A stretch of 64,000 nucleotides of DNA, taken from the NCBI RefSeq assembly GCF_032854445.1, contig NC_088304.1, positions 30,821,732 to 30,885,731 of the forward strand, given 5' to 3'. Position 1 is the stretch's first letter. Each line of letters opens with the position of its first letter. The stretch is from Liolophura sinensis. Its lineage: Eukaryota; Mollusca; Polyplacophora; Chitonida; Chitonidae. Below are positions 1 through 64,000 of this stretch, piece after piece. Both the position numbers and the translations under genes were made by a program. The notes under the pieces were generated by a model. It did not search any database and had not been told where the DNA came from. It was given only the letters and a program-made list of their open reading frames with translations.

Positions 1-455
1 CATATATTTTTGGTCAATTTCCTGAGAAAGATAGTTTAGATTTTCTAGCACCTTTTCAGTAATCAAAATTGGTGATATTAGAAGTATCACATTAAAGATA
101 TCGACCTTTGCAAAGTGTCTATCAAGAACATGCAATTGACCAATCATCAGCAGTATTATTGTGAATAGGTCAACTGGATGTCCCATACATTGGTTACAAA
201 TGTTCATTCTTGCTGTGATGAGAATGAAATGAAAAGTGACATTGTCAGTAGAAGGGGTGGTGGGACATTAGATGTGTTGGATCCATCCATTGTGTGCTTG
301 GCAGACAGAATCCACTTTGTAGCACCAAACCAGTATTTTCATGGGCCAATTTGCAGGCTACAGCTTCTTATTTGAATATAAAATGCACTGATGGGATTGA
401 CATACATGTACGTGGACACTGTATGAAATAAAAATGTTGTTGTTGTGTCGCATAG

Positions 456-565
456 ACATCACACAAATCCCGTGGGAACAGAGTGGAAGTGGAAGATGGA
501 CGAACCAGAAATCGTGTTCCAAGGGGCGTTGAGCAACCATGTCAAGATGATCAAACAGTTCAGAG
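456..565 (+). CDS. TYW1: TYW1 exon (first in window)
   Basis: The exon follows a T/G-rich tract ending in catag and stops before gtatct. It enters at the last base of an Arg codon and leaves after one base of a Gly codon. It encodes HHTNPVGTEW... to MIKQFR, the stretch just after the radical-SAM cysteine motif in the family. The acceptor tract is weak (TTG repeats rather than pyrimidines) but the reading frame and homology fix the border. Confidence 0.92.
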
Positions 566-3500
566 GTATCTGATATACTAGGACTTCTAAAATTGATTAT
601 TGTTTAGTGCCATGTTCTTTTTCTCTGGTATGATGGCAGCCAGTAGTGTGGATGAAGAGAACCAGAGCACCCAAGGAAAGCCACTGTCTTTTTAATATAG
701 TATAAGAGTTACTGATGAATTTCCCCGCATGTGACATGGTGTTAAACAACATTAGACTTCTCTAATGTGAACGCAAGGATCTTTGATTACTTTATATTGT
801 CAACAAGGCCCCAAAAGTTGTTAAATCTACACATTCCCTGCTCTTCGTGGTTTAAAGCATGTTGTCAATATGATGGAGTGTGATGACTTGTTTTTAAAAT
901 GTTGTTCCAGTGAGGTAGCACTACAAAGCTGACATCAAAGATATTTTTAAAGCCATTCTTTTCTCTCTCTAGCTAAGCAAACTTCTTCAGGTAAAAGTTT
1001 TTATGATGCTTCTTCAGATCATATATCACATACAAGTGACTGAGCCCTTAGAGCTATCTGTAGTTACAGTATCCCTGTTTCTACCTGGGCAGGTGTTCCT
1101 GGTGTGAAACCTGAACGTTTTGCAGAGGGTCTGGAGCCCAAACATTGCGCCCTCTCTCTGGTCGGCGAGCCCATCATGTACCCAGAGATAAACCGCTTTG
1201 TGGACATGCTTCATGACAAGGGCATCTCTACTTTCCTGGTCACCAATGCTCAGTTCCCAGAGTCTATCAGGTATGATATGAGCTCCTCTAATATCTAGGT
1301 AGCCAGTTTTAAGTTTTGAAAAACCAAATTTAAATTTTGGGATGTCAGATCTAACATTTAGGACTCCGAATCTAATTTTAGAATACCATGTCTAAATTTA
1401 AGGATACCTAGTCTAAATGTAGGACACCAAATATACTTGTTAGATACAATATCCAAATTTTAGGATACAAATTTTTCAGGCTAACAACCATCTGTTTTGA
1501 GGAAACTTAAGCCAGCTTAACCCTCTTTTTGTAATGATATCTCAGTTAAAAATAAGTTAAAAAAAGTTTGTTTTCATGGAGAATTAATTTTGATACAGGC
1601 AGCACTTTAGCGGTATGGACTCGCCCTTCCACAGGAACACAATACATGTACACACACCTGATGACTCCTCCTCGTCATATGGCTGAAAAATTGTAAAGTA
1701 TGACAAGTATAATCTCAAACATGCATAGTTGGTCTGGTCCGTGTTTATTTCCTCAGCAGACCTACACATACACCTGTGTTTGATAAAATTTTTTCTTTCT
1801 CCACCACTGCCAGAAATCTCTCTCCAGTGACTCAGCTGTACGTCAGCGTTGACGCCAGCACCAAAGAGAGTCTCAAGAAGATTGACCGACCTCTATTCAA
1901 AGACTTCTGGGATAGGTTCATAGATAGTCTGAAGGCCCTTTCAGACAAAGGGCAGAGAACTGTGTACAGACTTACTCTGGTGAAGGCATTTAACACAGAG
2001 GAATTGGAGGGCTATGCCAAGCTTGTGACCTTGGGAAACCCAGACTTCATTGAGGTTAAGGTGAGTTTGAATGGAACTCACATAATTGATGTCTGCAACT
2101 GTTACGTGTAAAATGCTTGCTTAAATTAGGTAGTTATCAAAATCCTTAGGCCACACCTATTTAAATGTTGTTTTTATAGGAAGAATAAATCTTTTCTTAG
2201 TGACGAGGGCATAAAATAAAACCGGAAAATCATAACTGATAATTTGTGGATAATTTAGACTGTCTTTGCAATTTTCCTGCTGAAGTCATCATCACATGAA
2301 AAAATAGAAATTGAAAAATAGAAAACATCATGGTTAGATATTCTGTTTTGGGTTTTTGAGAGTCCACTAGCCCATAGGCAGGTAACCATGTCATATTTTG
2401 CCCGTGACAATGTTGCTCACCTTACCTGATTCTGATAGTTCCATTGATCTTGTAAAATTACTGTGAGTTTCATATGAAAGGTAAGATGATATCCTCTTGG
2501 CAAAATGTAAGTTTCAGCACCAATAGTAATTATATGTACATGCCTCGCCATTAAGCAGTGTGTATACACCTTTCCACGGTACGTCTGTAAAAACGTGCGT
2601 CTCACACCACACACGAGTTACCTCAATTAGGATTTCGACTTCACTTACTTACTGTTAGTATGTTTTAACATGAAGGTAGGTATATCCTGTGCAGTCAAAG
2701 ACTGTCATAACAGATCAAACCTGTTAAAAAGCTAGGAAAAGAAATATTGTACAAACTGTGAATGCTGCCGCACCGTACTTATGTGTAAATGCCACCCTCC
2801 CTTCATGTAAGGGACTTCTAACATTGTTTTTGTTCTTTGTGTCGATAGAACAACAACTAGTCCTAGACATTATTGTTATTTTCTTGCAGAAATGTCAGCG
2901 TTTAACGTTTACTTTGTTTGATTAAGTAATTGGTTTGTTGTTTCGCTTTTGCTCGCTGATTGTTAGTACATCCAGTTTCATTTTCAAATCAAACAAAGCA
3001 TAGTTAATATTTTTTGTGAGTGTTTAGAAAGCTGTATGTGTTTTATCAGTTCAGGTTGTGCTTCTGTTAATCTGTTACACCACATCCATCAGTCCAACAT
3101 GACCATGTCTGTGTGTCTGTCTGTCCATCTGTCTGTCCATCTGTCTGTCTGTCTGTCCATAAACTTTTTGGCGAGACCTTAACATGCATTGCATATCTAC
3201 ATGTACAGAATGGCTGCACTTAGAATTATAAAGTTCTGTTATTTTCACTTTTTAACGCTAAACTTAAGGTGGGTCATATTAATGGTATCATGATTCTGTC
3301 TGTCCATGACAGGCTACAAATCCAATTGTGTGTGTGGAGTTTTAAGTTTTGGTAGATACATGGATACAGAGGTGATGATGTTTTGTGTTATTTGTCCATT
3401 TCCATGGTTGTCACAGTAACCAGATTTGCCAGGTGGGGCGGCTTACTTGCCATGGGTCAGTCTTCTCAGTGAAGCAGCAGTGGGTAAAAGAGTGGTGGAA

Positions 3501-6214
3501 ATCCATCCTACAACAAGGAGGCACATTACATGCACTCTGAAGAGTCCTTCATCACTATATGATGAAATTATTAAGTACAACATTAAACCTAAGCACTCAC
3601 CCAGTCACATAGCGTTAAAATTTACAGATACGCTCCCTCGTGTGATGTATTGGTTTTTTAATGTCAATACTGTAGCACAAGAACTGCTTCAGTGAGTACG
3701 AATTTAGGGTTTTCCTCTGAATGTTGATCTTCTTTACCAAGATTGACATTTGTTTGTTATTTGTTGTTGTTTTCATAAGTATTCATATTGGAACAAGTAT
3801 TCAAATTGGAACATGTGGCTTCACCATGGTAACAAATTCTGGACAAACCCAGACTGAGTTAGTAAGACCGAGAATTTGAACATCTGACCTCACTGGACAG
3901 GGGCTAGGAGTGCATAAAGACAGTACTATGAGCAAGATAAGCGGTAGGGCTTGTGGTGTGACAGGGCTGATAATGGTATTAGTTCCTGTGGAGTGGTGTG
4001 GTGGAAATAGCTGAAAATATTGGTTATGTGATATGTACAAGTGTTGCCACTGCTGAAACCCCTCCATCTCACCCACCCATCCAGTGGTAAGGGCCATAGG
4101 TTCTGAAAGAATGATGAAACCAGTACCTGTGACTATAGAACAAGGTCTTGGTTGTACTCAGTCAGAGCTTCCTGGCCTCACGTTTAGCGTCCACATTCAA
4201 AGGGATGTTTTATATCCGTGTTATAAAAGCCCTGTGTACAGAAAGGCAGAATAGAGGAGGTAAAAGAGAGACGGCAAGAGATGGTCAGATAGAGTAACAG
4301 TTATGAGGTGGAGACCGCCAACATTACAACAAAATTTTTTTTTTTATGTACACGTCGATGTCCCATTGTGCGCTAAATGATGCACAAACAGGTGTGCAGC
4401 GTCATTTAGCCACGGTATAGTCCAGTCTAAACACTTTCTGCGTAAAGCATTCTGGTATATATATAGACATACAAATTAATCTAACACGGGAGTTAAGGCA
4501 CAGAACCGTGGTTTTCAAAGCACCGCTTTTATTTTTCAAATAACGTGAGGTTTACAGTTGATTAACACCAGCAACACAAGCTTGTCTTATTTATACGGTA
4601 CCTCGACACTAGCAGTTAATTCTTTGAATCTACCATCCATAGATTTCTTCCGTAACGAAGATACCGATTCCGCCTCTGATACCTTGGTCAGCATGTAAGT
4701 GATGACGAAAACTGTGCACTCACAAGTTGGTTGAAGTCTTAGCCGTGAGTAATCCGGAAAACAAGATGGGGGACTACCATGTAAGGGTGTACTATGTTAA
4801 AGCGACGTTGTCTGTCTGTCTATCCGTATTCGAGTTTATTAGTTTTACACAGAGTTTTAATTTTTGGTGGATACATAGGTACACAAATGACGATGTGTCG
4901 CGGCTCACATTTTTCCATTTTCGCAGTTGTCATGGTAACTGGACAGCCATTTTCCTATATATACTATACAAATAGAAGTGGTTTCATGTGTGGGCTACAA
5001 CTCCCATTGTTTTCCACATAAAGTTTTTATTTGTGGTGGACACATAGGTCTACTTGCACGGTTGTCATGATAACCACATACCTATCATCAACACACATGA
5101 AGATTCCCCTCAGGGGTTATACTCACCACAATTTTGCTGGTATTCTTTTATACATTTCAAACAAATGCATTTGTTGGGGCGTATGTTGTGTTCACCTGAA
5201 CTCTTGTTGTATATTTACCACCAAAAATGCTGTTTTTGAGGCAAAATTTTAGGTCAATTACCTTAATTAAATTGAGGAAAGTTTCTATTTCCACTCATAT
5301 TACAAGTGGTAGAATGTCTTTTTTGTGGGAGGGGGCTGGGTAAAATTCACTGAAGACCATGTCGCTTTAAACTGGTAAAATGTGTATGTTACACACTCTG
5401 CCTATCTAGAATAAATGTGTCACTGTTTAGTCTATACATATGTCTCTCCACCAGCCTGTCATTGCCTCTCTCTGTCTGCAGGGAGTGACATACTGTGGAG
5501 AGTCCAAGGCCTCTACTCTCACCATGAAGAACGTGCCCTGGCACGAGGATGTGGTTACCTTTGTCCAGCAGCTGGCAGCCATGTTACCTGGTTACGAGAT
5601 CGCGTCTGAACATGAACACTCCAACTGTATACTGCTGGCGAATACAAAGGTAAATGCTTCATATTTGTTGTACACCTGACTCAAAGGAGAGCAGTACTGT
5701 AATATGCTGAACAAAGTTGGTGAAAATCATGTTAATTTTATGTGATATATACTTGTAACATGATTTTTTCACCAACTGACCACTAAAGCCATTACAGGTA
5801 GTTCACTTCGAGCAATTCGGTATCCTCCACCCCTACAACTGACAGTCATCACATACAGCTGTACAAATTGAAAAAATATTGAGCATAGTGTAGAATACCT
5901 GTCACTCAAACTAATAAATTCACAATAAAAGCATTCAAAAACAATCAAATAGATACATACACCTCATGATAGTAATTGTAATATTGTTTCCTCAGTTTAA
6001 GGTCAATGGCGAATGGAGAACCTGGATTGACTACCCAAAGTTTCACGAACTTCTGCAAGAGTACAAAAATAGTGACGGTCAGAGGACGTTCTCTGCAGAG
6101 GACTACACGGCACCCACCCCCGACTGGGCAGTGTTTGGAGCATCCGAGCAGGGATTTGACCCTGCAGAGACCCGATTCTACAGGAACAAACAGAAAGGGA
6201 CGAGCGGATCATAG
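456..6214 (+). CDS. TYW1: tRNA 4-demethylwyosine synthase TYW1, 3' part of gene (five exons)
   Basis: Joined exons 456-565, 1093-1270, 1814-2060, 5482-5649 and 5996-6214 encode about 306 C-terminal residues of TYW1. This radical-SAM iron-sulfur enzyme condenses N1-methylguanosine-37 of tRNA-Phe with pyruvate to form the tricyclic 4-demethylwyosine on the way to wybutosine; it is a cytosolic/ER-associated enzyme in animals. The translation follows vertebrate TYW1 closely: HHTNPVGTEWKWKMD, HCALSLVGEPIMYPEINRF, LVTNAQFPESIR, QLYVSVDASTKESLKKIDRP, NPDFIEVKG, SEHEHSNC and FGASEQGFDP. All junctions are GT/AG and keep phase. The N-terminal flavodoxin-like domain and the CxxxCxxC cluster motif lie upstream of the window, so the gene is partial only because of the window edge. 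The C-terminal third is the wyosine-base-formation domain. No frame disruption is seen. Homology is read by eye but is very strong. Confidence 0.97.
566..1092 (+). other. TYW1 intron without other features
   Basis: This is non-coding sequence between two TYW1 exons. I see no repeat or second gene in it. The sequence before 456 is also intronic and otherwise blank. Confidence 0.8.
1093..1270 (+). CDS. TYW1: TYW1 exon with GEP motif
   Basis: The exon runs from acceptor gggcag to donor gtatga, phase 1 in and phase 2 out. It encodes 58 full codons including HCALSLVGEPIMYPEI, where GEP is the radical-SAM motif that helps hold S-adenosylmethionine, and LVTNAQFP. Confidence 0.95.
1325..1475. repeat. 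Degenerate ~21-bp tandem repeat in TYW1 intron
   Basis: Successive units carry a 'tctaaattttaggatac'-like core (gtctaaatttaaggatac, gtctaaatgtaggacac, atccaaattttaggatac). About six diverged copies lie just after the exon ending at 1270. Confidence 0.6.
1814..2060 (+). CDS. TYW1: TYW1 exon, radical-SAM barrel
   Basis: The exon runs from acceptor ctgccag to consensus donor gtgagt. It encodes NLSPVTQLYVSVDASTKE to NPDFIEVK, the C-terminal strands of the radical-SAM barrel. It leaves in phase 0. Confidence 0.96.
3100..3430. repeat. (TGTC)n microsatellite leading a dispersed repeat
   Basis: A run of tgtctgtctgtccatc units at 3110-3165 is followed by a segment (about 3290-3420) containing 'ttggtagatacatggatac' and 'ccatggttgtcacagtaacca'. 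The same order recurs at 4795-5290, so this is one dispersed family with two copies in the same TYW1 intron. Confidence 0.6.
4795..5290. repeat. Second copy of the tgtctg-headed dispersed repeat
   Basis: It begins with tgtctgtctgtctatccg, followed by 'ttggtggatacataggtac', 'cagttgtcatggtaac', and again 'gtggtggacacataggtc' with 'ggttgtcatgataacc'. The body is therefore itself partly duplicated. The short open frames here are repeat-borne. Confidence 0.6.
5482..5649 (+). CDS. TYW1: TYW1 exon, GVTYCGES to ANTK
   Basis: The exon is preceded by ctctctgtctgcag and followed by gtaaat; it has 56 whole codons. It encodes GVTYCGESKASTLTMKNVPW and SEHEHSNCILLANTK, with high identity to vertebrate TYW1. 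Confidence 0.96.
5996..6214 (+). CDS. TYW1: TYW1 last exon with stop
   Basis: The exon follows acceptor tttcctcag and encodes FKVNGEWRTWIDYPKFHELL to a short basic tail ending KQKGTSGS and TAG. This is the wyosine-base-formation domain. The tail length matches vertebrate TYW1. Confidence 0.96.
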   Translation, partial: FKVNGEWRTWIDYPKFHELLQEYKNSDGQRTFSAEDYTAPTPDWAVFGASEQGFDPAETRFYRNKQKGTSGS

Positions 6215-6293
6215 CTAACCTGATCATGATATACTGTGAATACTATAAATAGGTAAAAAGTTGAATGTTCTGATGTGGAGAACAAGTATAAGA

Positions 6294-6299
6294 AATAAA
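6294..6299 (+). promoter_or_regulatory. TYW1 polyadenylation signal AATAAA
   Basis: AATAAA lies 80 bases after the TYW1 stop codon in an AT-rich 3' region. It is the first canonical hexamer after the stop. Confidence 0.6.
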
Positions 6300-6373
6300 A
6301 CAAGGAAATCTTTTCATATTTCTGCATCATTGTATTCCAACTGCAGCTGCAAGCTTTTGGTCTCATCAGGAAT

Positions 6374-6583
6374 AATGTTGACCCAGGAACCTCTCACCAG
6401 TGCTGTCGCTGTGAGTTCCCAGTTCAGCTCATGCTGGCTTCCTCTCTGGTCTGCCATCATCGTGCCGATGGCTGTGGGTTTCACCCGTGCTCAGTCCGAT
6501 TTTCTCCCAACATTCTGCTGGCCAACGTGGTATAAATGAAATATTTTTGAGTATCGTGTAAAACACCAACAAAATAAATAAAT
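6374..6583 (+). mobile_element. tRNA-derived SINE copy, downstream of TYW1
   Basis: It matches the window's common SINE: 'gacccaggaacctctcacc', 'cgctgtgagttc' (B-box region), 'ctggcttcctc', 'tgtgggtttcacc', 'gtgtaaaacaccaa' and a tail of aaataaataaat. The tRNA head is truncated. Confidence 0.8.
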
Positions 6584-6599
6584 CCGGGATAATGTAAAT

Positions 6600-7370
6600 A
6601 TTAAGGTTATTATCACAACGGCATGTTTAATAATGAAAGACACAGGTACATGTATAATGTACATGTATTAGGAAAATGGGTGGGGGATCTAACTACTAAT
6701 TTGTAGGAATGTTAAGTCTGCGTCTATTTGTGAGTTGAGATGTGTCTATGAATATTCGAGAAATTGGTTGTGAGTAAGATGTCAGTATACTTTGCTAATG
6801 GTCAAGGTTAATACACTGGGTAACAATTGGTGGAATGAGGCCAGCTCAAGGTTGATGCGAACAATTGTACTAGTGAAAAAAAGGTGACTTTACTAAGCTG
6901 GCTCCAATTAGGCTGGCTTTCTTTGATTCACCCGTTTTAGCGGCCTGAATTAGATCAGCTTGGTTTTGTGTAAAAGCATGACGGCAATTGCCCTCTCAGG
7001 TGCCTTTTGATTCCCGATGTGACAGGTAGGTGAATCAAAATTGATGAACTGAATGGAGCCAACGAAAAAGCCAACCGTTGTTCAGTCCAACAAATTTATG
7101 CTAGTGTGACCGCAGCTAATGAACTGGGCAGTCTTGCTTTGCACCATTTGTTTCAAATGTATTTATGGAAAAAAAGTGTAAATAAATCGGTCACCCATAG
7201 AAATAGATTGAGTTGGTGTTGCCTGTTTGTAAGTGAGTTAGTGCTTGCAGTTTTATGTCATACTTAACAATTTTTCAATGATATGACGATGAAGGAGTCT
7301 TTACAATGCATGTAATATGCCTCCTTGTTGCAGAACGGATTTCCACCTCTCTTTTATCCAGTGCTCCTTC
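6600..7370. other. Intergenic, nothing recognised
   Basis: AT-rich sequence between TYW1 and POP5. No coding homology, tRNA or clear repeat is visible. Confidence 0.6.
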
Positions 7371-7374
7371 CCTG

Positions 7375-7560
7375 AGGCCTTACCGAAGAAAAGTAAGCTG
7401 CCCGCCCAAGCCATTATACTGATAGGGTCAACCAGTCATTGCATTATCCCCTTCATGCTGAACGCCAAGCGAGGAAGTGACTAGACCCAGGATTGACCCT
7501 GGATTTACCAGCTCCTGAAGTGGACTCTCTAGCAACTGTGCTATCAGGGGCCTGTGCTAG
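7375..7560 (-). mobile_element. Second type of tRNA-headed SINE-like element
   Basis: Read on the minus strand it starts 'cccctgatagcacagttgct' (A-box-like) and continues with 'agggtcaatcctggg' (B-box-like), then 'gcttggcgttcagcatgaag' and 'tatcagtataatgg'. This is not the common family of the window. Assignment rests on the tRNA-like boxes. Confidence 0.5.
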
Positions 7561-7903
7561 TTTGTAGTATGACTCTGTACTTTCACTACACATGTATGTT
7601 GATGACTTGTTGATGGGAAAGAAAATGCATTTATTTGTTACTTTACTGTAAATTTTCTTGCATAGACACATGTTGCTTAGTTGATCATAAAGGTTGTGTT
7701 TTGTATTTCACCTGTAGCTGGAATGCACTATTTAAAATGATACTTTTCATGCCAACACTTAATTTTTTTCTGGTCATAAATTAATCAATTTTGTCAGAAA
7801 AATCTAAGTGGCCCTATGAATTAATAAGAATCAAGAGAAATGTGTTGCTTGAAAACTGCTGTTATAAACTTGAGGTGAAATACAGTATTTCATACTGAAG
7901 GTC

Positions 7904-8058
7904 GTGGAGTACATGCCTTGACCTTGTGGAGTACATGCCTTGACCTTGTGGAGTACATGCCTCGACATTGTGGAGTGCATTCCTTGACCTTGTGGAGTGC
8001 ATTCCTTGACCTTGTGGAGTGCATGCCTCGACCTTGTGAAGTACATGCCTTGACACTG
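7904..8058. repeat. 22-bp minisatellite, about 7 copies
   Basis: The unit is close to gtggagtacatgccttgacctt, repeated head to tail with few substitutions (tgcattcc, tgcctcgac). It gives three overlapping short repetitive open frames on the minus strand that are not genes. Confidence 0.9.
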
Positions 8059-8415
8059 TGCAGAAAGCCCTCACTGTAAATCTCCAACCTCTAATGCACT
8101 TTTTTCAGTGGACTGATGCATTCAATTATTATGAAAATGGCGCTAAAGTCATCCGTCACTAAAGATAAAAGCTTCACGACACTTTGCAAGTTATTTCTCT
8201 TCACCTAATAATTCTCTCCGAATGTTTCAAAGTATTGGTCGCAGGGCCGGTTGAAAGAGTTGAAGTATTGGGGCATTTGATTGGTGGTTTTTACTTCTAC
8301 ATGACTTGCACTGCAGCCCTTTTGGTTCTCTAACCTAGTACCAGGTACCATGAGTTACATCCTATCATTGAGTTTAATCCCACTTTAGCGACCGGTAATT
8401 TTGTGAACATGAAAG

Positions 8416-8506
8416 TATATATGAAATATATATAAATATACATACACATGTATGTATATACACACACACACGCGTATGTATATATATATATATATATATA
8501 TATAAG
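8416..8506. repeat. TA/CA microsatellite
   Basis: Mixed tatata, cacaca and (ta)n tracts. Simple sequence. Confidence 0.9.
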
Positions 8507-8559
8507 AAATAAGAAAGAAAGTAACTAATAAACATTATATCAAAAGTAAACATGTGCAA

Positions 8560-9500
8560 GATGCAGAGATAAGGTTTATTCTGCTCAGACTAAAGGTACA
8601 TAATGAAACAATTACAAACCTATATGTCATCAAAAATAAGCACTTCCAAAAACAAAGTCTGGGCTTATCCTGATCAGAGATACATGGATAATTATAGTAT
8701 AAAGGTTGTAAAATGTCCACGTTCAGTTGTTGGTTATTTATTAAACAAAGCAGCAATAGAAAATCCTCCATACAGGTACACTGTATGCTTGGCTATGTTG
8801 TAAGCACCCAATGGAGCCTCACCTCAGATCGCTGAAGAGTTTTGACCTAATTTACATTGCCTGTAAAACACTTGCACTTCAGGAAGACGGGAGCAAAGAT
8901 CCTGTTGTGTTTCATGAAGTTATAGAGTGAAATGTCAGCCTTGTCCTGGTAAAGCAATGCGTAGTAATCCATAATATCCATTTAATATGTTTAATATTGA
9001 CGCTTGTTAATTATATACAGCTGGGCCATGTAATCCCTACTGCTACCGCAGCCTTCAGATGTTCATCCCCTATCATATGGACGGCTGAGGAATTTTCAAT
9101 GGTTAAATAAGGAAAAAATTTTGAGGGTTCACAAATGCACAAATTTGATACAAAATCAGCTGCAGGGGTAAACTTTTGGTTCACTGGCTAAAAAAGAAGT
9201 GAATAAGTGCACCAATGCAATCCTGCTTTGCCACCTTCCTCTCTTAGCATGTATCCCTCGCACAGCCACAACATTGAGATTCCTGGAATCATGGTGACAT
9301 CCCCCTGTTTGATGTCTACTTCATATGACAAACTATTATGACTTCAACCCTTCTGCTCATGCAATATTCTAGAGCTAATCCTCTGCCACAGAGGCTACTG
9401 GAATCTTTTCCACCTTCTTCCAGTTTCATCTCAATCATCTCCTTATACAATATTTTTCATAGTGCTAACCTTCGATCACAGAGACCACTGATGTTTGTTC
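8560..9500. other. Intergenic, nothing recognised
   Basis: No gene-like homology or clear repeat is seen between the microsatellite and the 24-bp minisatellite. Confidence 0.5.
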
Positions 9501-9504
9501 CACC

Positions 9505-9826
9505 TTCTTTAAGTCTCCACTTGTTACCTTCTTCAAGTCTCCATGTGTTACCTTCTTCAAGTCTCCACATGTTACCTTCTTCAAGTCTCCATGTGTTACC
9601 TTCTTCAAGTCTCCATGTGTTACCTTCTTCAAGTCTCCACATGTTTACCTTCTTCAAGTCTCCATGTGTTACCTTCTTCAAGTCTCCATGTGTTACCTTC
9701 TTCAAGTCTCCACATGTTACCTTCTTCAAGTCTCCATGTGTTACCTTCTTCAAGTCTCCACATGTTACCTTCTTCAAGTCTCCATCTGTTACCTTCTTCA
9801 AGTCTCCATGTGTTACCTTCTCTTAC
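9505..9826. repeat. 24-bp minisatellite, about 13 copies
   Basis: The unit is close to ttaccttcttcaagtctccatgtg, with ccacatg and ccatgtg variants, and one copy with an extra T. Because the unit is a multiple of three, long repetitive open frames appear on both strands (9338-9946 plus, 9457-9801 minus). It starts about 160 bases beyond the POP5 stop and may fall in the POP5 3' UTR. Confidence 0.93.
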
Positions 9827-9983
9827 AAGAACCTTCAGGCCTCAAGCACATCCACATACATCCCCGAGATCACTGAATTCTGTAACTTCCATCATGGTTG
9901 TGAGATCGCCTTGTGTGGTGTTCGCACCGCCATCTCATATCACTAGTAATCTGAAAGTCTTTCACAGCATCCTCCTGTCTTCC

Positions 9984-10090
9984 TCATGATCTCTGTCCAC
10001 TGTGACCTTCAGGATCCAGAACTGGACCCATCAATGACGCCTGTCTCTTGTCTATGCCATGGATGATCTGTCTCAGCTTGTCCTTTTCTT
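9984..10090 (-). CDS. POP5: POP5 exon 5 with stop
   Basis: The exon follows acceptor ggctatgcag. It encodes a charged tail, EEKDKLRQIIHGIDKRQ to GQRS, then TGA. Tail sequence is poorly conserved in the family, so this exon rests on phase, acceptor and the final total length. Confidence 0.85.
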
Positions 10091-13000
10091 CTGCATAGCC
10101 AAATATAAAATGGACAAACTATACTTTATTTATCTGATTTGTGTTTTACCCTGTATCAAGAATATTCCAGTCCTATTGCAGATGTACATGTAGCTTTGGT
10201 TTCATCGTGTTATGGGAATAAGCCTTCACACACACGTAGCCTCTGATGGCCATTACAAACCTTCACAAAAAGACCTCTCGTGCTCTCTCTGGAAATCTTC
10301 TTTCACAAAAATTGTGTGTATTTACAAATAACAGGGTAAAAGTTAAAACCTGGGGCTGATTCCACAAAACCAATTTTGACTTCTGTCAAATTTTAAAACA
10401 TGATTTTAGAGCGTATTTTCAAGCCCTGTAAATTAAAATTTTGACTACGTCATCAAAGTTATTTTAAGACGAATGTGTGAAAATTTCAACTTCTCAAACC
10501 TAAAACTAAACACTGTGACAACATTTTAAATTTTGACATAAGTCTGAAATGTCTGTGAAATAGGCCTCTGGCCCTAGGTCAAGTTGCTTACAAGTGTGTT
10601 AAAAATTTTAAATTAGACAAAAACTGTCACATAAATCTCAAGTTTCGATTTTACAAGAAAAAATTTCAGATTACAAAATGCACATAACCAAAACTTGTTA
10701 AAGGTAGCAATTCACTATCCAACCATCTTCCATTTTTTGTCATTTCAGGGAATATATAAAACAGCAAAAATGATAACACCTGTAATTTTTCTCTGACACT
10801 TTTTACCCACCACACAGGTACAGGTGCTTGAAATTTCCATCTGCCTTTAAATATTTAATACGTATCCTGATCAACCAGCTATGTAACTTATTCCCCAGTG
10901 GGTAAGGATGGCGACAATTCAAATTTACTTATTGCTATGTCAAGACTGATCAAACAGGCTCAAACTATAAATTATATCTATCATTCAACACTTACCTTCT
11001 GTGGTACACTGAGCAAGCATCAGTGGTAACTGTTGTCTGTGGTGTTTGACCAGGAATTTGTGACACGACCGTATGGTGCCTAGAGGACAATAAACAATGG
11101 TAACCAATAAACACTGGGGAATATAAACCTGGTATTTGTGATATGACCATATAGTATCTACAGGACAGTAAACAATGGTAACCAATCAACACTGGAGAAT
11201 ATAAACCAGGGATTTGTGACAGGACCATATAGTATCTACAGGACAGTAAACAATGGTAACCAATAAACACTGGGGAATATCAACCACAAGTTTGTGACAG
11301 GACCATATAGTATCTACAGGACGATAAACAGTGGTAACCAATCAACACTGGGGAATATAAACCAGGAATTTTGACAGGACCATATAGTATCTACAGGACG
11401 ATAAACAGTGGTAACCAATCAACACTGGGGAATATAAACCAGGAATTTGTGACAGGACCATGTAGTATCTACAGGACAATAAACAATGTTAACCAATAAA
11501 CACTGGGGAATATCAACCACAAATTTGTGACCGGACCATATAGTATCTACAGGACAGTAAACAATGGTAACCAATCAACATTGGGGAATATCAACCACAA
11601 ATTTGTGACAGGACCATATAGTATCTACAGGACAGTAAACAATGGTAACCAATAAACACTGGGGAATATCAACCACAAATTTGTGACAGGACCATATAGT
11701 ATCTACAGGACGATAAACAGTGGTAACCAATCAACACTGGGGAATATAAACCAGGAATTTGTGACAGGACCATGTAGTATCTACAGGACAATAAACAATG
11801 GTAACCAATAAACACTGGGGAATATAAACCAGGAATTTGTGACAGGACCATATAGTACCTAAAGGATTATAAACAATGGCAACCAATAAAAACTGGGGAA
11901 TATAAACAAGCAGGAATTTGTGACAGGACCGTATGGTTCCTATATGATAATAAACAATGGTAACCAGCAATTTGTGAGATGATTGTATATATAATATCTA
12001 CAGGATGATGACCAGTAATTTGTGACAGGATCGCATGGTACCTACAGGATAGTAAACAACAGAAATGTAAAAAATTTGGCAGTTGATTAATTTATTTATT
12101 TGATGGCTGTTTTACATCATACTCAAGAATATTTCACTTATACGACGGCGGCCAACATTATGGTGGGAGGAAACCGGGCACAGCCCGGGGAAAACCCACA
12201 ACCATCCGCAAGTTGCTAACACACCTTCCCACTTACGGCCGGAGAGGAAGGCAGCATGAGCTGAACTTGAACTCACAACGACCGCATTGGTGAGAGGCTC
12301 CTGGGTCATTATGTTGCGCTAGTGCGCTAACCAACTGAGCCACGGAGCCCCCCAGCAGTTGATTAATTAAAAACAATAGTATTATATTTACCTGACACAT
12401 GCAGTGTGTGAAAACAGGCTTCTTGTCCAAAAAGTTCCTTTGTCAAAGCAAGAGCAGACATCAGCAGTTTGTAGAAGGCTCGATCAGCCCGAAATATCAC
12501 CATGTTTGTCTGTGCGTTAAAATATTTCACTGAAAAAAAACCAAAACAAAACAAAACAAGAAATCAATATTAACAATGCTAATTTATTGCTAATTAAGAG
12601 TTGAAACAACATTTTATACATTTACATCATCTTTATTTCAATGGTAATTGGTCAGGATGTATATTATAAGCATATAAACAAGAATTTCAGTAACATTACA
12701 ATGAAAGAAAAGATTTTTAAAAATGAATGAACAGAATACTATGCCTTAACACAAGGCCCACATTGTTTTATAGTGACAAAAAAATACAAAGAAGAACACC
12801 TGTAGAATGGATACAATGATCACAACCAGCATGTGCATAGGTTAGCTGCCCCGGGCAAAGCTTTTCACAAGACATCCAGTATAAACCAGGCTAAAAGCTC
12901 TCCATGGGCAATGAGCATACCAGTAGTCAGCAGCTAACCTGCCATTTGTCTGCCTTTGGTGAAAAAGTAGAATAGTTTTAGGCTGGTTGTTAAATGTTCA

Positions 13001-14706
13001 CTCTGTAACTGGTTATTATGTGCACAAATCACTACAGAGGCATGGCGTAAAAGTGTGCTTGTGGTGAGCTCCGGGTTTGATTACTGTGAGTTTGTGGTGA
13101 GCTACTGAATTGGCATGATTGGTGTGCTAGTGGTATGCTAGCTAGTGGTATGCTAGCTAGTGGTATGCTAGCTAGTGGTGTGCTAGTGGTATGCTACACT
13201 CCTCATGCAGAGGCCTATAACCTTCTACATGTATCTACTACCTCTGCTAAATAAGCTCCCACATCTAATAAAGATGGCTAATTAACCATAATTCAGAATG
13301 ACTATAACATGTTGTTACAAAGTTACGAAGACTGAATGAAGCGGGAAAGTGAAACAAATTTGACGAAATTCATTGACAGAGATTGGGCTTTAAGCAAGGA
13401 TACTATTTATGGTTCACTTGTGGGCGGTCTGTATTGTAAAGTATTGCTGAAGAGGTCTGTGTTTCCTTGTAAGTGCAAGACTCAGTCGTAGGTACCCTGC
13501 CTCTGAGTAAGTGTTGAGACCTTCATCTCAATGAATAATAATCTGAACTCATTTGCCAAGGTATTTTGCTCATACTGATTGCTCAGTGGCTAATATGGAT
13601 GATGTCACTTTTCATTCATATCAGTAAACCTGGTGTCTTTCAACAGAGCATGGAATCAATAGATTTGAGTGATGATACGCCACATAGATTGTTGTAAAAT
13701 GCCATACTCAAGACTTTTGACTTATATGATCAGTTTCATCAGTGTAGGAAACCCCAGTTTGTGCCCTGATTAAACCACTGACCTTTAGCAAGTAACTGAC
13801 GAACTTTCCTACATGTAATGTACCCACATGCACACCACATATAGTAGCTAATATATAACCACACTTGCCTTCTTGACTGCTCATTGCCTCCAAGGCCCCA
13901 CAAACAATGACAGCAGGGGAATCCACAAATTTCCTAGCTGTCAAATATAGGGTTTGAATCTACAGGCCTACCGTGTTTGTTCTAGTGATTAAAAACAAGT
14001 GTATTTACTCACTTGGTCATTATCTACTCCCAAGATGGATCGAAGACATGAAGGCAATAATAAATCTATTCAAGGTAATAACACCCCATAATTATTCATT
14101 TTAAACCTGAACCGGCATCATTAAAGGCACACTAATTAACCTGCTAGTGATATCTGAAGGGCGCCCATCCCGTAATCTCCATGGGCCTTCTGCACCATCT
14201 GCTTCACACTGTAATACACATCTTTTCCAGTGACCTTCTTGGCGATTTGCAGACGATCAGCGTATATGATCTCACATAGCAGATATCTGAAAACAACAGA
14301 AATTTGAAATTCAAGACTGCACCTTGTCAAATGTCATGAATAGGGAAGGTGGAAAGGTTTTTACATGCAGCCACCGCTCTGAAAACTGATTAGGTTCCGA
14401 TACTGTTCGGTCTCCCATATATTCTATCTTTTCGTATTATCAATGCAATCATGTTCGTACTGATTAAGCGCAAACAAATACATATTATTTTACTGGACTG
14501 TAGGTTGCTGCTGCTGTTGTTGTTGCCACTGGTTCACTCGTGAAAGTGAAACCTAGTGACGGTATCTAAAAAACAGAACTAAATAGCCATCATTGAAGAA
14601 AACAAACAGTTAGTGTATGGGATATGAAACAAAACTTATAAAAATGTGTTCCTCTTCAAAATGACATCTAAATTATGGTAATAAATCACCTTTTTTTGAA
14701 CCGCAT
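9984..14706 (-). CDS. POP5: Ribonuclease P/MRP protein subunit POP5 (five exons)
   Basis: Joining 14706-14690, 14286-14141, 12529-12392, 11079-10996 and 10090-9984 gives 492 nt, 163 aa plus stop, the same length as human POP5. POP5 is a small RRM-like protein of the nuclear RNase P and RNase MRP ribonucleoproteins, which trim tRNA 5' ends and process pre-rRNA. Recognisable blocks: MRFKKRYLLCE at the N-terminus, then VKYFNAQTNMVIFRADRAFY, FHTLHVSGTIRSCHKFLVKH and a polar C-terminal tail. All junctions are GT/AG with matching phases (2, 1, 1, 1). The gene is divergent from TXNDC17 and convergent with TYW1. The intron before exon 4 is filled with a 78-bp minisatellite and a SINE. Homology is read by eye; the agreement of length, phase and motifs makes it secure. 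Confidence 0.95.
10110..10980. other. POP5 intron 4, no other feature seen
   Basis: AT-rich intron on the minus strand between POP5 exons 4 and 5. No repeat or second gene is recognised. Confidence 0.7.
10996..11079 (-). CDS. POP5: POP5 exon 4
   Basis: The exon runs from acceptor tcctctag to donor gtaagt. It encodes GTIRSCHKFLVKHHRQQL to CTTE. The sequence at its 5' edge (acceptor plus TIRSCHKFLV) is the apparent source of the adjacent 78-bp minisatellite. Confidence 0.94.
11080..12060. repeat. 78-bp minisatellite, about 12 copies, in POP5 intron 3
   Basis: The unit (plus strand) contains 'aatttgtgacaggaccatat', 'agtatctacaggac' and 'aatggtaaccaatcaacact'; spacing is 77-78 bp. On the gene's strand each unit reads 'gtcctgtag' followed by a TGGTCCTGTCACAAATTCCTGG-like segment, which parallels the real exon 4 acceptor and first codons. 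Copies nearest 11,950-12,060 are degenerate. As 78 is a multiple of three, the array stays open in one minus-strand frame. Confidence 0.95.
12093..12355 (-). mobile_element. Full-length tRNA-derived SINE with 13-bp target-site duplication
   Basis: On the minus strand it has a tRNA-like head (gctcagttggttagcg, A-box region), a B-box region (gagttcaagttc), a conserved body (ggtttcctcccaccataatg, cgtataagtgaaatattctt) and an A/T tail. It is flanked by cagttgattaatt at 12080-12092 and again at 12356-12368. It sits in POP5 intron 3 in the gene's orientation. Confidence 0.93.
12392..12529 (-). CDS. POP5: POP5 exon 3
   Basis: The exon runs from acceptor ttttttcag to donor gtaaat. It encodes KYFNAQTNMVIFRADRAFYK through ACFHTLHVSG. 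A SINE insertion ends only about 36 bases beyond its donor. Confidence 0.94.
12540..14130. other. POP5 intron 2, mostly unique
   Basis: Intronic. The only structured segment I see is a short tandem repeat at 13115-13196 (tggtatgctagctag units). No additional exon was identified. Confidence 0.7.
13115..13196. repeat. Short tandem repeat, tggtatgctagctag units
   Basis: Four to five copies of a 16-bp unit (ggtatgctagctagt), some shortened. Confidence 0.8.
14141..14286 (-). CDS. POP5: POP5 exon 2
   Basis: The exon runs from acceptor gttttcag to donor gttaat. It encodes YLLCEIIYADRLQ... to YGMGALQISLA, the first half of the RRM-like fold. Confidence 0.93.
14690..14706 (-). CDS. POP5: POP5 exon 1 (17 nt coding)
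   Basis: The tiny coding part of exon 1 spells ATGCGG... for MRFKK plus two bases of Arg, followed by donor gtgatt. Joining to the next exon restores the RYLLCE start typical of POP5. It was chosen because the phase fits and no other nearby ATG gives MxRFK. Confidence 0.88.
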
Positions 14707-15604
14707 TTTTACGCACTTCCGCCATCAACTTGCGCGCCACTACAAACCTAGTTGATTTCATAAATACTTGTGCAAAAGATATCCCAGGTAAAAAAATTTT
14801 CGATCGCCCTTTGTGACGAATTTGTTTAGAATACATTTACTATTTTACCTTTCCCCCCTTTCCAACAAATATACTAACATGAAACCTTTAATTATAATAC
14901 CATATCTGTAGTTTATCCAAGCTGATTGGTTGATACAAACTGAGAGAAGAGTCTGGGTTAAAGCCTTCTACTGACTCGCGCCGGATTTCTCACTGATTTA
15001 ATGCAAAGAATTAAGCTTGTAATTTGACCGTGGCTATCCAAGAAAATAAAAAACTTTAACTGTCACCGCCCTTTTAAACACTCCTATTCTACATGTACTT
15101 CCATGGTTATTTAAAACTATGATGGCACTTAACGTTCGCCATCAAAATCTCACTATAGATATCTAACATTTATTATGTTGTACCTGGTCACGTTGGTAAT
15201 AATTACATAGCACACATGTTTTTAAAAATAAAATATTACAATTACAATAATTTTAATTATCTAGGTACATTTTAATCTATATATATATATATATAGTACA
15301 GTTATACCCTCTTTCAAGTTTGATTCTAAATTAAGCTAAGTTTCATCTCTAATGAATCAACATTGTAAGAGATTTCAACAACAGAAAAGTTCCATAAATT
15401 AAAGCAAAACTGAGTATGCGATTACCTGCTAAGCAATACTATGAACCTGGATGAAAATCATCACGTGAACCTAGGAACAAATATGCGATGGTATATCTCT
15501 ACAGTCTACTCGCCAGTACAGACATGTGCGACAGGGCGGGCGGTAAAGATCAAGAAAAAGTTCTCTAAGGTTTTGCGTGTGATAGTGAAGTATTAACCGA
15601 CACT
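14707..15604. promoter_or_regulatory. Divergent POP5/TXNDC17 promoter interval
   Basis: 898 bp separate the two start codons, so both genes' promoters must lie here or overlap their 5' UTRs. A GC-box-like GGGCGGG is at 15534-15540, about 65 bases before the TXNDC17 start. A (TA)n tract lies at about 15281-15295. No TATA box is evident for either gene. Confidence 0.5.
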
Positions 15605-15743
15605 ATGGTTCAGACTGTCGATGTCACTGGTTTGAGCAGTTATAAGGAGGAAGTGGCTAAGCATAAAGATAAGACAGTATTTGCGTTGTTTACCGGATCG
15701 CCGGATAGCTCCGGCAAGAGTTGGTGTCCGGATTGTGTTAGAG
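15605..15743 (+). CDS. TXNDC17: TXNDC17 exon 1, WCPDC active site
   Basis: The exon starts at ATG in the context cactATGG and ends at donor gtatgt. It encodes the first 46 residues including the redox motif WCPDC near the exon end. Confidence 0.96.
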
Positions 15744-18700
15744 GTATGTTGTGAAGGCTTCCGTAACCTACATGTGATGTATAGAGTACAAGTCGCAGTG
15801 TTATCCACCCACGTCACGCATATATTTGTCTTTATTTAACCAAGGAAACCAAAAAGTTGAGTGAGACGTAGGCCTACGCCTGCCTGAATTATAAATGCTA
15901 TGAAGACTTTCAATTTCTAACATTACTGTACTGCATACTAAATGTAATATCACATTTTTGCCTACACGTATAATTGTATATATCGACATGTAGTATTGAG
16001 GTATTGCCAAATGTATTTATAGAACTAGACACACTACTGCACATATCCAATTTCCCCCATGTCGCTCTTGCTATTAATTTACATTGAGGTATGATGGAGT
16101 GTGATATAGGAATACCAGTATGCTTTACATGTGTTGTGTTGTGCGTTTTAATGACTGGTATTCCAGAAACCTGCGAATGGCAGTGGGTTTCCCTGGGCTT
16201 GACTCGCTTTCGTCCTTCCATACTGATGGCCGCCAATCAAATAAATAAAAAATCGAAATTTTAATAACTAATATCTGTTATAATTTCAGCTGATGGTGTA
16301 ATCCACAGCGCTTTATCCAAAGCGCCAAACGATGCTGTGTTCATCAACTGCTTAGTGGGAGAGAGGGCAGTGTGAGTACACAATTAGGATCGATATTACA
16401 ATATTGTCTAAAGTGAAAGACAACCCATGACTCATGTTTCTGTCCATTGAAAAACTAGCATTCAGTGTATCTTAAACCGGCATTAAATATTTTTTTAGAT
16501 TATTTTCAGCCCAGTTAAAGATTAGTGAAATTTCGTCTTGATACAGCTGCAGCATGTCTCCATTATCAAGACAAAGGTGACGTCACGTTTACTCTAGCAC
16601 TCTAACATCAAAGGTATTTTCCATATTATAGCCTAAGCGGTAGCCTATAGCAGATAATGTTGTAGACTTCAGGGATAAAGGCCAAAGTGATAGCGATAGT
16701 TTTCTCGGAAATGGGACATACTGGAAGAATATTTCTTCCACTGCTTGAACTGTTGATACAGTAGGCCTACTATATCATTTTCAAGGAACTCCGGTGACCC
16801 TGTTCAGATAAACCTAGCTGCAGATGCATGGCCGGGGTATTCCTGGTTCAGCACGTAGGCTCCGAAGGGATTGTGCTGGTGATTTTGACCCCTATTAAAT
16901 GTTTACAAAAGTATAACAGGATTGTTGTACAACTAGATTCATGCTCAGCTCTCAAGCAAATGGAAATAAATCTAAGCACCACTGAGGCTGATCTGAGCAT
17001 CGAGTGTCGCTGGATTTACGCTTCAGTTTTGTTGTGCTGACCTAGTTGTTGAACGTCAGAGAAAGCCACTCGGCTAGAACACAGTGTTTCAATAAGTTTA
17101 CTGTATTTTACAAAGGAAAACAGTAAAAACATACCTCGTATGCAAGAAAGATGAAGGAACAAAATTTAAGTTCTTCAGTTGTAATAAATGCAGATAAACT
17201 TATATCATAAGGTTTAATTAATTTTAAGCAATGTCTGGTGAGGTGTCGTCTCAAACCTTTGGCATCCCAAATGAGTTTTGCACTGACTGTGATATTTGTT
17301 ATTTTGAAACTGCTGACTAAATGCTAAAATGATCAACAAAAAATTTTTTTGGGAGATGAATGCGGTTTGGGCCGAGACAGTATGCTATCCTCTGACATAA
17401 TTTCTGATACCATCGTTGAATATTACACAGCTTGGAAATGAACTGATTTTCCATCTGTGGTGGTTGGTAAATGACTGAGATCTGCTCAGTAACACTGTGT
17501 GAAATGGCCCTTCAGCTGCACGTAACTAAATCATTGTAAATGATCTCAAAATGATGTCTTATGCAGTAGTTCTGTGTTATCATATGTCACTTCATGGAGT
17601 GAACTTAGGCCATGTGACCTGATAGTAGTGTGTTTGATTGGATAAAATTCTCAAGATGCCTGCCTTTATTTACACCAGCCATTTGTGCCGTATTATCATT
17701 TTGTTCTACAGGTTATTTGGTCACATCTTATAAAAATAATAAAGTATGATACTTTTTAGAAAGCATGAGTGTTCTGCTTTTGATTGAAATATGTTTTAGC
17801 CAGGTGCTGTCTTGTCCTTTAAATATGTATGTCTTCAAGTACAAATATATAGTGTGTATTTTGCCTGGATTCATTTCCTTTGCACCTTGGGTTATGAGGT
17901 GTATTAATAACAGGTTAAAGAAATTTGACAGAGCCTAGGAGGACCCACGACACTTCTCTCCTAATACAGTATCTGTCCTCTCTGTTACATTAACCTATAC
18001 AAGAGGTAAGAATATCTGTCTCTGAAATGGGAAACGTGAGTTCAATCCTGAGAGTGGTGATGCTTACAGTTTGTAATGAGCAATTTTGGTACTTCCTTGC
18101 TTTATGCACAGCATATGGGAAGAGCTAAGTGCTGGGTAGCCTAATATTCTCTGATTGTGTCGTGGATCATGCCTGGTGTCTTCTGCATGGCAGTGCGGGA
18201 GCACCTAGAATAAGTATATCAGTCAGCAATAATTAGCACCCTCGGACTGTGACAAGGGATCGAAATAATGCTGAAATTAACATTACAATTCAGGGACAGA
18301 AGTAAACAGTCATTTAGAACATGTACCTTAAAACCTGTTTACCGTATGTGGGAAGGTCTAACAGCAACCTGCGAATGGTCGTGGGTTTCCCCCAGGCTCT
18401 GCCCGGTTTCCTCCCACCATAATGCTGCCCGCTGTCATATAACTGAAATATTCTTGAGTGCGGCGTAAAACACCAATCAAATAAAATACATTTAAATCAA
18501 TAAATAAAACCTGTTTATAAGTGTGACTGATTTCTTCTTGTCTTCAACCAGGTGGAAAGATCCCAACAATGAGTTCCGGAAAGAACCCACCTTGATGCTG
18601 AAAGGGGTTCCTACACTCATCAAAGTAGGCACGGTAAGCACTGCACTGTAGAGCATTATTTCATTACTTTTCCTAACAAAACTGTGTGGGACTGTGTTTT

Positions 18701-21700
18701 GTTCTGTTGTGCACAAATCAGTTCTGTAACATTTCAGTGTCATAGATATAAGTGAAAGAACTGATTTGATGAGGGCACACAATTTTCTTCTTCATTCTCA
18801 CAGAGGAGCCAGTAATTTAACAGTGAGCTTTTAACTTTATTCTCCTAAACTGACAAACTATACCCTCCCTAAAGTGCTTTTGTTTTTGGGGTTTTTTTTT
18901 TTCATTTTAGACCTGCTTTCATATGATCCTGTATTTGACAATGTTGCATTGTATATGGACTCATGGTATATGTGTTTTATTGATTGTTTTTAAATGTACA
19001 GCTAAGAAAAGGTTCATCCAGTTTTACCTGTAGTTTAGAGAGGAATCATCCTACAAGTAGTAAATTAAAAAAAAATAATAATCATAAAGAAATATTAAAT
19101 AACAAAGCTGTATATATGATATGTTCTTTATAAATGATGTATGTATGAAAGTTTGCCTATAAAAGCAATATTCAAAACTGTGATATTTAAAGTGTGAGTT
19201 TTGTTTGTTGATAAAAAAATTTTATTTATGTATTTATAACTCACCACAACAGTGAATCATTTACAGCTGCAATAATGACTGGATATTTGTGACAGTACTG
19301 TTAAAGTATGCCACATGCATAAGGCAAATTTGAGTCCTTTTAGTGGAACACTTGATGCAGTGTCCGTGAACAGTTTGATGTGTACAATATGATTTTGGAT
19401 TTATGCTTTAATACAGACTGTAACCAGATCCATAAAAGTAATGATTTTATTACGGTAGTAAATAATGGACTGGACACTACACAGGGCAAGATGTGTTTAC
19501 ATTATATATGTTATATATTAAATGTCTTCAGCTTCAGCTATAAATGGAAAAATGACACAAGATTAGCGTGCTGCATTGTGATTCCTCTGTGATTAGAGGA
19601 CCTTTAAGAACACCTTTACTAAATCCCATCTTAAAATTGCTTTATTTATAAACATTCAGTTGTATACAAGGAAGTGATAAAAAGTAATTTAAAGTTTTTG
19701 TTTTTATTTTTTATTTTTTTTTATTTTTTTTTTTTATTGCTGTTTTTATCTGTTGTTTTTTTTTTCTTTTGATTTTTGTCTCTATTTTTGGAAATATTTT
19801 CCAATAAACTCTTGGTAATTTCACCCTTGGCACCTAGCATAAAGCAAAGGCCAACAAGTGTCTGTATGCTGTGGCTGAGTAGGGTGTCATGTCTGATGTC
19901 ATTTGGATGGTGTTCCATTTAGGCAATATAAGTAAATATATCAGTCTGCTAGAAATGGACACCATCATCATATTTATGACAGAAGTAATGTTGAAATGAT
20001 GTTACACTTCGAGCTGAAAATAACAATGATAATTCAAAAAAAACTCAAACTGGATCTTTTTCATTGTCAAAATAAGCTGTTTTCATGGCTCAGTAAAATT
20101 GTCACAAAGCTTTTAAGTCGTGAACTGTTAGTTAAGTAAAATAATCTAGTCAGTTCCAACGCTCTAAAGTATACATGTTTTAGGACGTCGAAAAGTTGAC
20201 GGAAATGAGAATTATATTAAAGGTCACTATGACCTTGATGTTAAAATTATTAATTAACTGTCGCAATAATGTTCTGAAATGATTGCCATAAAATGCTGTC
20301 AAAAGCCCACAATCAGAATATGCATTGTCGGCAGTTGGGTAGCCCTTTACAGCACGACTCTTGTTTGATATTTCGGGCTTGGCACAGAGTCACAAGGTCA
20401 ATTTCCACTGCACGCCGCTCCGCACGCTACACGACGCGCGACGCAACGTCATACAATAGCACACTACTTGTTATGTATAACCTTTTCCACTGTCCGCGGC
20501 GCGGCTCCGATGCGACGCCGCATCAAAACACTCGATAGCTTTGTTTCTATATCCAAGACGTGCGGCGTCATTTGCCGGTTCAGTCTTTTGTCGTGTTGTT
20601 GTCTGTTTGTTGCTTTGGTTGCAGGAGGCAGCCATCTTGTAACAACAACTTGCTCGTTTATCATCAAGGAGGTTCGGCTAACATCGGATGTGCGGCGCGG
20701 CGTGCAGTGGACATTACCAATGCGGCGTGGCTTGCAGTGTGCTGCGAGGATTTTACAGCGCAGCCTGCAGTGGAAATGGTCCTATACCTCCATATCTTAC
20801 CTTCCATGTGCGAAAACTGTCTACCTCTCAACAACAGAAGGAGCAGCACCCAAACTATCATAATTTTATACAGGCATTGATTACAAAATATTATAAAAGC
20901 ATTGATCGCTGTCACCCTTCTCTTTTGTCATGGCGAAGCGCCACTGTTTCATGCCGGTGTTTTGTAACATCCAAATCTGCGACTTGTTCATCATAGTAAA
21001 CTAGCCATGGTTAGCGGTCGGGCATGTCAGGGGAGACTACTCTTGAGGGAATGTGGACGTTATATTCATCATATTCGACCATGAACAGTTGCTGTTCGAG
21101 AATACTTCCAGTCTCACTAGCTCAGTTCTTTCTTGCAGTCTGCTGACACACCTGTCTCTTGACCAGATGCCCACATGGTGCATTTATTTGTACCAACAAT
21201 TGTAAGCCTTAAGCAGGTTAGGGGCCTACCGTGGACGTCACTCTTTTAAAAACTTTCTTATGAAGCACGAAGGTCAGATTTGTAAATTAGATATTACCTT
21301 ATTACCCTTTCCCCATGTTTAGGAGTTTGCCGTTTATATTGGCAAAACGCATGTAACCTGGTTTATTATTTATACGCCATTGAAAGTCCAGTATTTCCTT
21401 CACTGATAAAACTGATATCTTCACTATATTCGCGTCTGGATTTCACGTCTATCGTGAAATCTTCGTGGACTGCATTACAAAGCCGTGCACTTCCGCGCAA
21501 TATATTGTTCGCCAAAAAAAGAGGTAGAAATTCTTCATGTGCTTAATTTAGGTAAATACTTATATTGCATTAGCATTAAGCACCTTTGTAGAATGTATAA
21601 TTACTTACAGACAGGGTTTAAAACTGTAAAATTCCACCCACCATAATGCTGTTCGCCGTCCTGTAAGTGAAATATTCTTGAGTACAGCGTAAAACACCAA

Positions 21701-22347
21701 TCAAATAAATAAATAAATAAATAAATAAAACTGTAAAAAGGTTTTGTGGGCGCGGAAGTGAATGAAATTTCAGCGCGTACGAATAGAATCAGAAATACAA
21801 AGAAATGCCACATGGCTTATTTTTTTCACGGATGCAACAGATAAACTGATACGCGTCTATGTACATGTAGAGAAAATGTCAGAATATAAATAATAAACAG
21901 AATATTGCACAATGAAGGTTGAATGCCATAAATATTGTTCTCATGAAAGGTAGAAATGATAACCCATTGGACGCGAAGGTTATCATTTCTACCTTTCATG
22001 AGAACAATATTTATGGCATTCAACCTAAACTGTGCAGTATCCTCTATTTACCACACTTATGACACATGTACACTTGGGCATTGAAAAGAACCCTATTGAT
22101 TTTTTGCTACATTGGTCATTTTTGAAAGGTATGATTTGTGACACAGAGCCATGTAGCAGAACCGACCCATTGTTTCAAAGTCGTTGGGCCACTTGTCTCC
22201 ATTACCATGTGAACTCCTGCAGTTGTGCTTATGGCCATGATGTATTATTTGCATTGTATGATATTTTGTTTGTTACAGAAGAACCGTTTGGTGGAGGCGG
22301 AGTGTGCCAAAGAGGATCTGGTCACCATGTTGTTTACAGAGGACTGA
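15605..22347 (+). CDS. TXNDC17: Thioredoxin domain-containing protein 17 / TRP14 (four exons)
   Basis: Exons 15605-15743, 16290-16371, 18552-18633 and 22279-22347 join to 372 nt, 123 aa plus stop, the same length as human TXNDC17. The product is the 14-kDa cytosolic thioredoxin-related protein, a disulfide/cystine reductase fed by thioredoxin reductase. The active site WCPDC is at residues 41-45, preceded by FTGSPDSSGKS, which is the family's extended segment. Other family blocks: FINCLVGERAVWKDPNNEFR, LKGVPTLIKVGT and the C-terminal LVEAEC...LFTED. All introns are GT/AG and phases agree (1, 2, 0). Start ATG is the first in frame and matches the family N-terminus. It is divergent from POP5. 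Confidence 0.97.
16165..16255 (+). mobile_element. SINE 3' fragment in TXNDC17 intron 1
   Basis: It contains 'aacctgcgaatgg', 'gtgggtttccc', 'tggccgcc' and 'caatcaaataaataaaa' with internal deletion relative to the window's common SINE. It ends about 35 bases before exon 2. Confidence 0.6.
16290..16371 (+). CDS. TXNDC17: TXNDC17 exon 2
   Basis: The exon runs from acceptor taatttcag to donor gtgagt. It encodes DGVIHSALSKAPNDAVFINC and LVGERA. Confidence 0.95.
16380..18330. other. TXNDC17 intron 2, nothing recognised
   Basis: Intronic DNA without recognisable exons or clear repeats up to the SINE at its end. Confidence 0.65.
18338..18488 (+). mobile_element. 5'-truncated SINE in TXNDC17 intron 2
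   Basis: It carries 'gtgggaaggtct', 'gtcgtgggtttcccc', 'ggtttcctcccaccataatg' and 'cggcgtaaaacaccaatcaa', ending in an A/T tail. The tRNA head is missing. Confidence 0.88.
18552..18633 (+). CDS. TXNDC17: TXNDC17 exon 3
   Basis: The exon runs from acceptor ttcaaccag to donor gtaagc. It encodes WKDPNNEFRKEPTLMLKGVP and TLIKVGT, containing the cis-proline of the thioredoxin fold (GVPT). A SINE ends about 65 bases upstream. Confidence 0.96.
20402..20776. mobile_element. CpG-rich MITE-like element with 11-bp terminal inverted repeats
   Basis: The ends are TTTCCACTGCA (20402-20412) and TGCAGTGGAAA (20766-20776), a perfect 11-bp inverted pair. A second, inner pair starts 'ttccactgtccgcggcg' near 20486 and ends 'gcggcgcggcgtgcagtgga' near 20711, suggesting a nested or duplicated element. 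GC/CpG content is far above the surrounding intron. CpG-rich ends of this kind recall PIF/Harbinger-type non-autonomous elements, but I see no clean target duplication, so the superfamily is a guess. The open frames inside are by-products of the low stop-codon density. Confidence 0.55.
21628..21729 (+). mobile_element. SINE 3' fragment in TXNDC17 intron 3
   Basis: 'ccacccaccataatgctg' through 'gtaaaacaccaatcaaataa' and (ATAA)n: the last ~100 bp of the common SINE. Confidence 0.85.
21916..22026. repeat. Perfect 49-bp inverted repeat (hairpin) in TXNDC17 intron 3
   Basis: The left arm 21916-21964 and right arm 21978-22026 are exact reverse complements over 49 bp, separated by a 13-base loop. 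Pairing continues imperfectly for about 14 bp outside (left 'atattgcacaatga' against right 'aaactgtgcagtat'). A transcript would fold into a long stem. No repeat family was recognised. Confidence 0.93.
22279..22347 (+). CDS. TXNDC17: TXNDC17 exon 4 with stop
   Basis: The exon follows acceptor tttgttacag. It encodes KNRLVEAECAKEDLVTMLFT, ED and TGA, matching the family C-terminus. Confidence 0.95.
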   Translation, partial: KNRLVEAECAKEDLVTMLFTED

Positions 22348-22489
22348 TGCTAGTGTCCAGCACCGTCTGCTTTCTGCTCAACCATGGGCTCACGACAACC
22401 ACTCATATCTCTGCCTATTCCACGGCATACTCAGACAAGTATCAATGTAACAAGGACTAGCATCTTGGACAGGTTGGCTGTGAAGAATG

Positions 22490-22524
22490 TCAATCAATCA
22501 ATCAATCAATCAATCAGTCAATCA
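22490..22524. repeat. (CAAT)n microsatellite in TXNDC17 3' region
   Basis: Seven or so caat units about 145 bases after the stop codon. Confidence 0.9.
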
Positions 22525-22559
22525 TGATGGAATTAGAAGAAAAGAATCAAGATAATTGG

Positions 22560-23550
22560 ACAATTAATTTTTTGTCTGTATGGAACAAGACAGAAAATTG
22601 AGATAAATTTGGGTCAAATTTGGGTCAATATGACAGTCTTTTTTATTAGCATATATTTTTGTGAGGTGAGTAGGCTTCATTGTTTGATCATGGTTCTCTG
22701 ACAGTTGGTGGAAAGGCTTTAGTAGCCTTTGACTGTTTGTGAAAGAACACAGTTACTTCTTTTTTCTGTGGCCTATTTTAGCTCAGCTTTACAATGCGAT
22801 TTTACTGGTCATCTTGTACCCAAGCCTTTGCTTCTGCCTATTGGCCAACCTGTTTACATAAGGATATGAAGGTCTCACAAGCAGTTGTATCTACAGGTAT
22901 TTAGACAGTGTGGTATTGGACAAAGCACAGACTGTTTTGGATTCGTATTTGTAATTTAGACGTATCTCTACGTCATGATTCAAATCTGTAGTAAGTGATA
23001 TCATTGAGTGCAAAAAGTAGAATTATTTGTTGAGTTATTAAAGAAATTCTTACAAATGGGCTATGTAAATTGTGGATTTCGTACACATCAAAGGTTATTC
23101 CCAGCAAACACCTACAATTTTTGCTTCAGGAGTAAGGCAAATAGTCATGTGTAAATTGACTCTTTTCTTGTAAAAAAAAATCTTGAACGATTTATGACAT
23201 GTCGACAGTTAAAATTAAAATCTGGTGCATACTGAGTAAATGTTTGGCATTAACTGGGCAAAGAGTGCTGTTTTCTGTCCGTGTTTCTTTGTAAGAATTA
23301 AAATCAGACCCATGTCTTAGTCGATTAAGTTTCGTTTGGTACCAATGCGATCATCTGCGTCTGTTCAGAAGTGTACCACACGGCTGTCCAAACAGACTGA
23401 GCGCAAAGTGGTATCGATGACCTGTCGGTAAATGTCAGTAGGCCTGTGATGTGATACGCTGCATAACGATCATGTACAAAATGCTAGTCCGTACACATTC
23501 AGCCCAAATACGGAGGCCTTTTTCATTAGGTACCGGATATCCAATAAGGC
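22560..23550. other. Intergenic, nothing recognised
   Basis: No coding homology or obvious repeat was seen downstream of TXNDC17. Confidence 0.5.
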
Positions 23551-23554
23551 CCAC

Positions 23555-23960
23555 AGCATAAAGAGAGCAAAACTAGAGCTGCGACGACAGTTTGACCCGT
23601 CAAACCAATTTTATTACATGTTTACTTATTTATTGCATGTGTTCAGTTTATTATCAGTTTTAAAAAATTGCATAAAAGTGTCAATACCAAGCAGAAGAGA
23701 ATATAAACATGCAGAGGTAATAAATTTTTAATATCGAAGACATACCGCATATATGAAGTGTAAAACCAGAACAGCGACAAGTGTGATAGCTGGCAAATGG
23801 TCACACGTAACCGGTGAAATACGGCCTCTTGTCATTTAACCCAAGGCCAAGGGTTTTATTGTAACTGTTCATGTACATGCTTAAGTAGTAGTGAATTACA
23901 GGCCCTCTAACACCATGGCTGATCACCACGATCACCGATCGAGAATTGGTCATAATGCTG
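23555..23960 (+). repeat. Dispersed repeat R2 (ACCGGTGAAATACGG family)
   Basis: It contains 'gataagtgtgatagc'-type sequence, 'tggcaaatggtcacacgtaa', 'ccggtgaaatacggcctctt' and 'gtcatttaaccc'. The same order recurs at 35190, 48440, 51490 and 51855, and reversed at 38145, 41005, 45395 and 51190. No coding capacity is seen. Confidence 0.7.
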
Positions 23961-24050
23961 TGTTTTCATCATATTAAATAAACGAAAAGATGGAAACAGT
24001 GTAAAGAGAACTAAACGCTAGATTCGTAGGCGACAAAATGGACTTCTTTG

Positions 24051-24263
24051 CCATCATATATACGTACGGCTGTACCATGGCGTCGTCTTTTCCATCATAT
24101 ATGCGTAAGGTTGCACCATGGTGTCGTCTTTTGCATCATGTATACGTAAGGTTGTACCATGGTGTCGTCTTTGCCATCATATATACGTAAGGCTGTGCCA
24201 TGGTGTCGTCTTTTCCATCATATATACGTAAGGTTGTACCATAGTGTCGTCTTTTCCATCATA
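24051..24263. repeat. 41-bp minisatellite, five copies
   Basis: Units start at 24051, 24092, 24133, 24174 and 24215 (exact 41-bp spacing), with a partial sixth. The core is 'ccatcatatatacgtaagg' plus 'ttgtaccatggtgtcgtctt'. Confidence 0.95.
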
Positions 24264-24344
24264 AAGGTCTAAGACCGGAATCAAACCCGGGTGGGGTTAT
24301 ATCAAAAACTTTCAAAAGTTGCGTATTGCTCCTCGCTTGAGCAA

Positions 24345-24430
24345 TCTGCTGCAATAACAGAATACATTCTAGCATCACTCACACATTAGACTTTCTGTTA
24401 AAATTAACAGATTATTTTTTTGAACGTAAG
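24345..24430. mobile_element. Solitary arm of the foldback MITE found at 26121
   Basis: 'aataacagaatacattctag' then 'catcac', 'cttttctgttaaaattaaca'-like sequence and 'gattatttttttg' match the right arm of the foldback element 2 kb downstream. Confidence 0.7.
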
Positions 24431-24464
24431 AGTAGCTAGTACGGCTGACAGTTTACCACATACC

Positions 24465-24985
24465 GTACTGATACCGTACTAGCAACACAAGCAGCCCCTT
24501 ATGCGTGCTACTGGCCAGCTAGTGCTTCGCTGGTACAGATGGATGGTTAGCAGGTACCGTACTAGACGGACAGACAACTTCTTTTGCGGACTACTGACCA
24601 GCCAGTTGTTCGCCTCCTAAATGACAGCGAAGCACTAAGAATTGTCCGGTCGGATGGTTCCCAGATACCGTTCTAACCGGACAGACAACCTCTTTGGCTG
24701 GCGACTATCTAGCCAGATCATGAAATTATAACGTTCTTAGTGATCCGTTCTAATCTTCATGACTCTGGGTAGATAGCTGCCGTAGCTAACCAGACAGTCT
24801 GTCTCCGGCTACTAGAGAGTGGTTCGCCTGTGAAGTGATATCGGAGCACTAAGAATGGTTCAGCTGGATGGTTACCAGATAGGCTTGCCGTACCAGCCAG
24901 ACAGACATCTTTACCGGGCTACTAGAGGGTGGTTCGCCTGTGGAGTGATATCGGAGCACTAAGAATGGTTGGGCGGGACGGTTAG
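24465..24985. repeat. Degenerate ~107-110-bp tandem repeat
   Basis: Shared blocks 'gttcgcctgtgaagtgat', 'agcactaagaatggtt' and 'ggatggttaccagatacc' recur at about 24608, 24822 and 24932 (last two 110 bp apart). A strongly diverged unit lies between the first two. Confidence 0.75.
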
Positions 24986-24999
24986 GCCTACTATAACTA

Positions 25000-26110
25000 T
25001 AGATACTCACTCAAATGGCGGACGACTTGCCGGCCAGTAGAATGATAACGTATAGCCACTGGTCCTAAATTCCGTTCAATTAAATAACCCGAGATCGAAT
25101 AAGGCGCCGGATAATTACAACTGCTGCAGACACGTTACGCGAATGGTGGAATTAACAGCTTTCAAGATTTAGTTCCAAACAATGTCGTGAAACCTTATGA
25201 AATTTATTCATGTAGAAAGTAGGTTTGCCAGATTTGTGTTGACTCGCGGGAGCCTCGCGAGTTCACGCAAGCCTTGGCGAAACAAGACGTGGGCTCTCCA
25301 ACTAACATGCCAACAGGCCATTTCTTCTCGCCCAAACCTGCGTGAATTTACGAGAATTGAAATGCTGATTCGTTTTATATTGTTGAGGAAAGACGGTGCT
25401 GAATATTACCGTTAATGCTCTCTCACTGTCAGAATATTCTTGTTTACGTTCGCGGCTATTCACGAAGGCGTTGACCTTTGAAGGTCAATTTGTGTTAATA
25501 ATTAAAAATATCACAGCTTAACATTTGCTGATTTCTTTAATTATTCAAGACCCCAGTGCGTCATAAATCTTTCCTTGTCCAACTTCCGTACCATATACCT
25601 ACAATAATTCATGAAAGAAAATCCTTACATGACGTGCGCGTCGCCTCTTGGGTCGGTGAGAATTTAAGACGCACCAGCCTCCGGAGGGACGAGCTGCGTT
25701 TTCGTATTTTAGGCATGACACTCCTGCTGGGTAAACACGACGGAACTTTTCTCGGTATGCCGGTTTTTATGAGTATTATCACCAGTTGCGGTTTGGTCAA
25801 GTAAAGGGGACGTGCTCTGGTTTGGCTCGATGTCCACGAAAATCTGCCACAAACGTACACACGTATAATTAACTGCAGCGTGAAGCATGCATGCGGGCTC
25901 CCTTGGGGTGCATTGTCGTCTGAGTAAAGACAAATTGAACATAACCATTGTCCCGGACAGCTTCTACGAACTTATTACCAACCCACACCGCTTATACTTT
26001 TGGTCGGTTGCGATGGTAACCAGACATCTATGTGACGCCATAAGACGTTAGCAGTGGTCAAGGCGTCTTAAAATGTAGACCAGTTTAAAGTTGTAATTTT
26101 CAATTTTCAT
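25000..26110. other. Intergenic, nothing recognised
   Basis: Open frames of 72-83 codons exist here but resemble no family I know and lack supporting splice or homology signals. Confidence 0.5.
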
Positions 26111-26120
26111 GAGAACATGC

Positions 26121-26370
26121 ACTGAAAAAATTAATCTGTTAAGTTTAACAGAATTTCTGTTGTGTAAGTGATGCTAGAATGTATTCTGTTATTGCATCAA
26201 ATTGTTCTGTTAAGTATAAGACAAATATTCTATTAATTCAGCATAAATATTCGTGTAGACTAACTGAATATTATATTGAATATGACAAAATATTATGTTA
26301 TAATAACAGAATACATTCTAACATCACTAAAGCTTTCTCTTAAAATTAACAGATCAATTTTTTGGGTGTA
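26121..26370. mobile_element. Foldback MITE with ~75-bp inverted arms
   Basis: The left arm (26121-26205: 'aaaaaattaatctgttaag', 'gtgatgctagaatgtattct', 'gttattgca') is the imperfect reverse complement of the right arm (26285-26370: 'taataacagaatacattcta', 'acatcact', 'ttaaaattaacagatcaatt'). A short unique centre lies between. No open frame of note. A lone arm is at 24345. Confidence 0.8.
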
Positions 26371-26377
26371 TACATTT

Positions 26378-26435
26378 GTGTTTGTGTGTGTGCGTGCGTG
26401 TGTGTGTGTGTGCGTGCGTGTGTGTGTGTGTGTAC
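26378..26435. repeat. (GT)n microsatellite
   Basis: gtgtgtgtgcgtgcgtgtgtg tract directly after the foldback element. Confidence 0.95.
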
Positions 26436-26968
26436 AAGCACGTACAAACGCAGTATATGAGTTGTGTAAAACCCGCCAAACTGAATCCCCTTTAGTGTAA
26501 AAAACATTGGGCTATATATTAGGCTTTATTAACCTAGAAAGTGTTGTCGGAAACGAGCAGCTTTTGTCATACATGTACGTAGTTGCAGGTTAAATAGAGG
26601 AATCGCGAGGATTGTCACTTGTGCTGTTTGTTTGTTTTTGGTGGCCTCTATACGAGTTTCCAGACATATTTGATTGTAGGAACTTTCAAACTAGTAAACA
26701 TATTCAAAATTATACTGTATCATACGCGAAAAATTAAAAACAAATTGCTTTAGCATTCTGTGGAAACAGAGAAATCGACAAAATGGAAAAAATATAGAGC
26801 GTCTGTTTAATTAGTTGAGATGACCAGTCACTCGCTGTGGCGTGTAATTCAGATTTGAAATTCTTCTTAGGCTTAGGCCTTTATGACTTTTAACGGGAAC
26901 TCCTTATATGGCGAAACAAGATGGCTGTGTAAAATATAGAAATTGTTAGAGTCAATCGTATATTTAAG

Positions 26969-27170
26969 CACACCAGTGCGGTCGCTATGAGTTCAAGTCC
27001 AACTCATGCTGGCTTCCGTACGTGTTAAGGTCTACCAGCAACCAGCAGATGGCCGTGGGTTTTCCTCTGGCTCTGTCCCGTTCCTTCCCACCGCCGGCTG
27101 GCCGCCGTCGTATAAGTGAAATAGTCTTGAGTACGGCGTAAAGCACCAATCAAATAAATGAATAAATATA
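26969..27170 (+). mobile_element. SINE copy, 5' truncated
   Basis: It runs from 'accagtgcggtcgctatgag' through 'gttcaagtccaactcatgct' to 'cggcgtaaagcaccaatcaa' with an A/T tail. Confidence 0.88.
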
Positions 27171-27744
27171 TTTAAGCATAAACAGGCAGAGCTATCAAAC
27201 CTATGAAGTGCGGGTCGAGGTAACATCCGATCTCGACTCAGGGCTCGAATTTATCAAGCAACTAAAAACTTAAGTCAAAACTTAAAGTCCTTAAAAAGCG
27301 AAACTCCGAGCAGAAAAGTCCTCAACTGTAATCAGTGCGTTTTTGCAGTAAAAAACCAGAAGACAAATTTTAAACTTTGTAGAGCAAAACATTTTATTTG
27401 TAAAGGCGATTGACCTATTGATAATCCGGGCGTAGTTTCCGAAAACAACGAAAACTCCTTTTTATAAATGAAATACTGTTGAAAACAGCGTCTAGAGTTC
27501 AAATCAGGTAAACTTCATAAAACTTCGTCACCTAGACGAACATATTAAAATATTTTCTGTTCGCCAAATTATAAAACTGTTGACGAGACGAATTCCAGAA
27601 ATTTAGTATAACGGCCATTTTGTATTATCAACAATGCAGCCCAAACAAAAAATTCAAATCACACAGTTATGCGGTTAATTGGTCGCTATGTGGAAATTGG
27701 ATGATGGGAAAACCCGTTTTAGCTGAGACGAGCAGCTTTATGAC

Positions 27745-27810
27745 AGTACGATATTGTTGTTGATGTTGTTATTGTTGTTGTTGATGATGATCTTCTTGTT
27801 CTTGGTCATA
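27745..27810. repeat. (TTG/GAT)n trinucleotide tract
   Basis: gttgttgatgttgttattg and gttgttgttgatgatgatc simple sequence. Confidence 0.8.
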
Positions 27811-27904
27811 CTCCAGACTAGCAAATGATGTATGGAAATCTTAAACGAGACCACTGGGGTCACGGTAATGGGGCAGAAAGGAAAAACAAAATTTCATTCT
27901 CAAC

Positions 27905-28810
27905 CTTTGCTTGATACAGATGCTTATTGTTTGGTACTTATTAATGCTTGATACAGATGCTTTATGTTTGATACTTGTTAAAGTTTGATACAGATGCTTA
28001 ATGTTTGATACTTATTAATGCTTGATACAAATACTTAATGTTTGATACTTATCAGTGCTTGATACAGATGCTTAATGTTTGATACTTGTTAATGCTTGAT
28101 ACAGATGCTTCATGTTTGATACTTATTAATTCTTGATACAGATACTTAATGTTTGATACTTATCAATGCTTGATACAGATACTTAATGTTTGATACTTAT
28201 CAGTGCTTGATACAGATACTTAATGTTTGATACTTATTAATGCCTGATTCAGATGCTTAATGTTTGATACTTATTAATGCTTGATACAGATGTCTAATGT
28301 TTGATACTTATTAATGCTTGATACAGATGTCTAATGTTTGATACTTATTAATGCTTGATACAGATACTTAATGTTTGATACTTATTAATGCTTGATATAG
28401 ATGCTTCATGTTGATACTTATTAATGCTTGATACAGATACTTAATGTTTGATACTTATTAATGCTTGATACAGATGTCTAATGTTTGATACTTATCAATG
28501 CTTGATACAGATGCTTCATGTTGATACTTATTAATGCCTGATTCTGATGCCTAATGTTTGATACTTATTAATGCTTGATACAGATACTTAATGTTTGATA
28601 CTTATTAATGCTTGATATAGATGCTTCATGTTGATACTTATTAATGCTTGATACAGATACTTAATGTTTGATACTTATCAATGCTTGATACAGATGCCTA
28701 ATATTTGATACTTATCAATGCTTGATACAAATGCTTAATGTTTGATACTTATCAATGCTTGATACAGATGCATTATGTTTGCTGCTTATTAATGCTTGAT
28801 ACAGATGCAT
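27905..28810. repeat. 37-bp minisatellite, about 24 copies
   Basis: The unit is close to 'tgcttgatacagatacttaa' plus 'tgtttgatacttattaa'. Variants such as 'gatgtctaatg' and 'gatgcttcatgttgatac' recur at intervals, showing higher-order blocks of several units. It is about 0.9 kb and non-coding. Confidence 0.95.
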
Positions 28811-28819
28811 TATGTTTAT

Positions 28820-30520
28820 CCGAAGTATGCGCAGAATGTTTCTAACGGACGCCTGAACCAATTTTATCGATGAATGCTGATTACAGGTCTGCTCGAGAAC
28901 ACCCTTAGTGAGGCTAAGCTGAGGCAAGTCCACGTGCCTTGTATGGGCTCGAAAGGTCAAGCTTGTCTAGTGGTGGTAATGATGTAAAACGAATGTAGAG
29001 AGCGGCGTATGCGCTCCAAGAAGTATAGTTCTTGGCTAGGACGTGTATCTTTTAAATGCGCATGGTTAAAGATAACCACACAGAACTGATTTGTTTGCCT
29101 TTCAGAAATTGTACGCACTGTTCTAAAAAATAACATCTGGGAATTTTGAACAAGATAGCACAAAAAATCCTCGCAGGTCTATAACTGCAAAACATATACC
29201 CATTGTTTTAACCTAAGTGCATAACAACGTTTGGTTTGATTGATTGACTGATTGACTCGTATTTTATCGCCAAGCCTAAGACATTTTCACTTCTACTGTG
29301 GGATATGCCTACATACATGTGCCTAAATTCGCAGTAAGGAGCCATGTTCCGATTTTCTGGTTTATTTCAGTACATCTTGGCCTTGATAAATTCAGTCTGA
29401 TGTCCGTTGCCGGTTATCTGGCTTGCCAATTATTCCTTATTTAATAACATCGTTAACCGCTACATCACATTCTTAATGGACGCACGAGTTTGAGGTGATG
29501 ACGTTTGCTATAAAAATGGCCCTAAACACTCCTATTATTAATTCCTGGAAAGGACGATCTTTATGTAACCCCGAGATCATTAATCTAAATTAGGAAGATC
29601 AAATCCATAGTTAGAATTTTTCCTCGTGCATGCAGGATGCTGTTCATTTTTTTTTTTTACCACGGCGTGAGTTTCCATCAACGCGTTGATTACATGGGCA
29701 TGAATATTTCTTTACTTTTTTCACGACTGCACAGATTCTCCGAGTTATTGACCGCTTGTATATTACCCTGGTGCTATTTCTCCAGGTCACAAATGGGAAT
29801 ATTTAGATTGATATGTCAGATTGGCAACTGTGTATTCCAGGCCCCAAGGACAGCATAAAAGGAAGAAACACACGTGAAACAGCGGGGAACATCTGCTTAA
29901 ATGGCAAGAACTGTTAATTTTCTTATTCAAATAATGCTTAATGGATTTATTCTCAGGATGCGTTAAAAATCAGAATTTGATAGCTGTGGGAAAAGCTTAA
30001 ATACCTATAGAAAGTTCAGTCTTTACACAGGAGTTGGCTGCTTTTTGTTATCATTTGGAATCGAGTAACGCTATTTGCATACGTAAGTTTGCTTCGACCG
30101 CAGCATTTATCATTAATCGTCTTAGGCCCCGTTTCACAAAACAAGATTTCTATTTTTCTCATACTTAAGCAATTGTTTTGCCTTGTTGAGCAATTCAAGT
30201 TCTTTGTAGTGTTTGACTTACTCTTTCGAGAAAGGTGTTACAGTTGGGTAAACAAACGAGTCCTCAGCTCAAGTCCTGTGGCCCAATCCACAACGTCATT
30301 TTTGACAGGTCAAAAATTTGAAACACGAGTGGAGAGGCCATTTTAAGGGCCTTCTGGCCATCTTGTCGATGTTATGATCATCACAACTGTGTCAAAATTG
30401 CAACTTCAGTACTGAAAAATAAGCATTGTCTCTGGTGTATATACATGCAGGTTGCTTAGGTCGTATCAGAAGTATACATAAAAAGAGATATTTGTGCCAC
30501 CGCGATGTGTGGTATCTCGT
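28820..30520. other. Intergenic, nothing recognised
   Basis: No recognisable gene or repeat. A T-run lies at 29647-29658. Confidence 0.5.
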
Positions 30521-30549
30521 GTGTTTCTACTGACGATGAATAAAACGTT

Positions 30550-30780
30550 GGCGCGATAACGAAACGATGACACAGTAGTGCGAAGCGCTGATACGATACA
30601 ACTAAGCGATGAAACGAAGCGAAGACACGGTAGTAAGAAGCGCAGATATCATACAACTGAGCCATGGAACGAAGCTGTGGCAAAGTAGTACGAAGCGATA
30701 ATACGATATCGCTCAGCGATGGAACGATACTGCTCCATCGGGCGATGGAATAATAGTATGATGGTACTACGATGATCATA
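30550..30780. repeat. Degenerate ~56-bp tandem repeat
   Basis: 'cagtagtgcgaagcg', 'cggtagtaagaagcg' and 'aagtagtacgaagcg' recur at about 56-bp steps with 'aagcgatggaacga' blocks. Three to four copies. Confidence 0.8.
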
Positions 30781-31039
30781 ACCAGATTCCATAGTCCTGG
30801 AAAATCACGCTATTGTTCAATCGAACGCTTGAACCTCAGTTGACTGGACGGCATAGCCTGGGTACCGGGGGCAGCATAAGTTCTTTCTTTTCTATCAGCT
30901 TCCAGCAAATAAATAGGTACATGCAGGTTGTTGTGAGGTTGTGTATTTTTTTAAGTCCTAGATCAAGTATGACAATCTTGCTAACTAATATGACCAGAGC
31001 GCTCGGAACCACTAGCGATCTGATTCAGAGTTGCTGTAG

Positions 31040-31135
31040 TTGAATCTAAAGCTGCTTAACCACGAGCTAGGGGATGTCCACGCATCCATGTTTATTACGC
31101 TTGCAATCAAAGCGCAACTGAGATACTATGCTAAG
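31040..31135 (+). repeat. Fragment of dispersed repeat R4
   Basis: 'cgagctaggggatgtccac' and 'gcaatcaaagcgcaactgag' match blocks of the element at 40060-40215 ('ggggctaggggctgt', 'gcaatcaaagcgcaagtgtg'). Confidence 0.5.
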
Positions 31136-32011
31136 TATACACACTTTATACCCAGTCAATATACACTGTAAATCCTAGTTACACTGTATCTTTATTACTG
31201 TGTTAAAGTGTTAACTTCATGGTAATTATGTTTACATATATGTTTAATTATTAATCGGGTTGTTTAGCCAGTGCTAATGTTTCGCATATGTCTAGATTAG
31301 AATATCAGAAAAGTAAGACATTTGAAACTCATCGTTTATTTGAGGTTGGGCTATGAGACGCTTTGTCAATTTCATATTGTGTCGAAGTGTTTAATTAGTA
31401 GATGTTATATTTGAAATTAAGCTCTGACAACATTATCATCTTCCTTTTAATATAACGGATGTATTGAAATAGGCTGTAAAATAATATAATTTCACTTTAT
31501 TGTCCTATGACATACACATTCAGTGTGTATAAATAATCAAAGGCATTTGGCTCATAAATTTAGTATGTGTTTTTTCCTGAGACACTTGATGAATTACGTA
31601 CAACTCCCATGAAAAAGGTTTTTTTTCTTTTTGGTCTTCCCTACCAAAAAGGCTAGTGTAGCCTTCTCCACTTTCTAGTGATGTTGTTTTATACATCCCA
31701 CATGCACTAGCATACTGGACATAACATTCAACTGCATTAATCGAAATGCTTGACATCACATGGTACAGGAAATAACGTTTAGGCGTTAAACGTAATGTTT
31801 TTTTTAGTTAAACACATCATTTATTTATGGCGGTCTCTATATAACTCATGCGCGAACTGTGGAAAACTGTGGTTTTGTGAACTAGAAATGCATCACTGAG
31901 AGGTCCATCCAAAAATCGACTGTAGTGTCATTTTATTTTACAAAGTACAGAGAATTAGTTATTTCCTTTCCTGATAGGGTAACATACAACGGCAACAAGA
32001 CAAATAAACAA

Positions 32012-32100
32012 CGGGCCTCCGTGGCCGAGGTTGTTAGCGCGACGCAATGAACCAGGGGCCTCTCACCCATACGGTCTTATGGTGTCTTCTCAAGCATGCA
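32012..32100 (+). mobile_element. SINE head fragment
   Basis: 'gggcctccgtggccgaggtt' with 'gttagcgcgacgcaatgaac' and 'gcctctcacccatacgg': the tRNA-like 5' part of the common SINE, without body or tail. Confidence 0.75.
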
Positions 32101-32426
32101 GGTGCCTATGAGTGCGACACCGTTCAATCACTTTAATCCTGTTTGATATTTAACGTGCCGAGCGAAGCTTGTTAAATGAACAAACCAATCAGGATTCTTT
32201 CCCCTGAACTCGAAGACGCCGCTACAATTTGGATCCGATTTCATAACATTTCCTGAACATGAGATTTGAAATTTTTATACGAAATGAAAGTTCTCCAACA
32301 ACAGATTTTCAGTGAATCAGATGATGAATATTTATTACGACGAAGGAGGAACCAAGGGTTAACACAAGTACCAAACAGTTGAGTGTCATATGGGACAGAG
32401 TCCCAGATGAGTGTCATGTGAGACAA

Positions 32427-32780
32427 AGTCTCACGAGACTCTTGTCTCAGATTATGGTGCCAAAGTTCAATTGACATATTCTAGTATATAGTCCACTGTG
32501 GTCCACTTTTGATATCTCAGATAACTTCTACTTGCATGACACTGGTGCTGGATTATCAGGTTTCGTGAGACCGGAGAGTCCCAGAATTTTGGGACTGGGA
32601 AAAGTCTCATGAGACTCTTGTCTCAAATTATGGTACCAAAGTTAAGTTCATTTATTCTGGCATATAGTCTCTGTGGTCCAGTTTTGATATCTCAGACAAG
32701 TTCCACGTGTTTGAGACTGGAGCTGGATTCTCAGGTATCGTGAGACTGAAGAGTCACAGAATTTTGGGACTGGGAAAATT
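32427..32780. repeat. Two tandem copies of a ~176-bp sequence
   Basis: 'agtctcacgagactcttgtc' at 32427 and 'agtctcatgagactcttgtc' at 32603 begin two similar 176-bp segments. Each contains a further 'gatatctcaga' block and ends near 'cagaattttgggactgggaa'. Confidence 0.88.
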
Positions 32781-32799
32781 CCCAGATTTTTGACACTGT

Positions 32800-34730
32800 A
32801 GGCCTATTGCCGGCTTCCTGGGACAGTTCCCACCAAGTGTCAACTGTCTCTGAATTCTCAAACTGGATCACAAATCACTTTTCCCTGATACTGGGACTGT
32901 TTCCAAATTCACGGTAAAGGAATTTTCCCACTCTTAATAAAATAGCTACTTACTGAGAATGCTTACCAGCAATTTGATGTCAACTCTCGGCAGATTTCAA
33001 GGCCATCTGCAGACGTTGAAAAATCAACCTATTTATAGATTTCCACAGGGTGTGGGCGGAGCAATGAACCAAATCTGGAGACTCTGATTGGTCACAAGAG
33101 CAATTTTGAGAGTTTGTAAATACAGATGACACGATGACTTCATCACGATCGCAACCAAGAACTCCAAAATAATGGCTTTGCTTTGAAGCCAAAATGTAAA
33201 TGTCAGTGTCTGGAAAGTCCATATTTTTATCCATATTACTCAGAAGGTATAACCAATTTCCACACAAGGGTATTAAATGATAAATTCCTTTTCAAACTGT
33301 GGTGGGAAAATCCTGGTCCGATTTCTAAAAGCCTGTAAGTGCGGGTTCTATAGACTCCCTAATTACCATAAATGTACAAAAACGGCGGCAACACAAACTT
33401 TCGAGGTTGATCTGAGGACAATTAATGTCATATTTTCTGTGTGAAACAAGAACGAAACTAGAAGGTAAAGGTTTTCCAGATAAGACAATGACATAGAAAT
33501 TCGTAATTTCTACATTTTCATCACTACACTGCTGAAAAATACTTATAATTATCCCAAATATGTAGGAACGCCGATGCAACAACAACAGCATCACTCGTCC
33601 ATGAAACAGATAAACGTAAGTTTAAAACTTCCAACGAGAATAAATAAACGCTATATTGGCAAATATTGACTTTGTAAATTAACTAGTCTGGCCACAGATA
33701 ACAATCTTAACAAAACTTCCGTGAAAATTCATTAAAACATGAATATATGAAACTTCCCTACGTTAAATTGATTTTTTAAACCCTACTTCCTTAAATCCCG
33801 CTACAATATGTAAATTCCTATGTATCTGTATTCCAGGGTGTAGCCGATGATGGATGTTTGCGAAATATTGGAAACTAACAGTCTTTTGTTACAGTTGATG
33901 GCGTCTAACTTTTTATCTTTTTGATTTAATTCATCCGGTCGATCATTATGAAAAAAAAAACCATCATAAATTTTGTGTAAAGCAGATCAAGTCACAGTCA
34001 TGATTATACATTTGAGAAAAGATAAAGTGAATATCATTTGTAATGCTGTATGCTGTGACTTTACTGTATTTCTGAAGATTCCTGCTGGCAAAATACTGCA
34101 TTGGTGTTTGGAATATAGATACAATCACACTAAGAATTTAGGTCAGTATTTCAGTTCAAGTGAGATTTCTCATTTAAACTGTAATGCTTTGAGATTTCCT
34201 TTTATTTCAGCGATTTACATATACGTGTTTAAAAACTGTTATAAGCATGGAATTTTGTGTATATTTTAAACAGGGTACACCGTTTAATGTAAGTAAACAT
34301 ATTGTGTTCATGTGTGACGTTTAGAATATTGAATACTATTGTGTTTTAGAAAACTAAACGCCACATTTCTATTTTCTAAACAGAATGCTTAGATTTAGAA
34401 ACTAAACGAATTATTGTGCTTAAAAACTGATACCGAATTGTGGTTAACTAATAAATATTTGAATTTATACAGTATACGGTTTGACAATTGACTTGAAAAC
34501 CATGCCTGGAATAATGACTGTCATGTTTGCAGCATAATTCTTTATTAACTGTTTATATTAATATTTCCTAAACATATTCATTTGAGAGTTCGTATTTTAG
34601 CTAGGATGTGAAAATTGATCTTGCGATTATCAACATTGGAAAGTCCTTTCGTTGTTTACACGTGGAATAAGTATGTCGAACTTGACGCTTCATATTGAAA
34701 TGTAAAGTGAAAAATGATGTACTTTCATTG
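32800..34730. other. Intergenic, nothing recognised
   Basis: AT-rich. No coding homology or clear repeat family. Confidence 0.5.
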
Positions 34731-34739
34731 TACCAAATC

Positions 34740-34864
34740 TGAAGATTGTCGTGGGTTTCCCCGGTCCCTGCCCTGTTTCCTCCCACTATAATGCTGGCCG
34801 TCAGCGTATAAGTGAAATATTCATGAGTGCGATGTAAAACACCAATGAAATAAACAAATAAATA
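34740..34864 (+). mobile_element. SINE copy, 5' truncated
   Basis: 'gtcgtgggtttccccgg', 'tttcctcccactataatgct' and 'gatgtaaaacaccaatgaaa' with an A/T tail. Confidence 0.87.
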
Positions 34865-34912
34865 CATGTAGATTGCCCCATGTTATGCTTATTTATCGAT
34901 TAACGTATTTAT

Positions 34913-35174
34913 GGGGCATCCGTGGCGGAGGGATTTTATTACGCCAGCGCGGCGCAACGACCCATGCGCCTCTCACCAATACGGTCGCTTTGAGTCCAGC
35001 TCATGTTGGCTTCCTCTGTAGCCGTACATGGGTAGGTCTTTCAACAACCTGCAGATGGTCGTCGGTTTCCCCAAGGCTCTGTCCGGTTTCCTCGCACCAT
35101 AATGCCGGCCGCCATCGTATAAGTGAAGTATTCTTGAGTATGACGTAAAACACCAATCACATAAATAAATAAAT
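34913..35174 (+). mobile_element. Near full-length SINE
   Basis: It starts ggggcatccgtggcgg (tRNA-like head), includes 'ggcgcaacgacccatgcgcc', 'ctcaccaatacggtcgcttt' and 'cataatgccggccgccatcg', and ends in (ATAA)n. It lies 50 bp after another SINE in the same orientation. Confidence 0.9.
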
Positions 35175-35189
35175 ATTTTCCTTATTTTA

Positions 35190-35295
35190 CATCGACGACT
35201 GTGTGATATCTGGCAAATGGTTACACGTAACCGGTGAAATGTGGCCTGTTGTCTGTTTACCTCAGTCAGGGTTTTATCCAACTTTTCATTTAAAC
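35190..35295 (+). repeat. Dispersed repeat R2 copy
   Basis: 'gtgtgatatctggcaaatgg', 'ttacacgtaaccggtgaaat' and 'ctcagtcagggttttatcc'. Confidence 0.75.
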
Positions 35296-35299
35296 GCAG

Positions 35300-37205
35300 T
35301 AGCAAACCACACTATCCCCCCCCCCCCCGCCCCCATTACCACCATGACCTAATTAGAAAAGCATGGAAGATAAATACATTAACACATGCATGGTTTGATG
35401 GTCATTCGTTCAGTATGGTATTAATTTCTCTTGATTCCGATGTTTATCTTAATAAACAAATAATAAGTCGACATTACATGGCTTTATGAAGATTTAACTC
35501 CAAATGACTTGGTACTTAATATACGCTTGATGGTCGCCTACTCGGCGCTAGTATAACAGATGCCTGCATATTGTATGTAATTTGATGTAATACCTTTATA
35601 CGGGTCAGACTGGCTTGTTTGATGTGAATGACTTTAGGCAACTATTGCAGCTGCATGACAAAGATTGACGTGCCTAACGTGGCAGTCTTGCAAGACAATC
35701 ATCGATGATTTATTAACGGTTATCACATTCCCATCGTTATCTATGCTGCCGATTTGTCGCTTTTGTTTCGCTTTATTTCACAGTATTCATTGATAAGGAA
35801 GACGGAAGAGGGAAAGACATCATATCTGAAAAGATTCCTTGTAATCATCGCGGCACACGGATGGAGTGAAACACTGGAACTTCCGCACCCAGTTAACATT
35901 TGATATGCGTGTTCTGCATGAATACGTCTGAGAGATAAATACACATCGAACTGGTCAGTTTGTCGATAAAGAGGTCAGATTTCCAGCCATCAAACGCCGG
36001 ACTGTTTACACGGACCTAGATCTAGATCTGGGGTAAATCTGCAGCAGACGAGTTTCTTCCAGTTTGATTTTTGGGATTCTTTAGATCCTTGCTATGTTGT
36101 TTCCACTACATGTCTGTGTCAAACTACATACATGTATTGAACTACATTTGTGTTTGAAGGTTTAATCTTGAGCAGAATTCGGTGGTGTTTCACCTTGAAG
36201 ATCATTCGAACATTGTTTTCTAGCGGTGTTCGTTTCGATAAAACGTGATAAAATACGTGTCATTTGCCGCTATCGGACCTTATCGATCAGTTATTGATCG
36301 AATTCATCTGCTCCTCAATTGACAAGCCAGTAGAATGTCCCAAGGCAAGCTGACCAACTGTTCGAGCTGAAGAAGGCGAGATCCGCAAAGAATCTTTTGT
36401 TCACACATGCTTGGCAGCTGATAAAACCATGGCCTTGTCCATTTCCACTGGTCAACGATCATTCTGTGACGTCACTGTTCATTTATATTGAAAAAGGATA
36501 AATTTCTTGAGCGCAGACGATAATTTGTCTTGAAGCGCAGACGACAGGAAGCCAGCGCGCGCTGTGGGACCGTGTCGGTGTCGCTCTGCCACTCAAGCTG
36601 TCCTTATTCATATGTGAAAGGTTAACGGTGGTCTGCTGAGAATTGTCAATGACTGTCATAGCCTCAAGGCTGCCTAACAGCTGCGTACAGGATTAAGTCC
36701 TGTTGAACACGTCAGAACATCGAGGTTTTTAAAACCAGGGGATGTCCTAGCTATTACAGTTTTGACAAGCATCTTACCGCTGAGAAGAAGGGGAACTTTG
36801 CGGAAGAGGCGAAGTTAATGCTCAGGCACGGCAAACTAGACTAATCCCTTCATATATCACTTTAGGCATAACCCGGTTGTTGCGCTTATTTCTGCTCAGG
36901 CTGTATTTGACAGTGACAAGTGTAGACAAGCGATTGAATCATACCTTAGTTGACATAAAAGAATGCTTAAGGGGACAGGAGAGACTCACTTCTAGGCAAC
37001 AGCACGAGACTGCGAAGTGGTGTAAATACCTCTTCATCAATTTCCCAGGAGAAAAAGAATATAGGAACAGCAGAATGGGTAAGCATTTGCTGAATGTGTA
37101 CAGTCAGAAATTCATCATATTGCCCCCAGGACTTCATAAGTGATAATTCGTAAGTGTGAATTAATTTCAGAGCGAAATTATAATTCATAACGCTGTACGA
37201 AGACA
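35300..37205. other. Upstream region and probable 5' UTR of the GPCR
   Basis: No separate gene is recognised. A poly-C run is at about 35317-35328. The receptor's promoter and 5' UTR should lie in the last part of this interval, but I cannot place a transcription start or non-coding exon. Confidence 0.4.
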
Positions 37206-37883
37206 ATGGATATCGTCAGGCCCTTAAACAACATTTCCTTTATCCGGGACGATGAATTTGTCGACATCAACGTCACAACGCTGGGCCCCAATGTCAATGA
37301 CACGGACGATTATTCTCTGGACGTCGCTTACGTAACGTTGGAACTTTTGGCCGCGTTAGCCACGACGGTGGGTAACGCATGTGTGATTGTGGTTTTCCTC
37401 AAATATAGGAGTATGCGAAGCGTGACGAATTACTACGTATTGTCTTTAGCCGTGGCAGATTTGTTGGTTGGTATGATCGCTGTGCCGTTTGCAATTGTCA
37501 CAAGTGTGCAACTGCCGAAACTTTTCGAGGCCTGTTTGTTTATGAACTCTCTCCTAATGGCGTTATGTACAAGCTCGATTTTCTCCCTGGTTGCGCTGTC
37601 AATCGACAGATATATCGCCATCATTTACCCGTTGCATTACAAAACAACCATGACGGCCAAACATTCTCTTATCGCCATATTTACTTCCTGGATCCTGGCG
37701 ATTATCGTAGGACTCTTGCCGTTGTTCGGCTGGAATTTGGGTCGACCGCCTGTGCCGAGATGCCGATTCACTGAAGTCATGGATCTCACTTACTTGCTGT
37801 TCATTTACGCAGCCACCATAATTCTTCCGTCTGTGTTTATCTCTGTGGTTTATGCTAAAATATTCTGGGTGGTTCACAAACAC
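37206..37883 (+). CDS. Adenosine receptor-like GPCR exon 1 (N-terminus to TM5)
   Basis: ATG lies in the context gacaATGG, the exon has 226 codons and ends at donor gtaagt after VVHKH. It covers TM1-TM5. The frame runs on 30 bases into the intron before a stop, so an unspliced reading of 235 aa would lack TM6-TM7. Confidence 0.93.
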
Positions 37884-39482
37884 GTAAGTACGTTTTTTGC
37901 CTTACTCCTTTAACTGTATAGTCTATACATGACAGTTTGATTATCTTATAGGTGATTAAAAAAAACAACAACAAAAACAGTGTCCCTTTCTGTTGTTTAT
38001 TAAATATGATGACAATGGAGTATTTTGAGTAATTTTAGACCAGGAGGTTCTTCTAAATGGCATCATTATTGCTTTTTTTTAACTTAATTTTTCTTCAGCC
38101 ACGGTACATTTGTTACTGTTTGAGCATTTACACGAAATGTTAGGATAAAACCTTCACTGAGCTAAACTGACAATAAGCCGGATTTCACCAGTTACATGTG
38201 ACCATTTGCCAACTATCACGCTGCCGTCGTTATTCTAGTTTCATGCCCTATGCTATACAGACTTCTGTATTACTTCATTGACAGTGTTCTCTGTACATAA
38301 TAGTTTGATTAGAATAAATATTTCCTCTGTGTATCAACGTTTGATTATATTGCATCATTGGGGATAGTCGAAAAGACACCCAATTTCGACTGTCTTTTAT
38401 GTTTCCTCTTGTTTTAAATTTAATCATAAGTTGTGTTATAGTTTTTGTAGTGTAATCATCATTTTTGATTAACTAAGCCGAGTGTGGCGTGAAAAAGTAA
38501 TAAAATTAGATAGCCATTCTAATAAGTCACACTGTGTGGTTGTGAGCAAAGTTGTGTTCATTCAACAGATGCTTTAGATGTGTGCCAAGATCTGCTCGTT
38601 TTTAGAAAACAATTCGTTTGGAAATTGATCATGCCACTGCTCACCGGAAATGTCTATTTATAAAAAGTAACGAAATATAAACACATATGTACTTCAAATG
38701 GATCAAACAGACGTACGCTCTAGCCGATAACCGATAAAGGCTGAACTTCCGTCATTATATACACGTGAGTATTGCGAAACGTCCATTGATTGACAGAATC
38801 CAGAATATTATAATGTAAGTGACAGAAACTTAATTGCGTTGTCTCGTGCAGAGTGTCTGCTCGAGGTTACGAACTGTTATTGAAAGTAAACAGGGCGTAT
38901 TTATAGGATGTGTGCTATGTAAACAGGTATCAGAAGTGCGGCGACCACGGTAATGAATGAGTGCTCTGATTCAGATGCCAACATTGAGAGGTCCGCAAGA
39001 GGTTGATAAAACAGTGTCCGTGGTGTTGATTCGTGGCAATCTTAAAGTTTTTGCTTCGCCAAACAATCCTGTATGTCAACAATCACACGGGGTGTGCCCA
39101 CATCGTGGACATCAGGAACTCGGCTTCTGCTGAGACCAGATATGTGATGGTCTCTCCTAAAAACACGACATGTCACGCCTCAAGCATTGATGGTGCACGT
39201 TTTGGTGGCTCTAATTAGTAACTGAATTTATTGTTTGGATCCAACATTTTGTTCCAAATTCCAGCAAAACAGCATCTGGTCTTAGCTACGCGGACGGTGA
39301 AGAAAGACCAAACCTAAAGAGTTTGCCATTAGAAACTGTAAACTAACATGTAATCAGGAAACCACATCCGTGATAGAGCATTTTGTTTGAATTTAACCCA
39401 AAAACCCTATTTGTAAAAAAGTGGAAAATGGAATCGATATACTATTAAATGCCCTATTACATGCCCGATGTTTTTTTGTTTG

Positions 39483-39513
<31 letters not shown>

Positions 39514-42500
39514 GCCATCACAATTATTTCATTAACAATCTGTGCATACGTCCAAAATGTTCCCCAAAATAGTTTCGACTATAACCCTAAGCATCACATT
39601 CATGTTGAATGATAAAAGGGTAGGCTACAGGAACGGTAAAACGTTGAAGTGAACATTAAATACGGTGGCGTATTTAAAACATCAAAGTAATATGATTTCA
39701 TATCCCTTTCTCCATAAAATAATTATTTTGTGTGCAATGGCTTCTGACTAACTACCTAAGGATGGTTTTAGTTAGATTTAATGACCTTTAGGCGCTTTCA
39801 CCTTAACAAAATATGGCGTCAAAACCCATGTTAAAAAAATTATTTCTTTTCTGCATTTTCGTGGTGAGAAACAAATGTATTTCTAAACACAATTCTCTGT
39901 AGGCTTTCATTTAAGGCACATGTCACTTTTGACTTTATGTACACTTTAAAGAGGAAGCACATATTGCCCCAGGCCTGACCCACTTGTTTGAAGATGTGCT
40001 CCAGGGACATTTGTAACACAATCGTGGCCGAGGGGGTTAGCACGGTGCAATGACCCAAGAGATTAGAACGGAGTGTCCAGAATCTCTGGCGCTCTGCTCC
40101 GTGATTTTGTCAAATTCCGCTTACCCGGGGCTAGGGGCTGTATATTCATCGTATTGAATTAGATCGCCACGTTGAATGTACGAACAGATGCAATCAAAGC
40201 GCAAGTGTGATACGTATTTTGTTATCGACAACTGATACTCTTGCATGGTACACGATTTGAATCCTGACTTCACTCAGTTGCCTACAACATACCTTGCGTC
40301 TTTCTAACGTCATTGAAAACTGATGACTGCTTCTCTTTGCATGATTCCGCACTATTTTCGTACTTTATATACTTTCTAAGTCCTTTGGTGGGGGAAGTGG
40401 CCTTGCGATTATTGACCTCCAATGCAGTCGCTGTGAGTTCAAATCCAGTTCATGCTGGCTTCCTGAGATGGAAGGTCTTGCAGCAACATGCTGATGGTCG
40501 TGGGTTTCAATCGGGTTCTACCCGGTCCCCCCCCCCCCCCCACCACCACCATAACGCTGTTCTTCATCATATAAGTAAAATATTCTTGAGTACGGCGTAA
40601 AACACTAATCAGATAAATAATAAATAAATAACACAGAGATGTAAAAAATGTAAACAGTTTTCTGTTCATTTTATGTTGAGAGTTCATTTTCAAATTGGTA
40701 ATTACATTGTTCGTTCATGCATATTTTCCGTGTACACAACACCCCACAAGTGACCATGTATGTCATAGTCTGTTGTTGGATTCTGATGGTGGACTACGCA
40801 CCGACGAGACATGGTGCATTTGCATTATTAGTATGTTTTGGCTATTAAAATGGATGAAAACACAGCATTAATTCTGGATCAGTGACGTCTAATAAGTTGG
40901 AATTTTCATCACTCTACATTATTTTTGCCTAATTCTGCTTAATAAGCCAGGGTCCTAGTCGGCAGCCAAAGTTTCCACTATTCAAGCTTTTACAGAACAA
41001 ACCCTAACGGAGGTAAGCTGACAAGGGGCGTATTTCACCGGTTACGGGTGACCATTTGCCAACTATTACACTGCTGTCGCCACTTTTGGCTTTACTCTCC
41101 ATGCTGTATTCTTTTATAGTAACCATGAACTGGTCAGGTTATCCAGAAGAATTCATGCGGCAAAATTACAACCAAACAAGTTTCACAAGTATTCATTATA
41201 GTTTTGGATAGATTTGTCACAATACACCTCGTATTAGGCGTTTACAGTTGAGATCTATAAGCAAGCGTTTGAATCTCGTTTCATTGCTAATAAAAGGATG
41301 TGTGTTCCAAACGCTTTCTACCCGGTTATTGGTTACGCATGTCTGCATTTATGGCTCACCTCGATGTTGTGACTGAGAGTACTTGGTCTTTTTATTCGCT
41401 ATACAACCCTCGTCAGGATTTCAAGTACATCGACTGGAGGAACGGGAATATCTCTGCTGACAGTTGGGGAATATCCCTCAGAATATGAAAGGAAACACGA
41501 ATCCCGCTTCCCACTTTAATGCCGTCTTACCGCTGTCTAAATTAGACTCGAGATTGCAAGTCAATATTCTGTTAAGATTCGATAATACCTCGCCCAGGAT
41601 TGAAGCGTTGTGTGGTGCTGATCTAAAGTGATCCTTGTGGAACTACCAACAGCACTCGTACATTCAGAGAGAGCCTCAGTCGACATGGCTGTGATTATTT
41701 GAACCTGCTATATGTGTATCATTCCGACTTTAATGAGAATGTTAGAGCCGGCAAATAACTCCCTACTTTGTCAAGTTAATGCATTGCTGTATTTTTTTGT
41801 AGGGGAGGGAACGGAGGGGGGGGGGGTGCAATGTTGGTTAAAAGTGAAGTTCCAAAGTGATTCCCTGCATGTTTCCGCTTTCAAAAGAGGTTAAGTGACC
41901 ATTTAAAAAATCCAAATAATGTCACCGTTACATGTTAGTAAAAGGGTCATCGTTGGATCAGATGGTTAAAGTGCTGGCTTGTTGCAATTGACCAAAGGGG
42001 TCACAGGTTCAAAACCAGCTCTCAAAGATTCCAATTCGGTTTTAGATAAGGAGTTTTTCCAGCTACCTGAAGAAACGCATTGGTTTTCTTCGTTTCCTCT
42101 GCCCTTAAACATGACGGCCGTCATATTTTAAAGCGAAAAATACTTTAAGAGTACGGTGTTAAGCAACATCCAATCAAACAAATAAAACGATAGGTTAATA
42201 ATGCCAAAAAAGTAGATGCAGAGGTGTCTTTTCCCTTATTTAATCTATCAATGCGAAGTCGTCATTGTGCGTGGTCTGTGTTATATATTGTATTGAAGCC
42301 TGGCAACGGTATAGATGAATATATCAGCCGGGTAGAGACGCACATTATCACACTTTGTGGACGATGCAGAAATATTTATTTGTTTATTTTTATTTTTTTT
42401 TATTTTTTTTTTTATTGGTGTATGACGACATATTCAATTTTAAGAATTTTAAGGTGCCATGGTGGTCAATTTTATGGGTGGAGAAAACAACAATAAACGA

Positions 42501-45500
42501 GATAAACCACCAACATTTGGGAAGTTCTGATGACTTTTCCATGTGTGACGCACACATATGCACATCAAATTGGTGGAAGTCGTCTTCAAACGAAAGATAG
42601 ACTGCGTGAACGGTCACGTGAGCTTCGTCGATCAAGCCCTAGAAATCCGAGGAATCACCATTTCCATGTCTGGATTCATAAATATCATGAGTTCTGCATT
42701 TTACCAAATGAAAACTGCCAAAATCTAATTGACCAGAAAATCCAATTTTAGCATCTTTACCACACACTTTATGGCATGCTCCAGGAAGTGACTATAAGAA
42801 ACTGGCGAGTAAAGTATAACTGTTCTTAATTAGATTTGTATAGGAAAGTCGGATTTTGTTACAGTTGTTTGAAACATTAGCAGTTTGGATGCTTTTAGGC
42901 TTTAACTAATTATATTTCTTGTTTTTGGTATTCATTAAACATCTTTCTGAAACGTTCTTGAAAGAGAATTAAATTAAGGACACAATGACCCTTCGCAAAC
43001 TTTTCTTACTAATATTTGTCAAGACGGAACTAAATGGAGATAATGACTTGTCTTGAATACGTCATATCCTGAAGTAATGGATCGACCGATCGAGTTAAAT
43101 CTCCCACCCCTTAGGCGATTCATCAAGTGAAATTTCCAAATTTCGAAGGAAAAAAGGATGAACGGTAACGTTTAAATGAGCTGAGCAGGATTTCGGAGAA
43201 AACTAGGGACTGGGGCCGGTTCTAACCAAGCTGTAGAATTCAAAACCTCGACAAGACTGTAAAGGCAGAAAGGATTTTTTCAAGAAACTTGTTAGTAAAG
43301 TACCTCGCATACATTTATACGTTTCGCGACGATATGGCTGAATACTGTCAAAATGGCGTTAATGGCAATAACGTATACTGACGTATTTAATGCCTACAAA
43401 CATTTACAGCTAAAGTGGCTAAAACCACATAATGGTTCGTGGGTGGTGGAAATGGCCTCTGGGGATACAGTTCAAGTAATACGAAATCAAGATTCTCAAC
43501 GTGGATTTCTTCACAATGACGTGAACACGAGTGTAACTACTAACGTGCAAATTGCGTTCTAGAACGTCATTTCGCCGAACATAAATTTTACCCTTGCCCT
43601 TTGCTGCAGTGGTATTTACATAAATACCATCAGCGCAGTAATAAATGCAGGACTTTTTGTAGATTTTTTATTTGTTTTGTTTTATCTGTGACCAAAAGTG
43701 TAATTAAAAAAATACAGACACACAAGGTTAAAGTTTCTTTGACGGCATAGGGACGTTTAAATTGTCAAAGATGTAAAATTTAGAGATGAATAAATTCTTA
43801 CTGGCAGTCAATTTCAGGATGTTAAACAATTTAAACTGAAAGATCTAAAATTTCATTTGGTTCCATCTGGATAATGCCCTTTTTCCCAGATTCCATCTAA
43901 TTTTTGACCTTTTGATTTTTAGGAAATGTCCTGAAAGAACACGTGTATACAAGGTTGCAACGAAACGAGCGCTTTGTGCAACTTGTTCGACCGTTTTTTT
44001 TTGTGTACACATAAAACACGTGATAGAAATTGCAATCTATGTTTTCGACACCGTACTCAAAAATTCTTCATTTATAACATGTTGGTAAATATTATGAGTG
44101 TAGAAAAGTGGAGTCTAGAATTTGGAAATTTTCCTTTTTTTAACCTGCGACAATCACTTCAGCGAGTCGCTCTGTCCATCAAATTTTTGACATTCAACCT
44201 TTTAACATGGACCATTCACTTACGGGCATCAGTGCAAGACGGCATCGACTTTTTGCGGTATTTTTGCTTGTTTTGACTTTTTCTTCAAACATGTCTTTGC
44301 CCTCACGACGTGGCTAGACCAAACACCTTGTAACCTTGTAGACCATTCTTTTTCCCAAGTCCTCCACGCATACATCAGTATTGTCGAAACTACTGTTCAT
44401 CAACGCTAGTCAAACTGTCAATTTACAGGCTTCTGCCTTAAACTCAAACCTGTTAATTGGATTTGAACTTCTTGTGCACCTAGGGCACTATGTAAAATCA
44501 GGACCGCTTCTCTAGGCAACACGGTATCCTCTGAGACGGTCATGGCGACCTGAGCACTAACAGAGCAACACTTAAGAAGGTTGATTAGGTTTGGTAAAGG
44601 TCGTGCTTGTGATCAGACGGACGCCAGCGTGTCAAGATTCGAAACCTCTTGGGCTGCCAGCATTTGCAATTGATGTCATAAACATCCACCTATCATAGAG
44701 AGGATGCTGATTTTCTGGACAAACAAGGCCGAGATTTCAGTCCGAGGAATTCGGGAGGTACATGTAATTGGTAAGGCCAATACAGAACGAAAGTAACAAG
44801 TCCGTGAATAAGGCAAAAGTTCATGGAACTAATTTGTCCATATTTTGCGGTGTGATCAAATATAATTAAGCCAATCAGCACATTAATCATTATGCCAAAA
44901 ACTGATTTTTCCCCAGTAATGAGCAGGTAAAATTTCAGCCACCCCTGTGGATTTTGAGAGACAAATATCGCAGCTTTCTGACTCCTGGCATTATGCGTTT
45001 TATTTAATGCTCGAAAGAAGCCAGCGCCCTTTCTTTTCTGACAGTTTGTTTTTCTGACAATATTCCTGACTTACAGGAAAAGCTGAGTTGAGAGTCTGAT
45101 TGGCTCTTTGGTCTTATTATCGATGGCATTTCTGCATGATCTCGCGAAACCCTTGAAAATTGTTGCTCCATGTACATGCCCTTATCTCCATTTAATTCTC
45201 GAAATTTAGTTTTCCAGAGCAACCGTTGCTTTCTTTTCATGTGATTGTTTTTTTAAATGTGACGACAACACATCATTTTGAGTTATTCTAGACCAGCGGT
45301 GTCTGATACTTTGCAGTTAACATCACTCTAATTTTTTTTCGTGCTTTAAAGGATGTAAGTTGCTATTATTTAGCCATTTACATGAACAGTTAGAATAAAA
45401 ACGTAGTTGAGGTAAACTGACAAAAGACCGTATTTCACCGGTTACGTCTGACCATTTGCAAAGTAGTATACTGACGTCGGCGCTCTGTTTGCAAAATCCT

Positions 45501-48500
45501 TTTGTTCATTTTTTTTATTCTTTTATTCGTATTCTGTTCTGGTAAATCATGTCGCCTCTTTTAACCTTAAATATTGACAATAACGCAAAATGTGTGAGGA
45601 AGGTTTTTGTACTTCAAAGTATTCTTCAAAGTATTTATATTCTTACGTAAAACTTGCTCTTCTTCTAACCTTATATGCATGTATAAGAAACTCTCTGTTC
45701 TGGACGTTCACATAGTCATCGATGAATTTCAGTGTTTACTGACCAGTGATCAGAACATGAATCGGATGACAAATGAACGTACAGCTTTGAGGTGGACATC
45801 CAGTTTTAGCATATTCACATTGAAACTATTTTGGTTTTTCAAACATTATAATAAACACGTATGAATAGATGTTACATTTTCATTTGTTTTCTATAAAAGT
45901 CTACAAATTGTTAAAGTCTTTTACGAAAAACTCAACGGTGTAGCCCCCCGTTGCACTTCGAGTTCATTCAGTATTTAAATTTGACTAAAGATGTTCTTAC
46001 GCAAAAAATTACAGCGGTGCAGATAACAAAATTTAATTGCAGATGGTACACTGCAGCACTGTGTCAACAGCCTACAATCTCACAGCCCTTTTATTGTATA
46101 TTTACGTATTTATTGCATGTGTTCAGTTTATTATCAATTTTAAAAAGTAGTATAAAAATGTCAATGCCATATACAAGAAGGCTTAAAAATGTTCCGGTGA
46201 TTAATTCATAGCAGACTGAATGACATTATAGTTGCTCTTTAAATCAGTCCAAGATTTTTCATCTCCACTTCAGTTGCAAGTCATAAGTGCAAAAATTTTC
46301 ACTACATGTATGCCAATTACCATTTTACCTATGTGTAAAATATACACATATCAATACTTCTTGGCTTATTTAACGTTACTTCAAGGCTATGTAGGTCAAT
46401 ACTATGAACGAATACTGTGTCTGCTTATAGCAGATCGACCTTAATAGCAACGCATTTATAGTGTTGCCTGACTGGTAGGGAAAACACCAGACATGACACC
46501 CCACCCAGGTACGGTATAAGGGTATTAGTGCGACAGTACTTTAACAACTTATCCTTTTACGTTGAGCAGCAGACAACAGAGCATAAAGATTCTAAAGCCT
46601 AGTTATGTGCGATATAGGTTGGTCACGCATTATCCCGCGAGATCAGTATATATATGAACATACGTTGTGAACGAGATTTTCGTTTCCACGTGATCTGTCT
46701 TGTTAAGGAAAGTCAACAGTGCACTTTAATGAGCTGAAAGTTTTTTTTTATTATTATTTATTAATTTGATTGGTGTTTTACGCTGTACCTAAGAATATTT
46801 CACTTATACGACTGCGGCCAGCATTATGCTGGGGGAAACCGGGCGGATCCCGACCAAAAACCGCAGGTTGCGCAATAAACTGAAAGTCTTACTTGTTTTT
46901 TGCGTTCGTGCTAAGCTCAAATTCACAGCATATGAAAAAGGGAGGGTGGGGGTTGACTCTGAAGAAAAAAAAAAGAAAAAAAAATGCGACTCATACGGAT
47001 TAAACAAAGCAGTCATTTTCCTGAAGAACAAGAGAAAAACGATCTTCAAGCACAACAAAAACGCTGTTGTCCTACGGCACTGTGCGTCTCAGCTAAAAAG
47101 AAAGAAACTTGACACACCTACAGGTACTTGAACACTTCACGTACAGGAACACTTGTGAAGCTCCTTTCAGAGCTGTGGGAGTTGATAGTTTTGGTACAAT
47201 ATCACCTCAAAGAAATACTTAATATGTTTGTGTTGTTAGCAAGAAAAAGGGGTATAGAAAATGGAAATGCTAACACGAGGAGCATGAGAATGCACATAGT
47301 GATCACGAAAGTGATTGATTCGAAATACTGAAATATCCTTTTAGTTTCGATGATTTATTTTTTGAACTCAAGGATTACTAACTATACGGCTATTGGCATG
47401 ATAATGGTTTGTGCATGGAAAAAAATGGAAACAACCTTAATTACCTTAAAAGGTAGCTAATAACCTTCCCGAAGAAATGCCATTTCTGGCCCAAAGTCCA
47501 CATCCACACGTCACCAGTTCCAATGATAAGCACTTAACCGATATTTGTACATGCCTTACATTGAACTCATATGCATATGCGAGCTGTTAACATACCAGGC
47601 TTCAATAAATAATGCAACGCGCTCTATGTTCCTCCAAACCTTCAGTAATGACCAGAAATACTGAAAAGAAACGGTCAGTGATTACATTCAGCACACTGGG
47701 CGAAGTGATGGAGTACACAACACGCCATGCATCACGCTGACTCAGTCCTGCAATGTGTGCCATTTGTATACATGTACTGCTGGGATGTTGGACGCAGGGC
47801 TACAGCTCTGTTGACTTTCGAGATATAATCCCAATCGGGTCAACGAACGCTTCATGCATGTTGGAGATCTAAAGGCAGTTAGTGTCAGGAATCGAGGTTA
47901 TTGCACTATTTCCATTGAACACTGGGTTTGTTTGCATACCCTTCATACTTGCCAGAAGCCTTATCACCCACATTACTACAAGAAAGAATCCCGGAAAACC
48001 TTCATCACGGTACGAAAAACTTGCTGCCTGACAGTCAAACAACGCAAATCCCTCCCGTTTTAAAATAGTGAATAGCCCTTTACTTTGGCACGTGCACCTG
48101 CGGCAATGGCGTGCAAAAACAATGTGCACTCAGCGATATTTGTGACGATCGAAATCTATGCATCGAAACAGACATTCGTATGCAAGCCGTCAACCAATAA
48201 AGGCTTTCCAGGTCAATAATCGCAAGGCCAATTCCATAAACGACATATAACACAAACCACTCGGAGACAGTGAAACGATGTTGGAGCGTTCTGATGTAAA
48301 GTTGTTCATTTTGTTTTAAAGGAATGGGCGAAGTATTAGCCGGTCCCGTGTCAGTATACCGTGAGAAGCGTCCTTTCATAGCCCATATTTAAAGATATAA
48401 CATTTCGGGAAACTGAACATCTAAAAGACTGCAGCATAGAAAGTAAAACCAGAGAAGTGTAACAGTTGACAAATGGTCACACATAAAACCGATGAAAGCC

Positions 48501-51500
48501 TGTCACTTTCTAAGTTACCTCAGTGAAAATGTATGCAGGATACGTGCAATGTAGAAGAATACAGCAGATAAAATAGATACAGCCCTTTTGCTTTCCATTG
48601 ATAAAGCTATCCTAGACACGAGAGGAACTTTTTGTCATTTGCTCAGTATACCGAGGCCGGGTGGAGAGAGATATCTTCCGTATTTCGTGTTTAAACCCAT
48701 GAGGCAGAACTATATGCATAAACCGACATCAGGACTGGTCTAATACCAAAGGAGACAATCGATGAATGGCCGAAATGCTGTTTAAATGTAGACGCTTAAA
48801 CACAGGGAAGCCAACCGTTATTTTTTTTCAAACGTACAAGTTCAAAATATCTGCAGTGGAGTTACACTCACCAAATGCATAAAGGAGCTAAGGGCATATA
48901 TTTGTAACTACACGCCGTCTTAAATACAAGCATTGACATTAGTTTAACGATTAAAATTTTGCCAGTAGCACAATTTTTCTGAGGTATCATTAACAGCTAT
49001 ATCATTAACTACTTCCATGTCGGCTGAAATTTTTATTAGTGTTTTTCTAGGTTGTAGTGTTAAATATTTTAGCGTAATAAAGTACAATCACACCATCACT
49101 GCAATGTAACTACTTCCCCGCTCTCATATAAAACATGAGTTCTACGTTCCCGGTTCGCCCATAACTCGTGACTGCAAAACCAAAACTTAAACAACATATT
49201 GTGCATAGTTTTGGCATGAATAACTTCAAGCGGGAAAGAGCTCCCCCATAACAATCCGGGCAAGCCGACTTCCAATTGTTAGCTATAGCAAATCTGCTAC
49301 ACGTAAACATTTTTGGTAGAATTTTGGGGTAGAGTGAAACAATTTTGTTTCATTCTTAGACACAGGTTGGTTTACAGTTTGTATTCATCATGCCCATTCA
49401 TGAACTGTATTTTAATACATACCTACGCTCCCCTCCTCTAGTTCATTCCTCCGAGGGGGGAGGAGGGGTAGTGGTTTCAGTCAGGCTCCATCTTAAACAT
49501 GCCATGTATATAGTACACCCCCACCCTCATAACATCTGACCTCTATTGGTTTTCAATCTGGCTCAATGTTGATCATGCCGTGTATAGTATGTACTTCTAA
49601 ACCCTGAAGTGTCTTAGTGGTCGATTGACAGAACCCAGTGGAAGTAATGTGACATGATATACGTTCTTGTGTTACGTTCAGCTGAAGTGGCGCATCAAGC
49701 ATAAAGAAATACCTTGTCTGTCTTTCTGTAGTCGCTGGTATCGGCAAACATTAGGCATGTATTGATGACATATTGATTTCGTATCGATTGTGCCGGCATG
49801 TGTTTATAACTCTTAATGGACGTTCCTTGACGCCAATCGAAGACTGGGCAGTCTTTGAGAAACTTCCTTTAACAAACTCACGTTTTAAGAGATATCATTT
49901 CATAAACTTGGCTGTCAGCGGAAAAGCTCTCTGGCTGGCTATTGATAAAGCTACCCTCGACACAAGAGCAACGTTTTGGGATTCCGTTGCCATGGTAACA
50001 AAATACGGATGAATCATGGAGTTGTGTAGGTGTTTTAAAGAATATGGCGTACACGTGATAGAATCGGAACTTTATCTCTTCATAAGCGGCTCATGCCTTG
50101 TCATGAGAGAAAGGAGTTATGGAAATGGGGGGAAAAGAGACTCTTGTTTGGACTGAGATAACAGAAGTGCCATTCCTGAAACCCACCCTTTATTTCCCGT
50201 ACATTGCATAATGCCTCGATAAACAACAGCTGCTTATGATTGTTAGGATCCATATATCCGCGTCAATGTGGACGATACATATCGCTGATAGTTTGTGCAA
50301 ACTTCGACAAATTACAATGGTAAATTACTTGAATCTAGGCGTCAAAACAGATACCAACCGTCAACCAAAACGAACGTTTTAGGTCAACAAACGCACAGCT
50401 AACTACCAAAACAACGTTCAACACAAACCAACAAGGAGTTAAGAAAATATATAAAATATGAAAAAAGAAACTCACGGAAAGAGAAGCAATCAAGAGTTTC
50501 CAGTCATGTCGAGAAGAACAAGGAATGTTCTTGGTGAATGAATGAAACCAGTATGCGCATCGTGTATAAATCTGTGAAAAGTACACGTTGATTGAGTTAG
50601 TCAGTGGTTAACTTTAATGACTATATACAGAGGTTTTCCTGGGGTCTTCAAAGCATGAGTACAGATACCCTGATTTGCATCATGTAGGACAAACTGCTCA
50701 CCGATCTGGCAACCATGTGTTGTATTAAACCTGTGCAATAATGGACAGTCTTTAACGCAGAACACTTGGGGATTGACAAGATTTCAACCTACACGTATCT
50801 AAATTCTGAAGTATTGGCCAGCTGCCAAACAGCAGCTGCTCGGTTCAGTTAACTTACGCAGAAACTGGAATGTTGTGTTCTGAATTTATTTATGATGATT
50901 TGTTTATTTATTTGATTGGTTTTTATGCCGTACTCAGGAATATTTCACTTATACGACTGCGGCCAGCATTATGGTGGGAGGAAACCGGACAGAGCCCGGG
51001 GAAAACTCACGACTATCCGCAGGTTGTGGCCAGACCTCCCTACGTACTATGAGGATATGGCTTTGTTTAATATTAATATTTCACTTCAAATAAACATTTT
51101 TATAACATTCTGGTGTATTACAATAGAAATAAAGGGCTGGTTTTTGTAAACGAAAGATGCATCAATGCTCCTGCTATTTGAACATTCACATAAACAATTA
51201 GAATAAAGTAAGGTAAACTCAGGTAAACTGACAAGAGTCCCTATTTCAGCCATATTACAGCCCTTTGCCAACTATCACATTGTCGTCGATAGTCAGGATT
51301 TACTCTCAGTGGTCTAATCTTTTATATTGCATGTACATATACCTTTATGCCAACAAAACGCACGTGTCCACTGTTTGAGGCCAGCGCCTGTGGTACGGTT
51401 CTGTTTCTTTCAGCATTCTTCTAAGGTATTTTACTGCAAAAATGAAAGAGCTTATTTGATTCCCTAATGAAGTCTGCGTGATACAATTAAGACGTACAGC

Positions 51501-54500
51501 ATAAAAGAGAAAAACCAGAGCAGCGACGACAGCATGATTGCGGACATACGAAACCGCTGAAATAAGGCCTCTTGTCAGTTTTCTTCAGTTAGGGTTTTAT
51601 TCTAGGCAACATATAAATGCATAAATACTAACAAATTACGTGCTCTCTAGCAACATGGCTTTAATAGAATTAGGTATAAGATGCAGTGATGTTAAATGCA
51701 ATTTATTCCACGTCACTGCTGTCGAATTATTCAGAATGCTATGTTGTCATCACGTTTAATATATACTAACACTAAAACGAGGCAAAGGGACCAGGCCTCG
51801 GGAGTACTTTGTCCACCAGTAGAATCATGGTTTATGCAGGAATACAATATAATTAAGACGTACAGCATAGGGAGAGAAAAACAGAGCCACGACAGTGTGA
51901 TAGCTGACCAATGGTTAAACGTAACCCGTTAAATACGGGGTCTTATCAGTTCATCTCAGCCATCTCAGTCATGTAAATGCAAACTAGTAACAAATTACAC
52001 GCCCACTAGCACCATGGCTTAAGCAGAATTTAGTAAAACAAAACAGTGATTTTAACTGCAATTTATTAGACGTCGCTAGTCAAGAATTACTTGAAATGCT
52101 ATTTTGTCTTCACACTTAACATACATTAAACCAGTGCAAAATAACATTTAAAATAATCCTTAAAACAATGCAAATTTAATAATTAAATAATAATAATATT
52201 TAATACTATTATTTATATGTTGTTCATTAGATGGACTAACCATGTGAGAAAAGAGAAACGGTATACTGCATTACACGTGTATTAACTGAAAAGAGCAAAC
52301 CAGATGTCTCCAAAATTAGAATTGGGTCTCCTAATTATTACTATTTGTAAATGACGTGAATACCTTTCGCTACAAAGTTAGAGCTTGCTAAAATACAAGT
52401 GTGAAACAACATTATACAACCCATTTACAATCGCCATAGACTTTTAATCCTCTTCAAGTGGAGAACAGGGGTTTATATTTACTGTTTATTGTTCTATTTA
52501 TATCATTTATCTAACTTTTATTAGCCGCGATCCTGAGACCTTTACGGGTGCATGTAATCAAGATGCTTGACATAAAAAGCCACACCAGTGACATGTCATG
52601 AAAAACATCAAAACGTCGCCTACTTCCCAGATTTGATTTTTTTTTTATTTATTTATTTGATTGGTGTTTTACGTCGTACTCAAGAATATTTCACTTATAC
52701 GACGGTGGACAGTATTAAGGTGGGAGGAAAACGGCTAGAGCCCGCGGGAAACCCACGACCATCCGCAGGCTGCTGCAAGACCTTCCCACTTACGGCCGAA
52801 GTGGAAGCCAGCATGAGCTGGTCCCAGATTTGAAGCTTTATTGACATTTCCTGGGTTCAAAAGTAACACCATGCTTATGCGTGTGGTCGTCGTAACACCA
52901 AAAGTATGAATCTTTATATATGTCTGTAGGAAACAGTAAGGGATTGTACGTGGTTTTATTAGGGTATCGGCTCTCTTAGCGATACCCTCTTGAAACGGTC
53001 ACGATTAGAAACTGTAATTTTGTGCGTTTATCTAGCGCAAAAGTTGGTCAGCTGTTAAAACTGCACACTTGGATCGAGCAAAAACATTTCTGAGACCTCC
53101 TTGACATCAGGAGTATGAATTTCAAAGAATTCTTCTCGTTCAAATTGTTGTTTTCACATAATCACCAAAAGGCTTTTCCAAATTTCACACGCGGGTTTTG
53201 CATTTGTATGTGTTGAAGCTGGATGTTCCAGGTCAATTATTGCAAGGTCAATTCCCAAAACAACGTTTAACACAAACTACCACAGAACTAAGAAAGTCTG
53301 TTAATTGCGAAAATAGGACGGAATCAACTAAAGAAAAGCAGTCAACAGTTTCCAGTGATGTTGGAAGGATGCAAGGTATGTTCTAGGCGACTGAGTAATA
53401 CTAATATGAGAGTAATATAATAAAATCTGTAATTCAGTTGCGCTTCGATTGCAACTGTATATCCAACGTGGCGATCTTTTTAACACAATGAATGTACAGC
53501 CCCTAGCCAAAGATAAGACATGTTAAGGAATTAGACAAATCATGAAGCAAGCGCGAGGGATTCTGGACACTCCGTCCATACTCACGTGCAAGGCAATTAT
53601 GCTCTTGCAAGAAAACTTGGGGTGAAGGCGTTTGCTGGAATAAACTTGATACACTACTTTTTGCAGTAATAACTTGTGACGTTGATTGAAATAGTCACAT
53701 AACACACAGGATCTAACAAATGTTATATTTCAAGATATGTGAATGCCGTATGCGGAACCCTTCGATATATTACTGTCCAAGTAACGATAATTTGCAATGT
53801 CAAAATTTACAGTGAAGTCTGCGAGGAAGGAAACTGTTTTGGTCTAGTTTTATCACTGCTCTGCCCACTTTTTATCACGCTTCTGTCCGGTTTTGTCACA
53901 GCTCGGCTTCATCATGGCTTTGGATGGTTTCCTGAACTCATAAACCTGGCTGCAGTACTGACGGTTAAAATTCTTTAATAAAAGCGTTGAAGACAAATTA
54001 AGTATAAATTAGTATAGAACTTGTTCAGCATACTACCTGTTAGTACGTTTTGATTTTGATCACGTATCAGTTTAAAACACTGACTGATGCTTCGGCACGT
54101 GTTATCTCGGATAGGGGCGTGCATGTACTAGTGGTTTTAGTGGCTTAAAGCAGGGTTACATTTACCATTTTTTTCAACGCCGCTAAAAAGTAAAGTAAAC
54201 ATGACCACTCTGATAAATGTAAGCTTTTTACCCTATAGCTCAAGGCCAAACACTTATTGCTGAGCTCAGCTCGTGCACTAATATAAACGAGGGAATCTCA
54301 AATACCCACAAAGTGTCTAAACAAATCGACATCTCTGACAACCAGATACTGTGTATCATAGTTTGAATGACAGAACGTGACCTTGAGAATCTTTACAGCC
54401 ATTAGCGTCGCAAACCGACCTAAGCGTGTGATAAATCATACATTTATCCGGCCGTGAAGTTACAAGAAAACCCCATCACTCATGCCGCTAAAGCCTTCGC

Positions 54501-56361
54501 GGAGATAATCAGTACCATTACTGGGATACAGAATGGAGGAAATAATTAGACGTTAAATAGTGGGTAACAGAGATGGTCTCCCTGCGGAGCGCCTTTGCTG
54601 TTGGGTTGTTATCTTTACTTGTTTGTCGTGATATTAGATTCTAGACCCGCTGTACCGCATTTATTGGTACCGATTTTAGAGTGGACATGCGTTTGCTCCG
54701 TGCTTAACATCGTGGAATGGCTTTTCCCCCTTAACCGATGAACCATTACCGGAGCTGGACTGCTGAGCACTTGCTATGACATATATATTAGCCGGTCATT
54801 GACAAATCGAACAATTTACGTCTCGCGCTCTTGTTACTTGGATACACATTTATAGCTGTAACATTTATAGCAGGCGATTTTATGGGAGATTTTTATCTTG
54901 TAATCACACAATAAACTTGAACATTTTCACTCGCCCATACAAATATAAGTTTGGATCAACGTATTAGTATCATGTTAAGTTTTTAAAAACAAGTAATTTT
55001 ATTTCAGATAGACGATTGGGTTTATTGTGGATGTAGCAAGTTTTATTTTAGGATTTTTTGTACGCAGATTTTCGTTACATCTTGAATTGTCTTTTCTTGG
55101 ATCGGCGAGTGGTGTCTGAGTGTCGAATATGATGCCTAATATAGACTGAACGGAGATTTTTGGGGTCGATGTGATGTATATGAATGTTGAGAATGATGCC
55201 TAATATAGACTGAATGGAGATTTGACACATCTTGTACAGCTATGATAGGCACTAATGTGTTTTTACGCTATTTGCTTTAGTGATGTCTACTTTACATTTC
55301 TCACATTCCTATCCAAGGGGCGATAAGAATCTCAGCTGGCTGGCATGAGTTACAAAGCGTTTCCTTATACAAGACTCCGTTTCATACAGCTTTTTAAATT
55401 TGAATTTGAGATCTAGCTTAGAATATCGGATGTCTTCCATCATCATTGAAAACGGATGACGGCTTCTCTCTTACATGATACCACCTTTATTTATTATTTG
55501 TGTATAATTATTTCTTACATATTCCTTTGGGAACTGCTGGTTTAGGTTGTTTTGGAAATGGTCCTTCCTCTTATGGACTTTGAACGCCCTTATATGGTTT
55601 ATGCGTGGTGTAGGAATGTCGGACTTCGGTTAGATTCAGGTTTCTATACGGACTGATGTTTTTTTATGACCCAGTTTGTGTTCGTAGTGCATGCACGTAT
55701 GTACCCTGATTTGAATACAAGTGTAAGGAGACATCCACGGACAGTGTTCCAAATAATAAAAAACCATACAAATAAAAAGAAAATTCTAAAAATTAAGCGT
55801 ACGGTAAAATCGACGCCGCATGAAGTTAGGGTTCATAAAATGTAAAATGATAAGATCGAAACACTGGTGATTCGTTTTCGTATTCGTTATCAAGATAACG
55901 ATAAGACCTTAAATTGGCGGTCTTCAGTGTAGGTATTTAACGTAACAGGTGTTTTTTTTCTGTTTTTGCAGTTACGTCACCTGGCGGATGTTAACCCAGC
56001 TACGGGGCAACGCAAACCGATTTACTCCAAAGCCGAGGCGAAGGCGGCCAAAAGTCTTGCGATAGTTGTGGCGCTGTTCGTGATCTCGTGGATCCCGCTC
56101 TACACGATAAACAGTGTGATGTATTTTTGTCCGGAGTGCTTCATTCCGCCTTCACTACTGAAATTCACGATATTCTTGTCTCACGTCAACTCTATGTGGA
56201 ACCCGGCTCTTTACGCATGGGGACTAAGCGACTTCCGGGCGGGACTGAAGAAACTTTTTTGTTTCCGCAAGTTGAAAAAGACTGATCACATCACAGGGGA
56301 GACAAGCAGGAGATATTCAAACGCCCCGTCAACAATATCGACTGGAAAGGACGTCTTATGA
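37206..56361 (+). CDS. Adenosine receptor-like class A GPCR (two coding exons)
   Basis: Exons 37206-37883 and 55972-56361 join in phase 0 to 355 aa. It is a seven-helix plasma-membrane receptor. The N-terminus (1-40) has three N-glycosylation sequons (N9, N22, N31) and no signal peptide. TM1 spans about 43-66 (GN at 56-57), TM2 76-98 (LAVAD 81-85), and TM3 110-136 (C110, SSIFSL, DRY 134-136). TM4 spans 154-174, ECL2 holds C186 and F188, TM5 is 197-222, TM6 253-278 (SWIP 265-268, N273) and TM7 288-309 (LSHVNS 295-300, NPALY 303-307). SSIFSLxAxxIDRYIAI, LFGWN, YFCPEC and LSHxNS are adenosine-receptor signatures. Several pocket positions differ, so the ligand is not certain. The tail is short, with a cysteine at 323 that could be palmitoylated. 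The G protein cannot be read from sequence. Confidence 0.9.
38145..38240 (-). repeat. Dispersed repeat R2 copy
   Basis: 'gagctaaactgacaataagc', 'ggatttcaccagttacatgt' and 'gaccatttgccaactatcac': R2 in reverse orientation. Confidence 0.7.
39470..39515. repeat. (TTTTG)n microsatellite
   Basis: Repeated ttttg units, eight or so. Confidence 0.95.
40022..40058 (+). mobile_element. SINE head fragment
   Basis: 'cgtggccgagggggttagca' and 'cggtgcaatgaccca', the tRNA-like head, directly joined to the R4 repeat. Confidence 0.55.
40060..40215 (+). repeat. Dispersed repeat R4
   Basis: 'cggagtgtccagaatctctg', 'ggctaggggctgtatattca' and 'agatcgccacgttgaatgta' reappear in reverse at 53445-53590. 'gcaatcaaagcgcaa' is shared with 31040-31135. 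Confidence 0.7.
40412..40632 (+). mobile_element. SINE copy with internal poly-C expansion
   Basis: 'gcagtcgctgtgagttcaaa', 'gtcgtgggtttcaatcgggt', a run of about 15 C followed by 'accaccaccataacgctg', then 'cggcgtaaaacactaatcag' and an A/T tail. The C run replaces the usual ggtttcctcccacc. Confidence 0.85.
41005..41110 (-). repeat. Dispersed repeat R2 copy
   Basis: 'gtatttcaccggttacgggt' and 'gaccatttgccaactattac' in reverse orientation. Confidence 0.75.
41945..42187 (+). mobile_element. Different tRNA-headed SINE
   Basis: 'cgttggatcagatggttaaa' (A-box-like), 'gtcacaggttcaaaacc' (B-box-like), body 'gaaaaatactttaagagtac', and end 'ggtgttaagcaacatccaat' with 'caaacaaataaaa'. The layout is like the common SINE but head and body differ. 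Confidence 0.65.
45395..45490 (-). repeat. Dispersed repeat R2 copy
   Basis: 'gttgaggtaaactgacaaaa' and 'gaccgtatttcaccggttac'. Confidence 0.75.
46095..46165. repeat. Segment shared with 23625-23700
   Basis: 'tatttattgcatgtgttcag' and 'tttattatcaattttaaaaa' occur in both places. At 23.6 kb it abuts the R2 repeat, so it may be part of a longer R2 element. Confidence 0.6.
46752..46872 (-). mobile_element. SINE 3' half
   Basis: 'taatttgattggtgttttac', 'gaatatttcacttatacgac' and 'ggccagcattatgctggggg'; the tRNA head is absent. Confidence 0.85.
48160..48300. repeat. Dispersed repeat R3 copy
   Basis: 'gcaagccgtcaaccaataaa', 'ccaggtcaataatcgcaagg' and 'aacacaaaccac' recur at 50340-50585 and 53195-53440. 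Confidence 0.55.
48440..48530 (+). repeat. Dispersed repeat R2 copy
   Basis: 'aaaaccagagaagtgtaaca', 'gacaaatggtcacacataaa' and 'accgatgaaagcctgtcact'. Confidence 0.65.
49890..49990. repeat. Segment partly shared with 48590-48640
   Basis: 'ctattgataaagctaccctc' and 'gacacaagagcaacgttttg' resemble 'ccattgataaagctatccta' and 'gacacgagaggaactttttg' at about 48595. It is possibly part of R3. The 79-codon frame over it has no known homology. Confidence 0.45.
50340..50585. repeat. Dispersed repeat R3 copy
   Basis: 'ccgtcaaccaaaacgaacgt', 'aaacaacgttcaacacaaac' and 'gtttccagtcatgtcgagaa' match 53240-53365 in order. Confidence 0.65.
50897..51047 (-). mobile_element. SINE 3' two-thirds
   Basis: 'tatttatttgattggttttt', 'cttatacgactgcggccagc', 'tggtgggaggaaaccggaca' and 'gactatccgcaggttg'. 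Confidence 0.88.
51190..51325 (-). repeat. Dispersed repeat R2 copy, facing another at 51490
   Basis: 'ggtaaactgacaagagtccc', 'ccctttgccaactatcacat' and 'tgtcgtcgat'. Together with the plus-strand copy at 51490 it forms an inverted pair about 170 bp apart. Confidence 0.65.
51490..51670 (+). repeat. Dispersed repeat R2 copy
   Basis: 'aaaaccagagcagcgacgac', 'acgaaaccgctgaaataagg' and 'cctcttgtcagttttcttca', ending near 'ctctagcaacatggcttta'. Confidence 0.75.
51855..52100 (+). repeat. Dispersed repeat R2 copy
   Basis: 'cagagccacgacagtgtgat', 'agctgaccaatggttaaacg', 'taacccgttaaatacggggt' and 'cactagcaccatggctta', the longest alignable R2 pair with 51490. Confidence 0.75.
52639..52822 (-). mobile_element. 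SINE copy, tRNA head truncated
   Basis: 'tatttgattggtgttttacg', 'cttatacgacggtggacagt', 'ccatccgcaggctgctgcaa' and 'gaagccagcatgagctgg'. Confidence 0.9.
53195..53440. repeat. Dispersed repeat R3 copy
   Basis: 'ccaggtcaattattgcaagg', 'aaacaacgtttaacacaaac' and 'agtttccagtgatgttgga' shared with 50340-50585 and partly with 48160-48300. Confidence 0.65.
53445..53590 (-). repeat. Dispersed repeat R4 copy
   Basis: 'gttgcgcttcgattgcaact', 'caacgtggcgatc', 'gtacagcccctagcc' and 'gattctggacactccg' are the reverse complement of blocks at 40060-40215. It abuts an R3 copy. Confidence 0.7.
55129..55215. repeat. 64-bp direct duplication
   Basis: 'atgatgcctaatatagactg' occurs at about 55129 and 55193 with 'aa-ggagattt' following each. 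Confidence 0.85.
55972..56361 (+). CDS. Adenosine receptor-like GPCR exon 2 (TM6, TM7, tail)
   Basis: The exon is preceded by a T-rich tract ending ttttgcag. It encodes 129 residues and TGA... more exactly the frame ends at 56361 with TGA/TAA-type stop after KDVL. It contains SWIP, YFCPEC, LSHVNS and NPALY. It opens with the third-intracellular-loop sequence LRHLADVNPATG. Confidence 0.93.
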   Translation, partial: LRHLADVNPATGQRKPIYSKAEAKAAKSLAIVVALFVISWIPLYTINSVMYFCPECFIPPSLLKFTIFLSHVNSMWNPALYAWGLSDFRAGLKKLFCFRKLKKTDHITGETSRRYSNAPSTISTGKDVL

Positions 56362-56364
56362 CAA

Positions 56365-57010
56365 AAGCTGGACGCCCTTCCTTCAACCAGAGTTTGAGAT
56401 GGTTAAGGGCACTTGTGACCTGCTAAATCCGCAGTAAAATATCTGTGGCATGTTGTAAATAGAAACGGAAATATTGTCGTCTTAAGGAATATAAGATGAT
56501 TTAACAGCTATTAATTTACGCAAACATGGAACTGAATGAATGGAATGGATAGGGTAGGTCACAGCCTTAGACGATATCAGTTTTCAGACCAGTTCAAACC
56601 AGATATTTAATTCGCACGTTTACAGAAAATTTCTGGGATGTAATGATTTACTCAACTTTAATGACAAAACTTTGTAGTTTGGAAGGTGTCACAGAAACGT
56701 ACCACATTCTTGTGCCATAAAAACATCAGTATATATATATATAAGAAATATCATGTATACGTTGCATAATATTATAATATTTGTTAAGATGTACTTTTGC
56801 CAGTGTGCTGTAATGACAGGCATAACAATAGTGTTATTACTCGGCTTGAAATTTCTAGTATGTATTATAGTGTGCAATTCCATTTGTTCAACTGCTTGTT
56901 TTTTTTTTGCAGGCTTGTTTTACAAGTGCGTCTTTGTAATAGAACTGATTATGTATTTCTGAAAAGTCCTTTTTATCTGGTTTAAGAGTGGTGTATTTCT
57001 TTCTTAATTT
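56365..57010. other. GPCR 3' flank / 3' UTR
   Basis: No canonical AATAAA was found close to the stop. A (TA)n tract is at 56729-56742. Nothing else recognised. Confidence 0.5.
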
Positions 57011-57016
57011 CGTTGG

Positions 57017-57100
57017 TGTATTTATTTATTTGATTGGTGTTTTACGCCGCACTCAAGAACATTTCACTTATACGACGGCGGTCAGCATTATGGTGGGAGG
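57017..57100 (-). mobile_element. SINE 3' fragment
   Basis: 'tatttatttgattggtgttt', 'cttatacgacggcggtcagc' and 'attatggtgggagg'; it stops where a 66-bp tandem repeat begins. Confidence 0.85.
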
Positions 57101-57299
57101 ACGCATTAACGTGTGCAGAAAGGCTCCATACTACGAACACAGGGTTCTTTTTAATCAAACTGGAGGACGCAGTAACGTGTACAGAAAGCCTCCATACTGA
57201 GAATACGAGGTTCTCTTTAGTCCCGCTGGAGGACGTATTAATGTGTTCAGAATGGGTCTAAACTAAGACCACGTTGTTTTCTTTAGTCATGATGGAGGA
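57096..57299. repeat. 66-bp tandem repeat, three copies
   Basis: 'ggagg' starts at 57096, 57162, 57228 and 57294, exactly 66 bp apart. Units share 'acgtgtgcagaaaggctcca' and 'gggttctttttaatc' with increasing divergence. Confidence 0.92.
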
Positions 57300-57309
57300 G
57301 GTAAATGTA

Positions 57310-58660
57310 TTAAGATGATGATATACTTATCAAAATAAATAAGGTTTTATCTTTAGTCACAATAGAGTGTACAGACCCCAAGCTAGGATTGGCGAAGGCA
57401 TGGGGAAGAGCCTTCCCAGCCAAATGAGCCGGGCGTCCGGGGGGCCTGCGGATTGCATTGCCAGAAATGCCTTCGTCGCGTCAAAAGGGTAGTTTTACAT
57501 CTAACATCGGGATAAATTAAGTGTTCTAAAATATTTATTTTAGTAAGCTTTGTAATCCTCATGGTCAAACGGGATCCTTAATCGCAACGCATGCTGCTGT
57601 ACCCGATTCGATAGATAGACCCGATTCCAGCCGACTCCGGAACTTCGGAAACCATGCCTCAGGCACTGTAGATGTCTTAACTAACGGGTTTCCGATTTGG
57701 AAGTAACTCTCGGGATTTGGAGGCGAAAAATAACTACACGTATGTACGAGATCACATGCCGATGGAATTATTGTGCATAGTATTGAAAATTAAAAATACG
57801 AGAAAAATACTTTACAAAGGACAGTTTCTTAGGCATGGCGCTAGGTACTGCGGTTTCACGTGGGATGGCGGACGTTCCGAGAGGCATGGCGGAGCGCCAC
57901 TCGATAAAACTCTAGCCAGGGCTCTGCAGTATAGCACTCTCGATACCTGTTTGTTCCAAAAGCTACGTCAGAGAGAGACGTATGCATAATACTCCTTCTC
58001 TTGTGCGACGAGCCAAAAATATTGTCTTCTCAGAATGTTAGTGTATACTCGTTTTATTAATGGTATACTGAACAAACTATTATAGCTAAGGTTGTTGATC
58101 CTAGGTTGACGATACCTAGCTCTTTCATAAAACCGAATTTTAGTCCAGCGCAATTAAAGGCATTTCACCCGAATACCAGAATTTTGTTCGAAAACCAAAC
58201 TTCAAGATTTGTATAACGTATAACTGAGACCTTTTCAGTTATTACTTGATCGTTTTATTTCCCAGTTGCAGATTATTGGCTTATGGATTAATGTCAAACA
58301 AACTAATTACTGGGTGTGTTGTAAAATATGTATGAATTATGAACAAAACGTTTTATATGTCGTTAATTCTTACAGTAAAATCTTAACACCAGTTTATTTT
58401 TGTTCATTTTTACTCAGTGATAATATATTGCTATGATTGCAGTATAAGTAGGATCATCACAGTTCGTTAGGTCTTGGTGACAATAAGCGACTGACGGTGT
58501 TCGTTTCACCGTCTGCGCAGCAGAAACGCTCTTTACGGACTACTTGTCTCCCACCGATATGGGGTGCATGCATGTATCCGTGCGTCACACGTGGGAAAGC
58601 TGGTCACTGACTATTCATAGATCGGTGGTTTGCGTCGAATACTATCGTTTCCACCTATAG
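57310..58660. other. Intergenic, nothing recognised
   Basis: No coding homology or identified repeat. Confidence 0.5.
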
Positions 58661-58670
58661 TATCCCACTC

Positions 58671-58860
58671 GGGGCATCCGTAGCCGAGGGGATTTGCACG
58701 CCAGCACGGTGCAATGACCCAGGAGCCTCTCGTCAATGCGGTCGCAGTGAGTTCAAGTCCAGCTCATTGTTTCCTTTCCAGCTGTACGTGGGAAGGTCTG
58801 CCAGCAACCTGCGGATGGATGTGGGTTTCCCCCTGGCTCTGCCCGGAATCCTCCAACCAA
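58671..58860 (+). mobile_element. SINE with complete tRNA head, 3' truncated
   Basis: 'ggggcatccgtagccgaggg', 'cggtgcaatgacccaggagc', 'gtgagttcaagtccagctca' and 'cgtgggaaggtctgccagca'. It breaks off at 'ggaatcctccaacc' before the usual tail. Confidence 0.9.
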
Positions 58861-58864
58861 AGTT

Positions 58865-59333
58865 ACACACGTTGGTAACCAGTCGTTGCCATTCATAAAG
58901 ACGGGCCTGAATATTTGCTTGTTTTTATTTTGCTTGGTCTTCAACGCCGATTTCAACATTATTACGGCCCTTTCACACCAGTGTTTCCCCTACAGATTGG
59001 TTTCAATTCTGACACGTTGAAGGCAGTAGGCGTACTTCACGGAAAGCGAGTCTATCAGTACTTGGTCCATCCTCTTAGGGCGAGTGCAAAAGCCAAGTAA
59101 TACCGTGATTGCCGATGTTGAAATCTTAGATCTGGCACTGAAGCCCACATCTGCTGCTTATCGAAGGGCCTTTTATACACGGGTCAAGTAATTCACAGGC
59201 TTTTTTTGACACTGATGAAAGACAGTATAGCTTACACCAATTCCTTGATGTGACTGATCTTTAGTTTGTCCTCAGTATAAGCACACATCTTCAGGACAGC
59301 GAGATGCGAACCCCAGTCAGGGACAGAGTATGT
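58865..59333. other. Left flank of the 4.6-kb transposon
   Basis: No recognised gene or repeat. It ends in ATGT (59330-59333), the candidate target duplication. Confidence 0.5.
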
Positions 59334-59786
59334 GGACACAGACCCCCATTACAACTTCCGTTTTTCGGTAGGGACGATTGTAGTTCTGTGAATTTTAGGG
59401 TATAAAGTCTTTTTTTGCTCCCAGGCGTCAATTTTTGGTGCACAGGTGCATGCTTGGTATTAAAATGCTGGAAACTGTCTAAACTTTGAGGAGGTATGAG
59501 CTTTATTGATGAAAGTTTGAAATTCTGGGCGAGAGGACACAAGGTGTGAGGTAGTGATGAGGCTGCGAGTGACGTCCCCTTGGCGTTGCTAGGCACGCCT
59601 CCCAGCTGCCGGCATGGAAAGGTCCAGATTTTGACGGTCAACCTATGTCAAGATTTTTATGGCTTCTTTCTCACAGGCTGGGCCAGGTATGCACCAAAGC
59701 TTAATGGCCACGGAATGTTTGGGACTGAGCTACAGCGCTAGACGTTAACATTGTCGCTTATGGAAAATTAATGGGGGTCCGAGGCC
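59334..59786. repeat. Left 453-bp direct repeat of the transposon
   Basis: It is identical by eye to 63466-63918. It is bounded by GACCCCCATTA (59341-59351) and TAATGGGGGTC (59769-59779), so the repeat itself has inverted ends. A ~105-codon minus-strand frame inside has no recognisable homology and is probably fortuitous. Confidence 0.93.
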
Positions 59787-60044
59787 TGTACTGACGAAGT
59801 CACCAAAATGTGAAAAATGTCACTATGCGCTTAGATTTCGCAGCAGCCTGATAATTTTTGGTGGGTATGTCTGTGATGTGTTTTGCATTGATTGGGCCGT
59901 TTCATAGCTTCTTGGGGCTATTTACATTTTGAAAATATCCATTTTGATGAAAAATCGGTAAAATGCTGTTCAGCGTAGGGTAGCATGTGTATAGGCATCC
60001 TGAAATGAACAACATGCAACGTTGTAGTATTCCTACGCTTGAAA

Positions 60045-60428
60045 ATGGAGACGTTCAGAGCAGAAATTGCTGCAAAAATTGAAAGTTTCAGTGTTTATAG
60101 TGAAAACGGAGCCTGTCGAGTGTGGACTGGACCATTGACGAGGGATGGTCGATATGGTCTTGCCTCCTACAAAGACCCCGTCACACATCGATGGAAGAAG
60201 AAACACATCAGTAGACTTGTTTATATGGCCAGACAGGGGCTGTCACATTTAGATCCCAAGCTTGATTGTTCACACGTGTGCCACAACACACGCTGTGTAA
60301 ATGTGGACCACATAAGCTTGGAACCACATTGTGTTAACAATAACAGGCAGCACTGCTGTCTCGGCCATGGGCAGTATGCAAGGTGCATGTTGCATTTAAG
60401 ACTGAGCAGGTTGGTTTCCCCTCATTAA
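60045..60428 (+). CDS. His-Cys-box (I-PpoI-like) endonuclease
   Basis: The product is 127 aa from ATG 60045; a TTG six bases upstream is in frame but not a credible start. Residues 74-89 read DCSHVCHNTRCVNVDH, almost the same as the active-site segment of the homing endonuclease I-PpoI. By that family's layout, H77 is the catalytic base and N98 (H89+9) holds the metal. C24, C79, C84 and H89 would bind the first zinc, and C104, C105, H108 and C114 the second. An upstream CRVWTGPLTRDGRYG segment is typical of the zinc-loop endonuclease domain seen in invertebrate genomes. All expected catalytic and zinc residues are present, so it looks functional. It lies 258 bp inside the left direct repeat and converges on the transposase. 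An AATAAA follows the stop at 60433-60438. The role (self-mobility, donor cutting, or cargo) is unknown. Confidence 0.85.
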   Translation: METFRAEIAAKIESFSVYSENGACRVWTGPLTRDGRYGLASYKDPVTHRWKKKHISRLVYMARQGLSHLDPKLDCSHVCHNTRCVNVDHISLEPHCVNNNRQHCCLGHGQYARCMLHLRLSRLVSPH

Positions 60429-60432
60429 AAAT

Positions 60433-60438
60433 AATAAA
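60433..60438 (+). promoter_or_regulatory. AATAAA after the nuclease gene
   Basis: Canonical polyadenylation hexamer five bases past the stop codon. Confidence 0.5.
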
Positions 60439-60480
60439 TAACAGATTGTTTTAGATTTTGCTCAATTTCTGTTATCATTT

Positions 60481-60486
60481 TTTAAT
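60481..60486 (-). promoter_or_regulatory. ATTAAA after the transposase gene
   Basis: Variant polyadenylation hexamer on the minus strand, about 51 bases past the transposase stop. The two convergent genes therefore appear to end in the same 110-bp gap. Confidence 0.45.
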
Positions 60487-60536
60487 TTCTTTCATAAGCA
60501 ACAACAGCAGTGACAAATTATATACAAAATTGGCGG

Positions 60537-62591
60537 TTACAAATATCTAGTGTATGTGTGATCTGTTTGGGTGTTGTCCAGCTGTCCCTTGGCATAGTCA
60601 GTTTTTTCTTCTGGATTTGAAAGCCTGTACTCAATGTGCTCTCGAAGTTTTCTGGCTGTATTGCGGAGTGATCTCCCCTTAACTGTCTGTCGCTTCTTAT
60701 AAACCTTGTGGTACTGGTTCACCCTTTCAATCTGTTGTACTGTTCTCTCGCTCCTAGGTGAAATACTGGCGCCGACAGCTTGGAGTTTGGCAGCCGTGGA
60801 CTTGTCCTGGCCATTGTTAAGTCTGTGGATTGTGGACGCCGCCCTTCCCTCCATATTTCTGCTGTAGTTTACATTCTTGGGCAAGGAGACGCTGAGTGAT
60901 CTGTTGACAGCTTCGCACTTTTGAGTGCTGGTGTTCATCCGGAGACTGGTGACGGCTGTCTCGCTCAACCTCATGTGCAGTACTTCGGTCAATAGTTTCG
61001 TGTCGTTGTCATCCATGTTAAAAGGGCAGAGTTTACTGGTGGATAAAAACAGGGACCTCTCCCACCAGCTGCTGGTTTCCCCTCCGGAGCAAACCACACT
61101 GTTCCTGCGGCATTTGGAACAGTCCCCACCGTAACACCTGACCGTTGCATCCACAACCCTGGGTAGGCAAGTTTTTATTTTCCTCATGTCACCAATGTGC
61201 TCAGACATAAGTTGAGAAAATATCAAGCTACACCTGGCCTTAACATCCTGACTCAACACCTTCTGTGCTTTCTTCCTGGCTTCCCTCGTTCGGCCCTGTC
61301 CTTCGAACATGGCATCGCTGAACTTAGCCTGGTTACATTTCTTGAACTGGGATCTACCAAGGTGCGTGGGGTCTGCTAACCGTTCGACCTCCCACAGTGG
61401 CTCGACCAGTCGGATGCCGTCCTCCACTCCCTTGGCTGACCTGGAGTCGCCGTCTGTGGTTACATGTTTGGCAAAAACACCTTGCCTCGCCAATCCCTCG
61501 CCAATCTCGTTCCCCATATTATACTCGGACCAGGGGGCATGTGGGTTTGTGTTCGCTGTGCACTCCTCGTGTCCTCCAGGGCACTTTACTTGGAAGCCTT
61601 TTCCTCTTAGCCAGGACCCAGTCCAACACAATTTATTCTTCAGTGCTGCGGAGACAATGTATTGGTTGTCTGTTGATGTCTCCACAGCCAGGGAAATTGC
61701 TTGTGAAGCATTCTGGCCCGGTTTCTTGGGACTGGTTATGGTAATGCTGTTGTAGCGAGTGTCTGTGGCCAGATCTATTGTGCTGTCATCCTCTCCTCTT
61801 TGCCTTTTGTATGCCTTTACCTCTTCCACCTTATTTGCCATATCCTCTCTGTTCAGCTTTGCGATTGCAGATGCGACATGGTTTGCAGTGCGATGCATGT
61901 TCCTACGAGTGGCAGGCGGCACGTCCATCGCTGCAAATAGGAGTCTGGCTCGGGTGTTCCCCATTGGTGTGTCCTGGAGGCCTACTTGAAGAGCTCGGTT
62001 CACCGCCGCAGCTTTTTGGCCAGGTCTGTTGCATTCTACCTCTTTGTAGAATTTGTGGAAGCCAGATACATAGTCACAGTCACAGCACTTAAAACTGAAC
62101 GCCCAGGCTAAACCCCACTTTTTCTCTGCAGCTATCTCTAACCTGGGCAGTGGACAGTGGTCCTTGGTCTCACTGTGCTCAAGCATAACTTTGTTCCATA
62201 TACACACCATTTTCTGTATATCTATGAGTCGCATTCCTTCAGCAGCCCATTCCCGCTCATGTGTATCTCTGTCTGATCCAGCCGTGGAATCTACCTTGCA
62301 CCGTCTTGGCCGCTGTATTCTCTTTGTGTCAGGCTGGTGTGTTCTTACAGCCTCCTGATTGGGCTGGAAATCTGTGTCCATCAAGGAACACCCAGGCACA
62401 GGATTCAGCATGTCTGTAACTGCTGACAGGTTATTTGAGCCATTCTGGGCCTTTCCAGCTTGAAATCTAGACTGTTTCCTCTTTCTGTCTCCCTTCATGG
62501 TGTTTTGGGGTAGATTGTTTGCCTTGTTAACTGTCAGACTGACCAATATAGGTGTACTTGGTGGCTGCCTGATTGGAAATGTTAAATTCAT
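60537..62591 (-). CDS. Mutator-like DDE transposase
   Basis: A single uninterrupted frame of 684 aa. It resembles the large 'Mutator-like transposase domain' family common in marine invertebrates. Blocks in order: a basic low-complexity N-terminus (33-100), then a zinc-like cluster KCCDCDYVSGFHKFYKEVEC (168-187). ATDTRYNS (276-282, first catalytic D277) and WTGSWLRGKGFQVKCPGGHE (323-342) follow. Next are TTDGDSRSA (378-386, second catalytic D380 or D382), ADPTHLGRS (406-414), a C-rich insert (C486, C491, C494, C501) and TQKCEAVNRSLSVSLPKNVN (556-575, catalytic E560). The C-terminus is basic, fitting a nuclear DNA-binding protein. All three acidic residues are present and there are no internal stops. 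Family placement is by eye and the exact catalytic Asp in the DGD is inferred. Translation may begin at Met32 (62498) rather than Met1, because a TATA box lies only 15 bp before Met1. Confidence 0.85.
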   Translation of the reverse strand: MNLTFPIRQPPSTPILVSLTVNKANNLPQNTMKGDRKRKQSRFQAGKAQNGSNNLSAVTDMLNPVPGCSLMDTDFQPNQEAVRTHQPDTKRIQRPRRCKVDSTAGSDRDTHEREWAAEGMRLIDIQKMVCIWNKVMLEHSETKDHCPLPRLEIAAEKKWGLAWAFSFKCCDCDYVSGFHKFYKEVECNRPGQKAAAVNRALQVGLQDTPMGNTRARLLFAAMDVPPATRRNMHRTANHVASAIAKLNREDMANKVEEVKAYKRQRGEDDSTIDLATDTRYNSITITSPKKPGQNASQAISLAVETSTDNQYIVSAALKNKLCWTGSWLRGKGFQVKCPGGHEECTANTNPHAPWSEYNMGNEIGEGLARQGVFAKHVTTDGDSRSAKGVEDGIRLVEPLWEVERLADPTHLGRSQFKKCNQAKFSDAMFEGQGRTREARKKAQKVLSQDVKARCSLIFSQLMSEHIGDMRKIKTCLPRVVDATVRCYGGDCSKCRRNSVVCSGGETSSWWERSLFLSTSKLCPFNMDDNDTKLLTEVLHMRLSETAVTSLRMNTSTQKCEAVNRSLSVSLPKNVNYSRNMEGRAASTIHRLNNGQDKSTAAKLQAVGASISPRSERTVQQIERVNQYHKVYKKRQTVKGRSLRNTARKLREHIEYRLSNPEEKTDYAKGQLDNTQTDHTYTRYL

Positions 62592-62605
62592 ATTTTTCCT
62601 CTCTG

Positions 62606-62613
62606 TTTATATA
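62606..62613 (-). promoter_or_regulatory. TATA box of the transposase gene
   Basis: The minus strand reads TATATAAA at 62613-62606. A CCAAT motif (plus strand 'cagccaatcagc', about 62716-62727) lies some 110 bp upstream. A start site 25-30 bp downstream of the TATA box would fall inside the first ~10 codons of the long frame, favouring Met32, whose context caccATGA is strong. Confidence 0.55.
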
Positions 62614-62629
62614 TTGTAGATGCCAATGT

Positions 62630-63465
62630 GACACCCTTTGATGTTACTGTGCAGAGTAATAACCTGCTGTGAGACAACAGCAATGGTGCAGGGAGGTTTT
62701 TGCATGGTGAGCTGGTCAGCCAATCAGCAGTCATGGGGGAGGAGGGCAGGGGGGGGGGGTGCCTGGCTGGGTGGTCTTTTAAAGGGTTTCATCATGTTAT
62801 TCAGTGGGGAACTGGGATACTAGTCTTTTCTTAAGTCCTGTCCACTAAAAAAGTGCCTGTGAGTAGATCTTCATCACCTTGAGGCATTATTCTTGCTTTG
62901 ATTTTGGTCACAAGTGATTGTTCCGAAATCGTGACAATCCGCTTTGATACCCCCTACCACACTGTCAGTCAATTTTTTTCACATAGTTGCTGAAGTAAAT
63001 GTCTTATATTTTGACATTTAATTGTCAGATAAATTACCTATATTTTGATGTATGCTTTGACACTTTTGGCTTGTAACTTTGATATTTAAAGCTGCTCTGA
63101 GTAGAAAAGTCTTCTTAAAAATGTATATTTCTCTAAATGGTTGCTTTTGAAAAGTCTAAAGTGCTCTGTCAATGTGATTTTTTTAACTTTTCTTGCAGAT
63201 AAACATCTTGTCTTTCCAAAACAGTTGACCTGATGGAGATATCTCGAACGGTATATGCACTGCAAGGCTTCAAAGTTTACCCCTCAGAGTTTTTTCACCC
63301 TGGAAAAAAGACACATGTTCAAGATGGGGGTACCCCAACTTGAATTCATTCAACTCCAAAGTTTCTGCATGTATCAAGCCCTAATTTTGCCTGTGAGGTT
63401 CAAAAGTGTCAGGAATTGTGTGGTGCAAAAATTATTGATTTTGAAAAAAGGTGGCTGGTGTGATA
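62630..63465. other. Internal non-coding part of the transposon
   Basis: It lies between the transposase promoter and the right direct repeat. It includes a G-rich run (about 62745-62759). No recognisable gene. Confidence 0.5.
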
Positions 63466-63918
63466 GGACACAGACCCCCATTACAACTTCCGTTTTTCGG
63501 TAGGGACGATTGTAGTTCTGTGAATTTTAGGGTATAAAGTCTTTTTTTGCTCCCAGGCGTCAATTTTTGGTGCACAGGTGCATGCTTGGTATTAAAATGC
63601 TGGAAACTGTCTAAACTTTGAGGAGGTATGAGCTTTATTGATGAAAGTTTGAAATTCTGGGCGAGAGGACACAAGGTGTGAGGTAGTGATGAGGCTGCGA
63701 GTGACGTCCCCTTGGCGTTGCTAGGCACGCCTCCCAGCTGCCGGCATGGAAAGGTCCAGATTTTGACGGTCAACCTATGTCAAGATTTTTATGGCTTCTT
63801 TCTCACAGGCTGGGCCAGGTATGCACCAAAGCTTAATGGCCACGGAATGTTTGGGACTGAGCTACAGCGCTAGACGTTAACATTGTCGCTTATGGAAAAT
63901 TAATGGGGGTCCGAGGCC
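63466..63918. repeat. Right 453-bp direct repeat of the transposon
   Basis: Same sequence and orientation as 59334-59786, with GACCCCCATTA at 63473-63483 and TAATGGGGGTC at 63901-63911. It is followed at once by ATGT. Confidence 0.93.
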
Positions 63919-64000
63919 ATGTACATAAGACTCAATTATACCACTGACGCCTTCAGCTGCCCTCACACCAGCCTCGATCTCGTTTGCATCAAAGCTGGGT
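63919..64000. other. Right flank, possibly coding
   Basis: 82 bp of higher GC than the intergenic average, with at least one open frame on each strand. On the minus strand it reads PSFDANEIEAGVRAAEGVSG and IIESYVH. No family recognised, and it is too short to call. Confidence 0.25.

Follow-up and report, generated by a model that had tools for sequence, protein, structure and literature searches.

Results

Structure of the element

The window analysed here, a stretch of 64,000 nucleotides from the chiton Liolophura sinensis, contains at positions 59334-63918 a mobile element of 4,585 bp. It is bounded by two direct repeats (LTDRs) of 453 bp each, 59334-59786 and 63466-63918, which are identical over all 453 nt, and between them lie convergent open reading frames (ORFs) for an I-PpoI-like nuclease and a DDE transposase. 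The features are the following:

59330..59333: left target site duplication (TSD), ATGT
59334..59786, + strand: left LTDR, 453 bp; GG start, CC end; own terminal inverted repeats (TIRs) at 59334-59351 and 59769-59786
59787..63465, + strand: internal region (INT), 3,679 bp
60045..60428, + strand: I-PpoI-like His-Cys (His-Me finger) nuclease, 127 aa; PF05551
60537..62591, - strand: DDD/E transposase, 684 aa, convergent with the nuclease; PF20700
63466..63918, + strand: right LTDR, 453 bp; same sequence as the left one; own TIRs at 63466-63483 and 63901-63918
63919..63922: right TSD, ATGT

The TIRs of each LTDR are imperfect and 18 bp long (GGACACAGACCCCCATTA and GGCCTCGGACCCCCATTA, matching at 15 of 18 positions), and the repeats end in GG..CC. 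The initial annotation had read the locus as one mobile element, with an I-PpoI-like nuclease and a DDE transposase inside LTR-like direct repeats, and the repeats, the ORFs, the Pfam matches and the TSD all confirm it. The ORF list and a Pfam scan of three ORFs also support its remark that retroelement enzymes are absent: the transposase is the sole ORF of at least 150 aa in the element, Pfam matches were obtained for two of the three scanned ORFs (transposase and nuclease), and the longest further ATG-started ORF, of 148 aa, runs antisense to the transposase and has no Pfam match. The remnant of an LTR retroelement whose internal genes were replaced could account for LTR-like repeats, for solo repeats and for the concerted repeats described below, but this ORF content and repeats with 18-bp TIRs and GG..CC rather than TG..CA ends speak against such an origin, which we regard as extremely improbable.

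Elsewhere in the window, a 235-aa ORF on the + strand (37206-37913) resembles by eye part of a rhodopsin-type seven-helix receptor. Short tandem arrays occupy 27797-28890, 9430-9886, 7882-8085 and 24045-24303, with units of about 37, 24, 22 and 41 bp, respectively, and a dispersed repeat of about 100-190 bp is scattered in both orientations over 12075-57102; one family comprises five direct copies, and additional copies are inverted.

The nuclease and transposase proteins

The nuclease ORF matched PF05551 (zf-His_Me_endon) with an E-value of 3.7e-8, above the Pfam cut-off, while its direct phmmer match to I-PpoI (E 0.039) is weak alone. In the ungapped phmmer stretch, residues S76, H77, C79, C84, H89, E93, N98 and C104 of the nuclease lie opposite S97, H98, C100, C105, H110, E114, N119 and C125 of I-PpoI. 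The catalytic H98 and N119 of I-PpoI thus have equivalents in H77 and N98, and the numbering of S97, H98, H110, E114 and N119 is that given by Kojima and Bao (PMC9587614). Equivalents of these five residues and of several zinc ligands are therefore present; the two proteins differ in their setting, since I-PpoI sits in a group I intron whereas the chiton nuclease is carried by a transposon. An AlphaFold model built from eight related nucleases was poor (mean pLDDT 53) and found no match in the PDB at E<=0.001. Phage records yielded five matches to the nuclease, all weak (the best at 34% identity with E 6e-5), and three of these are annotated as HNH endonucleases; searches of viral contigs with both proteins confirmed no relatives.

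The transposase ORF matched PF20700 ('Mutator') with an E-value of 1e-76 and had no match among PDB sequences at E<=1. Judged by motif, it has D277, a CCHC finger at 322-344, D380, a DxxH at 407-410 and E560; inspection by eye adds a zinc finger located between DxxH and E, for which the search pattern matched nothing.

Genomic recurrence, target site duplications and arrays

The search covered 609,464,459 bases in 632 contigs. The repeat start (a 27-mer with at most one mismatch) was found at 743 places, the LTDR-to-INT junction at 69 and the INT-to-LTDR junction at 165, against 0 for the reversed-pattern control of each. The solo LTDRs are likely the larger class, though the three patterns reach different subfamilies and hence yield no ratio. 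On contig C1, 16 of 55 exact repeat starts, taken from 100 of the 743 places with exact matches ranked first, had a same-strand partner within 6 kb.

An exact 4-bp TSD flanked 34 of the 38 insertions for which both outer ends were read, namely 8 of 10 solos, 23 of 25 monomers and 3 of 3 multimers, while 2,000 re-pairings of the flanks gave a mean of 1.7 and a maximum of 7. LTDR-INT-LTDR units, solo LTDRs and (LTDR-INT)n-LTDR arrays were thus all found between 4-bp target duplications. The match extended over 5 or 6 bp in none of the 38, and an exact TSD was absent from L004, L006, L017 and L049. Position 1 was A and position 4 was T in 25 of 34 TSDs each, and none of the 34 was TTAA. These counts refer to 51 places (L001-L050 and the window, with L051-L058 outside the count), from which L001 was omitted as part of L022, L012 and L013 were taken together as the two ends of one array on contig C9, and 11 loci were left out whose outer end was missing, cut or unread (L023, L030, L031, L034, L035, L039, L041, L044, L045, L046 and L048); the 10 solos were drawn from the top 40 LTDR matches, a choice that favours young copies. 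Neither chance nor an assembly duplication as the source of the direct repeats fits 743 repeat-start places against 0 in the control and insertions at many other sites with 4-bp TSDs of their own.

The C9 array consists of four units at an exact spacing of 4,132 bp, and two-unit arrays were found at L021 and L047. On contig C7 (32930490-32956626; L051), a 2.9-kb non-autonomous relative shows at least 10 successive INT-LTDR junctions at a spacing of 2,898-2,909 bp, among the 100 of 165 junction places listed. Sequence was read for three of its units and for some of a fourth. These are 99% alike; matches to the nuclease and the transposase survive as fragments, the nuclease being a remnant with stops, and the INT of these units holds no ORF of at least 80 aa. 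As these units lack intact genes, multimer growth needs no intact nuclease in cis. The directly abutted INT-INT junction, the scar of LTDR excision and an excision trace in the account of Kojima and Bao (PMC9587614), gave 0 matches in the genome with one exact gapped pattern.

A tandem recurrence of another kind was seen on contig C99, where COX1 occurs seven times between about 8 and 103 kb (six full matches and one partial) in steps of about 15.5 kb, with one more occurrence on contig C632 (L059). The repeats on C99 are probably a concatenated mitochondrial genome in the assembly. Judged by eye, the COX1 contexts suit a code with AAA as lysine, ATA as methionine and AGA/AGG as serine, a usage that speaks against an echinoderm.

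Pairing of the nuclease with the transposase

A convergent PF20700 match lay within 5 kb of 51 of the 68 PF05551 places, where about 0.03 would be expected if placement were unrelated; these places are mostly copies of one family and hence not independent. One further place had another layout and 16 had no transposase match within 5 kb, in a PF20700 search that scored 114 of 172 candidates and for which misses are expected. The pairing extends to diverged families: L052 has two identical LTDRs, INT pieces 67-72% like those of the window copy and remnants of both genes; L056 has LTDRs that are 85% alike, with both genes as remnants; and L058 has an LTDR with a remnant of the nuclease and a single short match to the transposase. 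Stops interrupt the nuclease remnants of these three, and L057 retains a nuclease remnant only. The 51 places bear out the expectation that nuclease and transposase recur as convergent neighbours within 5 kb. An 81-aa ORF is open within the LTDRs of the diverged L051, L052 and L056 and may be due to chance; in the window LTDR (59498 onward), its start codon is followed by a stop after about 17 codons, as read by eye.

Three other PF20700 genes (L053-L055) had neither an LTDR nor a nuclease match in 5.5-6 kb, so that the pairing is not general to PF20700 transposases in this genome. Their ORFs measure 636, 514 and 623 aa, respectively, with hardly any difference between L053 and L054 in the 150 residues compared; these genes could be other Kolobok lineages or host genes.

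MuDR/Mutator elements normally have a TSD of about 9 bp and terminal inverted repeats only. A classical element of that type with an accidental direct repeat would agree with PF20700 being named 'Mutator-like transposase' by Pfam, but the TSD here is 4 bp, the LTDR pair is a regular feature of the family and L053-L055 carry their PF20700 genes without it; we consider such an element very unlikely. The 4-bp TSD and the repeat structure fit KolobokP (see Discussion); the designation 'Mutator-like' in the initial annotation reflects the Pfam label alone.

Concerted evolution of the LTDR pairs

The LTDRs at the two ends of an insertion show concerted evolution. The pair was identical in 10 of 25 monomers. 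Of 38 monomer cases of a minor base found in at least two monomers, 33 had it in both LTDRs, whereas about 60 shuffled pairings averaged 13% and did not exceed 27%. Two element-private variants (in L018 and L033) were searched exactly across the genome, and each was found at two places, the two LTDRs of one insertion; L012, L020, L042 and L043 also carry private variants, in addition to the two covered by this search. Separate inheritance of the two LTDRs would not be expected to give such private-variant pairs; if a parent carrying both variants has been lost or is missing from the assembly, the event just shifts one step back.

These variants also bear on the possibility that two independent MITE-like insertions flank genes captured by chance, as in a composite transposon. 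Solo LTDRs with their own TIRs and, in 8 of 10 cases, 4-bp TSDs are what such insertions would look like, but variants concerted in both repeats of an insertion contradict it, and so do monomers with one TSD outside the LTDR pair (23 of 25) and the same layout in diverged families; we hold it to be highly improbable.

Homing of the element into older resident solo LTDRs was considered in a mosaic test and rejected: outward clustering of one-sided private substitutions was expected and no bias was seen, the mean alignment column being 243.6 for left LTDRs (n=17) and 229.5 for right LTDRs (n=22).

Nuclease variants and constraint

Five of the 40 aligned nuclease sequences (L027, L028, L029, L049 and L050) have in common a deletion of 10 bp, which eliminates the catalytic-histidine region and causes a frameshift. 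These five copies form one branch in an INT tree without support values, and four of them have a 4-bp TSD. A dead nuclease beside a stop-free transposase frame was found at 11 loci, five read directly and six inferred from a split match of the same kind. Elements whose nuclease is dead have thus spread, and it follows that transposition does not require the nuclease in cis. In L014, which is near-identical to the window copy, a separate deletion affects the nuclease, yet its LTDRs are identical and its TSD is present. The window nuclease itself belongs to a type with a second zinc loop 5 residues (15 bp) shorter than that of the older type in the same genome, the 15 bp being absent in 26 of 40 sequences, and L019 and L040 lack one further cysteine in this loop. 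Judged from these sequences, the zinc-loop losses may have weakened the nuclease.

The pN/pS of the nuclease between the window copy and seven copies of the 132-aa type was 0.12-0.34 (6-9 synonymous and 4-9 non-synonymous changes per pair) and that of the transposase 0.33-0.66, figures that rest on few changes and on copies related to each other. Against the more diverged L030, the values were 0.43 for the nuclease and 0.29 for the transposase, and the nuclease of the young pairs L036 and L039 gave 0.80 and 1.05. The low values would argue against the nuclease having lost all function. No candidate nuclease site emerged in the LTDR: the best 16-base semi-palindrome, with 6 of 8 pairs, did not surpass those of shuffled sequences, which gave a mean of 5.98 and a maximum of 8.

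A nuclease that is a passenger no longer relevant to the element, with the transposase doing all movement and with arrays and solos arising from host homologous recombination or single-LTDR movement, would be consistent with the spread of the 10-bp-deletion subfamily, the state of L014, the five residues missing from the zinc loop of the window type and the array of at least 10 units formed by a family whose nuclease is a remnant with stops. On the other hand, this explanation has to face the pN/pS of 0.12-0.34 (0.43 for L030) and the adjacency of the gene to the transposase in diverged families here and, according to PMC9587614, across phyla, and intact copies could possibly supply the nuclease in trans. 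We consider the passenger role a real possibility, short of an even chance.

Discussion

The element of L. sinensis very probably belongs to KolobokP, a lineage of Kolobok DNA transposons named in 2022 by Kojima and Bao (Mob DNA 13:24; PMC9587614). The supposition that this architecture is undescribed in animals is thus not upheld, because it was catalogued in that work. According to its authors, KolobokP elements have LTDRs of about 450 or 660 bp with short TIRs (11-18 bp) of their own and RR..YY ends; their TSDs, of 3-5 bp and without strong target preference, lie at the outer ends of monomers, solos and multimers; and their two genes, a DDD/E transposase and an I-PpoI-like nuclease, lie on opposite strands. 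Besides a C/DxxH motif, the transposase has two fingers, one of the CCHC type that follows the first D and a zinc finger that precedes the last E. The lineage is reported from seven animal phyla, with solo LTDRs, multimers and non-autonomous families, and families without detectable nuclease are also mentioned (PMC9587614).

All these structural features were found in the chiton: LTDR size, TIRs, ends, TSD, a transposase alike at the level of motifs, a convergent nuclease, and solos (n=10) and multimers (n=3) of the KolobokP type with flanks read. The 4,585 bp of the element fall within the 4,022-4,748 bp of the autonomous oyster families (PMC9587614), and the 453-bp LTDRs, the GG..CC ends, the 4-bp TSD and the convergent genes agree as well with the published description. 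The chiton element differs in its host, in a bias of its TSDs toward A at the first and T at the fourth position, and in that its genome has amplified a nuclease-dead subfamily. With the Kolobok superfamily at large (Kol0 etc.), it has in common a DDD/E transposase with DxxH and zinc fingers, at the motif level, RR..YY ends and a 4-bp TSD; unlike the classic members, which target TTAA, it has no TTAA among 34 TSDs and possesses LTDRs and a nuclease. The comparison with bacterial composite transposons and IS26 translocatable units was made earlier (PMC9587614): direct terminal repeats and tandem arrays are alike, whereas the chiton transposase lies between the repeats and the host is an animal. 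We estimate the probability that this is a young autonomous-type KolobokP member in a chiton, with the steps documented above, at about 90%.

Among the new data, the concerted LTDR pair constrains the mechanism most strongly. The transposase would act on the short TIRs that terminate each LTDR, and the pair may be kept alike either through a one-LTDR intermediate, such as an LTDR-INT circle, that regenerates the second copy, or through LTDR-LTDR gene conversion. As a tentative and rather unlikely generalization, KolobokP would pass in each cycle through a DNA intermediate with a single LTDR (an LTDR-INT circle or something equivalent) and renew both LTDRs from it, even in copies without a working nuclease of their own; a pure DNA transposon would then obey, with no reverse transcription involved, the rule of 'one template, two identical ends' known from LTR retrotransposons.

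The nuclease, for its part, most likely cuts in or at the LTDRs and would provoke recombination that leads to multimers and to repair of the composite structure, a function that it could exert in trans. A possible role as second mobility enzyme was suggested in the initial annotation and had been proposed by Kojima and Bao (PMC9587614). We see the odds of such a nuclease-provoked recombination step as evenly balanced: the model is plausible, yet no datum strictly needs it.

In the main-text Table 1 of PMC9587614, the molluscs are bivalves and gastropods, with no chitons; that table is incomplete, since Corbicula features in the text but has no entry there, and the supplement or Repbase may list a chiton. 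What is new here is a host class, the chitons, beyond that main-text table, together with a young system with intact ORFs. As the architecture itself was already published, the value of the element lies in the material it offers on the upkeep of the composite structure and on the role of a homing-type nuclease; both questions become testable in a genome that combines concerted LTDR pairs with a natural nuclease-minus subfamily.
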